In this document: positions 1 to 64,000 of the stretch, in pieces
Layout of the letters: each line of letters begins with the position of its first letter
Position numbering within the stretch: the first letter of the stretch is position 1
Source of the DNA: Chitinophagaceae bacterium
GTDB taxonomy: Bacteria; Bacteroidota; Bacteroidia; Chitinophagales; UBA10324
Reading direction: 5' to 3'
Assembly: GCA_947469485.1 (NCBI GenBank)
Contig: CANIPU010000003.1
Location: 62,001 to 126,000, forward strand
DNA length: 64,000 nt
Program-made: the position numbers and the translations under genes
The notes under the pieces: generated by a model
The model's database searches: none
Seen by the model: only the letters and a program-made list of their open reading frames with translations
What the model was told of the DNA's origin: nothing

Positions 1-1
1 G

Positions 2-514
2 GAACCTGTATTGCGCTCTACAAATATGTTGAGTTTTGATATTTCAGCGGTAAGATATTCCGATGCTCCAGGAAACAGAAATGCGACACCAAATGGTTTG
101 CGTGGTGAAGACGCGTGCCAGATTGCACGATACGCAGGATTGAGTGAGCAGATGACTTCATTTGGTTTGTATGAAATAAATCCGATGGTTGATGATAGAG
201 AACAAACCGTTCAGCTTGCTGCTCAAATGGTTTGGTATTTTGCTGATGGGTTTTATAGTCGGCGAAAAGAACACCCGCGTGATAATGATGAGAGTTTTAC
301 AAAATATATCATACACTTCCGTCAAAATCATTATGAAATGACCTTCTGGAAAAGTATAAAAAGCGACATGTGGTGGATGGAAGTTCCGGTTGGTGGCCGC
401 GGAAGAATCAGAAGAAAAAACAAAGTGCTGCCATGCTCTTATGAAGATTATCAATCAGCATGTAAAGAAGAATTACCTGAGCGTTGGCTCAAAGCTTATC
501 ATAAACTGTCCTGA
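2..514 (+). CDS. Arginase/formimidoylglutamase-like protein, C-terminal part (truncated by window edge)
   Basis: This is the last 170 residues of a protein that begins before the window; the frame is open from base 2. The visible part has the ureohydrolase-fold signature SFDISAVRYSDAP, in which the aspartates are expected to bind the dinuclear manganese centre, followed by NATPNGLRGEDACQIARYAG, which resembles the C-terminal helix region of Bacteroidota arginase/formiminoglutamase-type enzymes. The long tail rich in charged and aromatic residues is, from memory, common in the Bacteroidota branch of the family. Likely chemistry is hydrolysis of a guanidino or formimino group (arginine or formiminoglutamate). 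The substrate cannot be decided without the N-terminal half. The next gene starts 155 bp downstream in the same direction. Confidence 0.75.
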   Translation, partial: EPVLRSTNMLSFDISAVRYSDAPGNRNATPNGLRGEDACQIARYAGLSEQMTSFGLYEINPMVDDREQTVQLAAQMVWYFADGFYSRRKEHPRDNDESFTKYIIHFRQNHYEMTFWKSIKSDMWWMEVPVGGRGRIRRKNKVLPCSYEDYQSACKEELPERWLKAYHKLS

Positions 515-669
515 GTTTTATTTTCCTTAATGAATTAAGCTTGTTTCGAAAATTGTTTGGTTGGAATTAGTGCTAAAAGCAAATTCCTGAACAAAATTTC
601 AGATCAAAAAAGCTACATAATATCGTTTTATTATTTTAGCGAATTACAAATCATACAACAACACCAATA

Positions 670-3033
670 ATGGGAACCGAATCAGTGACGACTGGAGAAA
701 AAAAGAAAAAAAACATTCCTGAATTACAGGAGGATAATAAAATAGAGCCGCATTCAAAAAGTAAGGTGAGTCGTGAAGATGCTTTAGAGTATCACATGAA
801 AGGCCGCCCTGGAAAAATTGAAGTGATTCCTACTAAGGAAACCAAAACACAGCGCGACCTTGCTTTAGCATACTCACCAGGTGTAGCAGAACCCTGCCTT
901 GAAATTGCCAGAGATGTGGAGAATGTTTACAAATACACTGCTAAAGGAAACCTGGTGGGTGTAATTACTAATGGAACCGCCGTATTGGGCCTTGGAGATA
1001 TTGGCCCTGAAGCATCAAAGCCGGTAATGGAGGGTAAGGGATTGCTCTTTAAAATATTTGCGGATATAGATGTGTTCGATATCGAAATAAATACCAAAAA
1101 TGTTGAGGAGTTTATAGCAGCAGTAAAAGCATTAGAGCCAACCTTTGGTGGAATAAATTTAGAAGATATTAAAGCGCCTGAGTGTTTTGAAATTGAATCG
1201 CGATTAAAGGCCGAAATGAAAATTCCGGTCATGCACGATGATCAGCACGGCACTGCAATTATTTCAGGGGCAGCTTTATTAAATGCTTTAGAAGTTGCTG
1301 ATAAAAAAATTGATAAAATAAAACTGGTTGTAAACGGGGCGGGTGCATCAGCCATCAGCTGTGCAAAGTTGTATGTTGCCCTTGGTGTATTATGCGAAAA
1401 CATAGTGATGGTGGATAGCAGTGGAGTTATCCGTGCAGACCGAGATGGTTTAGATGGAACCAAAAAACAATTCGCAACTACAAGAAATATTTCAACGCTT
1501 GAAGAAGCAATGAAGGGTGCGGATGTGTTTCTTGGATTATCAAAAGGAAATATATTATCGCAGAAACATATTCAGTCAATGGCAGATACACCAATTGTAT
1601 TTGCATTGGCAAATCCGGATCCCGAAATTAGTTATGAATTGGCAATTGCTTCGAGAGAAGATATTATTATGGCTACTGGAAGAAGTGATTATCCTAATCA
1701 GGTAAATAATGTTTTAGGATTTCCATTCATATTTCGCGGAGCTCTGGATGTTCGCGCAACGGAAATTAATGAAGCCATGAAACTTGCAGCTGTCAAGGCT
1801 TTGGCGGAATTAGCCAAAAAACCTGTGCCTGATTTGGTTAACCTTGCTTACAACGAAAAAAATATATCGTTCGGAAAAGAATATATCATTCCAAAACCAA
1901 TTGACCCACGATTACTTACTACAGTTTCTCCCGCAGTAGCAAAAGCTGCAATTGAAAGTGGAGTTGCGCGCAACATAATTACTGACTGGGAGGGATATGA
2001 AAATGAACTCTCAAAAAGATTAGGTCGTGACGATAATGTGATGCGGGTCATTACCAATAAAGCAAAGCGAAATCCGAAACGCGTGGTTTTTGCTGAAGCC
2101 GATACTTATAAAATTCTGAAAGCAGCTCAGATTGTCCGTGACGAAGGAATTGCAAAACCAATTTTGCTGGGCGATAAAGAAAAAATTGAAAGCATCATTT
2201 CCGAAAACGGATTAGACCTTGGTGACTCTTTAATTGTTGACCCTCGTTCGCACGATATGGGTATTAAGCGTCTTGAGTATGCGGCCATTCTGTTTGATAA
2301 AAGAAAAAGAAGGGGGGTAACATTACATGAATCTAAAAAGCTCATGTACGAACGGAATTATTTCGGCGCAATGATGGTGGAACTGGGTGAAGCAGATGCA
2401 CTCATCAGCGGACTCACCCGCAATTATGCCCAAACAATAAAACCTGCACTACAAATTATCGGTACTGAGGAAGGAGTGAATAAAGTTGCAGGTATGTACA
2501 TTATGCTCACCAAGCGTGGCCCGTTATTTTTTGCAGATACAACTGTGAATGTAAATCCAAGTGCAGAAGATTTAGTGGAGATAACTGCCGTTACTGCAAA
2601 GGCGGTTCAGCAATTTAATGTGCAACCAAGAGTGGCCATGCTTTCATATTCCAATTTCGGAAGCACCGCCGGTGAAGAACCCGAAAGAGTAAGCAAAGCA
2701 GTACAGATTTTAAAACAACGATATCCGGGATTAATAGTGGACGGAGAAATGCAGGCAAACTTTGCATTGCATCGTGATTTGCTTCGCGATAATTATCCAT
2801 TTTCAGAGTTGGTAAATGGAGGAGCCAACACACTCATATTTCCAAACCTCGCTGCCGGAAACATTGCATACAAACTCATTCAGGAATTAGGATTGGCTGA
2901 TACCATCGGACCAATTTTATTGGGATTGAAACGGCCTGTTCACATACTGCAACTCGGCAGCAGTGTGCGCGAAATAGTAAACATGGTGAACATTGCAGTT
3001 GTGGATGCACAGGTTAAAAGTGGTCGGAAATGA
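670..3033 (+). CDS. maeB: NADP-dependent malic enzyme with C-terminal phosphotransacetylase-like domain
   Basis: The 787-residue protein oxidatively decarboxylates malate to pyruvate, supplying NADPH. The malic N-terminal domain carries YSPGVAEPC (about residue 68), NGTAVLGLGDIGPEASKPV (from about 101) and HDDQHGTA (about 189). The NAD(P)-binding domain has a VNGAGASA turn near 222. From about residue 455 onward a PTA-like domain follows (for example FAEADTYKI and GANTLIFPNLAAGN), the layout of the long MaeB form. In this family that domain is regulatory, often sensing acetyl-CoA, rather than catalytic. The stop overlaps the ruvA start in an ATGA, so the two are probably translationally coupled. 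The N-terminal 30 residues are unusually Lys-rich. Function is certain at family level; cofactor preference is inferred. Confidence 0.95.
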   Translation: MGTESVTTGEKKKKNIPELQEDNKIEPHSKSKVSREDALEYHMKGRPGKIEVIPTKETKTQRDLALAYSPGVAEPCLEIARDVENVYKYTAKGNLVGVITNGTAVLGLGDIGPEASKPVMEGKGLLFKIFADIDVFDIEINTKNVEEFIAAVKALEPTFGGINLEDIKAPECFEIESRLKAEMKIPVMHDDQHGTAIISGAALLNALEVADKKIDKIKLVVNGAGASAISCAKLYVALGVLCENIVMVDSSGVIRADRDGLDGTKKQFATTRNISTLEEAMKGADVFLGLSKGNILSQKHIQSMADTPIVFALANPDPEISYELAIASREDIIMATGRSDYPNQVNNVLGFPFIFRGALDVRATEINEAMKLAAVKALAELAKKPVPDLVNLAYNEKNISFGKEYIIPKPIDPRLLTTVSPAVAKAAIESGVARNIITDWEGYENELSKRLGRDDNVMRVITNKAKRNPKRVVFAEADTYKILKAAQIVRDEGIAKPILLGDKEKIESIISENGLDLGDSLIVDPRSHDMGIKRLEYAAILFDKRKRRGVTLHESKKLMYERNYFGAMMVELGEADALISGLTRNYAQTIKPALQIIGTEEGVNKVAGMYIMLTKRGPLFFADTTVNVNPSAEDLVEITAVTAKAVQQFNVQPRVAMLSYSNFGSTAGEEPERVSKAVQILKQRYPGLIVDGEMQANFALHRDLLRDNYPFSELVNGGANTLIFPNLAAGNIAYKLIQELGLADTIGPILLGLKRPVHILQLGSSVREIVNMVNIAVVDAQVKSGRK

Positions 3034-3623
3034 TTTCATACTTACAGGGTAATTTTTCATTCAAAAGCCCAACTCATATAATTATTGAAAATGGTGGAGT
3101 AGGATATCATGTAAATATTTCGATGAACACCTGGAGTAAAATACAGCACGATGATTCAGGGAAATTACATACCTACCTGCATATCACAGGTGGGACGCAA
3201 AGTCCGCTCATTGTTTCGCTTTATGGTTTTGCTGAAGAAGAAGAGCGCAGCATGTTTATTGAGTTGTTAAATATTTCAGGAGTAGGTGCATCTACAGTTC
3301 GAATGGTGTTATCTGCATTATCGCCAAACGATTTGCGCAATGCAATTTTAACCGAGAACGCTCATGCATTCGAACGCATAAAGGGTATAGGGCCAAAAAC
3401 CGCCAAGAGAATTATTCTAGAGTTAAAAGATAAAGTGGCTAAGGTTGCTACAAAAGCTGATAGCCTTTCTCCGAATAATAAAGTTAAAGACGAAGCGTTA
3501 AGCGCTCTCGTCATGTTGGGTTTTTCACGCGCACCGGCTGAGCAAGCAGTGCAGCGAGTGGTGGCCTCAAATCCGTCTATGACAGTAGAGGACATCATTA
3601 AACAAGTGTTGAAAACAATTTGA
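3030..3623 (+). CDS. ruvA: Holliday junction branch migration protein RuvA
   Basis: The 197-residue subunit binds four-way DNA junctions as a tetramer and loads the RuvB motor during recombinational repair. The N-terminal OB-fold begins MISYLQGNFSFKSP, then come two helix-hairpin-helix motifs, LLNISGVGASTVRMVL (about residue 78) and IKGIGPKTAKRIILELKDKV (about 116). A C-terminal helical domain that would contact RuvB ends in VEDIIKQVLKTI. Length is normal. The start overlaps the maeB stop (ATGA). Neither ruvB nor ruvC is in the window. The stop codon TGA is followed directly, in the same frame, by open sequence running into sprA. Confidence 0.96.
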   Translation: MISYLQGNFSFKSPTHIIIENGGVGYHVNISMNTWSKIQHDDSGKLHTYLHITGGTQSPLIVSLYGFAEEEERSMFIELLNISGVGASTVRMVLSALSPNDLRNAILTENAHAFERIKGIGPKTAKRIILELKDKVAKVATKADSLSPNNKVKDEALSALVMLGFSRAPAEQAVQRVVASNPSMTVEDIIKQVLKTI

Positions 3624-3710
3624 TTGTCGACTATAGTGCGGGCTATTTTAGCCATCACCTATTTTCGGGGGGACTTTTTTAATTTTTTAGCAGAAAAAAC
3701 TAAGGCGAAA

Positions 3711-6700
3711 TTGAAACGCAATTCTAATCCTGCATTCATCATTGTATCTGCATTTGCTGTGCTTACAGTATTATCAGCAATAGGCAAAAATGAATTTAAC
3801 AAATTCAAGTCAACAAATAACGCATCGGCAATTTCAACTGCAGCGATTGATACGCCTCCTGATATTGACTTGCATTATCCAATTGAAGATAATAACGGAA
3901 GTGTTACAGACCAGAATAATAATTCAATGGATTTAAATGATCCATCCAACATTAAACAAGATGTTCAATATGATCCTGAAACCAATCAATACATTTTAAC
4001 CGAAACAATAGGCGATCAATTCTATCGGAGTCCCACTTACATGAGTTTTGAAGAGTTTTTAAAATATGAATACGATAAAACTCAAAAAGAAAATTTCGAA
4101 CAGCTCAGCAATTCAAATTCTTTACTTACTCACAAGGGTCTAATTCCAAAAGTTAATGTTGGTGGCCAGTTAGCCGATCGTTTGTTTGGAGGCACTTCTG
4201 TTGACATTCGCCCCAATGGAAATATTGATTTAACATTCGGTTACAACAGGCAGAATATTCAGAATCCCACACTTACGGCGCAACAACGCAAACAGGGTGG
4301 ATTTCAATTTGACATGAATATTCAAATGAATGTGGTTGGAAAAATAGGAGATAAATTAAAGCTCACTACTAACTACAATACTCAAAGTTCATTTGATTTT
4401 GAAAATCAGGTGAAACTTGAATACACGGGATATCAAGATGAAATTATAAAAAAGATTGAAGCAGGAAATGTGAGTCTTCCGCTCAACACTACTTTAATAC
4501 AGGGAAGCCAGAGTTTGTTTGGATTAAAAACGCAATTACAATTCGGGCGGTTGATGTTAACCAGTGTTATCTCACAACAAAAATCGCAGGCACAAAATAT
4601 CACTATACAAGGTGGCGCCCAAACTCAAACATTTGAAGTTAATGCCGACCAATACGATGAAAACAGAAACTATTTTCTGGGCCAATATTTTCGTGAAAAC
4701 TATAATAAAAACATGGCTCAAATTCCTATCATTAATACAGGAGCCCAGATTAATAAAATTGAAGTATGGGTTACAAATAAAAATGGAGCCACAACACTTA
4801 CCCGCGACATTGTTGCGTTTCAGGATTTAGGAGAAAATCAGCCATACAGTCCTCAGATATTACCATATACAGGAAACAACTTGCCAGCCGGTTCTTCATT
4901 AAATAAATTTCCAACTCAAAGCGCATCAAATGATTTGTATTACAAATTATCGCAGGATCAAAATGCAAGATCATTGAGTTCAACAATACAAACATTAACT
5001 GGTGGAAGCTATCAATTACAAGCTGTTCAGGATTTTGAAAAAACTTATGCTCGCCAACTTTCTCCTTCTGAGTATACACTTCAACCGCAACTTGGTTTTA
5101 TTTTACTAAATCAGCAATTAAATCCTGATGATGTACTGGCGGTTGCATACCAATATACCTACAACGGAAAAGTTTATCAGGTTGGTGAATTTGCTCAAGA
5201 CCTTCCGACAAATGCCGATGTGCCCAATGTTTTATTTTTAAAAATGCTGAAGAGCACTTCTGTTCGTCCGAAACTTCCTATTTGGAAGTTGATGATGAAG
5301 AATGTGTATTCACTCGGTGCATATCAGGTAAATCCTTCTGACTTCAGATTAGATGTTTATTATCTTGATCCCGCAGGTGGCGCAAGAAGATTTATTCCAG
5401 CAGGAAATGTGAATAGCATTCCTCTCATTCGATTGCTCGGATTGGATCGTTTAAATAATAATCAGGATCCTCAACCAGACGGAGTTTTTGATTTTATACC
5501 AGGCGTTACTATTAACCCCAACAACGGGAAAGTTATTTTCCCTGTTCTTGAGCCTTTCGGAAAAGATTTGAATTCAAAATTTACCGATCAAAATGTTGCA
5601 TCAAAATATGTTTATCAGGTTTTATATGATTCAACAAAAACAATTGCTCTTCAATTCCCTGAGTTTGATCGGTACATAATAAAAGGATCATATAAAGGAT
5701 CATCGTCTACTGATATTTCATTGGGCGCATTTAATATTCCACAAGGCTCCGTTAAAGTAACCGCAGGTGGTCAGGTGTTACAGGAAAATGTCGACTATAC
5801 GGTTGACTACAATTTAGGAAGATTGAAAATTATAAACCAGGGAATTATGAATTCCGGTGCGCCTATAAATGTGTCATTTGAAAACAATGCAACCTTTGGT
5901 TTTACAACAAAAACTTTATTTGGAACGCGAGCTGATTATTACATCAACGATCATTTTAAATTAGGGGGAACATATCTTCATTTATCAGAACGACCATATA
6001 CCCGTAAATTAAATGTTGGCGACGATCCTATCAGCAATGCCATATATGGTTTAGATGGAAGCTGGCAAACCGAATCAGGTTTCATAACCAGATTGATTGA
6101 CAAATTGCCTTTGCTTGATACAAAAGAAAAATCAACGGTTACTGTGAGCGGTGAAGTTGCTCGTCTTGACCCTGGTCACAGCAAGGCAATAGGAAAAGGA
6201 AATGCCGGTCAGGTATATATCGACGATTTTGAAGGGACGCAAAGCACTTACGATTTAAAATTTCCTTATAGCAGCTGGGTACTCGCCAGCACACCATCCA
6301 GATCGTCAACAGGGTTGTTTCCTGAAGCTGATTCAATTAATAATTTGTTTTATGGTTATCACCGCGCAAAGCTTTCGTGGTATGCCATTGATCCTCTTTT
6401 CTTAAGAAACATATCGTCAACTCCTGAACACATAAAAAATAATCCTGCAGAGCAGTGTAGTTTTTACACACGGGAAATAAATGAAAAAGAGTTGTTTCCA
6501 AACAAACAACAGGTTCAGGGCTTACCCAATAATCTTCCGACTTTCGATTTAAATTTTGAGCCAAATGTTAAAGGGCCTTATAATTTTCTTGCTGGTCCAA
6601 ATTCTTTTAACGGTGTTGATTCTGAAGGGAGAATTCATTTAAAAAATCCTGAAAAGAATTTTGGTGGAATAATGCGCAGTATTGATTACAATGATTTTGA

Positions 6701-9700
6701 ACAGGCGAACATTGAGTACATTCAATTTTGGGTGCTTGATCCTTATCTGAATGGATATGGAGGCAACAGGTATGGAGATATTTTTATTGATCTTGGAAAT
6801 ATTTCAGAAGATGTATTAAAAGATTCTCGTTTGTTTATGGAAAATGGTTTGCCGGAAAGCAGTTCAAGTCAGGCAAATGTTGATACTACCACCTGGTCCA
6901 TTGTTCCTGTAAATCTTCCGCCAACAAATTCATTTTCTAACAATGAAGCTGCAAGAGAATATCAGGATGTGGGATATGATGGTGTTGGAGAAAAAGACGG
7001 TTATGAGGTTGCCTTTGACTCGGTTTACTTAGATAGTATTGCTCAGAATTATGGAATAAATTCTCCGTATTACAATGCTGCATTAAATGATCCGGCGGGC
7101 GACAATTATCATTACTATCTTGGTGGTGATTATGATTCAGATCAAATCGGAATTTTAGATCGCTATAAAAAATATAACAATCCTGATGGTAATTCACCAA
7201 TATCAACTTCAGGCCAGGCAATATCTGAGGCCGCAACAAACATCCCCGAAACAGAGGACTTAAATCGCGATAATACACTAAGTGAGACCGAGGAATATTT
7301 TGAATATAAAGTTTCATTAAATCCAAATGATTTAATAAGTACCGGAAATAATCACATCACCGATATTGTGACAGCTGATGTAAATTGTAATGACGGAAAT
7401 TTACTCGGACAAGAAAGATGGATTCAGGTAAAAATTCCTATTGAAGAATACTATAAAAAAATTGGTGGAATTCAGGATTTCAAATCAATTCGCTTCATCA
7501 GGGTTTATTTGGCCGGTTTTGATACTACGGTAAATCTTCGCTTTGCTAAATTAGAATTTGTTCGTAACCAATGGCGCAAGTATCAATTCAGTCTTCAAAC
7601 TCCGGGAGAATACATTCCGGATGATAACAATGGCGAAACATTTTTTAATGTCGGTTCTGTTTCGTTAGAAGAAAATTCACAGCGCCAACCAATTAATTAT
7701 GTAATGCCTCCAGGCATTCAACGCGAACAGCAATTAGGTTCGGTTCAAACGCTTTTACAAAACGAACAATCTTTAAGTGTTCAGGCATGTAATCTTCAGG
7801 ATGGAGATTCAAGAGCTGTTTATAAAAGTTTAAATTTAGATTTGCGCACTTTTAAGGTTTTAAAAATGTTTGTGCACGCTGAAAACGCAGGCACAGGATA
7901 TACTTTCAATTACGGTGATTTAACTGCTTTCATACGATTGGGTTCAGATTTCATCAGTAATTATTATGAATATGAAAAAGCATTAACGCCATCTCTCTTT
8001 AATAACAACGATACTTTTAATGTTTGGCCGGCTTCAAATAATTTTGAAATCACCCTGGACCAATTAACTGAAATAAAATCTGCCCGTAATGCTGCAGGTG
8101 CCTCATTCAGTACTCCTTATTCTCTTGTTTTATCTAATGGAGATAGAATTACCATAGTAGGAAATCCGGATTTAGGATTAGCAAAAGTTGCAATGCTTGG
8201 TATTCACAATCCAAAGCAGGGAAGCGGTTATCCTGTTGGAGATGCTGATGATGGCAGAGCAAAATGTGCTGAACTTTGGTTTAATGAATTAAGATTAAGC
8301 GGGTTTGATGAAGAAGGCGGATATGCTGCTTTGGGAAGAGTAGATGTGAAGCTGGCTGACCTTGGGAATATATCTGTAAGCGGAACAATGCACTCAATTG
8401 GTTTTGGTTCCCTGGAACAAAAACTCAATGAGCGATACAAAGACAACTTCTTCCAATACGACGCTTCCGGAACTTTTCAGCTCGGTAAATTTTTACCCAA
8501 AAGTGTTGGATTACAATTGCCAATGTATCTTGGCGTTACAAGTTCTATAAGTAATCCAAAATATGATCCTTACGAATTAGATGTTTTGTTAAAAGACAAA
8601 CTCAATGCGATTACAGATGCTCCTGCTCGCGACTCAGCAAGAAAAGCCGCACAGGATTTTGTCAATATCAAGAGTTTAAATTTTACTAATGTTCGAAGAG
8701 TAAATAACAGTAAAACCGCCAAGCCTCACATTTACGGAATTGAAAACTGGAATGCTACCTATGCATTTACTCAAACTTACAAGCGAAGCCCGATAATTGA
8801 AAGTGACATTACAAAAAAATACCATGGTGAAATAGGATACATTTTCCCCGGAAAATCAAAATTCATTTCTCCTTTTAATAAACTCATTGGAACCAAACCA
8901 AAATATCTTAAAGCTGTTCGCGATTTTAATTTCAATTTGCTTCCTACAAATATTTCATTCCGAAATGTTATGGATCGTCAGTTCGGTCAAACGCGAATGA
9001 GAGAAACTGATGCGCTTTCTCCTCCGGCTGATCCAACATATAATAAATTCTGGACCTGGGACAGGTTCTATGGTGTGAAATTCGAATTGGCTAAATCATT
9101 AAATCTTGATTTCAATGCCATTACGAATACACGCATTGATGAAGACACAGGTCGCATTGATACAAAACCTGAAAAAGATTCTGTATGGGCCAACATTAAA
9201 AATTTTGGTCGCACAACACATTATCATCATACTGCAAATCTTGCTTATACTCTTCCGATAAATAAAATTCCGATTTTAGATTGGATCACCGGAACTGTAA
9301 AGTATGGCGCTGAATATGATTGGCTTGCATTACCTCTTGTAAGCGATACAACCGACAAAGGAACTGCATTTGAAAAAATCAGACTAAAGGAAAATCCGCT
9401 TGGCAATACTTTAAATAATGATCAGAACATAAACTTTAACAGTGATCTGAACTTTAGAAATTTGTATAATAAATGGAAATTCCTGAAGCCATATAACACA
9501 AATACTTCGGCACTCAACCAGCAGAAGGGTGAAACAAAAGACGGAAAGGATAATAAAGACAATACAAAGGATTCAAAAGATCAAAAGAAAAACAATCAGC
9601 CTACTGCAAAAGGTGGTCTTTCATTTATCATTCGTCCAATCATCAGTTTAAAGAAAGTAACCTTTACTTATGCTCAAACAAGAGGAACCACTCTTCCCGG

Positions 9701-11021
9701 ATTTATTTACAAAGCAAAAAACTTCGGGCAGGATTTGAATAAAACCTCTCCAGGCTGGGACTTTGTTTTTGGAATGCAGCCCGATACAAACTGGTTAAAT
9801 GATGCTGCAAAAAAGGGATGGATTACAAGTGATACTTCAATGAATTATCAATTCATTCAAAACTATAATCGCAACATTACTGCACGGGCTCAATTCGAAC
9901 CTCTTAAGGATGTAAATGTTGACATTAACTTTTTGAAAAATTATTCCTACAACACAACTGAATTTTTCAAAAACACAAGTCTCGGATACCAGCATTTGAA
10001 TGGGCGGGCGTTTGGTACTTATAGTGTTTCGTTCATTGCATGGAACACTGCATTTTCTAAATCAGACACAAACGGAAATTCGCCAACTTTTAATTTATTT
10101 GAAGAGTACCGCCAAACTGTTTCTCAGCGATTAGCAAAAAACAATCCCGAAGCCGTTGGTCCTTATTACAATCCGCAGGATAGTACATTCAATTCTAATT
10201 TTGCAAATGGCTACGGTCCTTATTCACAGGATGTATTAATCCCGTCGTTTCTGGCTGCATATGCAGGGAAAGATATTAATTCTGTCGGGCTATATAAATA
10301 CTTCAATGGTATACCTGCGCCTAACTGGAGGGTTACATACAATGGTTTAACGAAAATGAAATGGGCAAAGAAAATATGGAACTCACTTAATATTTCTCAT
10401 GGATATACCTCAACGCTAACCATTAATTCTTTCAGTTCTGCACTTGATTTTAAAGGCAATGTAAAAGATGGAATAAATCTCCCGAGCACCATTGATTCTG
10501 TTTCCGGAAATTTCATCAGCTTTTATGATATACCAAGCATTGGAATCACGGAACAATTTTCGCCGCTAATTGGGGTAGATGCTCAATGGAAAAATAATGT
10601 GAGCACCAAGTTTGAATATAAAAAAGGAAGAAATTTGGCGATGAGCTTCCTGGATTATCAATTGGTTGAATCAAGAACTTCAGAAGTTACAGTGGGGTTG
10701 GGATACAAATGGAAGAATGCCCCAATTCCTTTTAAAATTCAAGGAAAGAAAAAACGCTTGAAAAATGATTTGAATTTGAAATGCGATGTTTCGGTTAGCA
10801 ATAACATAACAACCAATTACAAATTAGATCAGGCGGTAAGCACGCCAACACAGGGAATGAAAACAATCAGTATTTCACCTTCGGCAGAATACATGGTAAG
10901 TAATCGTTTAAACATTCGTTTGTTTGTTGATAAAAGATACAGCATACCTGCCACTTCTGCTTCTTATCCGATCAGATACACCAACGCAGGTGTAACGATA
11001 AGATTTACTCTGGCGCAATAA
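3711..11021 (+). CDS. sprA: SprA, outer-membrane translocon of the type IX secretion system / gliding motility
   Basis: This giant protein (2436 residues from the start chosen here) forms the very large beta-barrel through which T9SS cargo leaves the outer membrane, and it is needed for gliding in Flavobacterium. Diagnostic stretches include VNVGGQLADRLFGGTSVDIRPNG, SLFGLKTQLQFG, DDFEGTQSTYDLK and the C-terminal barrel end NAGVTIRFTLAQ. I prefer the TTG at 3711 (MKRNSNPAFIIV...) because it gives a compact signal peptide; the frame is open back to the ruvA stop, with TTG 3624 and GTG 3636 as alternatives. A Lys/Asp-rich linker (KDGKDNKDNTKDSKD) lies near base 9540. The order ruvA-sprA-gcvH is, as I recall, conserved in Bacteroidota. 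A strong terminator follows. It would export the two sorting-tail proteins seen elsewhere in the window. Confidence 0.95.
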   Translation: MKRNSNPAFIIVSAFAVLTVLSAIGKNEFNKFKSTNNASAISTAAIDTPPDIDLHYPIEDNNGSVTDQNNNSMDLNDPSNIKQDVQYDPETNQYILTETIGDQFYRSPTYMSFEEFLKYEYDKTQKENFEQLSNSNSLLTHKGLIPKVNVGGQLADRLFGGTSVDIRPNGNIDLTFGYNRQNIQNPTLTAQQRKQGGFQFDMNIQMNVVGKIGDKLKLTTNYNTQSSFDFENQVKLEYTGYQDEIIKKIEAGNVSLPLNTTLIQGSQSLFGLKTQLQFGRLMLTSVISQQKSQAQNITIQGGAQTQTFEVNADQYDENRNYFLGQYFRENYNKNMAQIPIINTGAQINKIEVWVTNKNGATTLTRDIVAFQDLGENQPYSPQILPYTGNNLPAGSSLNKFPTQSASNDLYYKLSQDQNARSLSSTIQTLTGGSYQLQAVQDFEKTYARQLSPSEYTLQPQLGFILLNQQLNPDDVLAVAYQYTYNGKVYQVGEFAQDLPTNADVPNVLFLKMLKSTSVRPKLPIWKLMMKNVYSLGAYQVNPSDFRLDVYYLDPAGGARRFIPAGNVNSIPLIRLLGLDRLNNNQDPQPDGVFDFIPGVTINPNNGKVIFPVLEPFGKDLNSKFTDQNVASKYVYQVLYDSTKTIALQFPEFDRYIIKGSYKGSSSTDISLGAFNIPQGSVKVTAGGQVLQENVDYTVDYNLGRLKIINQGIMNSGAPINVSFENNATFGFTTKTLFGTRADYYINDHFKLGGTYLHLSERPYTRKLNVGDDPISNAIYGLDGSWQTESGFITRLIDKLPLLDTKEKSTVTVSGEVARLDPGHSKAIGKGNAGQVYIDDFEGTQSTYDLKFPYSSWVLASTPSRSSTGLFPEADSINNLFYGYHRAKLSWYAIDPLFLRNISSTPEHIKNNPAEQCSFYTREINEKELFPNKQQVQGLPNNLPTFDLNFEPNVKGPYNFLAGPNSFNGVDSEGRIHLKNPEKNFGGIMRSIDYNDFEQANIEYIQFWVLDPYLNGYGGNRYGDIFIDLGNISEDVLKDSRLFMENGLPESSSSQANVDTTTWSIVPVNLPPTNSFSNNEAAREYQDVGYDGVGEKDGYEVAFDSVYLDSIAQNYGINSPYYNAALNDPAGDNYHYYLGGDYDSDQIGILDRYKKYNNPDGNSPISTSGQAISEAATNIPETEDLNRDNTLSETEEYFEYKVSLNPNDLISTGNNHITDIVTADVNCNDGNLLGQERWIQVKIPIEEYYKKIGGIQDFKSIRFIRVYLAGFDTTVNLRFAKLEFVRNQWRKYQFSLQTPGEYIPDDNNGETFFNVGSVSLEENSQRQPINYVMPPGIQREQQLGSVQTLLQNEQSLSVQACNLQDGDSRAVYKSLNLDLRTFKVLKMFVHAENAGTGYTFNYGDLTAFIRLGSDFISNYYEYEKALTPSLFNNNDTFNVWPASNNFEITLDQLTEIKSARNAAGASFSTPYSLVLSNGDRITIVGNPDLGLAKVAMLGIHNPKQGSGYPVGDADDGRAKCAELWFNELRLSGFDEEGGYAALGRVDVKLADLGNISVSGTMHSIGFGSLEQKLNERYKDNFFQYDASGTFQLGKFLPKSVGLQLPMYLGVTSSISNPKYDPYELDVLLKDKLNAITDAPARDSARKAAQDFVNIKSLNFTNVRRVNNSKTAKPHIYGIENWNATYAFTQTYKRSPIIESDITKKYHGEIGYIFPGKSKFISPFNKLIGTKPKYLKAVRDFNFNLLPTNISFRNVMDRQFGQTRMRETDALSPPADPTYNKFWTWDRFYGVKFELAKSLNLDFNAITNTRIDEDTGRIDTKPEKDSVWANIKNFGRTTHYHHTANLAYTLPINKIPILDWITGTVKYGAEYDWLALPLVSDTTDKGTAFEKIRLKENPLGNTLNNDQNINFNSDLNFRNLYNKWKFLKPYNTNTSALNQQKGETKDGKDNKDNTKDSKDQKKNNQPTAKGGLSFIIRPIISLKKVTFTYAQTRGTTLPGFIYKAKNFGQDLNKTSPGWDFVFGMQPDTNWLNDAAKKGWITSDTSMNYQFIQNYNRNITARAQFEPLKDVNVDINFLKNYSYNTTEFFKNTSLGYQHLNGRAFGTYSVSFIAWNTAFSKSDTNGNSPTFNLFEEYRQTVSQRLAKNNPEAVGPYYNPQDSTFNSNFANGYGPYSQDVLIPSFLAAYAGKDINSVGLYKYFNGIPAPNWRVTYNGLTKMKWAKKIWNSLNISHGYTSTLTINSFSSALDFKGNVKDGINLPSTIDSVSGNFISFYDIPSIGITEQFSPLIGVDAQWKNNVSTKFEYKKGRNLAMSFLDYQLVESRTSEVTVGLGYKWKNAPIPFKIQGKKKRLKNDLNLKCDVSVSNNITTNYKLDQAVSTPTQGMKTISISPSAEYMVSNRLNIRLFVDKRYSIPATSASYPIRYTNAGVTIRFTLAQ

Positions 11022-11031
11022 TGTATTAGTT

Positions 11032-11077
11032 AAAAAAAGAGCACATCAACTCAAATTGATATGCTCTTTTTATTTTA
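11032..11077 (+). terminator. Rho-independent terminator after sprA
   Basis: The arm AAAAAGAGCA at 11034-11043 pairs with TGCTCTTTTT starting at 11062, with inner arms ATCAA (11045-11049) and TTGAT (11056-11060) separated by one C/A mismatch and a 6-nt loop. A U-rich tract TCTTTTTATTTT follows. It lies about 10 bp after the sprA stop and separates sprA from gcvH. Confidence 0.85.
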
Positions 11078-11153
11078 AAGAAAACACAAATTAATTTTCT
11101 GATTAGGCATTCCGCTTTCAGATATTATTTTTCCGCTCTCAAAATTTAATTGA

Positions 11154-11534
11154 ATGAATTTTCCTGACAATCTCCGTTACACAAAAGACCACGAATGGAT
11201 TCGCATTGAAGGCGACACTGCAGTTATCGGAATCACTGATTTTGCGCAAAGCGAATTAGGTGATATTGTTTATGTAGATGTAAATACCATTGGGAAAACA
11301 TTAAAGAGAGAAGAAGTATTTGGAACCGTAGAGGCGGTTAAAACTGTTAGCGATTTATTTCTACCAGTTTCAGGAACAATACTTGAACTTAATGCCGATT
11401 TAAATGCAAATCCCGAATTAGTTAATCAGGACCCTTATGTAAAAGGCTGGATGGTAAAAGTTAAAATGAACAACCCTTCAGATGCAAACGAACTGATGGA
11501 CAAAGCAGCATATACTGCTTTAGTTGGTCATTAA
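11154..11534 (+). CDS. gcvH: Glycine cleavage system H protein
   Basis: The 126-residue lipoyl carrier shuttles the aminomethyl group between the P, T and L proteins of the glycine cleavage complex. The lipoylated lysine is K63 in [12 protein letters not shown], inside the usual FGTVEAVK context, and the sequence [16 protein letters not shown] at the N-terminus is typical. Length is normal. No gcvP, gcvT or lpd gene is in the window, as is usual for Bacteroidota, where gcvH stands apart. The downstream VanZ-like gene begins 13 bp after the stop. The ATG at 11154 follows an A+T-rich leader without a clear Shine-Dalgarno sequence, which is normal for this phylum. Confidence 0.96.
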
Positions 11535-11547
11535 TAATAAAAATAAT

Positions 11548-11919
11548 ATGCGCTGGCTTTTGCCAATGGTTTGGGCTGGGGTAATTTGTTATTTGTCTTT
11601 AATGCCGGGTGGCGACCTGCCTGATTTTGATTTATTTCATTTATTGTTTATTGATAAGTGGGTACATGTTTTTTTATATTTTATGTTTTCGCTTTTTCTT
11701 TTGCAGGCCTGGGGCAGAGAAAATTCTTTTATTTTAAAGTCGACATCAGTATTAGTATTTTGTATTGTTTTCGGATTTGTAATTGAAGAATTACAGGAAA
11801 CCTATACTACCACCCGGCATTTTGAATGGCTTGATTTATTTTTTGATTCCATTGGGGCCGGTGTCTATATATTTATTTGGTTAAGACGAAGCTCAAAGGA
11901 CTTTTTAAAGAAAAGTTAA
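11548..11919 (+). CDS. VanZ-like family membrane protein
   Basis: A 123-residue integral membrane protein with about four hydrophobic helices: MRWLLPMVWAGVICYLSLMPG, LLFIDKWVHVFLYFMFSLFLLQ, a third around STSVLVFCIVFGFVIEE, and a last one near GAGVYIFIW. The pattern W.GVICYLSLMPGGDLP, then DKWVHVFLYF, then IEELQ, then FEWLD, is that of the VanZ-like family, named after a teicoplanin-resistance accessory protein. Bacteroidota homologues next to gcvH have no known role and should not be read as resistance genes. I choose the ATG at 11548 over an upstream TTG at 11524 that would overlap the gcvH stop region and add only Asn/Lys residues. Confidence 0.82.
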   Translation: MRWLLPMVWAGVICYLSLMPGGDLPDFDLFHLLFIDKWVHVFLYFMFSLFLLQAWGRENSFILKSTSVLVFCIVFGFVIEELQETYTTTRHFEWLDLFFDSIGAGVYIFIWLRRSSKDFLKKS

Positions 11920-11976
11920 CCAGGGAAAATATTTTTTACTTAATCAAAATGAGTTTTAAAAATAGTTGATTGTAAA

Positions 11977-12528
11977 ATGCTTGTTCCAGACTTTAATCCC
12001 TATCCAACACTTATCACTGAAAGATTGCTGCTTCGAAGAATTGAATTGAGCGATGCCAACGATTTGTTTATACTTCGCTCAGATGAACGAATGATGAAGT
12101 ATTTAGATCGACCTCGGGCAAAAACGAAAGAAGATGCCGAAAAGCTTGTTCAGATTTTTGAAGATTTATTGATTAAAAATGAAGGCATAAATTGGGGAAT
12201 TACACTTAAGGATAATTCAAGATTACTTGGTACAATTTGTTTTTGGAAGCTGCAGTTGGAAAATGAAAGAAGTGAAATTGGCTATATGTTGCATTCTGAT
12301 TTCCATCGTAAAGGAATTATGCAGGAAGCAATTACTGCTGTTTTGAATTATGGATTTAATGAATTGAAACTGCATTCGGTAGAAGCAAATGTGAACCCCG
12401 AAAACACAGCATCAATAAAATTATTAGAGAAAAATAATTTCGTTCGTGAAGCTTATTTCAAAGAGAATTATTTCTACCATGGGAAATTTTTAGACTCAGC
12501 AATTTATTCATTAGTAAAAAGCAAATAG
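11977..12528 (+). CDS. GNAT-family N-acetyltransferase (RimJ/RimL/SpeG-like)
   Basis: The 183-residue protein has the RimJ/RimL subgroup layout: ITERLLLRRIELSDANDLF at the N-terminus, then GTICFWKL, then the acetyl-CoA-binding stretch IGYMLHSDFHRKGIMQEAI, and finally LHSVEANVNPENTASIKLLEKNNFVRE, the typical C-terminal motif of this group. These enzymes acetylate protein N-termini, small amines or antibiotics; the substrate here is unknown. It stands alone, followed by an A+T-rich inverted repeat. Family assignment is firm; any specific substrate would be a guess. Confidence 0.88.
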   Translation: MLVPDFNPYPTLITERLLLRRIELSDANDLFILRSDERMMKYLDRPRAKTKEDAEKLVQIFEDLLIKNEGINWGITLKDNSRLLGTICFWKLQLENERSEIGYMLHSDFHRKGIMQEAITAVLNYGFNELKLHSVEANVNPENTASIKLLEKNNFVREAYFKENYFYHGKFLDSAIYSLVKSK

Positions 12529-12550
12529 GTTTTTCACTAAATCAGTTATA

Positions 12551-12573
12551 AAATCAAAAAGTATTTTTGATTT
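12551..12573. terminator. A+T-rich inverted repeat, possible terminator
   Basis: Perfect 10-bp arms AAATCAAAAA and TTTTTGATTT flank a 3-nt loop, 23 bp after the GNAT stop and 28 bp before the helicase start. The stem is nearly all A-T, so it would be weak as a terminator. The right arm also contains TATTTTTG at 12562-12569, matching the Bacteroidota -7 element, though no convincing -33 TTG sits at the right distance. Confidence 0.4.
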
Positions 12574-12601
12574 ATTATATTATCATTTTTACATTCATTC
12601 C

Positions 12602-15600
12602 ATGACAGACAAATTTCAATCGGCGGCATTTGAAAAAGCATTGAACGAATTAAACAATGCTCAACGCGAAGCGGTTGATCAGATTGATGGGCCCGTGTTA
12701 GTAGTTGCAGGACCCGGCACAGGAAAAACACAAATCATTGCGGCCCGCATCGGAAATATTTTAACACAAACAGATACTGCTCCACAAAATATTTTATGCC
12801 TTACTTATACTGATGCCGGCACTATCGCCATGCGTCAGCGACTCATGAAATTTATAGGGCCTACTGCATATCGCGTGAACATCTACACCTTTCATGCTTT
12901 TTGCAATGAAGTCATTCAATCCAATCTTGATTTCTTTGGAAAAAGAGTTCTGGAACCAATTTCTGAATTGGAAAACATTTCTCTTCTTCAATCCATCATT
13001 GATGAATTACCGCCAACCAATATGATCAGAAGGCTGAAGGGCGATATTTATTTTGAAGTGAAACGAATGAATTCGCTTTTCAGAATGATGAAAGAAGAAG
13101 ACTGGTCAACAGAAAAAATCCTGAAAAGCATTGATGATTACATAAATGATTTGTCAAATCGCGATGAATTTATTTACAAGCGCGACAATGGTCCGCGTGG
13201 AATAAAAAAAGGCGATGTAAAAAAAGATGCTATAGAAGAGGCGAAAAAGAAAATGGAAACGCTTCGTGCAGCTGCAGAATTATTTCCGGTTTATCAGAAA
13301 AAAATGCTTGCCCTTAATCGATATGATTACAGTGATATGATTTTGTGGGTGGTGAAAGCGTTTGCTGAAAATGAAAATATGTTGCGCAATTACCAGGAGC
13401 GCTACCTGTATTTTTTGGTCGATGAATTTCAGGATACCAATGGGTCGCAAAACGAAATTTTAAAACACCTTACAAATTACTGGGATAAGCCAAACTGTTT
13501 TACTGTTGGAGATGATGACCAGAGCATTTATGAATTTCAGGGGGCGCGCGTAAAAAATATAATGGATTTTTATGAAGCCAATCGCTCCGATATTAAATCA
13601 ATTGTGCTGACGGAAAATTACAGAAGCAATCAAAAAATATTAGATGCATCAAAAGTCTTAATTGATAATAATCACGAGCGGCTCATTCATAAAATTCCGG
13701 ATTTGGATAAAACGCTTTCTGCAAGCCACCCTGTTATGACAGAATCTAAAGTGGCGCCCAGATTTATTCAATATCCGAATCTCGCACAGGAAGAGGCGGG
13801 AATAATAAAACAAATAGAAACACTACTAGAACAAGGATTCCCCATGAACGAAGTTGCTATAATTTATCATCGTCATGCACAGGCCGAAAACCTTATTCAG
13901 CTATTCGAGAAAAAAAATATTCCATACCAGGTCCGCAAGAAGATTAATATTCTCGATTTACCCTTAATTCAAAATATTTTAACAACACTAAAATATTTAG
14001 ATGAAGAAACGCGCAGGCCACACAACGGAGAATATCTGTTGTTTCAAATAATGCACTTTCATTTTTTTCATATTCATCCACATGATATTTCGGCGCTTGC
14101 GGCATTTGCAGGAGGAAAAAGAATTAATAATAAGTGGAGGGAAATATTGGCTGATAAAAAATCTCTTGATCAGATTAAATTAAAAGATCCTGAAGCATTA
14201 ATAAAGTTTGAAAAAAACATTACCAACTGGCTAAAAAATGCAGGCAACATCACGCTCCAAATGTTGTTCGAAGAAATTCTGAATGAAAGTGGATTGCTTC
14301 AATATATTTTAAAAAGTGATGAAAAAATATGGTTGATGCAGGTACTCACAACCTTCTTTGATTTTTTAAAAACAGAAAGCGCCAAGTATCCCCGGATAAA
14401 AATTACTCAATTTCTGGAAATGATTGAGCAAATGGAAAATAATGATTTGGGGTTGCCGGTTAATAAAACTGTGTTCCGCGAAGACGGGGTTAATTTCATT
14501 ACAGCCCATTCAGCAAAAGGACTTGAATTTCAATATGTTTTTTTGATTGGGTGTACGGCTGATAAATGGGAAAGCGCTGGCGGGGGTGGAAATAATTATT
14601 CATTACCCGATACGCTAACTTTCACAAAAGATGAAAATAAAATTGAATCTCTTCGCCGGTTATTTTATGTGGCTATGACACGGGCTAAAGAGCATTTGAC
14701 AATTTCATTTGCAGAGTCAAACAACGAAGGAAAAAAACTTGCCGCTTCACAATTTGTTGCCGAAGTAGCTTCCGGTACCGGATTAGAAGTATCCACATCA
14801 AAAGTTGAGGCCGAGGAATTATTTGATATGGGCATGGCTTTGTTAATGAAATCTGAAAAACCACATATCGAATTATTTGACCGGGATTTTATTCAATCTA
14901 AAGTCGAAAATTTTTCGATGAGCGTTTCTGCATTGAATAAATATCTGGAATGTCCGATTTCATATTACTTCGAGCGGATATTGAATGTGCCATTTGCCAA
15001 GAACGATTCAATGGCTTTTGGTAATGCCGTTCACTGGGCGCTTAATCGTTTGTTTGTTAAGATGAGAGATTCAGCAGAGAAAAAATTTCCTTCTATTGAT
15101 GATGTGCTGAATGATTTCAGTTTTGAAATGAGCCGGCAGAAAGATTCGTTCACCGAAAAACAATACACAAACAGAATGTTGCACGGCAAACAAATTCTGC
15201 CCGAGTATTACAATCAATACATCAACTCATGGAACAAAGTGGTGGTGACTGAATATGCTATCCGCAACATTGAGGTGGATGGTGTGCCTGTGAATGGAAA
15301 ATTAGATAAGCTTGAATTTACAGGTGCTGATGTGAATGTGGTGGATTATAAAACGGGAAGTGTGCAATACGGAAAAGAAAAATTTCTTGCGCCCGATGAA
15401 AAAAATCCTATTGGAGGCGATTACTGGCGGCAAATAGTTTTCTATAAAATTCTGCTCGATAATTTTAAAATTGAAAAGTGGAACATGCTGAGCGGTGAAC
15501 TGGATTTTGTAGAGAAAGACGAAAAGAAAAATGTTTTCGTGAAAGAAAAAATTGTTGTCACCAAGGATGCAATTGAGTTTGTAAAAAATCAGGTAAAAGA

Positions 15601-15715
15601 AACTTACACCCGAATAAAAAATCTGGCGTTTACTGAAGGGTGCGGAAAAAAAGATTGTCATTGGTGCAATTTTGTGAAGGAGAATAAAATTGCCCTTCCA
15701 CAGGTTGTCGCCTAG
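12602..15715 (+). CDS. UvrD/Rep-type DNA helicase fused to a PD-(D/E)XK nuclease with a four-cysteine cluster
   Basis: The 1037-residue protein combines a superfamily 1A helicase with a C-terminal nuclease. Helicase motifs in order: AGPGTGKTQ (Walker A), CLTYTDAG, DEFQDTN (Walker B), DDDQSIYEFQGA, ENYRSN, ITAHSAKGLEFQYVF and LFYVAMTRAKEHL. The RecB-like nuclease has GKLDKLEF, then VVDYKTG with the catalytic D and K. C784 (YLECPIS) and C1014, C1019 and C1022 (C-x4-C-x2-C) fit the iron-sulfur-bound nuclease type known from AddB and AdnAB. It probably processes DNA ends in recombinational repair, alone or with a partner not in the window. It differs from standard UvrD/PcrA, which lacks the nuclease. 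Start at the ATG giving MTDKFQSAAFEKALNELN. Confidence 0.9.
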   Translation: MTDKFQSAAFEKALNELNNAQREAVDQIDGPVLVVAGPGTGKTQIIAARIGNILTQTDTAPQNILCLTYTDAGTIAMRQRLMKFIGPTAYRVNIYTFHAFCNEVIQSNLDFFGKRVLEPISELENISLLQSIIDELPPTNMIRRLKGDIYFEVKRMNSLFRMMKEEDWSTEKILKSIDDYINDLSNRDEFIYKRDNGPRGIKKGDVKKDAIEEAKKKMETLRAAAELFPVYQKKMLALNRYDYSDMILWVVKAFAENENMLRNYQERYLYFLVDEFQDTNGSQNEILKHLTNYWDKPNCFTVGDDDQSIYEFQGARVKNIMDFYEANRSDIKSIVLTENYRSNQKILDASKVLIDNNHERLIHKIPDLDKTLSASHPVMTESKVAPRFIQYPNLAQEEAGIIKQIETLLEQGFPMNEVAIIYHRHAQAENLIQLFEKKNIPYQVRKKINILDLPLIQNILTTLKYLDEETRRPHNGEYLLFQIMHFHFFHIHPHDISALAAFAGGKRINNKWREILADKKSLDQIKLKDPEALIKFEKNITNWLKNAGNITLQMLFEEILNESGLLQYILKSDEKIWLMQVLTTFFDFLKTESAKYPRIKITQFLEMIEQMENNDLGLPVNKTVFREDGVNFITAHSAKGLEFQYVFLIGCTADKWESAGGGGNNYSLPDTLTFTKDENKIESLRRLFYVAMTRAKEHLTISFAESNNEGKKLAASQFVAEVASGTGLEVSTSKVEAEELFDMGMALLMKSEKPHIELFDRDFIQSKVENFSMSVSALNKYLECPISYYFERILNVPFAKNDSMAFGNAVHWALNRLFVKMRDSAEKKFPSIDDVLNDFSFEMSRQKDSFTEKQYTNRMLHGKQILPEYYNQYINSWNKVVVTEYAIRNIEVDGVPVNGKLDKLEFTGADVNVVDYKTGSVQYGKEKFLAPDEKNPIGGDYWRQIVFYKILLDNFKIEKWNMLSGELDFVEKDEKKNVFVKEKIVVTKDAIEFVKNQVKETYTRIKNLAFTEGCGKKDCHWCNFVKENKIALPQVVA

Positions 15716-15745
15716 TAATTTTTCTCTGTTTATTTTCTTAAACAA

Positions 15746-15768
15746 AACGAATTTCTTCGTTGGTTTTC
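15746..15768 (+). terminator. Small hairpin after helicase gene, weak terminator candidate
   Basis: AACGAA (15746-15751), a TTTC loop and TTCGTT (15756-15761) form a perfect 6-bp stem followed by GGTTTTC. It lies about 30 bp after the helicase stop. The T tract is short and interrupted, so termination is only a possibility. Confidence 0.35.
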
Positions 15769-15820
15769 AAATTGTTTTGATATAAAAGAATTTCGGAACA
15801 TTGCCGTTAATGATTTTGCG

Positions 15821-17011
15821 ATGAATAGAACTGTTTGCCTTTTTTTAATTTTTGTTTCAGCACTGAAGGTTTCTGCACAGGATACCTACCAGCAGCGGGT
15901 AGTAAATTATATTTCTACCTATAAAGATCTGGCTATTGAAGAAATGAAGCGCACCGGTGTTCCGGCCAGCATAACAATTGGCCAGGGTATAATAGAAACA
16001 GAAGCCGGCAGAAGTTCTTTGGCAACTTTAGCCAACAATCATTTTGGTATAAAATGCCATGAAGACTGGAAAGGCGACACCTATCATTTTGATGATGATG
16101 CACCGAATGAATGTTTCAGAAAATATGATTCGCCTTATCAATCTTTTAAAGACCACAGTAATTTTTTAAAAAACAAACCGCGTTATGCCTGTTTGTTTCA
16201 ATTGGATATTACAGATTACAAAGGATGGTCGAAAGGGTTGAAAGCTTGCGGGTATGCAACAAATCCAAAATATGCTGAAATACTAATTACTGCTATAGAA
16301 AATAACAGCCTGATGCAATATGATTTAATGGGATTAGATCCGAATTATATTGCCGGTAAGAACCCAATTGACAGCACAGATGCTCAGTGTAAAATTCAAA
16401 ATCAGGACCCGGAAACAGATGCAATTGTTTCTGATTTAGTAAGTGATCCGCAACATGGTCGGGTTTATTTTTTTAACAACATAAAATGCATTGAACTAAA
16501 GCAAGGAGAAACTTTACAGAAGATTGCAGTGGAATATGAATTAGGAATGAAAAGAATATTGAAGTACAACGACATGACTTCAAAAACAAAAGTGCAGCCG
16601 GGTGATCGTATTTATCTTCAACTGAAACACCGCAATGGTGATGTTGCTTATCACACAGTGAAAGAAGATGAAACCATGTTTGAGATTTCGCAAATGCATG
16701 GAATTCAGTTGGCCTATTTGTATGAAAAAAATAAAATGATATTCGGAACGCAACCCGAGGCCGGTGAGATTTTGAATTTACGGAGCGACCGCATTTCTCC
16801 CCCTAAACTTCGCAGCAAACAAAAATCTGTTCAAAAAGAGCTTACATCATATCATCCTGATTCGCTTGATGAAAATATTTATGTTGTTAAAAAAGGAGAT
16901 ACTCTATATGCAATTTCAAAAATGTATGATTTAACTGTTGCTGAGCTAAAGCAATTCAATAATCTTACAAGCGATGTTTTAAGCATTGGCGATAAATTAA
17001 AAGTGAAATAA
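15821..17011 (+). CDS. Secreted glucosaminidase (GH73-type) with three LysM domains
   Basis: The 396-residue exported protein should cut the glycan strand of peptidoglycan. A signal peptide (MNRTVCLFLIFVSALKVSAQ) is followed by a Glucosaminidase domain: GVPASITIGQGIIETEAGRS with E59 as the expected catalytic acid, LATLANNHFGIKCH, and a domain end near YDLMG. Three LysM modules follow: ELKQGETLQKIA, HTVKEDETMFEIS (divergent) and the clear C-terminal VVKKGDTLYAISKMYDLTVAELK. LysM modules bind N-acetylglucosamine-containing glycans, anchoring the enzyme to the sacculus. Such proteins act in cell separation or wall turnover. The gene stands alone, upstream of hpt. Confidence 0.92.
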   Translation: MNRTVCLFLIFVSALKVSAQDTYQQRVVNYISTYKDLAIEEMKRTGVPASITIGQGIIETEAGRSSLATLANNHFGIKCHEDWKGDTYHFDDDAPNECFRKYDSPYQSFKDHSNFLKNKPRYACLFQLDITDYKGWSKGLKACGYATNPKYAEILITAIENNSLMQYDLMGLDPNYIAGKNPIDSTDAQCKIQNQDPETDAIVSDLVSDPQHGRVYFFNNIKCIELKQGETLQKIAVEYELGMKRILKYNDMTSKTKVQPGDRIYLQLKHRNGDVAYHTVKEDETMFEISQMHGIQLAYLYEKNKMIFGTQPEAGEILNLRSDRISPPKLRSKQKSVQKELTSYHPDSLDENIYVVKKGDTLYAISKMYDLTVAELKQFNNLTSDVLSIGDKLKVK

Positions 17012-17069
17012 CTTTTTGCTATTCGTAATAAATACTCATTGATTTACTGTGCTCATTTATATTTACTGA

Positions 17070-17606
17070 ATGGAAGAAATAATACAGGTACTCGATAAGA
17101 AATTTAAAACTTATATCTCCGCCGAAACAATTCAGAATAGAATAAAGGAGCTGGCTGAAAAAATGAATACGCGATTTGCTGAAGAAAGACCGATATTTCT
17201 TGCAATACTTAATGGCTCTTTTATGTTCGCGGCTGATTTAATGAAACAGGTAAATATTCCAAGTGAAATATCATTTGTAAAACTTGCTTCATATCAGGGA
17301 ACTCAATCAACAGGTCATGTAAAAACACTAGTGGGGCTTGATATAAATATCAAGGACCGCACTGTGATAATTGTTGAAGACATAGTTGATACAGGAAAAA
17401 CACTGAATGAATTTCTTCCCGTATTAAGGGGATTTCAACCAAAAGAGATTTTAATCTCCGCCTTGCTTTTTAAGCCCGAAGCCTTGAAGCACGATATAAA
17501 AGTTGAATACAGTTGTTTCGAAGTGCCAAATGATTTTTTAGTTGGGTATGGATTGGATTATGATGGTTATGGCAGAAACCTTCCGGCCATTTACCAACTA
17601 TGCTAG
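17070..17606 (+). CDS. hpt: Hypoxanthine phosphoribosyltransferase
   Basis: The 178-residue purine-salvage enzyme joins hypoxanthine or guanine to PRPP. The PRPP-binding loop IIVEDIVDTGKTLNEFL (E103-D104 pair) is complete, an upstream PAILNGSF-type loop reads FLAILNGSFMFAADL, and the base-binding C-terminal region FEVPNDFLVGYGLDYDGYGRNLP is typical. Length is normal. Its stop codon TAG shares the palindrome CTAG (17603-17606) with the stop codon of the oppositely oriented hydrolase gene, so the two transcripts must overlap at their 3' ends. No terminator is visible. Confidence 0.95.
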   Translation: MEEIIQVLDKKFKTYISAETIQNRIKELAEKMNTRFAEERPIFLAILNGSFMFAADLMKQVNIPSEISFVKLASYQGTQSTGHVKTLVGLDINIKDRTVIIVEDIVDTGKTLNEFLPVLRGFQPKEILISALLFKPEALKHDIKVEYSCFEVPNDFLVGYGLDYDGYGRNLPAIYQLC

Positions 17607-19270
17607 TGTATTACCTCAAATTTTAATACTTCCGCCCTCTTATCATTACTAATAGATATAAGATATAATCCTGTATCAATATTGTCTGACTTTAATTGAA
17701 TTAAATTTTTTCCTTGAAATATTTTTTCGGTTTTTGAATAAATAATTTTTCCGGATAAATCAGTGATTTCAATTTTTATAAAGTCGTCATTATCAGAATA
17801 AAGATAAATACTGGATTGATTTGAGCTGGGATTTGGAAACACTTTTGATAAACCCGATTGACCAAAATAACTTATTGTTGATGAGGCAATACCTGCAGAA
17901 TCATTTGCCGAACCGGAATCTGTTTCAGTAGAGTCATAATAAACCGGAATATATTTTTTACAGTTTGCATAAACAGAATCCAATTGCCACCTGTGGTCTC
18001 CCCGAATACTTCTGTCGGCAAGTTCACAAGCCCCTGCAGCATATAGAAGTTTTTGATCCACACTATCAGGAACCATAACATCTCTAATGGTCAAGTGGTC
18101 ATAAGAAGCAAAGCAGTTATTGTCTGGTAACCCCGGATAAACAGAATCTAAAACATATTCTAAATATGATTTGTCGGGATTTAATCTTACAAGATTAATT
18201 CCGCTATTTAAAAACTTATTGTATTGAAATAATACTCCGGGATGATCCGGTGAATTAATATAATGATCATTATTTTTTCCGGTAATCATGAACAAAAACC
18301 CGGGCTTTTTATTTGCTATTGAATCAATCCATCCGCCGCCATTTCGCCATTTCCAAAAATCTTTTGCTTCCTGAAAAGTTGGAATATAAAATGGATGAGG
18401 ATTTGGAATCAATCCCATTGAATATCCAAGCTGAATTATTTTTTGGCTGTAATAAGCCCGAGTGTTAAATCCCGTTCCATAAATCAATGGCTCTAATGGA
18501 AAGTCTGTAGTACCGCCGGGCTCGCCATCATTATCATTATCAAAATAAAATCCGGCAAGTGTATCAAAGAATGCCGTGTAATTATAATATAGCGTATCGC
18601 AATACTTTAATTTTGAATAATCAAATGTTCCGGTTGTGTCATTATAAGCAGCATTATGAGTAATTGTTGCTCCGCCTGTATTGACATTTCCCATATCTGC
18701 TAATTGGTTTTGATCCCCGACAGGAGATTCCCAGTTACAAATCCATTTCAAGCCCGATAATTGTTCGCCGTATTTTCCTGTTGTTACTAAAGAAATATTA
18801 CCCCCATTTGACCCTCCAATAAGTCCAACATCCTGATAATTTGGTTCAACCGAAATTAATTCGCTTAAATACTTACCGTTGTCGTCTGTAATTTCTCCGC
18901 TGCAAAATTTTATTACATCACATAGCGCCTTAACACAATCAGGACCTCGTAAATCATAAATACCTCCGCTTAATAAATTTGAAATTCCACCTCCTGGAAA
19001 ATTGAAAAACACTTCAACAAAACCAAATTGTGTTAAGACGGCAGGGTAATTCAGAATAATGCCATTTGCTCCTTTTCCGCCTGCAACAACAATTGCAACA
19101 GGCGCTCCACAGGTGTCATATCGTGCATTATCCGGAGAATGAATCAGTAAAGCAATGCCGGTAGAATCGGCAACACTAGAAGGAATATGGGTAATTACAG
19201 GCTGTTGGGCTTTAGTAAAAAAAGGTGCGCACCAAAAAAATAAAAACACAATAACCCAATAACTCTTCAT
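17603..19270 (-). CDS. Secreted alpha/beta-hydrolase-like protein with T9SS C-terminal sorting domain
   Basis: A 555-residue exported protein with signal peptide MKSYWVIVFLFFWCAPFFTKAQ. The central part looks like an alpha/beta hydrolase: a strand and turn at VAIVVAGGKGANG, FFNFPGGG, and a nucleophile elbow GLIGGSNGGNISL with S154 as the likely serine. A region mentioning no known domain follows, with repeated Asp-rich segments (FDNDNDGEPGGTTDF) that may bind calcium. The last 80 residues (from about LSKVFPNPSSN to LKFEVIH) match the type A T9SS sorting tail: FPNPSS, then KIEITDLSGKIIYS, then LKSDNIDTGLYLI. I infer SprA-dependent secretion or surface attachment. The substrate is unknown. Confidence 0.82.
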   Translation of the reverse strand: MKSYWVIVFLFFWCAPFFTKAQQPVITHIPSSVADSTGIALLIHSPDNARYDTCGAPVAIVVAGGKGANGIILNYPAVLTQFGFVEVFFNFPGGGISNLLSGGIYDLRGPDCVKALCDVIKFCSGEITDDNGKYLSELISVEPNYQDVGLIGGSNGGNISLVTTGKYGEQLSGLKWICNWESPVGDQNQLADMGNVNTGGATITHNAAYNDTTGTFDYSKLKYCDTLYYNYTAFFDTLAGFYFDNDNDGEPGGTTDFPLEPLIYGTGFNTRAYYSQKIIQLGYSMGLIPNPHPFYIPTFQEAKDFWKWRNGGGWIDSIANKKPGFLFMITGKNNDHYINSPDHPGVLFQYNKFLNSGINLVRLNPDKSYLEYVLDSVYPGLPDNNCFASYDHLTIRDVMVPDSVDQKLLYAAGACELADRSIRGDHRWQLDSVYANCKKYIPVYYDSTETDSGSANDSAGIASSTISYFGQSGLSKVFPNPSSNQSSIYLYSDNDDFIKIEITDLSGKIIYSKTEKIFQGKNLIQLKSDNIDTGLYLISISNDKRAEVLKFEVIH

Positions 19271-19365
19271 AGAAAATTAAAATTGGTGTTTTTTTGAATT
19301 GACGAAAATAAAGAAGAAAACACAATGTTGTTAGGGTACATCTATTAGGGCTTTACGGAATTAGT

Positions 19366-20169
19366 TCATGATAATTTAGTAGTTGCAATCCATGAGGAAA
19401 TGGACTCCAATGCCGCATTCGGCTCTTCAAACATTCCCATATGAGCGCTTTTTTCAAGCATACAAATTACTGCTGTTGATGGAAGATGGGCCATCATCAC
19501 GCTTTTTTCAAATGGAATTGCCAAATCATTTTTCCCAATTATAATCAGAACAGGGAGTTGTGTATTTTTCAAAAAATCTGTTTTATCAATTCTCTCCCTC
19601 ATTGCAAGTGATGCACTTGCAATTGATTGTTCAGGAATAATTGCTGCTTTTTCTTCTAATGAAAAAATAAGCTTCTCATTACTTTTAGCAAACTCCCGGG
19701 TAAATAATGTTGGAAATAGCTGATCGGCAAAGGCTCGGCTCCCGTTTTTTACAACAAACTCAGCTACTTTTTTTCTGGTTTCCTTTTTCAGTTCATCATC
19801 AGCAAAACAAGAGCTGTGAAATAGCCCGAAACCTTTCAGTCTTCCCGAATATTTTTCAGCGAACGAAAGAGCTACATATCCACCCATTGAATGGCCAATC
19901 ACAAAACATTTTTCAATTTGTTCTTCATTCAAAACTGAAAGCACTGCGTCGGCCATCAGTTCCATACTGAGGTGATTATTTCCAGGAAGAGATTTTCCAA
20001 AGCCCGGCAGGTCAATACAAATGATATTTACATTTAAAAGAAGTGGTTGCTTGAATTCGTGCCACACACTTTTGTCTTCACAAAAACCATGAAGCAACAC
20101 AAGCGTTTCGCCTGCGCCTTCAATTGAATAACTGATGTTTGATTCTAGGTGTTGAATGATTTTGTCCAT
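19366..20169 (-). CDS. Alpha/beta fold hydrolase
   Basis: A 267-residue cytoplasmic hydrolase of the esterase/epoxide hydrolase/MenH-like type. It has the oxyanion-hole HG in LVLLHGFCEDKSVW, IDLPGFGKS, the nucleophile elbow VIGHSMGGYVALSFA (S94), PVLIIIGKNDLAIPF carrying the likely catalytic Asp, and a C-terminal His in EKSAHMGMFEEPN. I start at the ATG at 20169 (MDKIIQHLE) rather than an upstream ATG that adds 12 residues. A weak promoter-like TTTG-N21-TACATTAG lies in the gap before it. The next gene on the other strand starts 75 bp away, so the two are divergent. Substrate cannot be inferred. Confidence 0.85.
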   Translation of the reverse strand: MDKIIQHLESNISYSIEGAGETLVLLHGFCEDKSVWHEFKQPLLLNVNIICIDLPGFGKSLPGNNHLSMELMADAVLSVLNEEQIEKCFVIGHSMGGYVALSFAEKYSGRLKGFGLFHSSCFADDELKKETRKKVAEFVVKNGSRAFADQLFPTLFTREFAKSNEKLIFSLEEKAAIIPEQSIASASLAMRERIDKTDFLKNTQLPVLIIIGKNDLAIPFEKSVMMAHLPSTAVICMLEKSAHMGMFEEPNAALESISSWIATTKLS

Positions 20170-20244
20170 AAAAATTTCGAAGGCTAATGTAGAATCATTA
20201 AACATTCCATTTCAAATCTTACTTTTCCTCCTGCAAAAAAATCA

Positions 20245-20862
20245 TTGAAGAAAATATTATTCATACTATTTACATGTGCCCTTTTTGGTTGCGGAAAAAG
20301 CGAGAATAAAATAAAAGCATCCCTGCTTCCTCTCGGAAATGTTTCATCCGGATATATTGATTCAATCAGTGTGGCAATAAAGAATGAATACAATTTTGAT
20401 GTTTTGATTATTCCGGAAATAAAAATTCCTGAAAAATTTTTCATCAATATAAAATCTCCAAGATATCGGGCTGATTTAATTATAAAATATTTGTTGAGCA
20501 TAAAACCCGATTCAGTTGATTATTTAATGGGAATAACGGAACAAGATATTTCTGTGACCAAAAGAGATGAAACCGGAAATATTAAAAACCCGGAATTGAA
20601 ATATTCTGACTGGGGGGTTTTTGGATTTGGCTATGTTGGAAACAGCAGCAGTGTGATTTCAACCTTCAGATTAAAGAATGAAAACGAGAAGGTTTTTTAC
20701 TCAAGAATTCAAAAAGTTGCTTTACACGAACTGGGTCACAATCTTGGGTTACCTCATTGTAAAAACAAAACATGCATGATGTGTGATGCTGCAGAAACAA
20801 TTAAAACAATTGACCGGGTAAACAAATTACTTTGTGATGACTGCAGGGCAAAAATTCAATAG
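20245..20862 (+). CDS. Archaemetzincin-family zinc metalloprotease, predicted lipoprotein
   Basis: A 205-residue protein. HELGHNLGLPHC begins at H161, and the spacing that follows is exactly that of archaemetzincins: C172, four residues, C177, one residue, M179, seventeen residues, C197, two residues, C200. The first motif binds the catalytic zinc and the four cysteines are thought to hold a second zinc. The N-terminus MKKILFILFTCALFGCGKSE is a lipoprotein signal with C16 as the lipidation site, placing the enzyme in the envelope, whereas most described archaemetzincins are cytoplasmic. The start is TTG; no ATG is available upstream in frame before the hydrophobic segment. A long inverted repeat follows the gene. 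Substrate unknown. Confidence 0.88.
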   Translation: MKKILFILFTCALFGCGKSENKIKASLLPLGNVSSGYIDSISVAIKNEYNFDVLIIPEIKIPEKFFINIKSPRYRADLIIKYLLSIKPDSVDYLMGITEQDISVTKRDETGNIKNPELKYSDWGVFGFGYVGNSSSVISTFRLKNENEKVFYSRIQKVALHELGHNLGLPHCKNKTCMMCDAAETIKTIDRVNKLLCDDCRAKIQ

Positions 20863-20880
20863 CATCATTTTTTCGGGCCA

Positions 20881-20917
20881 TTAGAAGTTCCGCTAAGTAG
20901 AAAAGCGGAACTTCTAA
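20881..20917. repeat. Perfect 14-bp inverted repeat upstream of the amidohydrolase pair
   Basis: TTAGAAGTTCCGCT (20881-20894) and AGCGGAACTTCTAA (20904-20917) are exact reverse complements separated by 9 nt. The element begins 19 bp after the archaemetzincin stop and ends 37 bp before the amidohydrolase ATG. No T tract follows on either strand, so it is not a normal terminator. A -7-like TACTTTTC lies at 20928-20935, so the right arm would cover the -33 region. It could be an operator or an mRNA-stabilising hairpin. Confidence 0.7.
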
Positions 20918-20953
20918 ACACTTCCATTACTTTTCGCCCATAGAAAATTCTAC

Positions 20954-23900
20954 ATGAAGAAAATAATTCTTGCTGCTCTCTTCCTTCCAATCTTAATTCT
21001 TAATTCTAAAATCTCAAGTGCTCAACAAACTTTCCCGGTAAACGGAGTTCACGATGAGCGCGAAGGATATTATGCTTTCATCAATGCAACTATTGCCGTT
21101 GATTACAAGACTTTATTGAGCAATGCAACTTTGCTCATTCATGATGGAAAAATTGTTGCCGTTGGAAATGCAGTTACAATTCCCGCAGGTGTAACCGAGA
21201 TTGATTGCAAGGGGAAGTTCATTTATCCGTCTTTCATTGACTTGTTCAGCAACTATGGAATCGTAAAAACAGAAACACAAAACAACAATCAGCAGGGACC
21301 ACAATTTATTTCCAACAAAAGCGGAGCCTACAACTGGAATCAGGCCATCATGCCCGAAGTTAACGGCGTTGATTTTTTTCATGGTGATGAAAAGCAAGCG
21401 GAGAATTTACGCTCTCTTGGGTTCGGTGCAGTGCTCACTCATCGCATGGATGGAATTATGCGCGGCACAGGAGCTGTAGTGTTGGCGGGAAATGAAAGCG
21501 ATAATGAAATGATTGTTCGCGGAAATGTTGCTTCGTTTTATTCTTTCAATAAAGGAACAAGCACACAGGATTATCCTTCATCACTCATGGGTTCAATTGC
21601 TTTGCTGCGACAAACATTTTATGATGCGCAGTGGTACAAATCAGGTGGAAGCAATGAAGAAAAAAATATTTCGCTTGAAGCGCTGAACAGTCAATTATCG
21701 CTTCCGCAAATTTTTCAGGTAGATAATGACTTAAGTATTTTGCGTGCAGATAAAATCGGTGATGAGTTCGGAATAAAATTTATTATCAAGGGAGCGGGCG
21801 ATGAATACAAACGACTGGATGAAATCAAAACAACAAGCGTTGCGCTCATTGTTCCAATCAATTTTCCAAAACCATACAATGTCAATGACCCGAATGATGC
21901 TGATTTGATTTCGCTCGAAGAAATGATGAATTGGGAACAGGCGCCTGCGAATCTTTTTCGTATTGATAAAGCCGGAATAAATTTTTGTATTACGAAACAA
22001 GGATGTAGTGATGATGCATTCTGGAAAAATCTGCGCAAAGCAATTGCTTATGGATTGAATCCAGCCGATGCACTCAAAGCGCTTACCTACACACCCGCGC
22101 AGCTTTCAGGCGAGTGGAACAATTTAGGTTCATTGGAAAAGGGTAAGCTCGCGAACTTCATCATCTGCTCTGATTCCATTTTCAATGATGAAAACATTAT
22201 TTATCAGAATTGGGTGAAAGGAAAAATGTATCGTGTGAATGATGAACAAATTTCGTCACTGAAAGGAACATATGATTTCACGCTGAACAGAATGGGCGCG
22301 ATAAAACTTTCGATTGAAAATCCTTCATCCAATTCGGTGCAATTAGAATTTCATGATTCAACAAAAGCCGATGTAAAATTTTCGCTAAACGATAATCTGA
22401 TTTCACTTTCGTTTGCAATGCCGAAAGATTCTACAAAACAATTGTACCGCTTGAATGGATTTATTGAGGGAGATAATTTTTCAGGAAAAGGTTTAGACCC
22501 GAAGGGAAATGAAGTGGTTTGGACCGCAACTCGAACAAGTGATGAGAGCGAGAAAAACGATTCAACAAAAAAAGAAAACAAGAACCCTGAATTCGGGAAA
22601 GTGATTTATCCTTTCTGTGCTTACGGCTGGGATACAATTCCGAAACAGGAAACTGTTCTATTCAAAAACGCAACTGTATGGACGAATGAAGCTGAAGGAA
22701 ATTTAGAAAACACGGATGTATTAATCAGCAACGGAAAGATTCAGCAGGTCGGAAAAAATATTTCAGTTCCGGCAAATGCGCGCGTGATTGATGCAACAGG
22801 AAAATTTCTGACATCAGGAATAATTGACGAACATTCGCACATCGCGATTTCTCAGGGAGTGAATGAAGGTACACAATCTGTAACATCAGAGGTTCGCATT
22901 GGCGATGTAGTGAGTTCGGAAGACATAAATATTTATCGCAATCTCGCCGGAGGGGTGACAACATCTCATTTATTACACGGCTCATCAAATACAATTGGCG
23001 GTCAAACGCAACTCATAAAACTTCGCTGGGGTTATGCGCCCGAGCAAATGAAATTTGCAGGATGGACGGGCTTCATAAAATTTGCACTTGGTGAAAATGT
23101 GAAGCAATCGAATTGGGGTGACCGCAACACTGTTCGTTTTCCGCAAACGCGAATGGGTGTTGAACAAACTATGTTCGATGGATTTATCAGAGCGCGCAAA
23201 TATCAAAGCGACTGGAATAAATGGAATTCAACCGCCGCAAAAAATAAAACCATACTAACTGCACCGCGCCGCGATTTAGAATTGGATGCACTATCAGAAA
23301 TTCTTGATGGAAAAAGATTTATCACTTGTCATTCTTATGTGCAAAGTGAAATAAACATGTTGATGCATGTTGCTGATAGCATGCATTTTCAAATGAATAC
23401 TTTCACCCACATATTGGAAGGATACAAAGTTGCCGACAAGATGAAGGCACACGGAGTTTATGCTTCTTCATTTTCTGATTGGTGGGCCTACAAGTACGAA
23501 GTGTATGATGCCATTCCGTACAATGCAGCAATACTTACTAAAGTGGGGGTGATAACAGCTATAAATTCTGATGACGCCGAAATGGCGCGCCGCCTCAATC
23601 AAGAGTCAGCTAAATCAATTAAGTATGGAGGGCTCACTGAAATTGAGGCGTGGAAACTTTGCACGCTCAATCCCGCAAAGATGCTGCATGTAGATGATAA
23701 AACCGGAAGCATAAAAGCCGGAAAAGATGCAGACCTCGTTCTATGGAACAACAATCCTCTAAGCATTTATGCAAAACCTGAATACACTTTTGTAGATGGA
23801 ATTTGTTTCTTCAGTCTGCAGCTCGACCTTCAGAAGCGCGACTTCATTCACACCGAGCGCACGCGCATTATTAACGAAATGCTGAATGCAATTAAGAATG

Positions 23901-23989
23901 GTGAACAGCCACAGGATTTAAATCTCAATTTCAATTTGCTTTACGATTGTGATATGCTTTGTGATGGAAGTCAAATTGGTGCCCAATAA
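20954..23989 (+). CDS. Secreted tandem amidohydrolase: degenerate N-terminal copy plus intact C-terminal copy
   Basis: A 1011-residue protein with signal peptide (cleavage near SSAQQ) and two amidohydrolase-superfamily copies joined by a beta-rich linker. The C-terminal copy has the metal-binding set: IIDEHSHIA with H627 and H629, ITCHSYVQSE, FTHILEG and AINSDDAEMAR, followed by the usual end GSIKAGKDADLVLWNNNPL. The N-terminal copy keeps the fold and the end motif (GSLEKGKLANFIICSD), but the HxH position reads D96-L-F98-S-N100, so the metal site is lost. The C-terminal copy resembles imidazolonepropionase/prolidase-type enzymes; substrate unknown. A second degenerate paralogue starts 11 bp downstream, so the two are probably one operon. 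Confidence 0.87.
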   Translation: MKKIILAALFLPILILNSKISSAQQTFPVNGVHDEREGYYAFINATIAVDYKTLLSNATLLIHDGKIVAVGNAVTIPAGVTEIDCKGKFIYPSFIDLFSNYGIVKTETQNNNQQGPQFISNKSGAYNWNQAIMPEVNGVDFFHGDEKQAENLRSLGFGAVLTHRMDGIMRGTGAVVLAGNESDNEMIVRGNVASFYSFNKGTSTQDYPSSLMGSIALLRQTFYDAQWYKSGGSNEEKNISLEALNSQLSLPQIFQVDNDLSILRADKIGDEFGIKFIIKGAGDEYKRLDEIKTTSVALIVPINFPKPYNVNDPNDADLISLEEMMNWEQAPANLFRIDKAGINFCITKQGCSDDAFWKNLRKAIAYGLNPADALKALTYTPAQLSGEWNNLGSLEKGKLANFIICSDSIFNDENIIYQNWVKGKMYRVNDEQISSLKGTYDFTLNRMGAIKLSIENPSSNSVQLEFHDSTKADVKFSLNDNLISLSFAMPKDSTKQLYRLNGFIEGDNFSGKGLDPKGNEVVWTATRTSDESEKNDSTKKENKNPEFGKVIYPFCAYGWDTIPKQETVLFKNATVWTNEAEGNLENTDVLISNGKIQQVGKNISVPANARVIDATGKFLTSGIIDEHSHIAISQGVNEGTQSVTSEVRIGDVVSSEDINIYRNLAGGVTTSHLLHGSSNTIGGQTQLIKLRWGYAPEQMKFAGWTGFIKFALGENVKQSNWGDRNTVRFPQTRMGVEQTMFDGFIRARKYQSDWNKWNSTAAKNKTILTAPRRDLELDALSEILDGKRFITCHSYVQSEINMLMHVADSMHFQMNTFTHILEGYKVADKMKAHGVYASSFSDWWAYKYEVYDAIPYNAAILTKVGVITAINSDDAEMARRLNQESAKSIKYGGLTEIEAWKLCTLNPAKMLHVDDKTGSIKAGKDADLVLWNNNPLSIYAKPEYTFVDGICFFSLQLDLQKRDFIHTERTRIINEMLNAIKNGEQPQDLNLNFNLLYDCDMLCDGSQIGAQ

Positions 23990-24000
23990 AAAATAACGAA

Positions 24001-25290
24001 ATGAAAAAAATATTTTCTTCAATACTTTTCTCGCTTTTCATCTCTTCGCTTCACTCGCAAACAATTCCGGTTGCGCCTAAACAAGATTCGCTAATCATTC
24101 TGATGAATGGCATTGCGCACCTTGGCAATGGAGAGGTAATTGAAAACTCTGCTATCGGTTTTGAGAATGGTAAAATCACTTTTGTGGCTGATGCGCGAAC
24201 CATTCGTATTGAACAATCAAGTGCAAAAATCATAAACATCTATGGTAAACATGTTTATCCCGGACTGATTGCCTGCAACACTGATCTCGGCTTGAATGAA
24301 ATTGAAGCTGCGCGTGCAACTCGTGATGCGAATGAAGTCGGCGATTTTAATCCAAACATCCGCAGCATCATTGCTTACAACACCGATTCGAAAGTGATTC
24401 CTACTGTCCGCTCAAATGGAATTTTGTTAGCCCAGGTTGTTCCGCAAGGTGGAATTATTTCCGGCTCTTCATCTGTTGTGCAGCTCGATGCATGGAACTG
24501 GGAAGATGCGCAATACAAAACCGACGAAGGAATTCATTTGAATTTTCCTTCGTTCTATTCTTATCATTTCAATGAAGACGGCGGAAGTATTGGTGTGAAT
24601 GAGCATTACACTGATGAAATGCAAAACATCCGTAACTTTTTTGATGAAGCAAAAGCATACACTCAAACTGCGCACGAAAATGTGAACTTGAAATTCGAAG
24701 CAATGAGCGGTTTGTTTAACGGAAAGAAAAAATTATTCCTTCATGCGGATGGTGTGAAAGAAATTACTGCCGCTGTGCTTTTCGCAAAATCATACAAAAT
24801 GAATTGTGTGATTGTAGGTGGAAGCGAAGCGTGGAAGTGCACTGATGTTTTAGTGGCGAATCATGTTTCCGTTATACTAGGAAGAATTCAATCGTTGCCC
24901 GGCAGTGATGATGAAGATTATGATTTGCCTTACAAGACTCCTGCGCTTCTGAAAAAAGCAGGTGTTGATTTTTGTTTGAGCATGGATGGTTTCTGGCAGC
25001 AACGCAATCTTCCGTTTCTCGCTGGAGAAGCCGTGGCTTACGGAAACATGACACCAGAAGAAGCGCTGATGTATATCACATCAAATGCAGCGCATATTCT
25101 TGGAATTGATAACACAACCGGAACTTTAGCTGAAGGAAAAGATGCAAATATCATTGTAAGTGATGGCGATATTCTCGACATGAAAACCAACAATATCATT
25201 TACGCATTCATACAAGGCAGAGAAATAAATCTCAACAACAAGCAAAAAGATTTGTATGAGATTTATAAAGAGAAGTACGGAATAAAATAA
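24001..25290 (+). CDS. Secreted amidohydrolase-like protein with lost metal ligands (paralogue of the preceding gene)
   Basis: A 429-residue exported protein (signal MKKIFSSILFSLFISSLHSQ). The superfamily layout is clear: ALIVLMNG-type beta-sandwich start, VYPGLIACNTDLG, VPQGGIISGSSSVVQ, LFLHADGVKEI, and the C-terminal TGTLAEGKDANIIVSDGDIL. The canonical IDxHxH position reads I-A91-C-N93-T-D95, so both histidines are replaced, and no clear THxxE-like His is seen. It may be a structural or regulatory partner of the tandem amidohydrolase immediately upstream, or use another ligand set. As I recall, Bacteroidota often encode such pairs together. The gene ends 40 bp before trmB. Confidence 0.83.
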   Translation: MKKIFSSILFSLFISSLHSQTIPVAPKQDSLIILMNGIAHLGNGEVIENSAIGFENGKITFVADARTIRIEQSSAKIINIYGKHVYPGLIACNTDLGLNEIEAARATRDANEVGDFNPNIRSIIAYNTDSKVIPTVRSNGILLAQVVPQGGIISGSSSVVQLDAWNWEDAQYKTDEGIHLNFPSFYSYHFNEDGGSIGVNEHYTDEMQNIRNFFDEAKAYTQTAHENVNLKFEAMSGLFNGKKKLFLHADGVKEITAAVLFAKSYKMNCVIVGGSEAWKCTDVLVANHVSVILGRIQSLPGSDDEDYDLPYKTPALLKKAGVDFCLSMDGFWQQRNLPFLAGEAVAYGNMTPEEALMYITSNAAHILGIDNTTGTLAEGKDANIIVSDGDILDMKTNNIIYAFIQGREINLNNKQKDLYEIYKEKYGIK

Positions 25291-25330
25291 TTTCTGATTT
25301 CAAAATTATTTTTCTGAATAAAATTTCTCG

Positions 25331-25972
25331 ATGGGAAAAAACAAATTAAAACACTTTGCCGAGATGGAAACATTCACCAATGTTTTTCAGAAAGCAACGG
25401 CGATGAAGGGAAAATGGAATGAGGGGTTTTTTCAAAACAATAATCCAATCACATTAGAATTAGGTTGCGGCAAGGGAGAATATTCATTGGCGCTTGCAAG
25501 ACTATATCCTGAAAGGAATTTTATCGGAATTGACATTAAGGGCGCGCGAATATGGCGCGGTGCAAAAACTGCATTAGAAGAAGGACTTAAAAATGTTTGC
25601 TTTCTGCGTGCGCAAATTGATCATCTGCCTGAGTACTTCGAACCAAATTCCGTTGACGAAATCTGGCTCACATTTTCTGATCCTCATCCGCCATTGCACG
25701 AAGCGAAAAAGCGATTGACCTCGCCAAAATTTATTTCAATCTATCGTCAGGTATTGAAACCAACTGGAATCATCCACCTTAAAACCGATTCTTCAGTTTT
25801 GTATGAATACACTCTTGAAATTATTGAAGAATTGAAATTGAAAATTATTTATCACTCGCCTGATATTTATTCCGGTGAGTTGTACGATAAAATACTTGAA
25901 GCAAAAACTTATTATGAGAATATGCATCTCAAGCTTGGTAAAACAATAAAGTATGTGAAGTTTAGTTTGTAG
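25331..25972 (+). CDS. trmB: tRNA (guanine(46)-N7)-methyltransferase
   Basis: The 213-residue SAM-dependent enzyme forms m7G at position 46 of the tRNA variable loop. The SAM site LELGCGKGEYSLALA, the acidic FIGIDIKGARIWRGAK and the family-specific EIWLTFSDPHPP are all present, with substrate-contact residues in RLTSPKFISIYRQVLKPTG and IHLKTDSSVLYEY. Length is normal for Bacteroidota. It follows the amidohydrolases in the same direction but is likely independent. It converges on the epimerase gene, 41 bp away. Confidence 0.95.
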   Translation: MGKNKLKHFAEMETFTNVFQKATAMKGKWNEGFFQNNNPITLELGCGKGEYSLALARLYPERNFIGIDIKGARIWRGAKTALEEGLKNVCFLRAQIDHLPEYFEPNSVDEIWLTFSDPHPPLHEAKKRLTSPKFISIYRQVLKPTGIIHLKTDSSVLYEYTLEIIEELKLKIIYHSPDIYSGELYDKILEAKTYYENMHLKLGKTIKYVKFSL

Positions 25973-26013
25973 TTCATGGTTCATGGCATCGCACCACTAC
26001 GAACCCCGAATCA

Positions 26014-26421
26014 TCAGCTGCCAACTATCTCCTGACACAACTCAATCAATACTCCGTTGGTGCTTTTCGGATGAAGGAAAATAACCATCTTGTTATCTGC
26101 CCCGCGAAATGGTTCTTCACGGGTGAAAATGAATCCAGCATCTTTTAATCTTTTTACTTCAGCATTTATATCTGCAACTTCATAAGCAATGTGATGCATT
26201 CCCTCGCCGCGCTTCTCAATAAATTTTCCAATTGCTCCTTCAGGGTTTGTAGTTTCCAGTAATTCAATTTTTGTATCGCCGGTTTTAAAAAAGGCGGTGC
26301 TCACCATTTCTGATTCTACATTTTCAATTTTATAGCACGGAGTGTTGAGCAGTGTTTCAAATAATTTTTTACTCGCCTCTAAATTTTTTACCGCGATTCC
26401 AATGTGTTCGACTTTCAGCAT
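26014..26421 (-). CDS. mce: Methylmalonyl-CoA epimerase
   Basis: The 135-residue glyoxalase-fold enzyme interconverts (S)- and (R)-methylmalonyl-CoA in the propionate/succinate route. It opens MLKVEHIGIAVKNLEASKKLFETLL, with the first metal His in VEHIGIAV, then GEGMHHIAYEVADINAEVKRLKDAGF with a second His pair, and ends IFLHPKSTNGVLIELCQ with the metal-binding Glu. Length fits the family (about 135). It stands alone. The partner functions MeaB and a biotinyl carrier protein are encoded elsewhere in the window, while the mutase and carboxylase subunits are not. Confidence 0.94.
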   Translation of the reverse strand: MLKVEHIGIAVKNLEASKKLFETLLNTPCYKIENVESEMVSTAFFKTGDTKIELLETTNPEGAIGKFIEKRGEGMHHIAYEVADINAEVKRLKDAGFIFTREEPFRGADNKMVIFLHPKSTNGVLIELCQEIVGS

Positions 26422-26549
26422 GTAGAAAATAATTTTTTACAAAGATGAAAATAAAGTTCTTACCCCTGAGTTTAAAACAGGAGTGTCTCTGAAATTAAGC
26501 CCTCAAGGAACTCTGAGAAATAACTCTGTGTTAGTCTGTGGTGAAAGCC

Positions 26550-26557
26550 TAAATTTG
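26550..26557 (+). promoter_or_regulatory. Bacteroidota -7 element for the Fe-S carrier gene
   Basis: TAAATTTG followed by C matches TAnnTTTG, 20 bp before the ATG. A clear -33 TTG is absent (CTGTG at the right distance), so this is a partial promoter call. Confidence 0.45.
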
Positions 26558-26577
26558 CACCAGTAAATATTAAAACC

Positions 26578-26904
26578 ATGATACAGATTAGTGAGTACGC
26601 AAAAAATAAAGTAACTGAAATTCTGAAGACCGAAGGAAAGGATGATTCTTACTTCGTTCGGGTTTCTGTTGTGGGCGGCGGGTGCAGTGGTTTGAGTTAT
26701 AAAATGGAGTTCGACCACGAGATGAAAAAAGATGACCAGGTGTTTGAAGATAAAGGAATGAAACTCGTAACCGACCTCCGCAGCTTCTTATATCTGTGCG
26801 GCACCACACTCGACCACAGCGACGGACTGAACGGAAAAGGTTTTCATTTCGTGAATCCGAATGCGACACGCACCTGTGCTTGCGGGGAAAGTTTTGCGGT
26901 GTAA
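26578..26904 (+). CDS. A-type iron-sulfur cluster carrier/insertion protein (HesB/IscA/ErpA family)
   Basis: The 108-residue protein has the three conserved cysteines of A-type carriers: C36 in VVGGGCSGLSYKMEF and C100 and C102 in TRTCACGESFAV. Such proteins receive iron-sulfur clusters from the scaffold and pass them to apo-enzymes such as aconitase or quinolinate synthase. Paralogues (IscA, ErpA, SufA) cannot be told apart here, so no symbol is given. It stands alone without suf or isc genes nearby, a common state for ErpA-like members. An 8-bp -7 element sits just upstream. Confidence 0.92.
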   Translation: MIQISEYAKNKVTEILKTEGKDDSYFVRVSVVGGGCSGLSYKMEFDHEMKKDDQVFEDKGMKLVTDLRSFLYLCGTTLDHSDGLNGKGFHFVNPNATRTCACGESFAV

Positions 26905-26905
26905 G

Positions 26906-26920
26906 TTGTTATTGGTTATT
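26906..26920 (+). repeat. Intergenic T-rich motif, copy 1
   Basis: TTGTTATTGGTTATT starts 2 bp after the Fe-S carrier stop and runs into further GTTATT-like units. It differs by one base from a motif in the tetR-paaA gap (37520-37534). It may be a dispersed intergenic repeat or coincidence in A+T-rich DNA. Confidence 0.35.
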
Positions 26921-26982
26921 TGTTATAAGTTATTCGTAAACACAAATTCTCTTTAGAAATATTTCTATTTCATTTTTGAATT

Positions 26983-28662
26983 TCATTGTTTGATAAATTT
27001 TTGATTCCAGGTTTTTCCGGATTCCATTGTTACACTAGTGAAATAAACTCCGCTTGGAAGCGCTTGAATATTGATGTTAGTTTTTACTGAATTGATTTCT
27101 TGCGAAATAATTTTTTCTCCAATGGTGTTTGTGATTTCAAGTTTGCAATTTTTATAAATTGATTTTGATTGAATAGTTAAATAATCAGAAACAGGATTCG
27201 GATAAATAAATATGTCTGAATTAATTTTTAAATCTTGCATACCTACAGAACCAGGATTAAATTTCATTACAAAAAAATCATCATTCCCAATTGATGAATG
27301 AATGTCAGAAGAAGCAGTTGCATCAAAATCAACTGTGTTGTAGAAATATCCTCCGAGAAAAATATTTCCTGTATTGTCACATGCAATATTCCACGCTTCA
27401 TCATTTCCTGTTCCTCCAATATTGAAAGACAAAAGCGAATTCCCATTGAGATCAAAAGTTGAAATAAAGAAATCAAAATTTCCACTTGATATTAACGAAT
27501 CAGCTCCGCTTCCTGGATCGAAATCAACAGTTCCCCAGAAATATCCTGTCATAAAAAGCCGCTGACTTTGGTCAATCACAAATGAAGTTCCACTTTCCTG
27601 ATTTGCTCCACCAATTTGTTTTACCCAAATAAAATTCCCAGTAGAGCTCAATTTGCATAAAAATAAATCATCGCTTCCGTTTGAAATTAAATTAGCAACT
27701 CCTGCCCCTGGATCGAAATCGTATGTGTTCTGAAATGATCCTGTTACATAAACATTTTTTGAAGCATCAACAATTACATCATTGACATTTGAATAAACTC
27801 CACCAGAAAAATGTTTTGCCCAAACAAAATTCCCATTACTATCAAGCTTGGAAATAAAAATATCCCAACCAGTTGCTGAAAGCAGAAATGAGCCAACTCC
27901 CGGATCGAAATCAGTTGTCCCATCAAATCCTCCAACGGAAATAATATTTCCATCACCATCTGAAGTAATTGATGCGCCATCATCATATCCTGTTCCTCCT
28001 ATTCTTTTTACCCAAATCAGATTTCCTGACAAGTCATAACGACCAATAAAATCATCGGCACTTGCGTCGGAAATTAAAATATCGTTGCTGACAGAAGGAT
28101 CAAAATCAACCGTGTCTCTGAATTCACCGGTAATACAAATGCTATTTGAGTTTTCTAAGCAAATGCTAAAACCATTATCGTCGGAATTTCCACCGAATGA
28201 ATTCGCCCAAATAAAATTTCCGGATGAATCAAGTTTTAAAATAAAAATATCTCTTGCTCCTGTTGAATAAAGCATGTGTAAACCAATGCCCGGGTCAAAA
28301 TCAGCTGAGTCATGAAAATTTCCGATTACATAAACATTACAATCTGCATCTGCTGTTATTGAAAATCCAGAACACTGCGGAATAGAGATAGCCCATGAAA
28401 AATTTCCTGATGAATTATATTTGGTTACGAAAACTGAATTCCCATAATACCCAACCATTGTAAGCACACCAGACCCCGGATCAAAATCGGCAGTATCCTG
28501 AAAATATCCTGTTGTATAAACACTTCCGACATTATCTGTTACAATCGAATATACCTTATCCCCATCACTTCCTCCAGTAGTATTTGCCCAATCAAGAGCG
28601 GGAATTTGAGCTTTAGTATTTAGGGAGATAATTAATAGAAGTAGCGTACGAATAGTTTTCAT
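26983..28662 (-). CDS. Secreted beta-propeller-like repeat protein (SBBP-type repeats) with T9SS sorting tail
   Basis: A 559-residue exported protein with signal MKTIRTLLLLIISLNTKAQ. The body is built of about seven units of roughly 60 residues, each with the pattern (T/V)DFDPG..., a Gly/Ser-rich turn, then (F/L)..K(L/Y)DSSGNF.WA and N.Y.TG.F. I count seven DFDP or DFDA cores. These SBBP-type repeats probably form beta-propeller blades; DxDPG turns could bind calcium. The last 80 residues (IYPNPVSDYLTIQ to WNQKFIKQ) are a type A T9SS sorting domain. It is a predicted SprA substrate, with a surface or adhesive role inferred only from type. It lies downstream of kmo on the same strand, 103 bp away. 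Confidence 0.85.
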   Translation of the reverse strand: MKTIRTLLLLIISLNTKAQIPALDWANTTGGSDGDKVYSIVTDNVGSVYTTGYFQDTADFDPGSGVLTMVGYYGNSVFVTKYNSSGNFSWAISIPQCSGFSITADADCNVYVIGNFHDSADFDPGIGLHMLYSTGARDIFILKLDSSGNFIWANSFGGNSDDNGFSICLENSNSICITGEFRDTVDFDPSVSNDILISDASADDFIGRYDLSGNLIWVKRIGGTGYDDGASITSDGDGNIISVGGFDGTTDFDPGVGSFLLSATGWDIFISKLDSNGNFVWAKHFSGGVYSNVNDVIVDASKNVYVTGSFQNTYDFDPGAGVANLISNGSDDLFLCKLSSTGNFIWVKQIGGANQESGTSFVIDQSQRLFMTGYFWGTVDFDPGSGADSLISSGNFDFFISTFDLNGNSLLSFNIGGTGNDEAWNIACDNTGNIFLGGYFYNTVDFDATASSDIHSSIGNDDFFVMKFNPGSVGMQDLKINSDIFIYPNPVSDYLTIQSKSIYKNCKLEITNTIGEKIISQEINSVKTNINIQALPSGVYFTSVTMESGKTWNQKFIKQ

Positions 28663-28765
28663 GTGAAATTATTTTAACTGTAATACTAAACTCAAAAAAA
28701 AATTTAATTGTCAGCAATTTGTAAAACTCAATTCGCTACAATATGATAGAAGGAAAAAAATCCAA

Positions 28766-30103
28766 CTACAAATATTCCATTATCACATTCTGAATTTCAT
28801 CAGAAGAAAATTTCTCTTCTAAGTTTTCTACCAGAAATAATTTCTCTAATAATTCATCGCGGTGTTTTCCTATCCGTTGTGCTTCGGAGTATGGAATGTG
28901 AGTGAATGAAACCATGGAATAAGCTGGAATAAATTTTTCCGGAAAAGCATTCGCAATCATTTTTTCAATCTGTTTTTTACGAAGGAATTTTTTGTCGGCA
29001 ACTAAATCGCGCATCTCAATAAAATTATTAAGTGCGAGTTCGAGAATTGCATCGGCATTCGGTTTGCGCGATTGCTGGTACATCGGGAAAATTGTTTTCC
29101 AATCATCGCCATGTTCATCCATCAGTTCGCCGAGAATCCGGCAATCTTCAAAACCGCAATTCATTCCCTGTCCGAAAAACGGAACCACTGCGTGTGCCGC
29201 ATCACCAATGAGCGCAGCTTTATCTTTATATGTCCACGGATAACACTTGATGTATGGAAGCGATGAAGTTGGATTGGCGAAGAAAACTTTTTTGTAATCC
29301 GGCATCATTGGAATCGCGTCTTCAAAATATTTTTTGAAAAACACTTCCACATCATTTTCGGTTTTTAGTGTTGCGAAAGATTCTTCTCCTTCAGTATGAA
29401 AAAATAATGTGCAGGTAAAACTTCCATCAGCATTCGGCAATGCAATGAGCATGAAATTTTTTCGTGGCCAAATGTGTAGCGCATTTTTCTCCATTAGAAA
29501 TTTCCCTCCTTCGCCAGGAGGAATGTGAAGTTCCTTGTAGCTATGTTCAATATAAGTTTGAGAATAATCGAAGCGGTCGAGTTTCTGCATCGAGCGCCGC
29601 AGCGCAGAGAAAGCGCCATCAGCCCCAAAAATCAATTCTGATTTTTTGGTAATGGTTTGTTTGGTGGTTTGTTCTTCAAAGATGATTTCTCCACTATCGA
29701 GACTCACATCTTCACAACGATGATTGAAATGAATTTTAACCCCGGGTTGTTGTTCTGCCAAATCCATCAGTGTTTTATTTAAACCGCCTCGCGACACAGA
29801 ATAAATTGCTTCACCCTTCATTCCATATTGTTGCGATGATAATGTACCATCGGTATTGTGAACCATTCGTACGTGCATTGGAATAGCGACTTTACGAATC
29901 TCTTCTTCCAGTCCTGCACCTGCGAGTCCACGCCAACCCCTGTCACTGAGCGCGAGATTGATGGAGCGACCTGCTGAGATTTTTTCTTTGCGCATATCAG
30001 GTCTGCGCTCATAAATATCAACTTTGTATCCACGCTTAGCGAAATAAACTGAAAGTAAACTTCCAACTAAACCTGCTCCGAGAATTGTAATCTCCTTTTT
30101 CAT
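28766..30103 (-). CDS. kmo: Kynurenine 3-monooxygenase
   Basis: The 445-residue flavoprotein hydroxylates kynurenine to 3-hydroxykynurenine with NADPH and oxygen. The FAD dinucleotide fold is ITILGAGLVGSLLSVYFAKRGYKVDIYERR, the GD motif is ALIGDAAHAVVPFFGQGMNCGFEDC, and substrate-side residues lie in GRSINLALSDRGWRGL. Length and C-terminal hydrophobic segment (FLRKKQIEKMIANAFP...) fit. The start overlaps the kynU stop in ATGA, so the two are co-translated. In bacteria the pair feeds 3-hydroxyanthranilate to NAD synthesis or degradation. Confidence 0.95.
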   Translation of the reverse strand: MKKEITILGAGLVGSLLSVYFAKRGYKVDIYERRPDMRKEKISAGRSINLALSDRGWRGLAGAGLEEEIRKVAIPMHVRMVHNTDGTLSSQQYGMKGEAIYSVSRGGLNKTLMDLAEQQPGVKIHFNHRCEDVSLDSGEIIFEEQTTKQTITKKSELIFGADGAFSALRRSMQKLDRFDYSQTYIEHSYKELHIPPGEGGKFLMEKNALHIWPRKNFMLIALPNADGSFTCTLFFHTEGEESFATLKTENDVEVFFKKYFEDAIPMMPDYKKVFFANPTSSLPYIKCYPWTYKDKAALIGDAAHAVVPFFGQGMNCGFEDCRILGELMDEHGDDWKTIFPMYQQSRKPNADAILELALNNFIEMRDLVADKKFLRKKQIEKMIANAFPEKFIPAYSMVSFTHIPYSEAQRIGKHRDELLEKLFLVENLEEKFSSDEIQNVIMEYL

Positions 30104-31380
30104 TTCTCTAAAATATTTTTTTTCAAAACTTCACCAACCATAAACACATCTTCAAACGAATTATACAATGGCACCGGCGACATACGAATCACATTAGGTT
30201 CGCGCCAATCTGCAATTACTCCATGTGAAGTGAGTTGTTCGAAAATTTTCTTGCCGTCTTTTTTTGCGATGAGTGAAAGCTGGCAACCTCTTTCAGGAAG
30301 ATTTTTTGGTGTGATGATTTTTAATTCGTGCTCTGCATTTTTCTGATTGAAATCGTTGATAATAAATTCGAGATAAGCTGTTAGCTTTTCGCTTTTAGCT
30401 CTCAGGTTTTTTATTCCTGCTTCAGCAAAAATTTCTAATGACGCACGGTGAATTGCCATTGCGAAAACAGGCGCATTACTTACCTGCCACGCACCAGCAC
30501 CCGCCTGCGGAAAAAATCCCTTCTTCATCTGGAACCTTGTTTGCTCATCATTTCCCCACCAGCCGGAAAAGCGCGGCAAGTCATTATTTGCGCTGTGTTT
30601 CTCGTGAACAAAAATTCCTCCCACACCCCCGGCGCCGCTATTAAGATACTTGTAAGAACACCAGCAAGCGAAGTCAACATTCCAATCATGTAATTGCACA
30701 GGAATATTTCCGGCAGCATGTGCTAAATCAAAACCAACTGTTGCGCCTGCAGCATGACCAGTCTCTGAAATTCTTTTCAGGTCAAAATATTGTCCGCTCA
30801 GATAATTTACTCCACCGAATAAGATCAGGGCGAGTTCATTTTTGTTTTTTTCTATCTGTGCTAAAATATCTTCGGTGCGTAAAATGTATTCGCCTTCGCG
30901 CGGAGAAATTTCAATAATCTCTGTTTCCGGATTTCCGCCATGAAATTTTACTTGTGTTTCAATCGCATATTGGTCCGATGGAAAAGCATTTGCTTCCATC
31001 ATAATTTTTTTTCTTGTTCCCTTCGGTTGGTAGAATGAAACCATCAGGAGATGAAGATTCGCAGTGAGCGAATTCATTGCCACGACTTCTTCTTCTTTTG
31101 CACCAACAATTTCGGCTAACATTTTCCGTCCGAAATGATGATAAGGAAACCATGGGTTCTTGGCATTAAAATGACCTTCGACCCCGAATTTTTCCCAGTC
31201 TAAAAATTCCTGTTCAACAAAACTCCGTGCACTTTTTGGAAGTAATCCTAAAGAATTTCCGCAGAGGTAAACAGCTGTTTTTCCATTGTGTTGTGGAATG
31301 TGAAATCGATCACGGAATATTTTCAGCGGATCTTTTTCGTCGAATTGTTGTGCGAATGATAAAGTGTTTTCGAAATTCAT
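30100..31380 (-). CDS. kynU: Kynureninase
   Basis: The 426-residue PLP enzyme hydrolyses kynurenine or 3-hydroxykynurenine to (3-hydroxy)anthranilate and alanine. The PLP-lysine motif is ACWCSYKYLNSGAGGVGG; VGFDLAHAAGN holds the PLP-pyridine Asp; VYLCGNSLGLLPKSA and FSGWWGNDEQTRF are family hallmarks. I start at the ATG at 31380 (MNFENTLSFAQQF); an upstream ATG at 31431 would add 17 unrelated residues. Kmo follows with a 4-bp overlap. Tryptophan dioxygenase and 3-hydroxyanthranilate dioxygenase are not in the window. The OsmC-like gene is divergent, 109 bp away. Confidence 0.95.
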   Translation of the reverse strand: MNFENTLSFAQQFDEKDPLKIFRDRFHIPQHNGKTAVYLCGNSLGLLPKSARSFVEQEFLDWEKFGVEGHFNAKNPWFPYHHFGRKMLAEIVGAKEEEVVAMNSLTANLHLLMVSFYQPKGTRKKIMMEANAFPSDQYAIETQVKFHGGNPETEIIEISPREGEYILRTEDILAQIEKNKNELALILFGGVNYLSGQYFDLKRISETGHAAGATVGFDLAHAAGNIPVQLHDWNVDFACWCSYKYLNSGAGGVGGIFVHEKHSANNDLPRFSGWWGNDEQTRFQMKKGFFPQAGAGAWQVSNAPVFAMAIHRASLEIFAEAGIKNLRAKSEKLTAYLEFIINDFNQKNAEHELKIITPKNLPERGCQLSLIAKKDGKKIFEQLTSHGVIADWREPNVIRMSPVPLYNSFEDVFMVGEVLKKNILEK

Positions 31381-31489
31381 TTTTAAAAATCGGGATAAAT
31401 ATAAACGCAGGATTTTTGGATGATATGACAAATCTCCTTTTTGTATCGAATGTCGCTACCTAAAATTGCTGTTATAAAATTTTTCAGAA

Positions 31490-31915
31490 ATGAATGATCA
31501 TGAGGTGATTTGCGAATGGAAAGGCAATAAACAATTCAATGCAATGATGAGCCATCATCATGAAGTGATAATGGATGATCGGATTGAAAGCCTTGGAAAT
31601 GATAATGGCCCTCGACCAAAACCATTGATGTTAACTGCACTTGCCGGTTGTAACGGTATGAATGTAATGAGTGTGTTAAAGAAAATGCGCATGGAAGTTG
31701 AGGCGCTCCGTATAAATGTGAAAGGTGAATTAACCGATACAGACCCGAAAATGTATAAGAAAGTTTTTCTGGATTTTCATTTCACCGGAAAAAATCTCGA
31801 CAAAGAAAAATTGCATAAAGCCATTCAGCTTTCCGAAGAAAAATATTGTGGTGTGAGTGCCATGTTCAGGAGTTTTGCTGAATTGATAATTGACTTTACT
31901 GTTACAGAAAAATAG
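31490..31915 (+). CDS. OsmC/Ohr-family peroxiredoxin-like protein
   Basis: The 141-residue protein has the OsmC fold: a beta half with AMMSHHHEVIMDDRIESLGNDNGPRPKPL, a first reactive Cys in LTALAGCNGMNVM (C54) and the second in SEEKYCGVSAMF (C120). In the family the two cysteines reduce organic hydroperoxides. This branch (YhfA/OsmC-like) is shorter and of unproven role. It is transcribed away from kynU. A promoter-like TTG-N17-TAAAATTG sits upstream, with one mismatch in the -7 element. Confidence 0.88.
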   Translation: MNDHEVICEWKGNKQFNAMMSHHHEVIMDDRIESLGNDNGPRPKPLMLTALAGCNGMNVMSVLKKMRMEVEALRINVKGELTDTDPKMYKKVFLDFHFTGKNLDKEKLHKAIQLSEEKYCGVSAMFRSFAELIIDFTVTEK

Positions 31916-31965
31916 AGTATAAAAGTTCATCCTTTTTTCGTTTTGGCTCGTAATAATGTCCGCTC

Positions 31966-32988
31966 ATGGCATTGCACGGCAAAATTATTTTTCGCACCGA
32001 TGGCGGTGAAAAAATCGGATTGAATCATTTAATCCGGTGCGCAGCACTTGCTGAAATGTTGCGCGAACATTATGAATGCGTGCTTGCTATTCGTGCTCCG
32101 AATCCTTCGGCACTTCAATTTGTGGGCGGGGTTTTTCATTCTATCATTTCACTTCCGGATGTTGAAAACTACGAAGGTGATGAATTGGTTTCACACCTGC
32201 ATGCAGGGGATATTGTAGTACTCGATGGCATTCAATTTCAAACTGATTATCAGAAGAAAATCCTGAGACATTGTAAAATTGTTTGCATTGATGATTTACA
32301 TAACCATCATATAGTGGCTGATGCAGTCATCAATCATGCCGAAGGAATTTTACCAAAAGATTATTCAACTGATGAACACACGCGCTTTTATCTCGGTGCG
32401 CGATATGCCTTGATTCGCAAGCCGTTTATTAAAGCAGCAATAGGGAATTCAGAATTAAGTATTGCCAATCGGGCTATGATTCACATTGGCGGAAATGATT
32501 TTCATAATACTACACAAAAAGTTTTATCGGCTTTGGTGAAAACTGAAATGGTAAATGAAATGGAGGTTGTAATCAGTAAATTGAATCCGAATATTTCGTT
32601 GCTCCAAGATTTTATTTATGCAAAAAGAAAGACGACAAAAATTCTGTTGTGTAAAAACCTGCCGGGCGATGAGTTATGCGACCTGATGAAAACCTGTCGT
32701 TATATGATTTGCGCTGCTAACAATGTGTTGTTTGAAGCTTGCGCAGTTGGAATGAAAATAATTTCGGGGTATACATCGCCTGCTCAAATGAATATTTTAC
32801 ACGGCTTCGTTGCAAAAGGAGCAGTAAATAATTTCGGGAATTTTTTGACTGAAGATGAAAACAATCTAAAGTCCCGTTTCGAATTATTTATGAACGACGA
32901 ATCCACTTCGCAACAATTATCAAATCAGAAATTATTGATTGATGGAAAATCGCCGGAGCGGTTGTTTGAAATATTTAACAAATTATAG
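31966..32988 (+). CDS. PseG-like UDP-sugar hydrolase / nucleotide-sugar glycosyltransferase-fold protein
   Basis: A 340-residue protein related to PseG/SpsG, which removes UDP from a 2,4-diacetamido sugar in pseudaminic acid synthesis. The N-terminal motif IIFRTDGGEKIGLNHLIRCAALAEML matches the family's DG...IG.GH..RC, keeping the His although GxGH reads GLNH. Further signs are GDIVVLDGIQFQTDYQ, IHIGGNDFHNTTQKV and the C-terminal CRYMICAANNVLFEACAVGMK. No other pseudaminic or legionaminic gene is in the window, so it is an orphan here and the symbol is withheld. It could act on a different sugar nucleotide. It begins 50 bp after the OsmC-like gene. Confidence 0.7.
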   Translation: MALHGKIIFRTDGGEKIGLNHLIRCAALAEMLREHYECVLAIRAPNPSALQFVGGVFHSIISLPDVENYEGDELVSHLHAGDIVVLDGIQFQTDYQKKILRHCKIVCIDDLHNHHIVADAVINHAEGILPKDYSTDEHTRFYLGARYALIRKPFIKAAIGNSELSIANRAMIHIGGNDFHNTTQKVLSALVKTEMVNEMEVVISKLNPNISLLQDFIYAKRKTTKILLCKNLPGDELCDLMKTCRYMICAANNVLFEACAVGMKIISGYTSPAQMNILHGFVAKGAVNNFGNFLTEDENNLKSRFELFMNDESTSQQLSNQKLLIDGKSPERLFEIFNKL

Positions 32989-33052
32989 TTGGCATCAGTT
33001 TTTCGCTGTGCGAATTTTTCCTCTTTCTTTGCGGACGAATTAAAAAAACCTC

Positions 33053-33988
33053 ATGTCAGAATCAACACTAACAGTAGTAGGCACAGTTGCCTTCGACGCA
33101 ATTGAAACTCCTTTCGGAAAAACAGATAAAATTATTGGTGGCGCAGCTACTTATATTTCATTAGCTGCTTCGTACTTCGGAAAAAAAATAAATCTCATTT
33201 CAGTTGTTGGGGGTGATTTCCCGAAACAACAAATATTTGCGATGAATGAAAAAGGGATAAATACCGATGGTTTGCAGATAAAGGAAAATGAAAAATCTTT
33301 TTTCTGGAGTGGTAAGTACCACCTCGACATGAACACGCGCGACACACTTGTAACGGATTTAAATGTACTCGCAACATTCGACCCAATTGTTCCTGAATCA
33401 TATCAAAACACCGACTTTCTGATGCTCGGCAATCTCGTTCCTGCTATCCAAAAAACAGTATTACAGCGATTGAAGAAGCGTCCGCGCTTAGTTGTTATGG
33501 ATACAATGAATTTCTGGATGGAAACAGCAAAAGCCGATTTGGATGAAATGATTAAGTTGGTGGATGTTCTCACCGTGAATGATGCTGAAGCAAGAGAGTT
33601 ATCCGGTGAATATTCATTGGTTAAAGCTGCGAAAAAAATTATGGCCATGGGGCCTCGTTACCTGATTATTAAAAAAGGTGAACATGGCGCATTGTTGTTT
33701 CATGAGAATAATGTGTTCTTCGCTCCTGCTCTTCCGCTCGAAGAAGTTTTTGACCCGACCGGTGCAGGCGATGCCTTTGCCGGGGGCTTTATCGGCTACC
33801 TTGCACAAAGCAGCGACATTTCATTCGACAGTATGAAGCGCGCAATTATTTATGGTTCAGCGCTCGCATCGTTCACCGTAGAAAAATTCGGAACCGAGCG
33901 ATTGATGAATCTCAGTCATGATGAAATTGAAAACCGCATTCAGGAATTTGTTGACTTGGTGCAGTTTGATATTTCTTTAGTTGATTAG
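33053..33988 (+). CDS. PfkB-family carbohydrate/nucleoside kinase
   Basis: A 311-residue ribokinase-fold kinase. The N-terminal sugar-binding signature is IIGGAATYISLAASYFGKKINLISVVGGDF; the C-terminal PfkB signature DPTGAGDAFAGGFIGYLA places the catalytic base at D240 with the anion hole GAGD. An ATP-site stretch LIIKKGEHGALLF is present. Members phosphorylate ribose, fructose, adenosine or other hydroxyl acceptors. Its start VGTVAFDAIETPFGKTDKI is reminiscent of the sugar kinases common in Bacteroidota, but I cannot name the substrate. A terminator-like structure follows. Confidence 0.88.
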   Translation: MSESTLTVVGTVAFDAIETPFGKTDKIIGGAATYISLAASYFGKKINLISVVGGDFPKQQIFAMNEKGINTDGLQIKENEKSFFWSGKYHLDMNTRDTLVTDLNVLATFDPIVPESYQNTDFLMLGNLVPAIQKTVLQRLKKRPRLVVMDTMNFWMETAKADLDEMIKLVDVLTVNDAEARELSGEYSLVKAAKKIMAMGPRYLIIKKGEHGALLFHENNVFFAPALPLEEVFDPTGAGDAFAGGFIGYLAQSSDISFDSMKRAIIYGSALASFTVEKFGTERLMNLSHDEIENRIQEFVDLVQFDISLVD

Positions 33989-33993
33989 TTATT

Positions 33994-34035
33994 AGGAATA
34001 CGGCGAAAAAATTTTTTCTGCTGCCTGTTATTCCT
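33994..34035 (+). terminator. Nested inverted repeats after the PfkB gene
   Basis: AGGAATA (33994-34000) pairs with TATTCCT (34029-34035), enclosing the 14-bp perfect palindrome GAAAAAATTTTTTC. It lies just after the kinase stop. The stem is weak and the T tract is within it, so termination is uncertain. Confidence 0.35.
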
Positions 34036-34123
34036 GCAAACAAATATATTTTCCATTTGAGGGATTTGTGAATACTCATTGCTGCGCATTATCGTTATTC
34101 AATCAGATAATAAAATTTGAGGC

Positions 34124-34348
34124 ATGAAAAAGAAAACTAAAAACTCAAAATGGAGTGCTGAAGTAAAAACTTTACTTGTCTCGCTCGAACAGGAAATAAA
34201 TTTCGCATCAAAAAATAATTCTATAGCCGAAGTGGCGCTTTACATTAATAACAAAAAGGAATTTTATGATCAGCTAAAAGAAATTGATACGCTGCTTGTG
34301 GCTTGGCTGATAGATCTGGTTTACTGGGAGCGGGTTTATAAAAACTGA
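34124..34348 (+). CDS. Small hypothetical protein
   Basis: A 74-residue basic protein (MKKKTKNSKWSAEVKTLLVSLEQEI...). I do not recognise a domain. It is predicted helical, with an acidic-basic first half and a hydrophobic Trp/Tyr-rich end (LLVAWLIDLVYWERVYKN) that could be a membrane-associated or protein-contact helix. No signal peptide is seen. It sits alone between the kinase and the converging DUF6370-type gene. Codon use looks like that of its neighbours, and the frame starts with an ATG after an A+T-rich leader, so I believe it is a real gene, but the evidence is thin. Confidence 0.55.
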   Translation: MKKKTKNSKWSAEVKTLLVSLEQEINFASKNNSIAEVALYINNKKEFYDQLKEIDTLLVAWLIDLVYWERVYKN

Positions 34349-34375
34349 ATTCGAAGAAGTATTCTTCAAAAATAA

Positions 34376-34747
34376 TTATTTGCCTGTTGGAATATTTTTT
34401 TCAGCTGCAGGAAGCAATTTAAAATAGGTTGCCATGAAGATGTTATTAATTATCTCGCCCTGAACTTCAGCAGTTCTGATGGCTTCGCAAAATCCATCGT
34501 GACTGTGTGCATCGCCAAACGAATCAATATCAGCACCATCCACAAAGTATGATTTTCCATTTATGCGAACAGCAAGGTTGCAGCCCTTGCCAGGCATACC
34601 GAATTTACATTGACCACATGAAGCCTCAACAACAATTATTTTTTGTGTTGAATCAGGTTTTGCATTTTTTATTTCAGGTTGAATCGTTTGGGCTTTCAAC
34701 TGAACACAAAAAAATATTGTAAGCAATAACGCGATTGAAAATTTCAT
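34376..34747 (-). CDS. Secreted small Cys-containing protein, DUF6370-like
   Basis: A 123-residue protein with signal peptide MKFSIALLLTIFFCVQLKAQ. The mature part has VVEASCGQCKFGMPGKGCNLAVRINGKSYFVDG and DAHSHDGFCEAIRTAEVQGEI, a pattern of three cysteines near the start plus a His/Cys pair that I associate with the DUF6370 family of Bacteroidota. The CxxC and HSH...C arrangement suggests metal binding, which is inference. It is the last gene of the paa strand, 70 bp after paaD, so it may be read through from that operon or have its own start near an 11-bp palindrome. Confidence 0.7.
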   Translation of the reverse strand: MKFSIALLLTIFFCVQLKAQTIQPEIKNAKPDSTQKIIVVEASCGQCKFGMPGKGCNLAVRINGKSYFVDGADIDSFGDAHSHDGFCEAIRTAEVQGEIINNIFMATYFKLLPAAEKNIPTGK

Positions 34748-34769
34748 TTTAAAATGTAAAATAAAAAGG

Positions 34770-34780
34770 AGTGTTACACT
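34770..34780. promoter_or_regulatory. Short palindrome upstream of the DUF6370-like gene
   Basis: AGTGTTACACT is a perfect palindrome around a central T, 23 bp before the start codon of the minus-strand gene. It could be a small operator. No -7 element of the expected type is obvious, and an 11-bp palindrome can occur by chance. Confidence 0.25.
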
Positions 34781-34817
34781 GTATTCAATCTTAAATCAAA
34801 AATTTTAATTCTGAAAT

Positions 34818-35309
34818 CTATACAGGTTTAAACCGCTCAAATGCCTGCTTGCAAGAAAAACAAAAATGTGTGCTACGGCAAAGTGTGCTTCCGAAAATAG
34901 AATTCATCGTAGTGTCCTCGCTACCACAGTGCGGGCACTTGCTATGAGCAATTTCTTCGAGTCCGAAATTTCCAGCGTGGCGCTGAGGAGTGCCGAGTCC
35001 GAAATTTTCCAGTAGTATTTTTCCATTGGGTGTTATGCGGTCGCTATTCCAGATTATTGAATCATCTACCTGCACTTCCACATTTTCGTACCCGAGCGAT
35101 TCCACTTTACTTTTTATCATTTCCTTAATCACACGCAATGCAGGGCATGCGGTGAAGGTCGGAATCATTTTCACGCGCACACCAGTAACAGTTTCTTCCA
35201 CACCAGTGATCATTCCCATATCAACCACCGACAGTGTGGGAATCTCAGGGTCCATCACTTCTACAAGCGATTTATGAATTTCTTCTTTATTAAAAACAGT
35301 TACTGGCAT
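34818..35309 (-). CDS. paaD: 1,2-phenylacetyl-CoA epoxidase subunit PaaD
   Basis: A 163-residue protein of the MIP18/SufT (DUF59) type with a C-terminal zinc ribbon. The N-terminal domain has VMDPEIPTLSVVDMGMITGV and TFTACPALRVIKEMI; the C-terminal part has CPHCGSEDTTMNSIFGSTLCRSTHFCFSCKQAF. PaaD is thought to help mature the iron centres of the PaaABCE complex that epoxidises the aromatic ring of phenylacetyl-CoA. It follows paaC by 52 bp with a small hairpin in the gap. paaE, the reductase, is absent from this operon. Confidence 0.94.
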   Translation of the reverse strand: MPVTVFNKEEIHKSLVEVMDPEIPTLSVVDMGMITGVEETVTGVRVKMIPTFTACPALRVIKEMIKSKVESLGYENVEVQVDDSIIWNSDRITPNGKILLENFGLGTPQRHAGNFGLEEIAHSKCPHCGSEDTTMNSIFGSTLCRSTHFCFSCKQAFERFKPV

Positions 35310-35319
35310 AATAATTTTT

Positions 35320-35339
35320 TCAAGGTCTTGGAACCTTGA
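35320..35339 (-). repeat. Intra-operon hairpin between paaC and paaD
   Basis: TCAAGGT (35320-35326) and ACCTTGA (35333-35339) form a 7-bp stem with a 6-nt loop. On the coding (minus) strand it is followed by AAAAAAT and then the paaD ATG, with no U tract. It may stabilise or process the paa mRNA; termination is unlikely. Confidence 0.45.
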
Positions 35340-35361
35340 GCCTGAATTTTTGAACTATCAA

Positions 35362-36111
35362 TTACCATTCGGTTCCCTCCGCTTCGCTGCTTATCACTTC
35401 CGCCATTTCAGTTAACAACGGTTGCAATTGGTCGGTGTGGTAACCTTTTCTTCCACCATAAACAGGTGATGAAGAAGTTGGGATTTTCAGGTTAGCTTTT
35501 TCAATGATGGGCGAAATTTTTTCTATCCACTTTTGCTGTAACACTTTTTCACCATCAAATATTTTTTCGGCAATTAACTGCGCTTCAAAATCTGATGGCT
35601 CAAAAATTCCGAGTGCATAATTCCACAACTCGTTCAATGCACTTTGCATGCGCACATGACTTTCATCGGTTGCGTTTCCCAATCGCGTGAGCCAGGTATC
35701 AGCATGCAGCACATGATATTTTAATTCGCCTTTTATTTTTTTCGAAAGCTGTGCAAGCGGCGCGAACGATGATGTCGAAAGCATTTCGTACCTAATGAAA
35801 TCAGCATGGTCGAATAAAAAATGTCGGACTAAACTGAAATCATATTCGTGATTCGATAATTCCACCAACTGGCAATTCATCATTTCATTTTCCTTCCTGA
35901 AAAAAGCGAGCTTATCAGGATTCGCTGTTTGAAATTCTTTTTCAAGAATAGAATAGTTCGCCAGCGCGTGACCGATTTTATCCTGCGCCATGGATGAGTA
36001 CGCAATGTCTTCTTCCATAATGGGTCCCATGCCCGTCCACTCACTCATGCGGTGACCGTATATCAATTCGTCGTCCGCCATTCTGAACAATAAATTTTTT
36101 ATCGCTTCCAT
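35362..36111 (-). CDS. paaC: 1,2-phenylacetyl-CoA epoxidase subunit PaaC
   Basis: The 249-residue ferritin-like subunit pairs with PaaA as the structural, non-catalytic partner of the epoxidase. Recognisable family segments are LLFRMADDELIYGHRMSEWTG, EEDIAYSSMAQDKIGHALANY and LKYHVLHADTWLTRLGNATDESH. Length matches the usual 245-260. It begins 3 bp after paaB, and its product should lie in the cytoplasm. Confidence 0.95.
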   Translation of the reverse strand: MEAIKNLLFRMADDELIYGHRMSEWTGMGPIMEEDIAYSSMAQDKIGHALANYSILEKEFQTANPDKLAFFRKENEMMNCQLVELSNHEYDFSLVRHFLFDHADFIRYEMLSTSSFAPLAQLSKKIKGELKYHVLHADTWLTRLGNATDESHVRMQSALNELWNYALGIFEPSDFEAQLIAEKIFDGEKVLQQKWIEKISPIIEKANLKIPTSSSPVYGGRKGYHTDQLQPLLTEMAEVISSEAEGTEW

Positions 36112-36114
36112 ATT

Positions 36115-36513
36115 TTATGCTTTCTGTTTGCTTTTTTTATAACGGTTAATTTTTTCCATCACCTTGAATCCTGCTGCTTCACGATATTGTTTTTCGGGAG
36201 CAGTGGCATTGTCGAAAATATCTTCATCATCATAACTGAACGAAAAGATGTCGGATGATTTTGTCACCCACAAATTCACGCACGCAAGTCGCCGACCGAA
36301 TTGTTCTTTCGCAAACAACAGCGCAAGTTGCGCATCGGGCGCATGCACAATGCCTACATGAACATGTTGGTCGCCGCGTTTTTTCTGATGAAAAACTTCC
36401 CACGAAATCCAGTGTTCGTTTTCGCCGATGGCAGTGGTGCCGTAAGTGCTTTCTAAATCAACACGCTTGATGCGCGGGTCGAGTACGGGAGTGTTTAAAG
36501 GTATCTTGCTCAT
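36115..36513 (-). CDS. paaB: 1,2-phenylacetyl-CoA epoxidase subunit PaaB
   Basis: A small subunit of 132 residues from the ATG at 36513 ([14 protein letters not shown]), whose start overlaps the paaA stop in ATGA. The conserved segments are [43 protein letters not shown] and [10 protein letters not shown], ending near [14 protein letters not shown]. PaaB is a small bridging subunit of the complex. It is longer than the E. coli protein (about 95) but of a size I recall from Bacteroidota. An upstream in-frame ATG would extend into the paaA coding end and is unlikely. Confidence 0.93.
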
Positions 36514-37496
36514 GCAAATGGAATTACAACTTTTTGATTCGGATTCATCATGGCGGTGCGCACCCACTTGCCATGCTCTTCAACATACTGACGAACTGCG
36601 AGACGCTCGGCATTACAAGGACCATCGCCATTTATCACGCGCTTAAATTCATCCCAGTCGGGGTCGCTGAATTCCCATTGTCCGGTAGCTTCGTTTTTCT
36701 TCAGGTTCGGATCGGGAATGGTGATTCCGATTTCCAGAATCTTCGGTACATACATATCCAGAAACTGATTTCGCATATCGTCGTTGGTTGCCATTTTCAC
36801 TTTCCATCGCATCAGCTTCGCGGTGTGTTCCGAAATTTTATCGGGCGGTCCGTGAAAGTGCATGATGGGTTTCCACCAGCGGTTGAGCGCATCCTGCAGC
36901 ATGTCGTGTTGCGCTTTTGTTCCGGTTGCCAGCGTGATAAATGCATCGTGACCTTGCTTCAGGTGAAAAGATTCTTCGTAACAAATGCGCTCGAGTGCAC
37001 GGCAGTATGGACCATACGAACCTTTTGAATTCGCCACCTGATTGACAATCGCACCTGCATCAATCAGAAAACCAATAACTGTTACATCAGCCCATGTTTT
37101 TGCCGGATAGTTAAACACATTGCTGTACTTCGATTTTCCGGTGAGCAAATCATTAATCATTTGCTCGCGCGATTTGCCCAATGTTTCAGCAGCGCTGTAC
37201 AACAAATGCGCGTGACCGATTTCGTCCTGCACTTTTGCAATGAGCGCGAGCTTGCGGCGAAATCCCGGAGCGCGTGTAATCCATGTGCCTTCGGGTAAGG
37301 CGCCAATCACTTCACTGTGCGCGTGCTGCTCAATCATGCGAATGAGTTGCTTACGGTAATCAGCGGGCATCCAATCATGCGGTTCAATTTTTTCGCCGCG
37401 GTCAATGCGCGCTTCGAACTCCGCGAGTTTTTGTGCATCATCAATCTGCGATGTTGCCTCTTGTTTTTCTTCCTGAATATATCCTCCTCCGTACAT
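36510..37496 (-). CDS. paaA: 1,2-phenylacetyl-CoA epoxidase catalytic subunit PaaA
   Basis: The 328-residue di-iron subunit inserts oxygen into phenylacetyl-CoA to give ring-1,2-epoxide. The two ferritin-type metal motifs are visible: DEIGHAH with E92 and H95, and [14 protein letters not shown] with E174, E175 and H178. [19 protein letters not shown] and the C-terminal [21 protein letters not shown] are family marks. It is the first structural gene, 79 bp after the tetR gene. Known complexes need electrons from PaaE, which would have to be encoded elsewhere. Confidence 0.96.
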
Positions 37497-37519
37497 GTTT
37501 GTGAAAGTTATTTGTTGAG

Positions 37520-37534
37520 TTGTTATTGATTATT
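37520..37534 (+). repeat. Intergenic T-rich motif, copy 2
   Basis: TTGTTATTGATTATT lies in the 79-bp tetR-paaA gap and differs by one base from 26906-26920. It sits among further GTTATT-like units. Confidence 0.35.
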
Positions 37535-37575
37535 AGTTAGTGCCAATTCAATTTTCAGTTTTTTACTATAGGTTT

Positions 37576-38160
37576 TTATTTCTTGAGAATTCCATTTAAA
37601 AAAACTTCTACCATTTGTTCAGCAATTTCTTCTGGCTGTAATTTTCCCTTCGGTGTAAACCACTCGTGGATGCCGTTCATTGCTGAAAAGATGACGAACA
37701 AAGTCAGTTTATCGTCTTTGATTTGAAATGATTTTTCTTCGACACCTGCTTTTAAAATGTTCTTGTAAAAATTTTCGTATCGCTTGCGCATCAGTTTAAA
37801 ATCGGAAAGAAATGGTTCGCTCAGGTGTCGCCACTCGTGCAGAAACACAACCGACGAATCCATGTTCTGCGTTATGATGCTAATGTGTTCTGTTACAGCT
37901 TGCCTGAATAATTCTTTTGCCGGAAGTTTTTTTCGCTGCAATTCATCCGATGATTTTAAAAACTGTTCTGCCAGTTCAAAACAAATGAGTTGTAAAATTT
38001 CTTCTTTTGATTTTATGTGGCTGTACAAACTCGCAGCTTCAATTCCCAATTCTCCTGCAATGTGCCGCATGGATGTGGCAGCATATCCGCGCTCGCGAAA
38101 TAGATTTTTCGCGGTGTGATGAATCTGTTGCTTTCTGTTTTTAATAATTGATGTTGCCAT
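37576..38160 (-). CDS. paaR: TetR-family regulator of the phenylacetate operon (PaaR-like)
   Basis: A 194-residue repressor with an N-terminal HTH (LFRERGYAATSMRHIAGELGIEAASLYSHIKSKEEIL) and a variable ligand domain. Gene order places it directly ahead of paaA on the same strand. A perfect 14-bp operator of the type reported for Thermus thermophilus PaaR overlaps its own leader, supporting the PaaR assignment; the expected effector is phenylacetyl-CoA. It would repress itself and, by read-through, paaABCD. The symbol rests on operator plus context, not on a sequence comparison I could run. Confidence 0.8.
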   Translation of the reverse strand: MATSIIKNRKQQIHHTAKNLFRERGYAATSMRHIAGELGIEAASLYSHIKSKEEILQLICFELAEQFLKSSDELQRKKLPAKELFRQAVTEHISIITQNMDSSVVFLHEWRHLSEPFLSDFKLMRKRYENFYKNILKAGVEEKSFQIKDDKLTLFVIFSAMNGIHEWFTPKGKLQPEEIAEQMVEVFLNGILKK

Positions 38161-38165
38161 CCTAA

Positions 38166-38179
38166 CTAACGGTCGTTAG
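38166..38179. promoter_or_regulatory. PaaR-type operator
   Basis: CTAACGGTCGTTAG is a palindrome with perfect 6-bp arms and a GT centre. It fits CNAACGNNCGTTNG, the consensus I recall for T. thermophilus PaaR, at every fixed position. It lies between the -7 element (38181-38188) and the tetR start codon (38158-38160), around the expected transcription start. Confidence 0.75.
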
Positions 38180-38180
38180 G

Positions 38181-38210
38181 CAAATATAAATCAGCGACTC
38201 AACTTTCCAA
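38181..38210 (-). promoter_or_regulatory. Bacteroidota sigma-A promoter for tetR/paa operon
   Basis: On the minus strand TTG (within TTTG, 38208-38210) is followed by 19 bp and TATATTTG (38181-38188), a perfect TAnnTTTG. Transcription would begin roughly 7 bp further on, inside the operator, giving a very short leader before the ATG. I see no comparable promoter directly ahead of paaA. Confidence 0.72.
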
Positions 38211-38280
38211 ACTTTCATTTCATCAATTAGTTTTTTTAAAAAAGAAATTGAATCACTTTCGCAGCACATAATTTCTTTCC

Positions 38281-38724
38281 ATGAAAATCCAACAAGGCGA
38301 CTATACTATTTCGGATGAAAAAAATCTGTTGGATATAAAAATCATTCATCAATATCTTTCAGAAGAATCATATTGGTGCGCTGGAATTCCGATTGATGTA
38401 GTAAAGAAATCCATTGACGGCGCACATTGTTTCGGAATTTTTCACAACGAAAATCAAATTGGATTTGCGCGTGTCATTACTGACCATGCAACATTTGCCT
38501 ACCTCGCCGATGTTTTTGTTATACCTGAACACCGTGGAAAAGGATTATCGAAATGGATGATGAAAACCATTGTTGATAATCCTGAATTACAAGGATTAAG
38601 AAGATGGATGCTTGCCACGAGAGATGCGCATGCGCTATACGAGCAATTCGGATTTACACCACTTACAAAACCCGACCGGTTTATGGAGTTACACAACCTG
38701 TTTGTTTATCAAAAAAATACATGA
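38281..38724 (+). CDS. GNAT-family N-acetyltransferase
   Basis: The 147-residue protein has the compact GNAT core: HCFGIFHNENQIGFARVITDHATFAYLADVFVIPEHRGKGLSKWMMKTIV, where HRGKGLSKWM is the acetyl-CoA loop, and RRWMLATRDAHALYEQFGFTPL at the C-terminus. It is similar to small GNATs of the YjgM/PhnO kind common in Bacteroidota. It is divergent from tetR across 120 bp holding the paa promoter, and its stop lies 81 bp before rimP. Substrate unknown. Confidence 0.87.
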   Translation: MKIQQGDYTISDEKNLLDIKIIHQYLSEESYWCAGIPIDVVKKSIDGAHCFGIFHNENQIGFARVITDHATFAYLADVFVIPEHRGKGLSKWMMKTIVDNPELQGLRRWMLATRDAHALYEQFGFTPLTKPDRFMELHNLFVYQKNT

Positions 38725-38756
38725 AACAATTTTTTTCTTTATCAACATTGTGTGAT

Positions 38757-38764
38757 TACATTTG
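38757..38764 (+). promoter_or_regulatory. -7 element upstream of rimP
   Basis: TACATTTG followed by C is a perfect TAnnTTTG, 41 bp before the rimP ATG. No TTG sits 17-20 bp upstream (only TTTTTTCTTT). Transcription from here would begin around 38771 and place the hairpin at 38781-38797 in the leader. Confidence 0.5.
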
Positions 38765-38780
38765 CAACGGATTAGTGATG

Positions 38781-38802
38781 AGGGGACGATGTCCCCTTTT
38801 TT
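38781..38802 (+). terminator. Terminator/attenuator hairpin directly before the rimP start codon
   Basis: AGGGGAC (38781-38787), loop GAT and GTCCCCT (38791-38797) form a perfect 7-bp G+C-rich stem overlapping six T residues (38797-38802). The rimP ATG follows after 3 nt (38806). Because a promoter-like -7 element lies 17 bp upstream, this reads more like a leader attenuator than the terminator of the upstream GNAT gene, though it could serve as both. Confidence 0.75.
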
Positions 38803-38805
38803 ATT

Positions 38806-39270
38806 ATGAATAACTCAGAGCTTCAAAATAAGATAACAGCCATTTTGGAACCCGAGCTGCAACAGCGCGATTGGTTTCTGGTGGAATGCAAGGTGCAAAA
38901 CGGGCGGGTGCAGGTTGCAGTGGATGCAGATAATGGGTTCACCATTGAAAACTGTGTGAAACTGAGTCGTTTACTTGAATCAGAACTCAATGCTGAGTTT
39001 CCGTTTTCAGATAATTACTCACTTGAATTGGGGAGTCCCGGAATGGGAAATCCTTTTAAGGTGTGGCGGCAGTATAAAAAATACATTGGACGAAAAGTGA
39101 TTGTCATTACCTCCGAAGGGCAAACAAAAAATGGAAAAATGATTGAAGTGAGTGACATGGGCATCGTACTCGAAACATCAAAAACAGAAAAGAAAATTGA
39201 AACAGTGACCGGACAAATTGAAATTCCTTTTTCACAAATAAAATCAACCTCATTGGTTGTAACATTTTAA
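38806..39270 (+). CDS. rimP: Ribosome maturation factor RimP
   Basis: The 154-residue factor assists 30S subunit maturation. Family features are WFLVECKVQNGRVQVAVDADNGFTIENCVKLSR, LELGSPGMGNPFKVWRQYKKYIGRKV with the conserved SPG turn, and a C-terminal Sm-like fold ending IPFSQIKSTSLV. Length is normal. It opens the rimP-nusA-infB operon found across bacteria, 22 bp before nusA, and starts 3 nt after the attenuator-like T tract. Confidence 0.96.
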   Translation: MNNSELQNKITAILEPELQQRDWFLVECKVQNGRVQVAVDADNGFTIENCVKLSRLLESELNAEFPFSDNYSLELGSPGMGNPFKVWRQYKKYIGRKVIVITSEGQTKNGKMIEVSDMGIVLETSKTEKKIETVTGQIEIPFSQIKSTSLVVTF

Positions 39271-39292
39271 TTAAAACAACTGTTCGAAAACC

Positions 39293-40555
39293 ATGAACAA
39301 CATAGAACTGATTGAATCTTTCTCAGAATTCAAAGAACAAAAAAACATAGACCGCCCAACAATGATGAAAGTGCTGGAAGATGTATTCCGCACACTTATT
39401 CGTAAAAAATATTTGTCGGACGAAAATTTTGATATTATTGTTAATACCGAGAAAGGAGATTTAGAAATATGGCATCGTCGCGATATAGTTGAAGACGGAG
39501 CTGTTGAAGATCCTGTAAAACAAATTTCTCTTGCCGATGCTCAAAAAATTGAACCTGATTTTCAAGTAGGTGAAGAAGCCATTGAAGAAATTAAGATGAG
39601 CTCTTTCGGCCGCAGGGCAATTTTATCTGCAAGACAAACTCTTGCAGGCAGGGTTTCAGAACTTGAAAAAGACGAATTATTTAAAAAATATACTGATCGT
39701 GTTGGTGAAATTATTAGTGGCGAAGTTTATCAAACATGGAAAAGAGAAACATTGTTAATTGACGATGATGGCAACGAACTCATTCTTCCAAAAACCGAAC
39801 AAATTCCGGCTGACTTTTTTAAGAAGGGTGATAATGTTCGGGCAGTATTGAAAGCTGTTGAATTAAAGAATAATGCACCAATGATTATTCTTTCGCGCAC
39901 TGATCCTTCTTTTCTGGCAAAGCTTTTAGAACAGGAGGTTCCGGAGATAATGGACGGATTAATTATTATAAAAAAGATTGTTCGCGAGCCCGGTGAAAGA
40001 GCAAAGGTGGCTGTTGAGTCTTATGACGATCGTATTGACCCGGTTGGTGCTTGTGTTGGCATGAAGGGTTCTCGTATACATGGAATTGTTCGTGAGCTAA
40101 AAAACGAGAACATTGATATTATCAACTATACAAATAACATTCAATTGATGATTGCAAGAGCTCTTACTCCAGCAAAAATCACTTCGATGGAAATTAATGA
40201 AGAGAAAAAAAGTGTAGCTGTTTACCTGAAACCTGATCAGGTTTCATTGGCTATTGGTCGTGGCGGTGTTAACATTCGGCTTGCAGGAAGAATTACCGGG
40301 TTGAGCATTGATGTATTCCGCGATACCATGGATGAAGATGAGGATTTTGATATTGATTTGGATGAGTTTTCAGATGAAATTGAAAGCTGGATTATTGATG
40401 AATTAAAAGCAATTGGGTGTGACACCGCAAGAAGCGTTTTAGAATTAAACGCCGATGAATTAGTTCGTCGGACAGATTTAGAAGAGGAAACTGTGAAGGA
40501 GGTTATAAAAATTCTTAAGACAGAATTTGAAGACGAAAAGAAAAAAGCAGAATAA
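39293..40555 (+). CDS. nusA: Transcription termination/antitermination factor NusA
   Basis: The 420-residue RNA-polymerase-binding protein modulates pausing, termination and antitermination. Order of parts: N-terminal domain (IELIESFSEFKEQK...), S1 domain around EIISGEVYQTWKRETLLIDDDGNELILPK, KH domains with IDPVGACVGMKGSRIHGIVRELKNENIDII and VSLAIGRGGVNIRLAGRITGL, and a short C-terminal helix-hairpin-helix part. It lacks the long repeats of E. coli NusA, as expected here. The operon position matters because NusA could act on the hairpin ahead of rimP. Confidence 0.97.
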   Translation: MNNIELIESFSEFKEQKNIDRPTMMKVLEDVFRTLIRKKYLSDENFDIIVNTEKGDLEIWHRRDIVEDGAVEDPVKQISLADAQKIEPDFQVGEEAIEEIKMSSFGRRAILSARQTLAGRVSELEKDELFKKYTDRVGEIISGEVYQTWKRETLLIDDDGNELILPKTEQIPADFFKKGDNVRAVLKAVELKNNAPMIILSRTDPSFLAKLLEQEVPEIMDGLIIIKKIVREPGERAKVAVESYDDRIDPVGACVGMKGSRIHGIVRELKNENIDIINYTNNIQLMIARALTPAKITSMEINEEKKSVAVYLKPDQVSLAIGRGGVNIRLAGRITGLSIDVFRDTMDEDEDFDIDLDEFSDEIESWIIDELKAIGCDTARSVLELNADELVRRTDLEEETVKEVIKILKTEFEDEKKKAE

Positions 40556-40564
40556 TAAAACTGA

Positions 40565-43540
40565 ATGTCAGAAACAACAACCGGAGAAAAACGGATAGCG
40601 GCAGTAGCTCGTGAACTCAATGTGGGTTTAAATCACCTGCTTGATCATTTAAACGCCAAAGGTTTTAAGGTGGAAAACAAGCCTACCACCAAAATTACCA
40701 ATGAGATGTATGATGTATTGCTGCGTGAATTTCAAAAAGACAAAACTGAAAAAATTCAGGCTGATAAAATCAGCTTAGGAATAAAGGCTGCAAATACTCT
40801 AGTAAAAGACAAAACAGAAGAGAAGGAGATAATAGCGGCACAAAAATCAAAAGAAAAAGAAGAACAGGCAGAGGAGGTTTTAATAAAAAACTCAAAAACC
40901 GCCACACCAAATCCAGTAGAAAAGCGGAAAACAATTGAAGAGCCAATTGTTCAAAAAAAGGCTGAAAAATTAGCTGAAAAGCCAATTGAAAAAACTTCTG
41001 AAGCCCCTGAAGAAAAAGTAATTAAAAGGGGGAAGGCTGAAAAAGTTGAGGGGCCAAAAATTATAGGTAAAATTGATTTACCAGTTGAGCCATCTGCGGA
41101 TGAAAGAGGGAAGAAAAAAACAATAGCCAAAACCCCGGTTAAAAAGAGTAAAAAGAAAGATGAACCCCTTGTAGAAGAGGTTCCAATAATTGAAACTACT
41201 GCTGAAATCCAGAAACCTGATTCTCCTGAAGAAAACATAGCCAGTCAAGAAGAGGCTGCTACCCAGGATGATCCGAATCAACCAACAAGAAAAACACAGT
41301 TTTCTGTTTTATCTGGCCCAACCATTAAAGGCAAAATTGATCTTGGTTCTGTAATAGATAAAAAACCTGATTATTCAGATATTATAAAGGGTGACCGAGA
41401 AAAACGGAAGCGTAAAAGAATTTATAGTTCAGATCAAGGGCCTATTGGAAAGCCTTCTGCAAGTGCTGGGGGATCGGGGACTGCAATTCCTCCAAAACCA
41501 GGAGAAAGAAGAACTTCTGGTCCACCAACATCACAACCGCCGCGACGCGATAATAACAGAGGAAACGATAATAGAGGAAGCAGTGATAGGGGAAGAAGTG
41601 ATCGTAACCGTGGAATTAAACCACCAGATGTTCCACAAGAAGTTTCTCAAAAAGAAATTCAGGATAAAATTAAAGCCACTCTTTCAAGACTGGGTCAACA
41701 TGGTGTAAAAGGTGGAAAGGGCGCAAAAACAAAATTGCGGAAACTAAAGCGCGAGGTTGCCGCGGAAGAAATGGGAACTGAAGACGGAGTAAAAAAGATT
41801 CAGTTGACCGAATTTATTTCTGTTTCTGAATTAGCCAGTCTTTTAGGGGTTTCTGTTACAGATGTTATTAAAAACTGTATGAATCTCGGAATTTTTGTTT
41901 CTATTAATCAAAGATTAGATGCCGAGATTATTGAATTAGTTACGCACGAATTCGGTTTTGAGGCTGAGTTTATTGGAGTTGAGGCGCAGGAAGAACAAGA
42001 AGAATATGTTGATGAGCCAGAAGATTTAAAACCCCGTCCCCCAATTGTTACTATTATGGGGCATGTCGACCATGGTAAAACTTCTTTGCTTGATTATATA
42101 AGAAGCGCAAATGTTGTTGCAGGAGAAAAAGGAGGAATTACACAACACATTGGAGCCTATGAAGTTGAATTAGCCGATAAACGGAAAATTACCTTCCTTG
42201 ACACTCCTGGTCACGAAGCATTTACCGCAATGCGGGCCCGTGGTGCAAAAATTACTGATATAGTTGTAATTGTAATTGCTGCTGACGATAGTGTTATGCC
42301 GCAAACAAAGGAGGCAATCAGTCATGCTCAGGCCGCTGGTGTTCCAATGATTTTTGCATTTAATAAAATGGATAAGCCGGGGGCTGATGCAGAAAGAGTG
42401 CGCAGTCAATTGGCCAATATGAATATTTTGGTGGAAGATTGGGGTGGAAAATTTCAATCGCAGGAAATATCTGCAAAATCAGGAACCAATGTTCAGTTAT
42501 TACTAGAAAAAATATTAATAGAGGCCGAGGTTTTAGAACTTAAAGCGAATCCCGATAAACCCGCAATAGGTTCTGTTATTGAAGCTTCTCTTGATAAAGG
42601 AAGGGGGTATGTGTCAACCGTATTGGTCCAGGAGGGAACTCTTCGCCATGGTGACATTATTGTTGCGGGAGCAAATTCAGGAAGAGTGAAGGCGATGTAT
42701 GATGAGAGAGGAAATAAAATAATGATAGCACCGCCGGCTACACCTGTATTGGTTCTTGGCTTGGATGGTGCACCTCAGGCTGGAGAAAAGGTTCGTGCTT
42801 TTGAAGATGAGCAAGAGGCCAAACAGGTTGCTACCAAACGCTCTCAAATTTTGCGTGAGCAAGGAATTCGTACCAAGAAACACATTACACTGGATGAAAT
42901 TGGTCGTCGTTTAGCTCTTGGTAATTTTAAAGAATTGAATGTTATTATTAAAGCAGACTTTGATGGTTCAGTTGAAGCGCTTTCCGATTCTTTACAGAAA
43001 CTTTCAGTTGCCGAAGTTCATGTTAATGTAGTTTATAAAGCGGTTGGACAAATTACAGAATCAGATGTTTTACTTGCTTCTGCTTCTGATGCTATCATAG
43101 TAGGGTTCCAGGTTCGTCCTTCTTTACAAGCACGAAAACTAGCTGAGAAAGAAAATATTGAAATTCGTTTATACTCAATTATTTACGATGCTATCGAAGA
43201 AATTAAGGGTGCAATGGAGGGAATGCTTGAACCAAAAATGGAAGAGCGGGCAGTTTGTAATATTGAAGTGCGCGATGTATTCAAAATTCCAAAAGTTGGT
43301 TCAGTAGCAGGATGTTTTGTAACTGATGGAAAAATAACCCGCCATACAAAAATTCATATTGTTCGCGATGGTATTGTAATATTTACAGGGGAACTGGCTT
43401 CACTCAAACGATTTAAGGATGATGTAAAGGATGTTGCAACCGGATTTGAATGTGGTATTTCCATCAAAAATTACAACGATATAAAAACAGGCGATGTGAT
43501 TGAAGGTTATGAAGAAGTGGAAGTGAAGCGTACACTCTGA
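40565..43540 (+). CDS. infB: Translation initiation factor IF-2
   Basis: The 991-residue GTPase places initiator tRNA on the ribosome. The N-terminal part is long, charged and of low complexity (Lys/Glu-rich to about residue 280, then Arg/Gly/Asn-rich). The IF2_N module lies near [29 protein letters not shown]. The G domain has GHVDHGKT (about 499), DTPGHEAF and FNKMDKP, followed by domains II-IV ending [11 protein letters not shown]. It begins 9 bp after nusA. A strong terminator ends the operon. Confidence 0.97.
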
Positions 43541-43559
43541 TATTTTATTTGAAAGAAAT

Positions 43560-43593
43560 AAAAGCGACTCCGATTTTTTGGGTCGCTTTTTTA
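43560..43593 (+). terminator. Rho-independent terminator after infB
   Basis: AAAAGCGAC (43560-43568) pairs with GTCGCTTTT (43582-43590), with an additional CC/GG pair beyond a single bulged T and a GATTTTTT loop. Six T residues follow the stem. It ends the rimP-nusA-infB operon 20 bp after the infB stop. Confidence 0.9.
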
Positions 43594-43631
43594 TTTAGTT
43601 TTTCCGCTACTTTTTATTCACAAGCATTTAC

Positions 43632-43660
43632 TTGACAATTAAAATAAAAGAATATCTTTG
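43632..43660 (+). promoter_or_regulatory. Bacteroidota promoter for the RRM protein gene
   Basis: TTG (43632-43634), an 18-bp spacer and TATCTTTG (43653-43660) match the Bacteroidota housekeeping consensus perfectly. The expected start is near 43667, leaving an unusually long leader of about 118 nt before the ATG. Confidence 0.75.
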
Positions 43661-43662
43661 AC

Positions 43663-43707
43663 ACGAAGCCGCAACACGAAATAAAAAAATTTTATAGTCT
43701 GCGTCGT
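43663..43707 (+). promoter_or_regulatory. Possible structured 5' leader of the RRM gene
   Basis: ACGA (43663-43666), a 3-nt bulge and CGCA (43670-43673) can pair with TGCG-TCGT (43700-43707), enclosing an A+T-rich loop that itself holds ATAAAA/TTTTAT. The structure lies at the start of the predicted long leader. Cold-shock-type regulation is a guess from the gene family. Confidence 0.35.
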
Positions 43708-43784
43708 TTTCGAAAAAAACAGTGTTGGAATTTTTAAAAATAAATCAAACAACTTAAATACTTTTTTAACTCAATTTTTAGACC

Positions 43785-44048
43785 ATGAACATTTATGTAC
43801 GCAACCTTAACTACAGTCTTCAGGAAGATGAATTAAGGGAGATATTTTCTCAGTGTGGGGAAGTGTCGTCAGTAAAAATCATTAAAGACCGCATTACCGG
43901 CCGTGCAAAAGGTTTCGGATTTGTGGAAATGCCAAACGATGAAGAAGCAAAAGCTGCTATTGAAAAAATCAATGGAACTGATGTTAAAGAGCGTCGTATT
44001 GAAGTGAGCGAAGCGCGCCCACCACAAGAGAGAGAAAAGAAGTGGTAA
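43785..44048 (+). CDS. Small RRM RNA-binding protein
   Basis: An 87-residue single RRM: RNP2 is NIYVRNLNYS and RNP1 is RAKGFGFVEM, with the helix LQEDELREIFSQCG between them and a short charged tail RPPQEREKKW. Such glycine-poor RRM proteins in Bacteroidota and cyanobacteria bind single-stranded RNA, and some are cold-induced. The gene has its own perfect promoter and terminator, so it is a monocistronic unit with a long leader. RNA targets are unknown. Confidence 0.93.
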   Translation: MNIYVRNLNYSLQEDELREIFSQCGEVSSVKIIKDRITGRAKGFGFVEMPNDEEAKAAIEKINGTDVKERRIEVSEARPPQEREKKW

Positions 44049-44068
44049 TCCATTCAACATAAATAAAT

Positions 44069-44101
44069 AGCCGGACTGATGTGAATCGTTCCGGCTTTTT
44101 T
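44069..44101 (+). terminator. Terminator shared by convergent genes (RRM and glycosyltransferase)
   Basis: AGCCGGA (44069-44075) and TCCGGCT (44090-44096) form a 7-bp G+C-rich stem with a 14-nt loop, followed by TTTTTT. The stop codon of the minus-strand glycosyltransferase (44100-44102) lies at the end of the T tract. On the minus strand the stem is followed by ATTTATTTA, so it may act in both directions. Confidence 0.88.
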
Positions 44102-44837
44102 ATTTCAACATTTTCAAATACTTCATTCGGGTATAACCCGAATATCCTATTGCGATTTCATATCCTTCGCTCCCATCTAAAAATCCAAGCCGAAAAATGT
44201 ATGAACGAACAAATGCAAATACTCCGGATGAATATGCTTTTAGCAAACTGCTTTTTTTTCCTTCCAGCTTCATTGACTGTGCGGCTATATCACTGAATTT
44301 TTCCATTTGCTTTTGATATTGTTCTCGAGTGCGAACTGTGTAATGCAAAATATTTCCACCAAGCACTTCTAGTGTAGTATTGTCATCCATAATTACTTTG
44401 TCGTGTGGATTTGTTCCACCCCAAATTCCTTTTCTTTTATTCCAAAGCCTGATTTTTTTATCGGGATACCAGGCTCCATGTTTAATCCATTTGCCACAGA
44501 AATTATTTAATCGATTTATTAGGTATGCGTCAAATAACAGATTTTCTTTCTTTTTAAGAATCTCTTTTTTCAATTCGTTTGACAATCTTTCATCTGCATC
44601 AAGAGACAAAACATAATTGTTTTCAGCCTGATTCAAGGCAAAATTTTTCTGTTGAATATATCCTTCAAATTTGTGTTTGATGAATTTCACCTTTTTTTCT
44701 GCGCATATTTTTTCTGTATTATCAGAAGAAAAAGAATCAACAACTATTATTTCATCAGCAACCTCATTTAAAGAGTCAATACATGCTCCAATATTTTCCT
44801 CTTCGTTAAAAGCAATAATTACGGCTGAAATTTTCAT
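44100..44837 (-). CDS. Glycosyltransferase family 2 (WaaE/KdtX-like)
   Basis: The 245-residue GT-A fold enzyme starts MKISAVIIAFNEEENIGACIDSL, with the nucleotide-sugar motifs DEIIVVDSFSSDNT and LSLDADERLS (metal-binding DAD). The later GAWYPDKKIRLWNKRKGIWGG and HDKVIM are typical of the LPS-core beta-1,4-glucosyltransferase group WaaE/KdtX. It probably adds a hexose to the lipopolysaccharide core. It overlaps the O-antigen-ligase-like gene by 4 bp (ATGA), implying one transcript. The acceptor is unknown. Confidence 0.88.
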   Translation of the reverse strand: MKISAVIIAFNEEENIGACIDSLNEVADEIIVVDSFSSDNTEKICAEKKVKFIKHKFEGYIQQKNFALNQAENNYVLSLDADERLSNELKKEILKKKENLLFDAYLINRLNNFCGKWIKHGAWYPDKKIRLWNKRKGIWGGTNPHDKVIMDDNTTLEVLGGNILHYTVRTREQYQKQMEKFSDIAAQSMKLEGKKSSLLKAYSSGVFAFVRSYIFRLGFLDGSEGYEIAIGYSGYTRMKYLKMLK

Positions 44838-46081
44838 CCTTTATTTTTTCGTAACTGAAAGTAAATGAGAATTAAAAAAATCAAGTACAATCCATTTCCA
44901 TTGCTGTCGTCAATAGTAGCTTCGGTTAAATAAGAAGAAAACAAAATAATGTGCAGGCTTACAAATAACGGGTCAGCATAGTTTCTATTATAAAAAAGTG
45001 GAAACAGTGATGCAAACCAGAATAAAACAAACCCTATTAAACCGACTGATGCTAATTCCCAGATGATTTGATTGTGTGGCAATTTACTAGCAGTTTTTAT
45101 TTCAGGATAACCAACATATTTTTTAAGCGCTTCGTTTTTTACATCTCCGGCACCAACTCCAAGCCATTTATTTTCTTTCCATATTTCAATTCCGTTTTTT
45201 ATGGAAAGAAGCCGGGTTGCATCGCTCAATCCGGCGACCTGATTAAAAGAAAAATACTGATTAAGGTCGTATTTCATGTAGTGAACTTTTGTTTTTACAG
45301 AGGGGAAAAAGTTATATGCAACTATAGGAAGAAGCATTAATAATATTAATGACATGATTCCCTGCCACCATTTTTTATAAAGAACAATATAACGAATTAA
45401 AAGAAAGCTGGCACATAAATAAAATGCCAGTATACCGCTTCTTACAGCCATAACATGTAAAAACACTATCAAAAAAACAGTGGCTAATAATGTTAAATAC
45501 TTCTCTCCCCTGAAAAGTGGTTGAAAATCACCTTCATAAAGATACCATCCGATAAAAACAGAAAAACAAATCATTAAACTGAATCGAACATGGCTATATG
45601 GGGTTTCCATAGTTTGCCCCGCTGAATACATTCCATTAATACGATCAAAATGACCCAGATAATTAACTAAAACCACAACACTTGACGCAACAATCAACCA
45701 CATAAAAAAATATAGCAACCATTGAAAAGTTTTATGTGTGATGTTTCGAAGAGTTATCATTCCAATTGGAATTAAAATGAATGCAAGGCGAACATTTATT
45801 TTTTGAAGCCAATATTGTTTGTCGTCAGAATAAATTCCACTCAATAAAAAAGTAATAAAGAACAGAGAAAGAATAATTAAAACCCGGTCATTTAAATATT
45901 CGTAAATATTTACCCTCAATTCTTTGTTAAGTAAAGTATTAGCTACCAATAGCCCAATGCTTATACTTTGCAGCGCATGAGAAAAAATTAGCCCGGCAAA
46001 AAGAGTTGTTGTAAATAGCAAACTCAACTTATAATGATCAAGTTTGTTATTAGTTGTAATAAGAGACAAAAAGAATTTCAT
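44834..46081 (-). CDS. O-antigen ligase/polymerase-like membrane protein (Wzy_C family)
   Basis: A 415-residue polytopic membrane protein with about ten hydrophobic helices, for example LSLLFTTTLFAGLIFSHALQ, VLIILSLFFITFLLSGIYS and VVLVNYLGHF. The family region is RSGILAFYLCASFLLIRYIVLY, and the periplasmic loop WKENKWLGVGAGDVKNEALKKYVGY...SKLPHNQIIWELASVGLIG holds the PHNQ-type motif of O-antigen ligases and polymerases. It should transfer or polymerise a lipid-linked glycan at the outer face of the inner membrane. Together with the downstream WaaE-like enzyme it suggests surface polysaccharide or LPS assembly. Confidence 0.83.
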   Translation of the reverse strand: MKFFLSLITTNNKLDHYKLSLLFTTTLFAGLIFSHALQSISIGLLVANTLLNKELRVNIYEYLNDRVLIILSLFFITFLLSGIYSDDKQYWLQKINVRLAFILIPIGMITLRNITHKTFQWLLYFFMWLIVASSVVVLVNYLGHFDRINGMYSAGQTMETPYSHVRFSLMICFSVFIGWYLYEGDFQPLFRGEKYLTLLATVFLIVFLHVMAVRSGILAFYLCASFLLIRYIVLYKKWWQGIMSLILLMLLPIVAYNFFPSVKTKVHYMKYDLNQYFSFNQVAGLSDATRLLSIKNGIEIWKENKWLGVGAGDVKNEALKKYVGYPEIKTASKLPHNQIIWELASVGLIGFVLFWFASLFPLFYNRNYADPLFVSLHIILFSSYLTEATIDDSNGNGLYLIFLILIYFQLRKNKG

Positions 46082-46125
46082 TAATTTGATTGTAAAATAA
46101 ACCCGAATTCAACTATTTTTAAATC

Positions 46126-46704
46126 GTGACCACAGAAGAAATAACGAAAAAAGACAATGAACTACTGTTTGAGCGAGAATTTTTTCCTCATGCAGATGCT
46201 TTGTACAATTTTGCATATCATCTTACCTATAACGAAGATGATGCAAATGATCTTGTACAAGATACATTTTTAAAATCATTTAGGTTTATTAATTCTTACG
46301 AAAAGGGAACGAATGCCAAAGCATGGCTGTTCAAAATTCTTAAGAATGGTTTTATAAATGAATATCGTAAAAAATCACGCGCTCCGCACGAGGTTGATTA
46401 TGAAGACTACATTGCATTTCAGGATAGTGATGAAGCTGCAGGAATAGGAAGTTTAGATATGCGCTCAAATGTTTTTCAAAACATGATGGGCGATGAAATT
46501 ACAAATGCTATAAATTCATTACCAGTAGATTTCAGAACAGTGATTATTTTGTGTGATGTGGAAGACTTCACATATGAAGAAATTGCAAAAATTGTTGATA
46601 TACCGGTTGGCACTGTTCGTTCGCGTCTTCATCGTTCGCGTAATATGCTGAAAGATAAATTGCGTGATTATGCAAAGTCAAAAGGAATTAAAGAAATAAG
46701 ATAA
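46126..46704 (+). CDS. ECF-type RNA polymerase sigma factor
   Basis: A 192-residue sigma-70 factor with region 2 (FFPHADALYNFAYHLTYNEDDANDLVQDTFLKSFR, KAWLFKILKNGFINEYRKKSR) and region 4 (LPVDFRTVIILCDVEDFTYEEIAKIVDIPVGTVRSRLHRSRNMLK). The linker EVDYEDYIAFQDSDE is distinctive and, as I recall, widely conserved in Bacteroidota. The start is GTG at 46126. The next gene, 5 bp downstream, encodes a small zinc-finger-like protein that is the expected anti-sigma partner. Target genes are unknown. Confidence 0.92.
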   Translation: MTTEEITKKDNELLFEREFFPHADALYNFAYHLTYNEDDANDLVQDTFLKSFRFINSYEKGTNAKAWLFKILKNGFINEYRKKSRAPHEVDYEDYIAFQDSDEAAGIGSLDMRSNVFQNMMGDEITNAINSLPVDFRTVIILCDVEDFTYEEIAKIVDIPVGTVRSRLHRSRNMLKDKLRDYAKSKGIKEIR

Positions 46705-46709
46705 TTAAA

Positions 46710-46973
46710 ATGAACGACAAACAACGATTAATTGATAGACACAACTGCCAGCAACTTATGCGTAAAGTTATGCTTTTGCTTGATGGTCAAATGTCTGAGG
46801 AAGAAGAGAAAGATTTTTTAGAAAATGTTTCAATTTGTAATCATTGCCTTGAATCATATCAAATCGAAAAGAATTTTAAGGATTATATATGCAATAAGGT
46901 AGAGCGAAAAAAATTATCTGAAGAGGCGCTGCTTAATATGCGAAACCAAATAAAAAACAAGTTGGGTGTGTGA
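46710..46973 (+). CDS. Small zinc-finger-like protein, putative anti-sigma factor
   Basis: An 87-residue soluble protein. N-terminal H11 and C13 (DRHNCQQLM) and the pair C43 and C46 (ICNHCLESYQ) resemble the HC2 zinc finger of anti-sigma factors, but the His usually four residues before the first Cys of the pair is Asn (N39), so metal binding may be altered. It lacks a membrane segment, so it could not sense the envelope in the usual membrane-anchored way. It starts 5 bp after the sigma gene and is probably co-transcribed; the MeaB gene follows 14 bp later. Confidence 0.78.
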   Translation: MNDKQRLIDRHNCQQLMRKVMLLLDGQMSEEEEKDFLENVSICNHCLESYQIEKNFKDYICNKVERKKLSEEALLNMRNQIKNKLGV

Positions 46974-46987
46974 CTATTTTATAGTAA

Positions 46988-47902
46988 ATGAATCAGTCTG
47001 AAAATTTATTAACTCAAATTGAAAAGAGAAATTATAAAGCAATTGCTCGTGCTATTAGTTTGGTTGAAAATAATTCAGAGATTGGTTATCAGTTATTGAA
47101 TCAATTAAAAATAAATTATAATATTCCTGTAATAGGTTTTACCGGGCCCCCTGGTGCAGGTAAAAGTTCTTTAGTAAATTCTTTATTGAAAAAATTATCC
47201 GCTCTTGGACAAAAAATTGCAGTTATAGCAGTTGATCCTACATCTCCCTTTAACTTCGGTTCATTGCTCGGAGACCGAATTCGGTTAAGCGAACATTTTA
47301 ATGATGAAAATATTTTTATAAGAAGTTTAGCAACCAGAGGTGCTCTTGGTGGTTTAACAGAAAAAATTATTGAGGTAACTGATTTACTTCGATCAGCAAA
47401 TTTTGATTACATAATTATAGAAACTGTTGGTGTTGGACAGAGTGAAGTTGAAATTGCCGGACTAGCTGATACAACAGTTGTTGTTTTAGTTCCTGAAGCT
47501 GGTGATGAAGTGCAAACAATGAAGGCTGGCTTAATGGAAATAGCCGATATTTTTGTTGTAAATAAAGCTGATAGGGCTGATGCTGACCGTTTTGTAAAAA
47601 ATCTTGAGATATTAGTTCACGAAAAACCAGCGAGTAGCTGGCAAATACCTGTTATTAAAACAATTGCTATAAAAAATGAAGGTGTAGATGATTTAATTCT
47701 TACTATTAAAAAACACTTTAGTACTAATAATATTAATGACCGAAAAAATTTATTAATGACCGAGAAGGCAATGCGGTTAATAATAAATCATAAAATAAAG
47801 CATATTGATAGAATTCAATTATTAAACGATATTAAAAAAGAAATGCAAAACAATAATTTTAACCTTTATCAATTCGTCTTAAAAAAGGTTAAAGAGTTAT
47901 AG
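46988..47902 (+). CDS. meaB: Methylmalonyl-CoA mutase-associated GTPase MeaB
   Basis: The 304-residue G3E-family GTPase protects and loads adenosylcobalamin into methylmalonyl-CoA mutase. The P-loop is IGFTGPPGAGKSSLVN (about residues 49-64); AVIAVDPTSPFNFGSLLGDRIRLSEH, YIIIETVGVGQSEVEIA and VVNKADRADAD are family motifs. The coding sequence is visibly A+T-rich. It follows the putative anti-sigma gene by 14 bp. The mutase genes are not in the window. An inverted repeat follows the stop. Confidence 0.95.
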   Translation: MNQSENLLTQIEKRNYKAIARAISLVENNSEIGYQLLNQLKINYNIPVIGFTGPPGAGKSSLVNSLLKKLSALGQKIAVIAVDPTSPFNFGSLLGDRIRLSEHFNDENIFIRSLATRGALGGLTEKIIEVTDLLRSANFDYIIIETVGVGQSEVEIAGLADTTVVVLVPEAGDEVQTMKAGLMEIADIFVVNKADRADADRFVKNLEILVHEKPASSWQIPVIKTIAIKNEGVDDLILTIKKHFSTNNINDRKNLLMTEKAMRLIINHKIKHIDRIQLLNDIKKEMQNNNFNLYQFVLKKVKEL

Positions 47903-48329
47903 TTCAGTTTAAAATGGTAACCAACATTTTAATATAAAAATGTTAATTCAGGTTAATAAAGTCTATTAAAACCTCATTCTGTCTTTCAGTAAAAAAATTC
48001 CCTTTATTACTTGTGATTAACTTTAGTTAATAAGGGTGCACATCAACAAACAAAAAAAACTCTTGTTAATAGTTACTTATCAATATTTAATTTTTATAGA
48101 TATTAATTTTATTGTTTATAAAGTATATGAATGATTGATAAACAGTTGTTTTGTTTGTTTATGAAGATGTTAATATTGGTTATTAAATAGGGATAACAAG
48201 AATTTCATATTTTAAAAAAGATACTTCTACACGAATTAACACACTTAATAATCAATAATAATAATTTTAATAAATTAAATATTTATATATAAAGTTGGTA
48301 AGTGTGTAAAAGAGAGAGAGAAAATAAAA
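47903..48329. other. 427-bp A+T-rich gap between convergent genes
   Basis: No open frame of credible size and no RNA gene is seen. Four direct copies of GTTAATA occur at 47952, 48026, 48065 and 48169, with a related GTTAATT at 47942. A hairpin AACATTTT/AAAATGTT lies at 47923-47944. The 9-bp arms ACACACTTA (48239-48247) and TAAGTGTGT (48299-48307) flank a 51-bp A+T-only-rich loop, and a short GA run starts at 48311. Both neighbours end here (meaB and the MBL gene converge), so the gap is not needed for their promoters. Function unknown. Confidence 0.6.
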
Positions 48330-49724
48330 TTAATTTAATGTTGGTTGAGATGTTTCAATTGGTATTCCTGATTTAATTAATTCAACATAACCGCCTTTAA
48401 TATTTTTCACCAGATTAAAACCTTTTCGTTTTAAAATTGAAATTGCTATCATACTTCTATAGCCACCCTGACAATAAACAAATAAGCGATCTGTAAAATT
48501 TAAATCACCAATTGAAGATTCAAAATTTTGTAAAACGCAATTTTCTGCATTTTTTATATGGCCGGAATCATATTCAGATTCTTTTCTTACATCAACTACA
48601 ACAATATCTTTTTCATGTTTGTAATCAAGTTCAAATTCTTCATTATCAATTGTTAAAACCATATCAATTGGTTTTTCAGCTAATAACCAGGAATTATAGC
48701 CACCATTTAAATAACCCTTTACATGTTCATAACCAACTCTGGCTAGTCGTAAAATACTTTCTTCTTCTTTTCCTGTTTCAGCAACAATCAATAAAGGCTG
48801 ATTAATATTTATTAAAGTACCAACCCACTCAGCAAAACGACCGTTTAATCCTATATTTATAGCTCCTTTAACAAATCCATTTTCAAAATCATCAGGATTC
48901 CTTGTATCTAAAACAATAACACCTTTCTTAATTTCATTTTCAAAATCTGAAACAGATAAAGACTTTAAATTTTTACTCATTATATCATCTAAAGAAGAAT
49001 ATCCTCTTTTATTTATCTGAGCATTTAAAGGAAAATAAGCGGGAGGAGCTGATAAACCTGAGGTTATTTCTTTTATAAATTCTTCCCGAGTCATTTCTTT
49101 TAATGCATAATTAAATTTTTTCTGCTCACCAATAGTGCTGAAGGTTTCCTTACCTAATTTTTTTCCACAAGAAGAACCGGGGCCATGAGCGGGATATACA
49201 ATAACATCATCATTTAAATTTTTAATTTTATTATTTAAAGAGTCATAAAGCATTCCGGCTAATTCTTCTTTAGAAATTTTAGCACCAAACAAATCAGGTC
49301 TTCCAACATCACCAACAAAAAGAGTATCTCCTGTAAAAACAGAATAAGGAATTCCATCTTCATTATATAATAAATAACAACTTGATTCTGGTGTATGACC
49401 AGGTGTATGAATAACTTTTATTTTACAATTTCCTAGAGTAAATATTTCTTCATCTTTAGCCTCATAAATTTTATAGTCAGTTTTTGCATTAGGACCATAA
49501 ATAATCTGAGCACCGGTTTTTGCAGCAAGATCAATATGTCCACTTACAAAATCAGCGTGAAAGTGAGTTTCAAAAACATATTTTATTTTAACACCTGATT
49601 TTTCAGCTTTTTCAATATATATCTGATAATCACGAAGCGGATCTATTACTGCAGCTTCACCATTACTTGTAATAAAATAAGCAGCTTCAGAAAGACAATT
49701 TGTATAAAGTTGTTCAACAGTCAT
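48330..49724 (-). CDS. MBL-fold persulfide dioxygenase-like protein with two rhodanese domains
   Basis: A 464-residue protein. The N-terminal metallo-beta-lactamase domain has FETHFHADFVSGH (H54, H56, D58), GPNAKTDY and FTGDTLFVGDVGRPDL, the mono-iron type of ETHE1/CstB enzymes that oxidise glutathione or CoA persulfide. Rhodanese-like domain 1 (LDTRNPDDFENG) has ETGKEE where the catalytic Cys loop should be, so it is inactive. Domain 2 (VDVRKESEYDSGH) has YCQGGYRS with C418 and is likely active. I infer a role in sulfide detoxification. A -7 element lies upstream. Confidence 0.9.
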   Translation of the reverse strand: MTVEQLYTNCLSEAAYFITSNGEAAVIDPLRDYQIYIEKAEKSGVKIKYVFETHFHADFVSGHIDLAAKTGAQIIYGPNAKTDYKIYEAKDEEIFTLGNCKIKVIHTPGHTPESSCYLLYNEDGIPYSVFTGDTLFVGDVGRPDLFGAKISKEELAGMLYDSLNNKIKNLNDDVIVYPAHGPGSSCGKKLGKETFSTIGEQKKFNYALKEMTREEFIKEITSGLSAPPAYFPLNAQINKRGYSSLDDIMSKNLKSLSVSDFENEIKKGVIVLDTRNPDDFENGFVKGAINIGLNGRFAEWVGTLININQPLLIVAETGKEEESILRLARVGYEHVKGYLNGGYNSWLLAEKPIDMVLTIDNEEFELDYKHEKDIVVVDVRKESEYDSGHIKNAENCVLQNFESSIGDLNFTDRLFVYCQGGYRSMIAISILKRKGFNLVKNIKGGYVELIKSGIPIETSQPTLN

Positions 49725-49751
49725 TATTTAATTGTTGTTGGTTGATTAACG

Positions 49752-49759
49752 CAAAAGTA
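49752..49759 (-). promoter_or_regulatory. -7 element for the MBL-rhodanese gene
   Basis: On the minus strand TACTTTTG followed by C is a perfect TAnnTTTG, 27 bp before the start codon. A TTG is present only at 24 bp upstream, longer than usual, so the -33 element is uncertain. Confidence 0.45.
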
Positions 49760-49885
49760 AAGCAATGATTTAATTGAAAAGTTCAATAAATTTTCTTATA
49801 CAAATTACATTTTATTAGAAACTATTTAAGAATTATAGCGAATAAGAACTTGTAAAACACTTAAAAACACGGGTTTTATTTAAAA

Positions 49886-52876
49886 ATGCTTGATATAGCT
49901 ACTCATAAATTTTCTGATTTAAAACCTGGGGAAACCGAGGATAGGGGAATTTTAGCGTTATACAGACTTTTTAGTTTAATTGGGGTAATAACATATCCCT
50001 TATTCTATTTTATTTTTAATTATACCCATCCGGGAAATAATGATTCACTTACACTTCGACTCATTATGTCTGGATTGTGCTTAGGTATTTTTATAAGCAC
50101 TTATTCAAAGGATTTTTTCCTTAAATATTTAAACGAGATACTTTATATAATTTCATTTTGCGGAATTACTCATTTCACTTATTTATTATGGGTAAATAAT
50201 TTTCAAATATTTTATTACATAGGTTTTTTAATAGTCGTTTTTATATTCAGTTTTACTTTTAAACGACTGATAGATTTGTGGGTATTTCTGGTGTTTTCAC
50301 TTTTTATAATTTCTGTTTCAGCTTTAAATCTTTTAGATCCGAGAGACGCAGCGTTTTATATTTTTTCTTCCGGAATATTGTTTTCTGTTATCTCTATTAC
50401 TCTAACAAGAAAAATTCAAACTGAAACCGAAACCTCACTTGGCACATATTTATTAGAATCACTTTATCAGGAATCTCCGGATGCCATTATTATAGTTGAG
50501 AAGAAGGAGGATAAAATTCTGCGTATCAACAAAAAAGCTTTATCACTTTTTAATATTATTAATGAAGAAAAATATGAATACCAGCCTTTAAATGTGTTAA
50601 TAGGTAAAGATTTAAATAAATCAATACCAATTTTAGAACTTGAAGTAAATGGAAGACAGAATATTTGGGTAAACATTGCAAGAGAAAACTTTTCTATACA
50701 AGGTGAACAATTTGGTATTATTAGAATACTAGATATATCTGACGATAAAAAACTATCTGATGAATTAAGATTAAAAGACAATTTATTAAGTGGTGTAACT
50801 GAAGCCTGCAGTAGTCTTTTGTTAAAAAAAGATTTTAATTCAGCCATTAAAGGAGCAATAAAAACACTTGGAAAAGCAACCAGGGTTGACAGAGTTTATG
50901 TTTATGAGAATACACAGGATGACAATAGTAAAACTGCATTCAATCACAGATATGAATGGATAAATGATACTGATTCATTCAGGGTGAACAGAAAAAGACT
51001 ACAAAATATTTTATATGAAACTTATTTGCCGCGCTGGGAAAATGAATTAAGAAATGGAAACACAATAAAAGGAAACACGAAAAACTTTCCTGAAAATGAA
51101 AGAATTATTCTTCAGGCGAGCGGAACTCAATCATTAATTGTTGTTCCTATTTTTATTGAAGAAAAATTCAGTGGATTTATAGGATTTGATAATTGCCACA
51201 GCGAACAGGATTGGGGATCAATTGAAGAAAATATTTTAAAATCTGCAGCAGCCGCAGTTTCGGGAGCTATTAGTAAACAACTAAAAGAGCATGAAATTGT
51301 TGTAGCAATAGAGGCCACTGAAGCCGCATCAAAAGCAAAAGAAAGTTTCCTGGCAAATGTTAGTCATGAAATTCGTACACCAATGAATGGAATAATCGGA
51401 CTAACGCAACTTATTCAAAAATCCAAACTTGACGAAAAACAAGCTCAATACATTACTGCCATAAAACAGTCTTCAGAACATTTATTGGTCATTATAAACG
51501 ACCTGCTTGATTTTTCTAAAATTGTTGCCGGGCAAATGGAGTTTGAAAATATTGAGTTCGACCTTACTTCATTAATTTATAATATCAATCAAACCTATGG
51601 TAATCGTGCACTGGATAAAGGAATTTATCTTCATTCAGATATTGGAGAAAATGTTCCTGTTAAATTAATGGGGGATCCCGTTAGATTAAATCAGGTATTA
51701 GTAAACCTGGTGGGTAATTCAATTAAATTTACTGAGCAAGGTGGTGTTACAATTAGAATTAAATGTATAGAAGAAAAAAATAACTCTCTAAACCTTAGAT
51801 TTAATATTGAGGATACCGGAATAGGTATACCTGCCGATAAAACCGAAACTATTTTTGAAAGCTTTAAGCAAGCCGATAAGGATACAGCCCGAAAATATGG
51901 AGGTACCGGTCTTGGTTTGAGTATTGTTAAAAAAATACTGGATGCACAGAATGGTAAAATCTGGATTGAGAGTGAACCAGGAAGAGGGTCTAGTTTCATT
52001 TTTGACTTAACATTTGAGATACCAACAAAAGGAAATATTGAAAAAGTCGGGGTAATAACTTACCACAAACTTAAGGGGGTTAATATTTTGCTAGCTGAGG
52101 ATAATATGGTGAATCAACTTTTGGCTAACGATTTAATTACCGAATGGGGAGCTGAAATTGATATTGCAGATAATGGTGAAATAGCAATTAATAAATTACA
52201 TACAAAGAAGTACGATTTAATATTAATGGATGTACAAATGCCAATTGTTAATGGTCTTGATGCAACCGAAATCATTCGCAAATATTCTGATGAATCTATA
52301 AGCAGAATTCCAATAATTGCAATGACTGCAAATGCAATAAAAGGAGATAATGATAAGTGCTTTGCTGTTGGAATGAATGATTATATAACCAAGCCATTTA
52401 AACCTCTTGATTTAAATAATAAAATATGGCAGTACATTTCAGCAGAAAAGAAACTTATTGCAGAAGGAAAAGATTGTCAATCAAATAAAACCTCAGTTTT
52501 GGAACAGGAATTTACATCAAGCATTATTAATCTTATTAATCTGAAAGAATTTTCAAGGGGAAAAAATGATTTTCTTGTAAAAATGTTAATGTTATTATTA
52601 GATCAGACCCCGCCAGCTGTAAAACAAATTGGAGAAGCAATTCCAGTTAGTGACTGGGATACAGTTAGGAGCTTGGCCCACAAAATGAAACCTAATATTG
52701 GGTTACTTGGAAATCCTGGGTTAGACGCTCTTATATTAAGTCTAGAAAAAAATGCAGATGCGAAAACTGAATTAGATACTCTGCCTAAAATATTTGATGA
52801 ATTTAATATTTTATTAACACCTGCTTTAGAAGAAGCAAAACGAGCACATTCATTTTACAGCTCAATAAAATCTTAG
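49886..52876 (+). CDS. Tripartite hybrid sensor histidine kinase (membrane, PAS-like, GAF, kinase, receiver, Hpt)
   Basis: The 996-residue kinase starts with a membrane domain of about six hydrophobic helices (residues 20-170). A PAS-like part (YQESPDAIIIVEKKEDKILRINKKAL) and a GAF domain (about 300-450, QSLIVVPIFIEEKFSGFIGFDN) follow. The H box is SFLANVSHEIRTPMNG with H494; the ATPase has GDPVRLNQVLVNLVGNSIKFT and GTGLGLSIV. The receiver holds D782 in LILMDVQMP, and the C-terminal Hpt has H932 in SLAHKMKPNIG. Phosphoryl groups can thus pass H494-D782-H932 and then to a separate response regulator, possibly the one encoded next. The signal is unknown. Confidence 0.93.
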   Translation: MLDIATHKFSDLKPGETEDRGILALYRLFSLIGVITYPLFYFIFNYTHPGNNDSLTLRLIMSGLCLGIFISTYSKDFFLKYLNEILYIISFCGITHFTYLLWVNNFQIFYYIGFLIVVFIFSFTFKRLIDLWVFLVFSLFIISVSALNLLDPRDAAFYIFSSGILFSVISITLTRKIQTETETSLGTYLLESLYQESPDAIIIVEKKEDKILRINKKALSLFNIINEEKYEYQPLNVLIGKDLNKSIPILELEVNGRQNIWVNIARENFSIQGEQFGIIRILDISDDKKLSDELRLKDNLLSGVTEACSSLLLKKDFNSAIKGAIKTLGKATRVDRVYVYENTQDDNSKTAFNHRYEWINDTDSFRVNRKRLQNILYETYLPRWENELRNGNTIKGNTKNFPENERIILQASGTQSLIVVPIFIEEKFSGFIGFDNCHSEQDWGSIEENILKSAAAAVSGAISKQLKEHEIVVAIEATEAASKAKESFLANVSHEIRTPMNGIIGLTQLIQKSKLDEKQAQYITAIKQSSEHLLVIINDLLDFSKIVAGQMEFENIEFDLTSLIYNINQTYGNRALDKGIYLHSDIGENVPVKLMGDPVRLNQVLVNLVGNSIKFTEQGGVTIRIKCIEEKNNSLNLRFNIEDTGIGIPADKTETIFESFKQADKDTARKYGGTGLGLSIVKKILDAQNGKIWIESEPGRGSSFIFDLTFEIPTKGNIEKVGVITYHKLKGVNILLAEDNMVNQLLANDLITEWGAEIDIADNGEIAINKLHTKKYDLILMDVQMPIVNGLDATEIIRKYSDESISRIPIIAMTANAIKGDNDKCFAVGMNDYITKPFKPLDLNNKIWQYISAEKKLIAEGKDCQSNKTSVLEQEFTSSIINLINLKEFSRGKNDFLVKMLMLLLDQTPPAVKQIGEAIPVSDWDTVRSLAHKMKPNIGLLGNPGLDALILSLEKNADAKTELDTLPKIFDEFNILLTPALEEAKRAHSFYSSIKS

Positions 52877-52915
52877 TTTCTATTTACCTATTTATAGCTT
52901 AATATTGGTTTTATT

Positions 52916-52942
52916 AATGAATTGTTAAATATTCAATTCATT
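52916..52942. repeat. Inverted repeat after the histidine kinase gene
   Basis: AATGAATTG (52916-52924) and CAATTCATT (52934-52942) are perfect 9-bp arms around a 9-nt loop, 40 bp after the kinase stop. No T tract follows. It may be a weak transcript end or part of the palindromic cluster before the next promoter. Confidence 0.45.
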
Positions 52943-52957
52943 GTCAACCCGATTATT

Positions 52958-52967
52958 TGAATATTCA
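52958..52967. promoter_or_regulatory. Palindrome TGAATATTCA
   Basis: A 10-bp perfect palindrome 34 bp upstream of the promoter of the response-regulator gene at 53064. Its half-site TGAATAT recurs in the promoter spacer (53002-53016), suggesting an operator pair. Confidence 0.4.
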
Positions 52968-53000
52968 CCCCGTTTATTTAGCGTTTTATCGAAATTACCC

Positions 53001-53029
53001 TTGAATATTATATTCAGATTCTACTTTTG
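53001..53029 (+). promoter_or_regulatory. Promoter of the single-receiver response regulator, with palindrome in the spacer
   Basis: TTG (53001-53003), 18 bp and TACTTTTG (53022-53029) match the Bacteroidota consensus. The spacer contains TGAATATTATATTCA (53002-53016), a 15-bp palindrome around a central T, where a bound regulator would block or shape the promoter. Transcription would start near 53036, 28 bp before the ATG. Confidence 0.65.
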
Positions 53030-53063
53030 AGAAAACATAGTAAAAAAGAGTTAGTTAATACCA

Positions 53064-53429
53064 ATGAAAAAAACGCTTCTCATAGTTGACGATGAATTAA
53101 GCATAAGGGTGCTATTAGAGCATTTTTTAGGTGAAGAATACAATGTTGTAACCAAAGAAGATGGAAGCAAGGCATTTGATTGGCTTGAAAACGGAAATCA
53201 TACAGATTTGATTTTAGCTGATCTTGAAATGCCGGTATTAGACGGGTTTGAGTTATTGGTTAAATTAAGAAACAACAAACAAATGCAAACAATACCATAC
53301 ATGGTAGTAACAGGAAAGAATAAGTCAGACAACTATTTAAAATCTTTCAGGTTAGGTGCCAGAGATTTTTTGCAAAAACCATTTACACCGGAAGAAATTA
53401 AATCCAGAATAGAAATAATATTAAAATAA
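53064..53429 (+). CDS. Single-domain response regulator
   Basis: A 121-residue receiver without output domain. The acidic pocket is D9-D10, the phosphate acceptor D53 (LILADLEMPVLDG), the switch Thr T83 and the Lys K105 (FLQKPFTPEE), so it is fully competent. It could take phosphate from the Hpt domain of the hybrid kinase just upstream and act by protein contact. It has its own promoter with palindromes. A receiver-like gene with lost key residues follows after 27 bp. Confidence 0.9.
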   Translation: MKKTLLIVDDELSIRVLLEHFLGEEYNVVTKEDGSKAFDWLENGNHTDLILADLEMPVLDGFELLVKLRNNKQMQTIPYMVVTGKNKSDNYLKSFRLGARDFLQKPFTPEEIKSRIEIILK

Positions 53430-53456
53430 TTTTTTTAACCACCGAACACCTATAAG

Positions 53457-53870
53457 ATGATGTTAGTTTTTGTAAATGAGGATAAAGAGTTGCAGGAGAA
53501 TTTCTTTCACACATTTCATCAGACGAACAAAGTATTTTGTTTCAGTGAAATGTATGATGCATATAAATGGATAAAAAAAACACCGGGTGCTCCTGATATG
53601 ATTATTTCAGAAGTGGATATACATGACCCCTCAGGTTTACAATCATTTAAATTTCTTGAAACGAAAAGCAAATTAAAGAATACAAAATTAGTTGCCTTTA
53701 CACCAGAACCGGTTGAAAAAGAACAGATTTCATTAGTTATTTCTGAAGGAGCTGATGCGGTTTTTAGTAGAAGCTCTCTTTTTAGCGACATCAGTTCTTA
53801 TTTAAAATATCTTCAAACATCAGAGCCCCGCTCTAAATCAGAATCAAAAAAGCCTTCTGAAAAAAAATAA
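53457..53870 (+). CDS. Degenerate receiver (pseudo-receiver) protein
   Basis: A 137-residue protein aligning with the preceding receiver along its length (E8-D9 acidic pair, T82 in LVAFTPEP) but with Glu at the phosphate-acceptor position (E52 in DMIISEVDIHDPSG) and Arg for the conserved Lys (R105, VFSRSS). The tail is Ser/Lys/Glu-rich and probably disordered. Such Glu-for-Asp receivers can mimic a phosphorylated state. It starts with two ATGs (MMLVFVNED); the first is used here. It probably works with the neighbouring active receiver. Confidence 0.78.
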   Translation: MMLVFVNEDKELQENFFHTFHQTNKVFCFSEMYDAYKWIKKTPGAPDMIISEVDIHDPSGLQSFKFLETKSKLKNTKLVAFTPEPVEKEQISLVISEGADAVFSRSSLFSDISSYLKYLQTSEPRSKSESKKPSEKK

Positions 53871-53967
53871 AACTGATTAAGTGAATAATCAGTTGGTATT
53901 TAGTAATACCGATTATAAAATATTATTTAGAAGTTAATATTATTTTTGACCATTCCAGATTTCCAAT

Positions 53968-54654
53968 ATGAAATGTTTAGTAGTTGATGACGACAGTATT
54001 TCACGCGAATTAATTTGCGAGTGTATTAATGAAACTGAAGATCTGATTTTATCAGGTGTTTGTAAGAGTGCAATTGAAGCAGCAAATTTTTTAAGTAACA
54101 ACGAGGTTGACTTAATTTTTTTAGATGTAGAAATGCCCAAAATGAGTGGGCTTGATTTATTAAAGAGTCTTTACAACAGACCTCAGGTTATTTTAGTTAC
54201 CGCCAAAGAAAAATATGCTGTTGAGGCATTTGAATATGAAGTGACCGATTATATAGTAAAGCCGGTAAATCACAGCAGATTTATTAAGGCGGTTCAAAAG
54301 GCAAGAGGAAAAAACAAACCATCAAAAATTGAATCTGTAAACGGGGGAAATATTTTTATTAAAGTTGATTCCGAATTAATCAATATCAGTACAAGTGAAA
54401 TTTTATGGATTGAAGCCTTGGGTGACTATGTAAATTTTATAACCCCGGAGAAAAAATATGTGGTATTAAGCACATTAAAAAACATTGAATTAAAATTACC
54501 CCAGAACGAATTTATTCGGGTTCACCGCTCGTACCTGGTTCGAATTGACAAAATAAAAAAGATAGCTGAAGATATTATTTTGGTCGAGAACAAAATGATT
54601 CCGGTTAGTAAATCATTCAAAAAAGAGTTGCTTGACCGTTTAACAACGCTGTGA
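53968..54654 (+). CDS. LytTR-type response regulator
   Basis: A 228-residue transcription regulator. The receiver has D7-D8-D9, acceptor D53 (LIFLDVEMPKMSG), T78 and K98 (YIVKPVNHSRF). The C-terminal LytTR DNA-binding domain (about residues 125-228) has IFIKVDSELINISTSEILWIEALGDYVNF and IRVHRSYLVRIDKI. A LytS-type sensor kinase, the usual partner, is not next to it. Its stop overlaps the GTG of the Ig-like lipoprotein gene (GTGA), so the two are translationally coupled. A -7-like TATTTTTG lies 20 bp before the ATG. Confidence 0.93.
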   Translation: MKCLVVDDDSISRELICECINETEDLILSGVCKSAIEAANFLSNNEVDLIFLDVEMPKMSGLDLLKSLYNRPQVILVTAKEKYAVEAFEYEVTDYIVKPVNHSRFIKAVQKARGKNKPSKIESVNGGNIFIKVDSELINISTSEILWIEALGDYVNFITPEKKYVVLSTLKNIELKLPQNEFIRVHRSYLVRIDKIKKIAEDIILVENKMIPVSKSFKKELLDRLTTL

Positions 54655-56333
54655 AACATTCAAAAATCGTTCTTCTAATTTTTTACAGAACAATTTTTAT
54701 TTCATTAGTAATAAGTGTTTGTGGATGCGCCAATGTTGTGGCACCAACCGGAGGTGATCGCGATATTCTACCACCAAAAATTATTTCAACTTTTCCACCG
54801 AACTTAACTACAAAGTTTAAGAGCAAAGAAATTCGTATTTCTTTAAGTGAATTTTTTATTCTAAATAATCCCTCCGAAGAAATTTATTTATCTCCGGTTT
54901 CAATTCTGCCTTTGAAATGGAAAACCAGAAAAAAAAATCTGATTATTTCTCTTCCTGATTCGTTAAATGAAAATACGACCTACACACTTCAATTTGGAAA
55001 TTCAATTGCAGATATTACAGAAGGAAATAAATTAGAAGGCTATAGCTATGTTTTTTCTACGGGAGATGTGATTGATTCTTTGCGTATTCAAGGAGTTTTA
55101 AGCGATGCAAAAACCCAGAAGCCACAAAAAGGATTTTTAGTAATGCTGTATTCTTCAACCGATGATTCAGTTGTGGCAAAAAGAAAGCCCGACTATTTTG
55201 CGAGGACAGATGAAAGCGGACAATTTGTTTTAGACTATTTGCACGAAGGAATTTATCGCCTGTTCTGTTTAAGTGACAAAAACCTGAATTACCTGTATGA
55301 CCAACCGAATGAAGAAATTGCCTTTGTTGATACAATGATTTCTGTTCACGACACCACAGCTTTTTATTCTTTGAATTCATTTCTTCCAACTACAGATAAA
55401 ACAGTTTTACTTTCTGCTTCAACGAGCGACAATAAAAAAATCTCATTTGCTTTTAATCATGAAGTGAAAGACTTTTCAATAAAAACAACTTCTGATTCAA
55501 CGCAAATTTTATATCAATCCAACAACTCACTAGGTGATACTGTTAATGTTTGGATAGAATCTCATGTAACAGATAGCATTTTCTTTCAATTGTATTTTAA
55601 TAATGAAACAGATACAGTAGGTATTAAGCCAAAGTATATTTCTGCATCTCAACAGAAAGGAATGAGTAATAAATTTACTGTCAGAACTAATCTTTATGGC
55701 TCAAAAAATAATTATGGATTGTTTCCCGGACAAAAATTTGAACTCGCTTTTTCTTCGCCGTTAAAAAGTATTTCAAAAGAAATTCTGGCGACAGTGGTTG
55801 TTGATTCTGCAAGTGATTTTAAAAAGGTTCTGTTTCTTAAAAGGATTGATACGATCTCTCATCAATCTTTTAGTTTTTGTAACTATGATTTTCAATCTTC
55901 TGTTAATTATAAGATTTTAATTCCCGCTGGATTATTTGAAGATGTTTATGGAAATAAAAATGACAGTATGAGTTTTCAATTCAGAAAACTGGATGAAACC
56001 GCTGCAGGAAACCTTGCCCTTACAATAAACTGCAAAGACAGTATGATTCATTATGTAGCCCAATTTTATTTTGGAAATTCACTATCAAAGGAGTGGGAAT
56101 TACAAAACGGTGAAAATGTTTTCAATTTAAAATCACTTTTGCCAGGTGTATATAAACTTCAGTTTATCAGAGATGAAAATAAAAACGGCAAATGGGATTC
56201 GGGCAACTACTGGAAAAAGAAACAACCCGAAAAAATTATTTTATACAATAAAGAAATTACTGTGCGACCCAATTGGGATTTAGAAATTGAAGCCGAAGTT
56301 GGTTCATTAACTTCTCCTAAAAAGAAAAAGTAA
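54651..56333 (+). CDS. Ig-like domain lipoprotein
   Basis: A 560-residue envelope protein. The N-terminal hydrophobic stretch ends in VCGCANVVAPTGGDRD, a lipoprotein signal followed by the PTGGxxD motif that I recall from a widespread Bacteroidota group. An Ig-like domain follows (PPKIISTFPPNL...ENTTYTLQFGNSIADITEGN), then a DUF-type beta region (YRLFCLSDKNLNYLYDQPNEEIAF) and a C-terminal part that repeats the DENKNGKWDSG pattern. The start is GTG overlapping the LytTR stop. Its role may be outer-membrane biogenesis or surface structure; that is a guess. Confidence 0.85.
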   Translation: MKHSKIVLLIFYRTIFISLVISVCGCANVVAPTGGDRDILPPKIISTFPPNLTTKFKSKEIRISLSEFFILNNPSEEIYLSPVSILPLKWKTRKKNLIISLPDSLNENTTYTLQFGNSIADITEGNKLEGYSYVFSTGDVIDSLRIQGVLSDAKTQKPQKGFLVMLYSSTDDSVVAKRKPDYFARTDESGQFVLDYLHEGIYRLFCLSDKNLNYLYDQPNEEIAFVDTMISVHDTTAFYSLNSFLPTTDKTVLLSASTSDNKKISFAFNHEVKDFSIKTTSDSTQILYQSNNSLGDTVNVWIESHVTDSIFFQLYFNNETDTVGIKPKYISASQQKGMSNKFTVRTNLYGSKNNYGLFPGQKFELAFSSPLKSISKEILATVVVDSASDFKKVLFLKRIDTISHQSFSFCNYDFQSSVNYKILIPAGLFEDVYGNKNDSMSFQFRKLDETAAGNLALTINCKDSMIHYVAQFYFGNSLSKEWELQNGENVFNLKSLLPGVYKLQFIRDENKNGKWDSGNYWKKKQPEKIILYNKEITVRPNWDLEIEAEVGSLTSPKKKK

Positions 56334-56340
56334 AAACCAA

Positions 56341-56853
56341 TTATCTAAACCACTCCGAATACATCACATAATTATTTGCAATACGCATATTGATTTGCTC
56401 GAAATGTTCGGGACTTATTTCTTTTACTTTTTTTGCAGGAACACCAGCATAAATTGAACCGGACTCAACTCGCGTATTTTCCAGCACAACCGAACCAGCT
56501 GCAATCAATGAATTTTTTTCAACAACCGCATGGTCCATCACAATTGCACCCATACCTACAAGAACATTGTCTTCCAGTGTGCATCCATGTATGATTGCAT
56601 TGTGCCCAACTGAGACATTATTGCCAATTGTGGTTGCTGCCTTCTGATAAGTGCAATGAATGATAGCTCCATCTTGTATGTTCACCTTGTTGCCCATGCG
56701 AATAGAATTTACATCGCCACGCACAACCGCATTAAACCATACTGAACAATCGTCGCCCATTATCACTTCACCAATTACAGTTGCGGTTTCTGCGAGATAA
56801 ATGTTTTCTCCAAAAACAGGAGTGAAGCCCCGTACTGATTTTATTAAAGCCAT
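56341..56853 (-). CDS. Gamma-class carbonic anhydrase-like protein
   Basis: The 170-residue left-handed beta-helix protein has hexapeptide repeats and the zinc ligands H66 (GAIIHCTYQ), H84 (SVGHNAIIHG) and H89, spaced as in Cam-type carbonic anhydrases. It begins MALIKSVRGFTPVFGENIYLAETATVIGEV, and RGDVNSIRMGNKVNIQDG is typical. The family also includes acyltransferase-like members without measured activity. It converges on the Ig-lipoprotein gene (7 bp apart) and lies 9 bp after the M1 peptidase gene on the same strand. Confidence 0.9.
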   Translation of the reverse strand: MALIKSVRGFTPVFGENIYLAETATVIGEVIMGDDCSVWFNAVVRGDVNSIRMGNKVNIQDGAIIHCTYQKAATTIGNNVSVGHNAIIHGCTLEDNVLVGMGAIVMDHAVVEKNSLIAAGSVVLENTRVESGSIYAGVPAKKVKEISPEHFEQINMRIANNYVMYSEWFR

Positions 56854-56862
56854 TTATAAACC

Positions 56863-59484
56863 TTATTTTTCAATTTGAATATTTAAATCAGTACTCTGTT
56901 TCTCATCAATTTCATCCAGCTTCTTTTTAATATATTCAATGTCATTATCTAAAGTTCGGTTTTCAGCTCTTTTAAATTCTAATTCTGTTTTTATTTGAGA
57001 AAGCACCCCGGAAGCAGATAGCTTTACCCACAATCCCTTTGAATCATTCAATGCTATAGTGGTTAGCAAATCAACACCCTTCAACCTTACTTCTGAATTA
57101 GAATTTACAAGATATGTTTTCATTGCAGTTAAAACTGAAAACATTTCATAGAAACCTGATTCGTTTAAATTTTTTTCAAACCAGCCGTAATCATCAGAAC
57201 TGCCTTTATCAGCAAGTATTGCGGCAAGTGAATAAATTAAATCACCTGAATTTTCATTCTTTAAAGACTTTGCAAGCGTATAGGCTTTTTCGGGATTGTG
57301 ATCTTTCAATACAGTAATTGTTGCGCCAAGTACACTGAATGAACTATCCTTCGCAGAAATATCGGTAATTGAAATAATCATTTCTTCGTCAGTTAGCCCT
57401 CCTAACTTTTTTAATGCAGCAGTGCGTACCTGTGGATTTGGGTCTGATTTAACGATTGAAACCAATATAGACTTAACTGCAGAAATTGTTTTTTCATCAT
57501 CCAAAGCAATCATTTCAATTGCGCTTTTCCGGATGTTCCAGAACTTATCATTCATTGCATCAATTAATGCAAGTCGCGATTGCTCATCTAAATCCTGGTA
57601 GTTTTCAAAATGTTCAACTGCTTCATATCTGTCCATAAAAAGCGGAGCATGTTTGAACTGAAACACATATTCCGAATCGCTTTTGTTATCTGTTTTCTCC
57701 CACAAAATACTTTTCGTTGCATCCACATTTATCAGATCAGGCTTTGTGTAAGCAGGAAATGAAAAAGTTTGTCTTGCTTTATTCATCACTACGCGATAGC
57801 GTTTTGTTTCTCCACCCGAATAAACATCCACATCAATCGGCAAACGAAAAACCGGAGTGCCCGTTGTTGTATCTTGAGTTTGTTCGATGGTAACAAATTC
57901 AGCATTCGATTCATCACTGTATGTGTAGTTGATAATTACACTTGGATGGCCGGGCGACAAATAATATTCATTGAAGAACCAGTTCAGATCTTCTCCTGTT
58001 ACTTTTTCAAAAGCCATGCGGAGTGTGTGCACTTCGCCGGTTCCGAATTTATTTTCTGTGAGATAAACATTAAGTGACTTAAAAAAAGCTTCGTCACCTA
58101 CATAATTTCGCAACATGTTTAACACACAGCCACCACGCTGATAACTATTTGCATCAAACAAATCTTCCTGACTTTGGTAGTGGTAGCGAATCAGAGGAAC
58201 CGGGTTTTCGGTAGCGGCCATCAGGTATGTATTTTTATCGTTGTTAACCTGTAGGTCGTGCGCGTCTTTTCCATTTTTATATTCTGTCCACAGAGCCTCA
58301 GAGTAATCAGCAAATGATTCGTTGAGCGAAATGTTAGACCACGATTCACAGGTTACCAAATCTCCAAACCAATGATGAAATAATTCATGACAAATAATAT
58401 CATCGTGATTACCATCAATCATTTCACGATGAGTTTGATTCAGTTCGTCATAATGAACAACAGCGGTTGTGTTTTCCATTGCCCCTGAAACAAAATCCCG
58501 CACTACTATCTGTGAATACTTCGACCATGGATAATCAACGCCGAGCAGTTTGCTGTAACACTCAATCATCTCAGGTGTTATTCCAAAAATTTCTTTTGCA
58601 TACTGAGAATATTCAGGTTCTACATAATAATCAACAGAAATATTCCTCCATTTGTCATGAGTAATTTTAAAATCACCTACCACCATCATAACTAAGTAGG
58701 GCGCAATTGGTAAATCCATTTTCCAATGGTCGGTGCGTGTTCCGTTTTTATTATTTTTTGAATCAAGCATTAAACCATTCGAGAGCGTTACATATTGCGT
58801 GTCAACCGTCATATAAATTTCTATCAGTGTTTTCATGTTTGGCTTATCAATAGTTGGAAACCAGGCTGAGTTTGACTCTGTTTCTCCCTGTGTCCAAATC
58901 TGTTTTGGTTTATTTGGCTCTTCTCCTTTTGGATTAATGAAATACAAACCTTTGGCATCTGTTATAGCAGCACTCCCCTCGGTTTTGCGCTCGTTGGGTT
59001 TTGCTTTGTACTCGATGTAAATCGAATAAGAATCATTTCTTGTGTATGATTTGTCTAAGAAAATGTGAAGCTGCAATGAATCATATACATAAGTTAATGG
59101 CTTGTTGCCGGAAGCTGAAACCAGTTCTACTTTATAAATATCAAAACCTTTCGCATCTATAGTTAAAGAATCAGTCGGATAAAAATGGGGCTTGAAAGTG
59201 ATGGTTGCTTTACCAGGCATATACTGATGTTCCCAGTCGAAACTCACTTCAAGTTTAGTACTGATAATATCATTGATGATTGTGTGGGATGGGTGATATT
59301 CACTTACCTGAGTTACTTCGGTATCTTCGTCATCGTCGTTGTTATACGAATCATAAGGTATTTCCGAAACATCTTCAGGATAGTAATCGTGCCCGCGAAA
59401 AATTCTGCAACCTGAATTTAACGAGATGATGATGGTAGAAAATAACAGAATGGAGAGAAATGTTTTGTTCGAAATTAATTTCAT
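56863..59484 (-). CDS. M1-family zinc aminopeptidase lipoprotein with HEAT-like C-terminus
   Basis: An 873-residue peptidase from the ATG at 59484 (MKLISNKTFLSILLF...). Its signal ends LNSGC with C26 as the likely lipidated residue, so it is attached to an envelope membrane. The substrate motif is GAMENTTAVV, the zinc site H366-E-L-F-H370-H-W with the distal Glu in NISLNESFADYSEAL. After the catalytic part a region of helical repeats (for example VKSDPNPQVRTAALKKLG) forms a HEAT-like end. It should trim N-terminal residues from peptides taken up from outside. The divergent biotin-carrier gene starts 60 bp away. Confidence 0.92.
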   Translation of the reverse strand: MKLISNKTFLSILLFSTIIISLNSGCRIFRGHDYYPEDVSEIPYDSYNNDDDEDTEVTQVSEYHPSHTIINDIISTKLEVSFDWEHQYMPGKATITFKPHFYPTDSLTIDAKGFDIYKVELVSASGNKPLTYVYDSLQLHIFLDKSYTRNDSYSIYIEYKAKPNERKTEGSAAITDAKGLYFINPKGEEPNKPKQIWTQGETESNSAWFPTIDKPNMKTLIEIYMTVDTQYVTLSNGLMLDSKNNKNGTRTDHWKMDLPIAPYLVMMVVGDFKITHDKWRNISVDYYVEPEYSQYAKEIFGITPEMIECYSKLLGVDYPWSKYSQIVVRDFVSGAMENTTAVVHYDELNQTHREMIDGNHDDIICHELFHHWFGDLVTCESWSNISLNESFADYSEALWTEYKNGKDAHDLQVNNDKNTYLMAATENPVPLIRYHYQSQEDLFDANSYQRGGCVLNMLRNYVGDEAFFKSLNVYLTENKFGTGEVHTLRMAFEKVTGEDLNWFFNEYYLSPGHPSVIINYTYSDESNAEFVTIEQTQDTTTGTPVFRLPIDVDVYSGGETKRYRVVMNKARQTFSFPAYTKPDLINVDATKSILWEKTDNKSDSEYVFQFKHAPLFMDRYEAVEHFENYQDLDEQSRLALIDAMNDKFWNIRKSAIEMIALDDEKTISAVKSILVSIVKSDPNPQVRTAALKKLGGLTDEEMIISITDISAKDSSFSVLGATITVLKDHNPEKAYTLAKSLKNENSGDLIYSLAAILADKGSSDDYGWFEKNLNESGFYEMFSVLTAMKTYLVNSNSEVRLKGVDLLTTIALNDSKGLWVKLSASGVLSQIKTELEFKRAENRTLDNDIEYIKKKLDEIDEKQSTDLNIQIEK

Positions 59485-59544
59485 GTTGAGTTTGTGTTCG
59501 GAAACAAACCTAATGGAATTATCTTTAACCCACATAATTGCAAC

Positions 59545-60045
59545 ATGTACAAAGTCACAAACAAGAAGGGAGAAGTGTTTGAAATAAAATTTGATAAGGA
59601 AAGATTTTCGGTAAACGGAAAATCAGGTGAATGGGATATTCAGAAAATCAAGAGCAACCTGTTTAATATTTTGTTTGAAGGAAAAAGTTTTGAAGCTGAA
59701 TTGCTGAAGATGGACCCGGAAAATAAAACTGTTCATGTGAAAATAAATAACAAACCCATTGAGTTGAAAGTAGAAGATGAATACGACCAACTGCTTCATA
59801 AACTCGGAATGGATAAAGCGCTCACCAAAAAAGTAAACGAACTGAAGGCGCCAATGCCAGGATTGGTTTTAAGAATATTGGTAGAAGAAGGACAAGCAAT
59901 AAAACAAGGCGACTCGCTCCTTGTACTCGAAGCCATGAAAATGGAAAATGTATTAAAGAGTATGGGCGACGGAGTTATAAAACAACTGAAAGTTAAAGCA
60001 GGAGATAAGGTAGAGAAAAATCAGCTGTTAATTGTAATGGAGTAA
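59545..60045 (+). CDS. Biotinyl carrier protein (BCCP-like, acyl-CoA carboxylase type)
   Basis: A 166-residue protein from the ATG at 59545 (MYKVTNKKGEVFEIKF). The C-terminal biotinyl domain runs KAPMPGLVLRILVEEGQAIKQGD and SLLVLEAMKMENVLKSMGDGV, with the biotinylated Lys in EAMKMEN. The N-terminal 95 residues are a beta-rich module resembling the propionyl-CoA/oxaloacetate carboxylase carrier type. It is not fatty-acid BCCP, which has a different N-terminus. I infer a link to propionyl-CoA carboxylation, since mce and meaB occur elsewhere in the window. The carboxylase and ligase genes are not here. A Usp-like gene follows 15 bp later. Confidence 0.88.
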   Translation: MYKVTNKKGEVFEIKFDKERFSVNGKSGEWDIQKIKSNLFNILFEGKSFEAELLKMDPENKTVHVKINNKPIELKVEDEYDQLLHKLGMDKALTKKVNELKAPMPGLVLRILVEEGQAIKQGDSLLVLEAMKMENVLKSMGDGVIKQLKVKAGDKVEKNQLLIVME

Positions 60046-60060
60046 CTGATAAGCTCAACG

Positions 60061-60810
60061 ATGATTATTCATTTAAAATTTCTTTCAGTATTTATTGATA
60101 ATACACCACTTTCTTATAGCGCTTTTGAGTTTGCTGTAAATCTTGCTCAAATCAGTTCTTTGCCACTTGAAGTTTATCTGGCAAAAGGAGTGAATAGTGT
60201 CGAGATCAAACGAAGACTGGAAGGTGATTCGAAAGTTAAATTTCGAAATGTTACAACAACAGGTTTTATCGGGTTGTTCGAAGAGCTGCCAAAAGAAAAT
60301 AACTATATACTTCTGGTTGGGCTTCATTATTCCAGAGAGAAAAATCAATTATTTGATAAATTAAAAAAGGAGGTAGAGAAGTTTGAAATTCCTTTGCTTA
60401 TAATCAAGAAAGAACTTGAATTTAGTTCTTTTAAAGAGGTGGTTGTTTGTTCTGACTTTGAAGAAATGAAGGAGGATAACAATTTTTATTTGCTTCGAGA
60501 CCTGATATTGCCATTTAAGCCTGAAGTAAAAATTTTACATGTTAAACCTGATCATGAGGCCTCAACAGAAGAGCATGTTTTCGAAGCAGAAAAAGAGATA
60601 AATTATTTTCAACCATATTTTGAAAGTAAATTAAGAACACTTTTTTCGAGCGATATTGTAAGGGCAATCAGGCACTATGTTCATGATAGGGAAGACATTA
60701 ATCTGGTTGCGCTTTCAAAACATCGGCATGGAAAACTGCATGATTTTTTTATTACAAATCATACCCATGGGATAATTGAGAATATTGACAGGCCAATACT
60801 GATAATGTAA
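60061..60810 (+). CDS. Universal stress protein-like protein (degenerate tandem)
   Basis: A 249-residue cytoplasmic protein of two alpha/beta halves. The first half has FLSVFIDNTPLSYSAFEFAVNLAQ, and the second EVVVCSDFEEMKEDNNFYLLRDLILPFKPEVKILHV with the ending HRHGKLHDFFITNHTHGIIENIDRPILIM, where usual Usp proteins have a Gly-rich ATP loop and S(x)TxxVL. The G-2x-G-9x-G(S/T) ATP motif is missing, so nucleotide binding is doubtful. It starts 15 bp after the biotin carrier and converges on the serine hydrolase gene 6 bp away. Confidence 0.68.
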   Translation: MIIHLKFLSVFIDNTPLSYSAFEFAVNLAQISSLPLEVYLAKGVNSVEIKRRLEGDSKVKFRNVTTTGFIGLFEELPKENNYILLVGLHYSREKNQLFDKLKKEVEKFEIPLLIIKKELEFSSFKEVVVCSDFEEMKEDNNFYLLRDLILPFKPEVKILHVKPDHEASTEEHVFEAEKEINYFQPYFESKLRTLFSSDIVRAIRHYVHDREDINLVALSKHRHGKLHDFFITNHTHGIIENIDRPILIM

Positions 60811-60816
60811 GTTTAT

Positions 60817-62022
60817 TTATTCCTCGCCACCCTCATTTAACGAAGCATCAGGTGAGCCATCGTTCAATATGTTTTTTATTTCGTTGAGCGCATACACCGA
60901 GTGATTGAATTTATTTCCGAGCACAATAATCACATACTGCTCTTGTGGGTTGGTGTAAAACACAGTGTTGTAACCCTTCCACCACCCATTGTGAAAAATA
61001 TATTTTTTACCCGGTGCATATTCATACATGCGGAAACCTAATCCATAATTTTTATTTCCCGGATGCTCGAAACTCTGCGGAGTGAATGCCTGCTCAAGCG
61101 ATTCTTTTTTCAGAAAGCAATCTGAGTTGAGCATTTGGTACCACAGTAAGAGGTCGTGCGTGGTGCTGTATACGCCTTTGTCGCCGAGTATTCCATCAAA
61201 TGCATCTGTTGCAATTGAACTCCAGTTGTAATTGTAACCGCAGGTTTTGTGCTCGCATAATTTTTTATCTTCAGTAGTAATGAAGTAAGTATTAAACATG
61301 CCTACCGGATTTAAAATGTACTGTTGCATGTATTCATCAAATTTCATCCCGGTTACTTTTTCAGTAATTGCTGCAAGCACTGCGTAGTTGGTGTTACAAT
61401 AGGTGAATTTTCTTCCAGGTTTAAATTGTAGGGGCGGAGGTTGGTTTTCAATCCATCGCATTAAATCCTGATTTTTTACCTTTTTAAAACCGAGCGCAGC
61501 GCTGTCTTCATAAGCAAAACGATAATCAGGCAAACCACTGCGATGACTCAGTAGCATTTTTAAAGTGATACCATGAATCGGAAACTTTGGATAATATTCC
61601 TGAATAGAATCTTCGAGTGCAAGCTTTTCGATTTCAATCAAATGTAAAATCGCAACAGCCGTAAATGTTTTTGAAATGGAAGCGAGTTGAAACTTAGAAT
61701 CGTCACTGAGTTTTGTTTTTTTTCCGTAATCCTCGTAGCCAAAATTGTTATCATAAAGAATTACCCCTCGTTGTGCAATTAAAACATTACCATTAAATCC
61801 AAGGCGCTTTGCGCGGTAATTGAAAAGCGAATCGAGAAGGTGATGTTTTTTTTCTGCCCGAATTTCTTTTCTGATATTCTCCTCATCTGCTTTTGATAAC
61901 TGATATTTCTGAATACACTCCACGCATAAATTGTTCGGTGCTTCGTCTTTCGAAAAAAGATTTTTGCAGGAATTGCTTCCCAACAACATTATCACCAACA
62001 ATAAAGCGAGCTGCTTCTTCAA
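60817..62022 (-). CDS. Serine hydrolase lipoprotein (class C beta-lactamase-like / penicillin-binding fold)
   Basis: A 401-residue protein with lipoprotein signal MKKQLALLLVIMLLGSNSC (C19). The catalytic motif SxxK is S115-I-S-K118 (QLASISKTF), and the YxN motif is in FTYCNTNYAVL; the third motif region is FHNGWWKGYN. The fold is that of serine beta-lactamase-related peptidases and esterases, many of which hydrolyse D-amino peptides or esters and not antibiotics. It starts 1 bp after the cyclophilin stop, so both are in one operon. Substrate unknown. Confidence 0.88.
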   Translation of the reverse strand: MKKQLALLLVIMLLGSNSCKNLFSKDEAPNNLCVECIQKYQLSKADEENIRKEIRAEKKHHLLDSLFNYRAKRLGFNGNVLIAQRGVILYDNNFGYEDYGKKTKLSDDSKFQLASISKTFTAVAILHLIEIEKLALEDSIQEYYPKFPIHGITLKMLLSHRSGLPDYRFAYEDSAALGFKKVKNQDLMRWIENQPPPLQFKPGRKFTYCNTNYAVLAAITEKVTGMKFDEYMQQYILNPVGMFNTYFITTEDKKLCEHKTCGYNYNWSSIATDAFDGILGDKGVYSTTHDLLLWYQMLNSDCFLKKESLEQAFTPQSFEHPGNKNYGLGFRMYEYAPGKKYIFHNGWWKGYNTVFYTNPQEQYVIIVLGNKFNHSVYALNEIKNILNDGSPDASLNEGGEE

Positions 62023-62023
62023 T

Positions 62024-62701
62024 TTATTTTTTCACCTTTTTAGGTTTGAAATCTTTTCCTTGTTTCATACTGATGATTCGAACATCATCAAGCGGTCTGT
62101 CAGTTTTATCTGTCTTAACAGCAGCAATGGAATCAAGAACATTAATACCCTCAATCACTTCACCATAAACTGTATAACCCATATCAAGATGTGGTGTTCC
62201 CCCAATGGTTTTATAAATCTCTCTTTGTTCAGCCGACATTTTTCTGCCGGTTTGTTTTTCAATGTTGTCTAAATCCGAATCAGTGAACTTTTTGCCCTGA
62301 ACAATATAAAACTGACAACCTGATGAAGCCTTTGTTGGATTTTCATCTCTTGCTGCAGCAAGCACTCCTTTTTTATGAAACAGCAAAGTGTTGAACTCTG
62401 CATCAACGCGATAGCCAACATCACCACCGCCAAGCATTTGCCCTGGTTTAGCGTGTTTCGAATCAGGGTCTCCTCCTTGAATCATAAAGTTTTTTATAAC
62501 ACGATGAAACAGAAGCGAATCGTAAAAATGTTCGTTGGTGAGTTTCATAAAATTGTCGCGGTGCTTCGGAGTTCCGTTATACAGTAAAATTTTCATCGGG
62601 CCGAATTTGGTATTCATAATTACGGTATGAATTTTTTCTTTTGGCTTGAAGGAAACCAAAAAGAAAAGCGGAATAAGGAGGAATATTGATTTTTTTAACA
62701 T
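62024..62701 (-). CDS. Secreted cyclophilin-type peptidyl-prolyl isomerase
   Basis: A 225-residue protein with a hydrophobic N-terminus (MLKKSIFLLIPLFFLVSF) that marks export or anchoring. The cyclophilin core has PKHRDNFMKLTNEHFYDSLLFHRVIKNFMIQGGDPDSKHAKPGQ, AEFNTLLFHKKGVLAAARD and SSGCQFYIVQGKKF, with the usual residues for prolyl isomerase activity. A long insertion ending KFTDSDLDNIEKQTGRKMSAEQ is typical of Bacteroidota. It should assist folding in the envelope. The gene lies between a hypothetical gene and the serine hydrolase. Confidence 0.93.
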   Translation of the reverse strand: MLKKSIFLLIPLFFLVSFKPKEKIHTVIMNTKFGPMKILLYNGTPKHRDNFMKLTNEHFYDSLLFHRVIKNFMIQGGDPDSKHAKPGQMLGGGDVGYRVDAEFNTLLFHKKGVLAAARDENPTKASSGCQFYIVQGKKFTDSDLDNIEKQTGRKMSAEQREIYKTIGGTPHLDMGYTVYGEVIEGINVLDSIAAVKTDKTDRPLDDVRIISMKQGKDFKPKKVKK

Positions 62702-62785
62702 GGTGTTTTTGTGTTGCAGCCAAAAATAATTTTTTCACACCAACCACCACATCTTCTTTTCACAATGGTAACGATGAATTGTTTA

Positions 62786-63157
62786 TTAATCCAAACGCTC
62801 GAAATAGTTGATGATACACTCTTTCAATAAATCTTCCTGCCCTTCAATGGCCATAACCGGAATTTTTTTTGTCTGCACCCAGTGAGGCCAGCCATCATCG
62901 TCCAATCCTTCCAACGAAAAATAACCCTGATCGCTCAACAAACGACACGTAGCAATGTGCATTAGGTCTTGTTTTTCTTCCTTGGTAAATGAATCCTGAA
63001 TTTTCCCGAGCTCACGGACACCAATGAGAAACAGCATTGCATTCATATCAGGCGCTTTACCGAATTGTATATGTAAACTTTTGCGGAGCGCAAGAAATTT
63101 TTTTTCTCTTTCGAGAAATTGTTGTTGCGCGTTTGTTGTGTTTTGTTCGTTGCTCAT
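62786..63157 (-). CDS. Conserved-type hypothetical protein
   Basis: A 123-residue soluble protein. I do not recognise a named domain. It has a helical start (QQQFLEREKKFLALRKSLHIQFGKAPDMNAMLFLIGVRELG) and a Trp-rich C-terminal part (LEGLDDDGWPHWVQTKKIPVMAIEGQEDLLKECIINYF). I have the impression of similar proteins next to nitrilase-family genes in Bacteroidota but cannot verify it. It starts 2 bp after the nitrilase stop, so it is very likely co-transcribed and might act with that enzyme. Confidence 0.7.
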   Translation of the reverse strand: MSNEQNTTNAQQQFLEREKKFLALRKSLHIQFGKAPDMNAMLFLIGVRELGKIQDSFTKEEKQDLMHIATCRLLSDQGYFSLEGLDDDGWPHWVQTKKIPVMAIEGQEDLLKECIINYFERLD

Positions 63158-63159
63158 TA

Positions 63160-63939
63160 TTAATTTTTCAAATCAAATTCATCCCGATCGTTCAGCACAG
63201 GAAATTCTTTTCTGTAATCATCAAGCGCTGATTTTGAAAGTGTAACAGTATGCACTGCTTCCAGATGCGATTTCTGAAAAAGAATTTCGCCCTTCATATC
63301 AATCACCGAACTATCACCGCTGTGATAAATTTTATTTCCATCCTCTCCCACTCTGTTTAATCCAATGGTGTAACACTGATTTTCTATTGCGCGTGCAACG
63401 AGTAAAGATTTCCATGCATAATTTCTTTTCTCAGGCCAGTTGGCAACATAAATCAGCAAATCATAATTCTGTGTGTTGCGACTCCAGACAGGGAAACGCA
63501 AATCATAACACACGAGCGGACAAATTTTCCAACCCTTGTAATCAATAATTAATTTTTTTGTTCCCGCGGTGTAATGATTGTTTTCTTCTCCCATACTAAA
63601 CAAATGATGCTTGTCGTAAATCCAGATATTTCCATCGGGTTGAACCCAAACCAGACGATTGTAAAAGCTGTTTTTGCTTTTAATCATTAAACTTCCGCAC
63701 AACACAACATTTTTTTCTACAGCAATTTCAATCATCCACTGCACGGTTCTTCCATTCATTTCTTCTGCTATCGATTCCGGCTTCATTGAAAATCCGGTAG
63801 AGAACATTTCGGGCATAAGAATGATGTCAGTGTCATCGACCGATGCAATTTTTTCTTCAAACGATTGCAGATTTGCATCTGTATCCTCCCAGTGCAGATT
63901 GCTTTGAATGAGTGTTATTCGGAGATTGTTTTCTGCCAT
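63160..63939 (-). CDS. Nitrilase-superfamily amidohydrolase (omega-amidase-like)
   Basis: A 259-residue enzyme from the ATG at 63939 (MAENNLRITLIQSN). The catalytic triad is E44 (LMPEMFSTGF), K110 (IYDKHHLF) and C144 (PLVCYDLRFPVWSRN). The arrangement FSTGFSM and MGEENNHYTAGT is that of the omega-amidase branch (YafV/Nit2-like), which hydrolyses alpha-ketoglutaramate or related amides. It heads a minus-strand operon with a hypothetical gene, cyclophilin and serine hydrolase. A -7 element TACTTTTG lies 19 bp upstream. Confidence 0.9.
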   Translation of the reverse strand: MAENNLRITLIQSNLHWEDTDANLQSFEEKIASVDDTDIILMPEMFSTGFSMKPESIAEEMNGRTVQWMIEIAVEKNVVLCGSLMIKSKNSFYNRLVWVQPDGNIWIYDKHHLFSMGEENNHYTAGTKKLIIDYKGWKICPLVCYDLRFPVWSRNTQNYDLLIYVANWPEKRNYAWKSLLVARAIENQCYTIGLNRVGEDGNKIYHSGDSSVIDMKGEILFQKSHLEAVHTVTLSKSALDDYRKEFPVLNDRDEFDLKN

Positions 63940-63957
63940 TATTTTAAAATGATTTGG

Positions 63958-63965
63958 CAAAAGTA
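63958..63965 (-). promoter_or_regulatory. -7 element for the nitrilase-headed operon
   Basis: On the minus strand TACTTTTG followed by C matches TAnnTTTG perfectly, 19 bp before the ATG. No TTG lies at 17-20 bp upstream within the window. A second TACATTTG at 63986-63993 on the plus strand may serve a gene beyond the window edge. Confidence 0.42.
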
Positions 63966-64000
63966 AGGTTAGTGTTGCTTCGATTTACATTTGCTTCATG

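Follow-up and report, generated by a model that had tools for sequence, protein, structure and literature searches.

Introduction

Canonical REPs carry a GTAG tag that is crucial for the E. coli enzyme (PMC8266576), and the E. coli protein was, by the account given in the excerpt of that paper used here, the only transposase of this kind (RAYT) to have been studied with its substrate before. Two further classes come close to the elements described below. CGTC REPs, among them the Rickettsia palindromic elements, are short palindromes treated in PMC3733652. Subclass 2.6 of TnpA_Y1, described in PMC6006769, which also cites the grouping of Bertels et al., is mostly from Bacteroidetes and comprises genes flanked by atypical untagged structures that have copies elsewhere.

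Here we describe a family of palindromes to which a conspicuous hairpin in the window belongs, the window being the whole 64-kb stretch of Chitinophagaceae DNA that was analysed. With the canonical REPs and REPINs, as far as the excerpts of PMC3733652 and PMC8266576 portray them, the family shares a length of 20–40 bp, dispersal, a frequent position downstream of genes with some copies inside them, the flanking of RAYT genes and an arrangement in pairs. It differs from them in its stem, which is longer and perfect as against mostly 6–9 bp in the elements of these excerpts, in its low copy number, the strict pattern giving no genome more than 13 places, and in the tag: GTAG was found within 10 nt of none of 90 hairpin feet, so the family is not a canonical REP. 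The relaxed form GT[AG]G occurred at 3 of the 90 feet, which is chance level (shuffle mean 2.9). Like the CGTC REPs of the PMC3733652 excerpt, the members are short palindromes that also lie inside genes and occur in Bacteroidetes; unlike them, they have CGTC at 1 of 90 feet (shuffle mean 0.85) and stand beside a transposase, whereas the excerpt reports CGTC repeats without one. Compared by description only, the family fits subclass 2.6, our candidate class: in both, a RAYT-type gene of Bacteroidota lies amid structures that lack GT[AG]G and have copies elsewhere, with the difference that the structures are called weaker in the PMC6006769 excerpt, while the stems here comprise 13–15 pairs and are mostly perfect. 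We place the family among the RAYT-linked repeats, broadly defined, as a new member. A literature search for REP or tyrosine transposase in Chitinophag- returned no paper, from which we derive no wider claim of an undescribed repeat.

Results

A Solitary Perfect Hairpin between Two Genes

The hairpin lies between an M54-type protease gene and an amidohydrolase gene, with 18 nt separating it from the stop codon of the former and 36 nt from the ATG of the latter (Table 1). As the initial annotation had stated, it is a perfect inverted repeat, with 14-nt arms that are 100% complementary and 9 nt apart, and the -7-like motif TTACTTTTCGC does lie just downstream of its right arm. No other perfect stem of at least 14 bp with a loop of 3–20 nt exists in the window; such a stem was present in 2 of 200 first-order Markov simulations of the window and, with at least six G/C, in none of 200, and the hairpin is not expected by chance. 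Folded as RNA, the 37-mer reaches −20.1 kcal/mol (z −6.8), a stability equalled by 0 of 200 shuffles, and the 91 nt around it give a folding z of −5.5. Rfam at gathering scores yielded no match in the window, and the arm itself has seven matches there at up to three mismatches versus 5.5 expected.

Table 1. Coordinates of the hairpin and its neighbours in the window.
Feature	Position	Strand	Remark
M54/archaemetzincin-like protease gene	20245..20862	+	TTG start; lipoprotein-like N-terminus by eye; upstream neighbour
TTTTTTCG, upstream of hairpin	20868..20875	+	TTTTC recurs 7–19 nt from foot in family (17 of 112 feet)
Left arm TTAGAAGTTCCGCT	20881..20894	+	AGAAGTTCC family member
Loop, 9 nt	20895..20903	+	most other aligned members have three further pairs here (15-bp stem, 3-nt loop)
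Right arm AGCGGAACTTCTAA	20904..20917	+	
TTACTTTTCGC, promoter-like motif of amidohydrolase	20927..20937	+	identical in 6/6 genus genomes, with or without hairpin
Amidohydrolase gene	20954..23989	+	downstream neighbour

The same annotation had described a strong fold without T tract and without the features of a standard terminator, in agreement with our finding of no terminator-like site in 20700–21100 on either strand. The position behind a gene would suit an intrinsic terminator nonetheless, and 16 of 90 family feet are followed by at least five T in the next 8 nt; such a run is absent from the remaining 74, and together with the lack of a terminator-like site at the window hairpin this renders termination as its function very unlikely.

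Copies in Related Genomes

The initial annotation had proposed counting the arm sequence in the genome, many copies being indicative of a mobile or REP-type repeat. In the own genome (G000), the arm core occurs only at the window site, and arms at up to three mismatches, searched on both strands, have 378 places versus 352 for the backward control, and hence no marked excess of single arms. The family was then defined by a gapped pattern of the outer arms, GAAGTTCCN{8,30}GGAACTTC, with the backward pattern as control. This returned 52 places in 11 of 149 genomes; the control gave 0 in those 11, and 25 matches in 7 other genomes of the 149. The own genome has 2 places, the sister species G002 13, G003 5, G004 4 (including a match by chance within a gene) and G010 3, while the same-genus genomes G001 and G005 have none by this pattern. 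Genus g31, which belongs to another family of the same order, contributes the rest (G123 11, G113 5, G140 4, G074 2, G136 2, G144 1). The proposed count is misleading here: the own genome has two places only, but the sister genomes reveal a REP-type repeat. A mobile repeat can thus be overlooked when copies are counted in a single genome.

A DNA search of relatives found hairpin-sized matches elsewhere in G002. The core pattern TTCCRCTT...AAGYGGAA, applied to 34 chosen genomes, had 14 places in G123, 12 in G002, 10 in G113 and 0–5 in the others, against 0–2 per genome for its backward control; this pattern misses the window copy, and the interiors of some single places look like chance. Across the phylum, 395 evenly drawn genomes, a sample outside which genus g31 falls, gave matches in four: the own genome twice, and G223, G263 and G479 once each with unrelated interiors (backward control, seven matches in four genomes). 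Among the copies fetched, the palindrome is what is common, and the flanks differ, save at orthologous sites and for a few short similarities.

Arms That Change in Step

The family consensus is AGAAGTTCCACTT-loop-AAGTGGAACTTCT, in full AGAAGTTCCACTTCTTTAAGAAGTGGAACTTCT, with 15 pairs and a 3-nt loop. In this register the window copy has 12 pairs, or 14 with two outer pairs added, and a loop of 9. Across 25 distinct aligned copies, pairing holds for 96.8% of cells, and both sides have changed in 6 of the 15 pairs, a number that 0 of 500 shuffles reach; these copies had been chosen by palindromic patterns, a selection that favours pairing. For this reason the count was repeated on 14 copies picked by identity alone, from 12 stretches (L158–L169) fetched for BLAST hits. 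Here, 11 of 17 changed pairs had changed on both sides and still pair, 2 had become G-T, 4 had changed on one side and are unpaired, and none had changed on both sides to leave an unpaired position. Although copies related to one another do not count as independent, the two arms plainly change in step. The outer arms of some copies enclose a different interior, even at orthologous places (L070 versus L088).

Outside the stem, TTTTC lies 7–19 nt from 17 of 112 feet, compared with 2–5 in five control windows; for TTTT the figures are 34 feet and 13–23, and for TTTTT 16 and 3–16. As these counts were made only after the TTTTC patch had caught attention, we take it as a lead only, to a possible insertion-target or linker signal.

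Placement of Copies and Sites with and without the Repeat

For placement, six orthologous duplicates (L081, L082, L084, L086, L087, L088) and one match by chance within a gene (L060) were dropped, reducing 52 copies (11 inside ORFs) to 45, with 8 inside ORFs, 1 at a contig edge and 36 intergenic, four of the latter beside the G002 RAYT. The ORFs are longest-frame calls rather than those of a gene finder, and L090, one of the eight, is merely an open frame before a RAYT start. Of the intergenic copies, 16 lie between rightward genes, 11 between leftward, 8 between convergent genes and 1 between divergent genes. Twenty of the 36 are within 30 nt of a stop codon versus 14.1 expected from random placement in the same gaps, a value reached in 45 of 5000 simulations; within 15 nt the 11 copies versus 8.5 expected are not unusual (804 of 5000 simulations). 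Proximity to starts is the reverse, with 4 of 36 copies within 30 nt versus 9.4 expected.

Open frames with a copy include those of a methylmalonyl-CoA mutase fusion, where it falls between the GTPase domain and the mutase domain, of a TonB-dependent receptor and of a formyltransferase. The TonB-receptor gene of G123 carries a copy that is lacking in 4 of 4 relatives looked at (G113, G140, G144, G136); the net gain is 30 nt versus three of them and 33 versus the fourth, and the frame stays open. Of the signs of movement, this site is the clearest. The mutase fusion site is too diverged for a clean insertion, and at the formyltransferase site G113 has a longer version and other relatives have different letters. 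In the formyltransferase gene of G529 (L298, G529:C11), another repeat-like stretch, GTGGAGTCCCGCAGCGGAGACTCTGCGG, is located where G123 has the in-frame palindrome; it resembles palindromes beside other RAYTs (L269, L273, L274).

A Transposase Gene between Palindromes

One and the same ORF is bracketed by palindrome copies in G002 and in G113, a genome of another family. It matches the NCBIfam model for REP-associated tyrosine transposase (7.6e-13 in G002, 2.5e-18 in G113), with scores of 48.6 and 66.4 bits that stay below the curated cut-off of 80. Pfam gave no match to the G002 protein; its Y1_Tnp model misses the clade of the G002 and G113 RAYTs, and among 30 fetched loci (of 37 Y1_Tnp matches) none had a paired palindrome. 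The clade was found only because a Pfam-negative ORF lay between palindromes in these two genomes. Searched against PDB sequences at E ≤ 0.01, a profile of six members had TnpA_REP 4er8 as its sole match (4.2e-8), and the predicted fold (mean pLDDT 78.7) had 4er8 as its best match as well (E 1.7e-6, TM 0.52/0.63). NHFH is invariant in all six RAYTs, as are Y136 and N140, and NP is present in five, with NA in L265. The G002-type protein thus has the HUH motif, the Y---NP motif and the TnpA_REP fold of a RAYT (TnpA_REP).

All three full-length RAYTs of at least 60% identity have the palindrome on both sides, namely that of G002 itself and those of G136 and G113 (63% and 60% identity to it), together representing two families of the order. 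Around the G002 gene there are palindrome pairs, with starts 80 bp apart, on either side; the G136 gene has the variant AGACGTTCC...GGAACGTCT on either side, in one perfect and one imperfect copy, and beside the G113 gene there are two copies of AGATATTCC...GGAATATCT plus further main-type copies. In total, 3 of 25 RAYT loci looked at carry the family palindrome, and several are without any palindrome nearby. A partial RAYT of G528 (62% identity over 117 residues) is flanked by a different palindrome, and in G123, where the family has 11 places, the RAYTs reach 42, 40 and 28% identity and the family palindrome flanks none of them. The own genome has only distant RAYT-like genes (28–29% identity) without the family palindrome, which makes its own copies look orphaned.

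Two further RAYTs, L258 and L265, lie between other perfect palindromes of similar length. Both sides of L265 (G002:C82) are occupied by AACTTTTCCAAAGTT...AACTTTGGAAAAGTT, which was found in 5 of 16 genomes searched, with 14 places in G002 (L265, L095), 4 in G009, 2 in G003 and 1 each in G005 and G010, and none in the window genome; the protease gene of G002 also has AACTTTTCCAAAGTT downstream of it. That one transposase is paired with one palindrome seems general here, within limits set by G528, G123 and the bare RAYT loci.

The gene of L258 (G074:C2:125480-125920), flanked by AGTCATCCGATGACT palindromes, contains another such palindrome, with no stop; a RAYT gene with an internal palindrome is reported for subclass 2.4 in the excerpt of PMC6006769. 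Two further elements were noted in the fetched stretches: an element of 84–85 nt starting with AACCTTAGTAGAAA and having a near-complementary end, which occurs in two stretches of G002 (L052:2096 and L095:4583) and is absent from the window, and a dispersed ACTTCGGACTTCCGACTTCGG-type repeat in G123 (L069:2950-3005) with many matches in genus g31.

The Window Site in the Genus

The alpha/beta hydrolase and amidohydrolase genes adjoin each other in divergent orientation in G001, G003, G004 and G005, with no protease gene in between, a difference that would stem from either gain or repeated loss. Since the gap in these genomes also lacks the protease gene, there is no clean empty site, and an insertion at the window site was not seen; for the second own copy (G000:C4:187411), no orthologous pair of an occupied and an empty site was obtained. 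In the window genome, the M54/archaemetzincin-like gene is located between the hydrolase and the amidohydrolase; in G002 it adjoins the hydrolase. According to the DNA search of relatives, protease gene and amidohydrolase are on different contigs in G002, the locus being split at the hairpin. In front of the G002 amidohydrolase, a hairpin is retained in imperfect form (−12.6 kcal/mol, z −4.9); in alignment it differs from that of the window by one compensatory change, one pair turned into G-U and one mismatch. A doubtful remnant is seen in G001, and none in G003, G004 or G005. We infer that the hairpin predates the split of G000 and G002, with independent insertion as the alternative.

The initial annotation had also considered a site bound by a dimeric regulator, and a perfect dyad overlapping the expected −33 region would suit an operator that acts on the amidohydrolase pair. 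This proposal fared poorly. The motif TTACTTTTCGC is likely the promoter core of the amidohydrolase gene, and because all six genomes have it in identical form, those without hairpin (G003, G004 and G005) included, the promoter should not need the hairpin. Moreover, the only other own-genome place by pattern lies between convergent ORFs, the relatives' copies are scattered behind, between and within genes that have nothing in common, and the family is scarce near starts and flanks transposase genes, all of which makes an operator improbable in the extreme.

Another reading is that of a crossover site for a tyrosine recombinase. The hairpin has the arm-spacer-arm build of such sites, the outer 8 bp of each arm equal those of the yeast FRT site, and gene order in G002 changes right at the hairpin. 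Spacer length and sequence vary between copies, however, the symmetric changes are those of a stem, and the palindrome flanks an HUH transposase in three genomes, so that we attach virtually no credence to this reading.

A hairpin kept for a task in RNA, protecting the 3’ end of the protease mRNA or slowing transcription into the amidohydrolase gene, possibly as a repeat put to use later and in that case compatible with a mobile origin, deserves closer consideration. It stands just behind a stop codon and is stable as RNA, the family is enriched within 30 nt of stops and scarce near starts, and G002 has preserved a hairpin at the site with a compensatory change and a G-U pair. Avoidance of starts, on the other hand, is equally expected of a repeat that is merely tolerated, and copies also lie in frame inside genes. 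In G002 the hairpin precedes the amidohydrolase without a protease gene in front; of the other four genomes, at best G001 has a remnant. The hairpin lacks a T tract, and by eye the stretch L020 has a separate terminator-like hairpin with a T run beside its copy. On balance, an RNA task appears rather unlikely to us.

Discussion

With a length within 20–40 bp, dispersed copies, a place on both sides of RAYT genes and, for the TonB-receptor copy, absence from the same site in relatives, the palindrome is a RAYT-associated palindromic repeat in the broad sense. The hairpin of the window is, with high confidence, an orphan copy of this small (about 31–33 nt) REP-kind element, and it probably has no specific regulatory task. 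We envisage that the palindrome folds in single-stranded DNA, for instance in the lagging-strand template, and that the RAYT/TnpA_REP protein (HUH/Y1 type) would bind the hairpin, cut it and join it into a new place. Copies would survive where they are nearly harmless, whether in the gaps that follow genes or, in frame, in protein regions that tolerate them. The window copy would have come to rest between the protease gene and the amidohydrolase promoter, where its transcription, if any, would append a hairpin to the protease message and may, as a side effect, act on the 3’ end of that mRNA.

One may go further and tentatively envisage, with rather more doubt than belief, a lineage of Bacteroidota RAYTs whose mobile unit is a single, long, perfect and untagged hairpin. 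Each paralogue would have its own palindrome of ~33 nt, in many cases with a TCC/GGA step in the same position, and would rely on a guide other than GTAG, perhaps TTTTC at 7–19 nt from the foot; insertion would leave in-frame inserts of ~30 nt in housekeeping proteins, and the arms would drift symmetrically along with the transposase.

At the window site itself, the hairpin is a real but rather ordinary orphan palindrome; the family is of moderate interest because the adjoining transposase seems to manage without the usual tag. What was a single puzzling hairpin becomes a readable relic of transposase activity, and the untagged palindromes beside several RAYTs constitute natural pairs of transposase and palindrome on which GTAG-free recognition may be tested.
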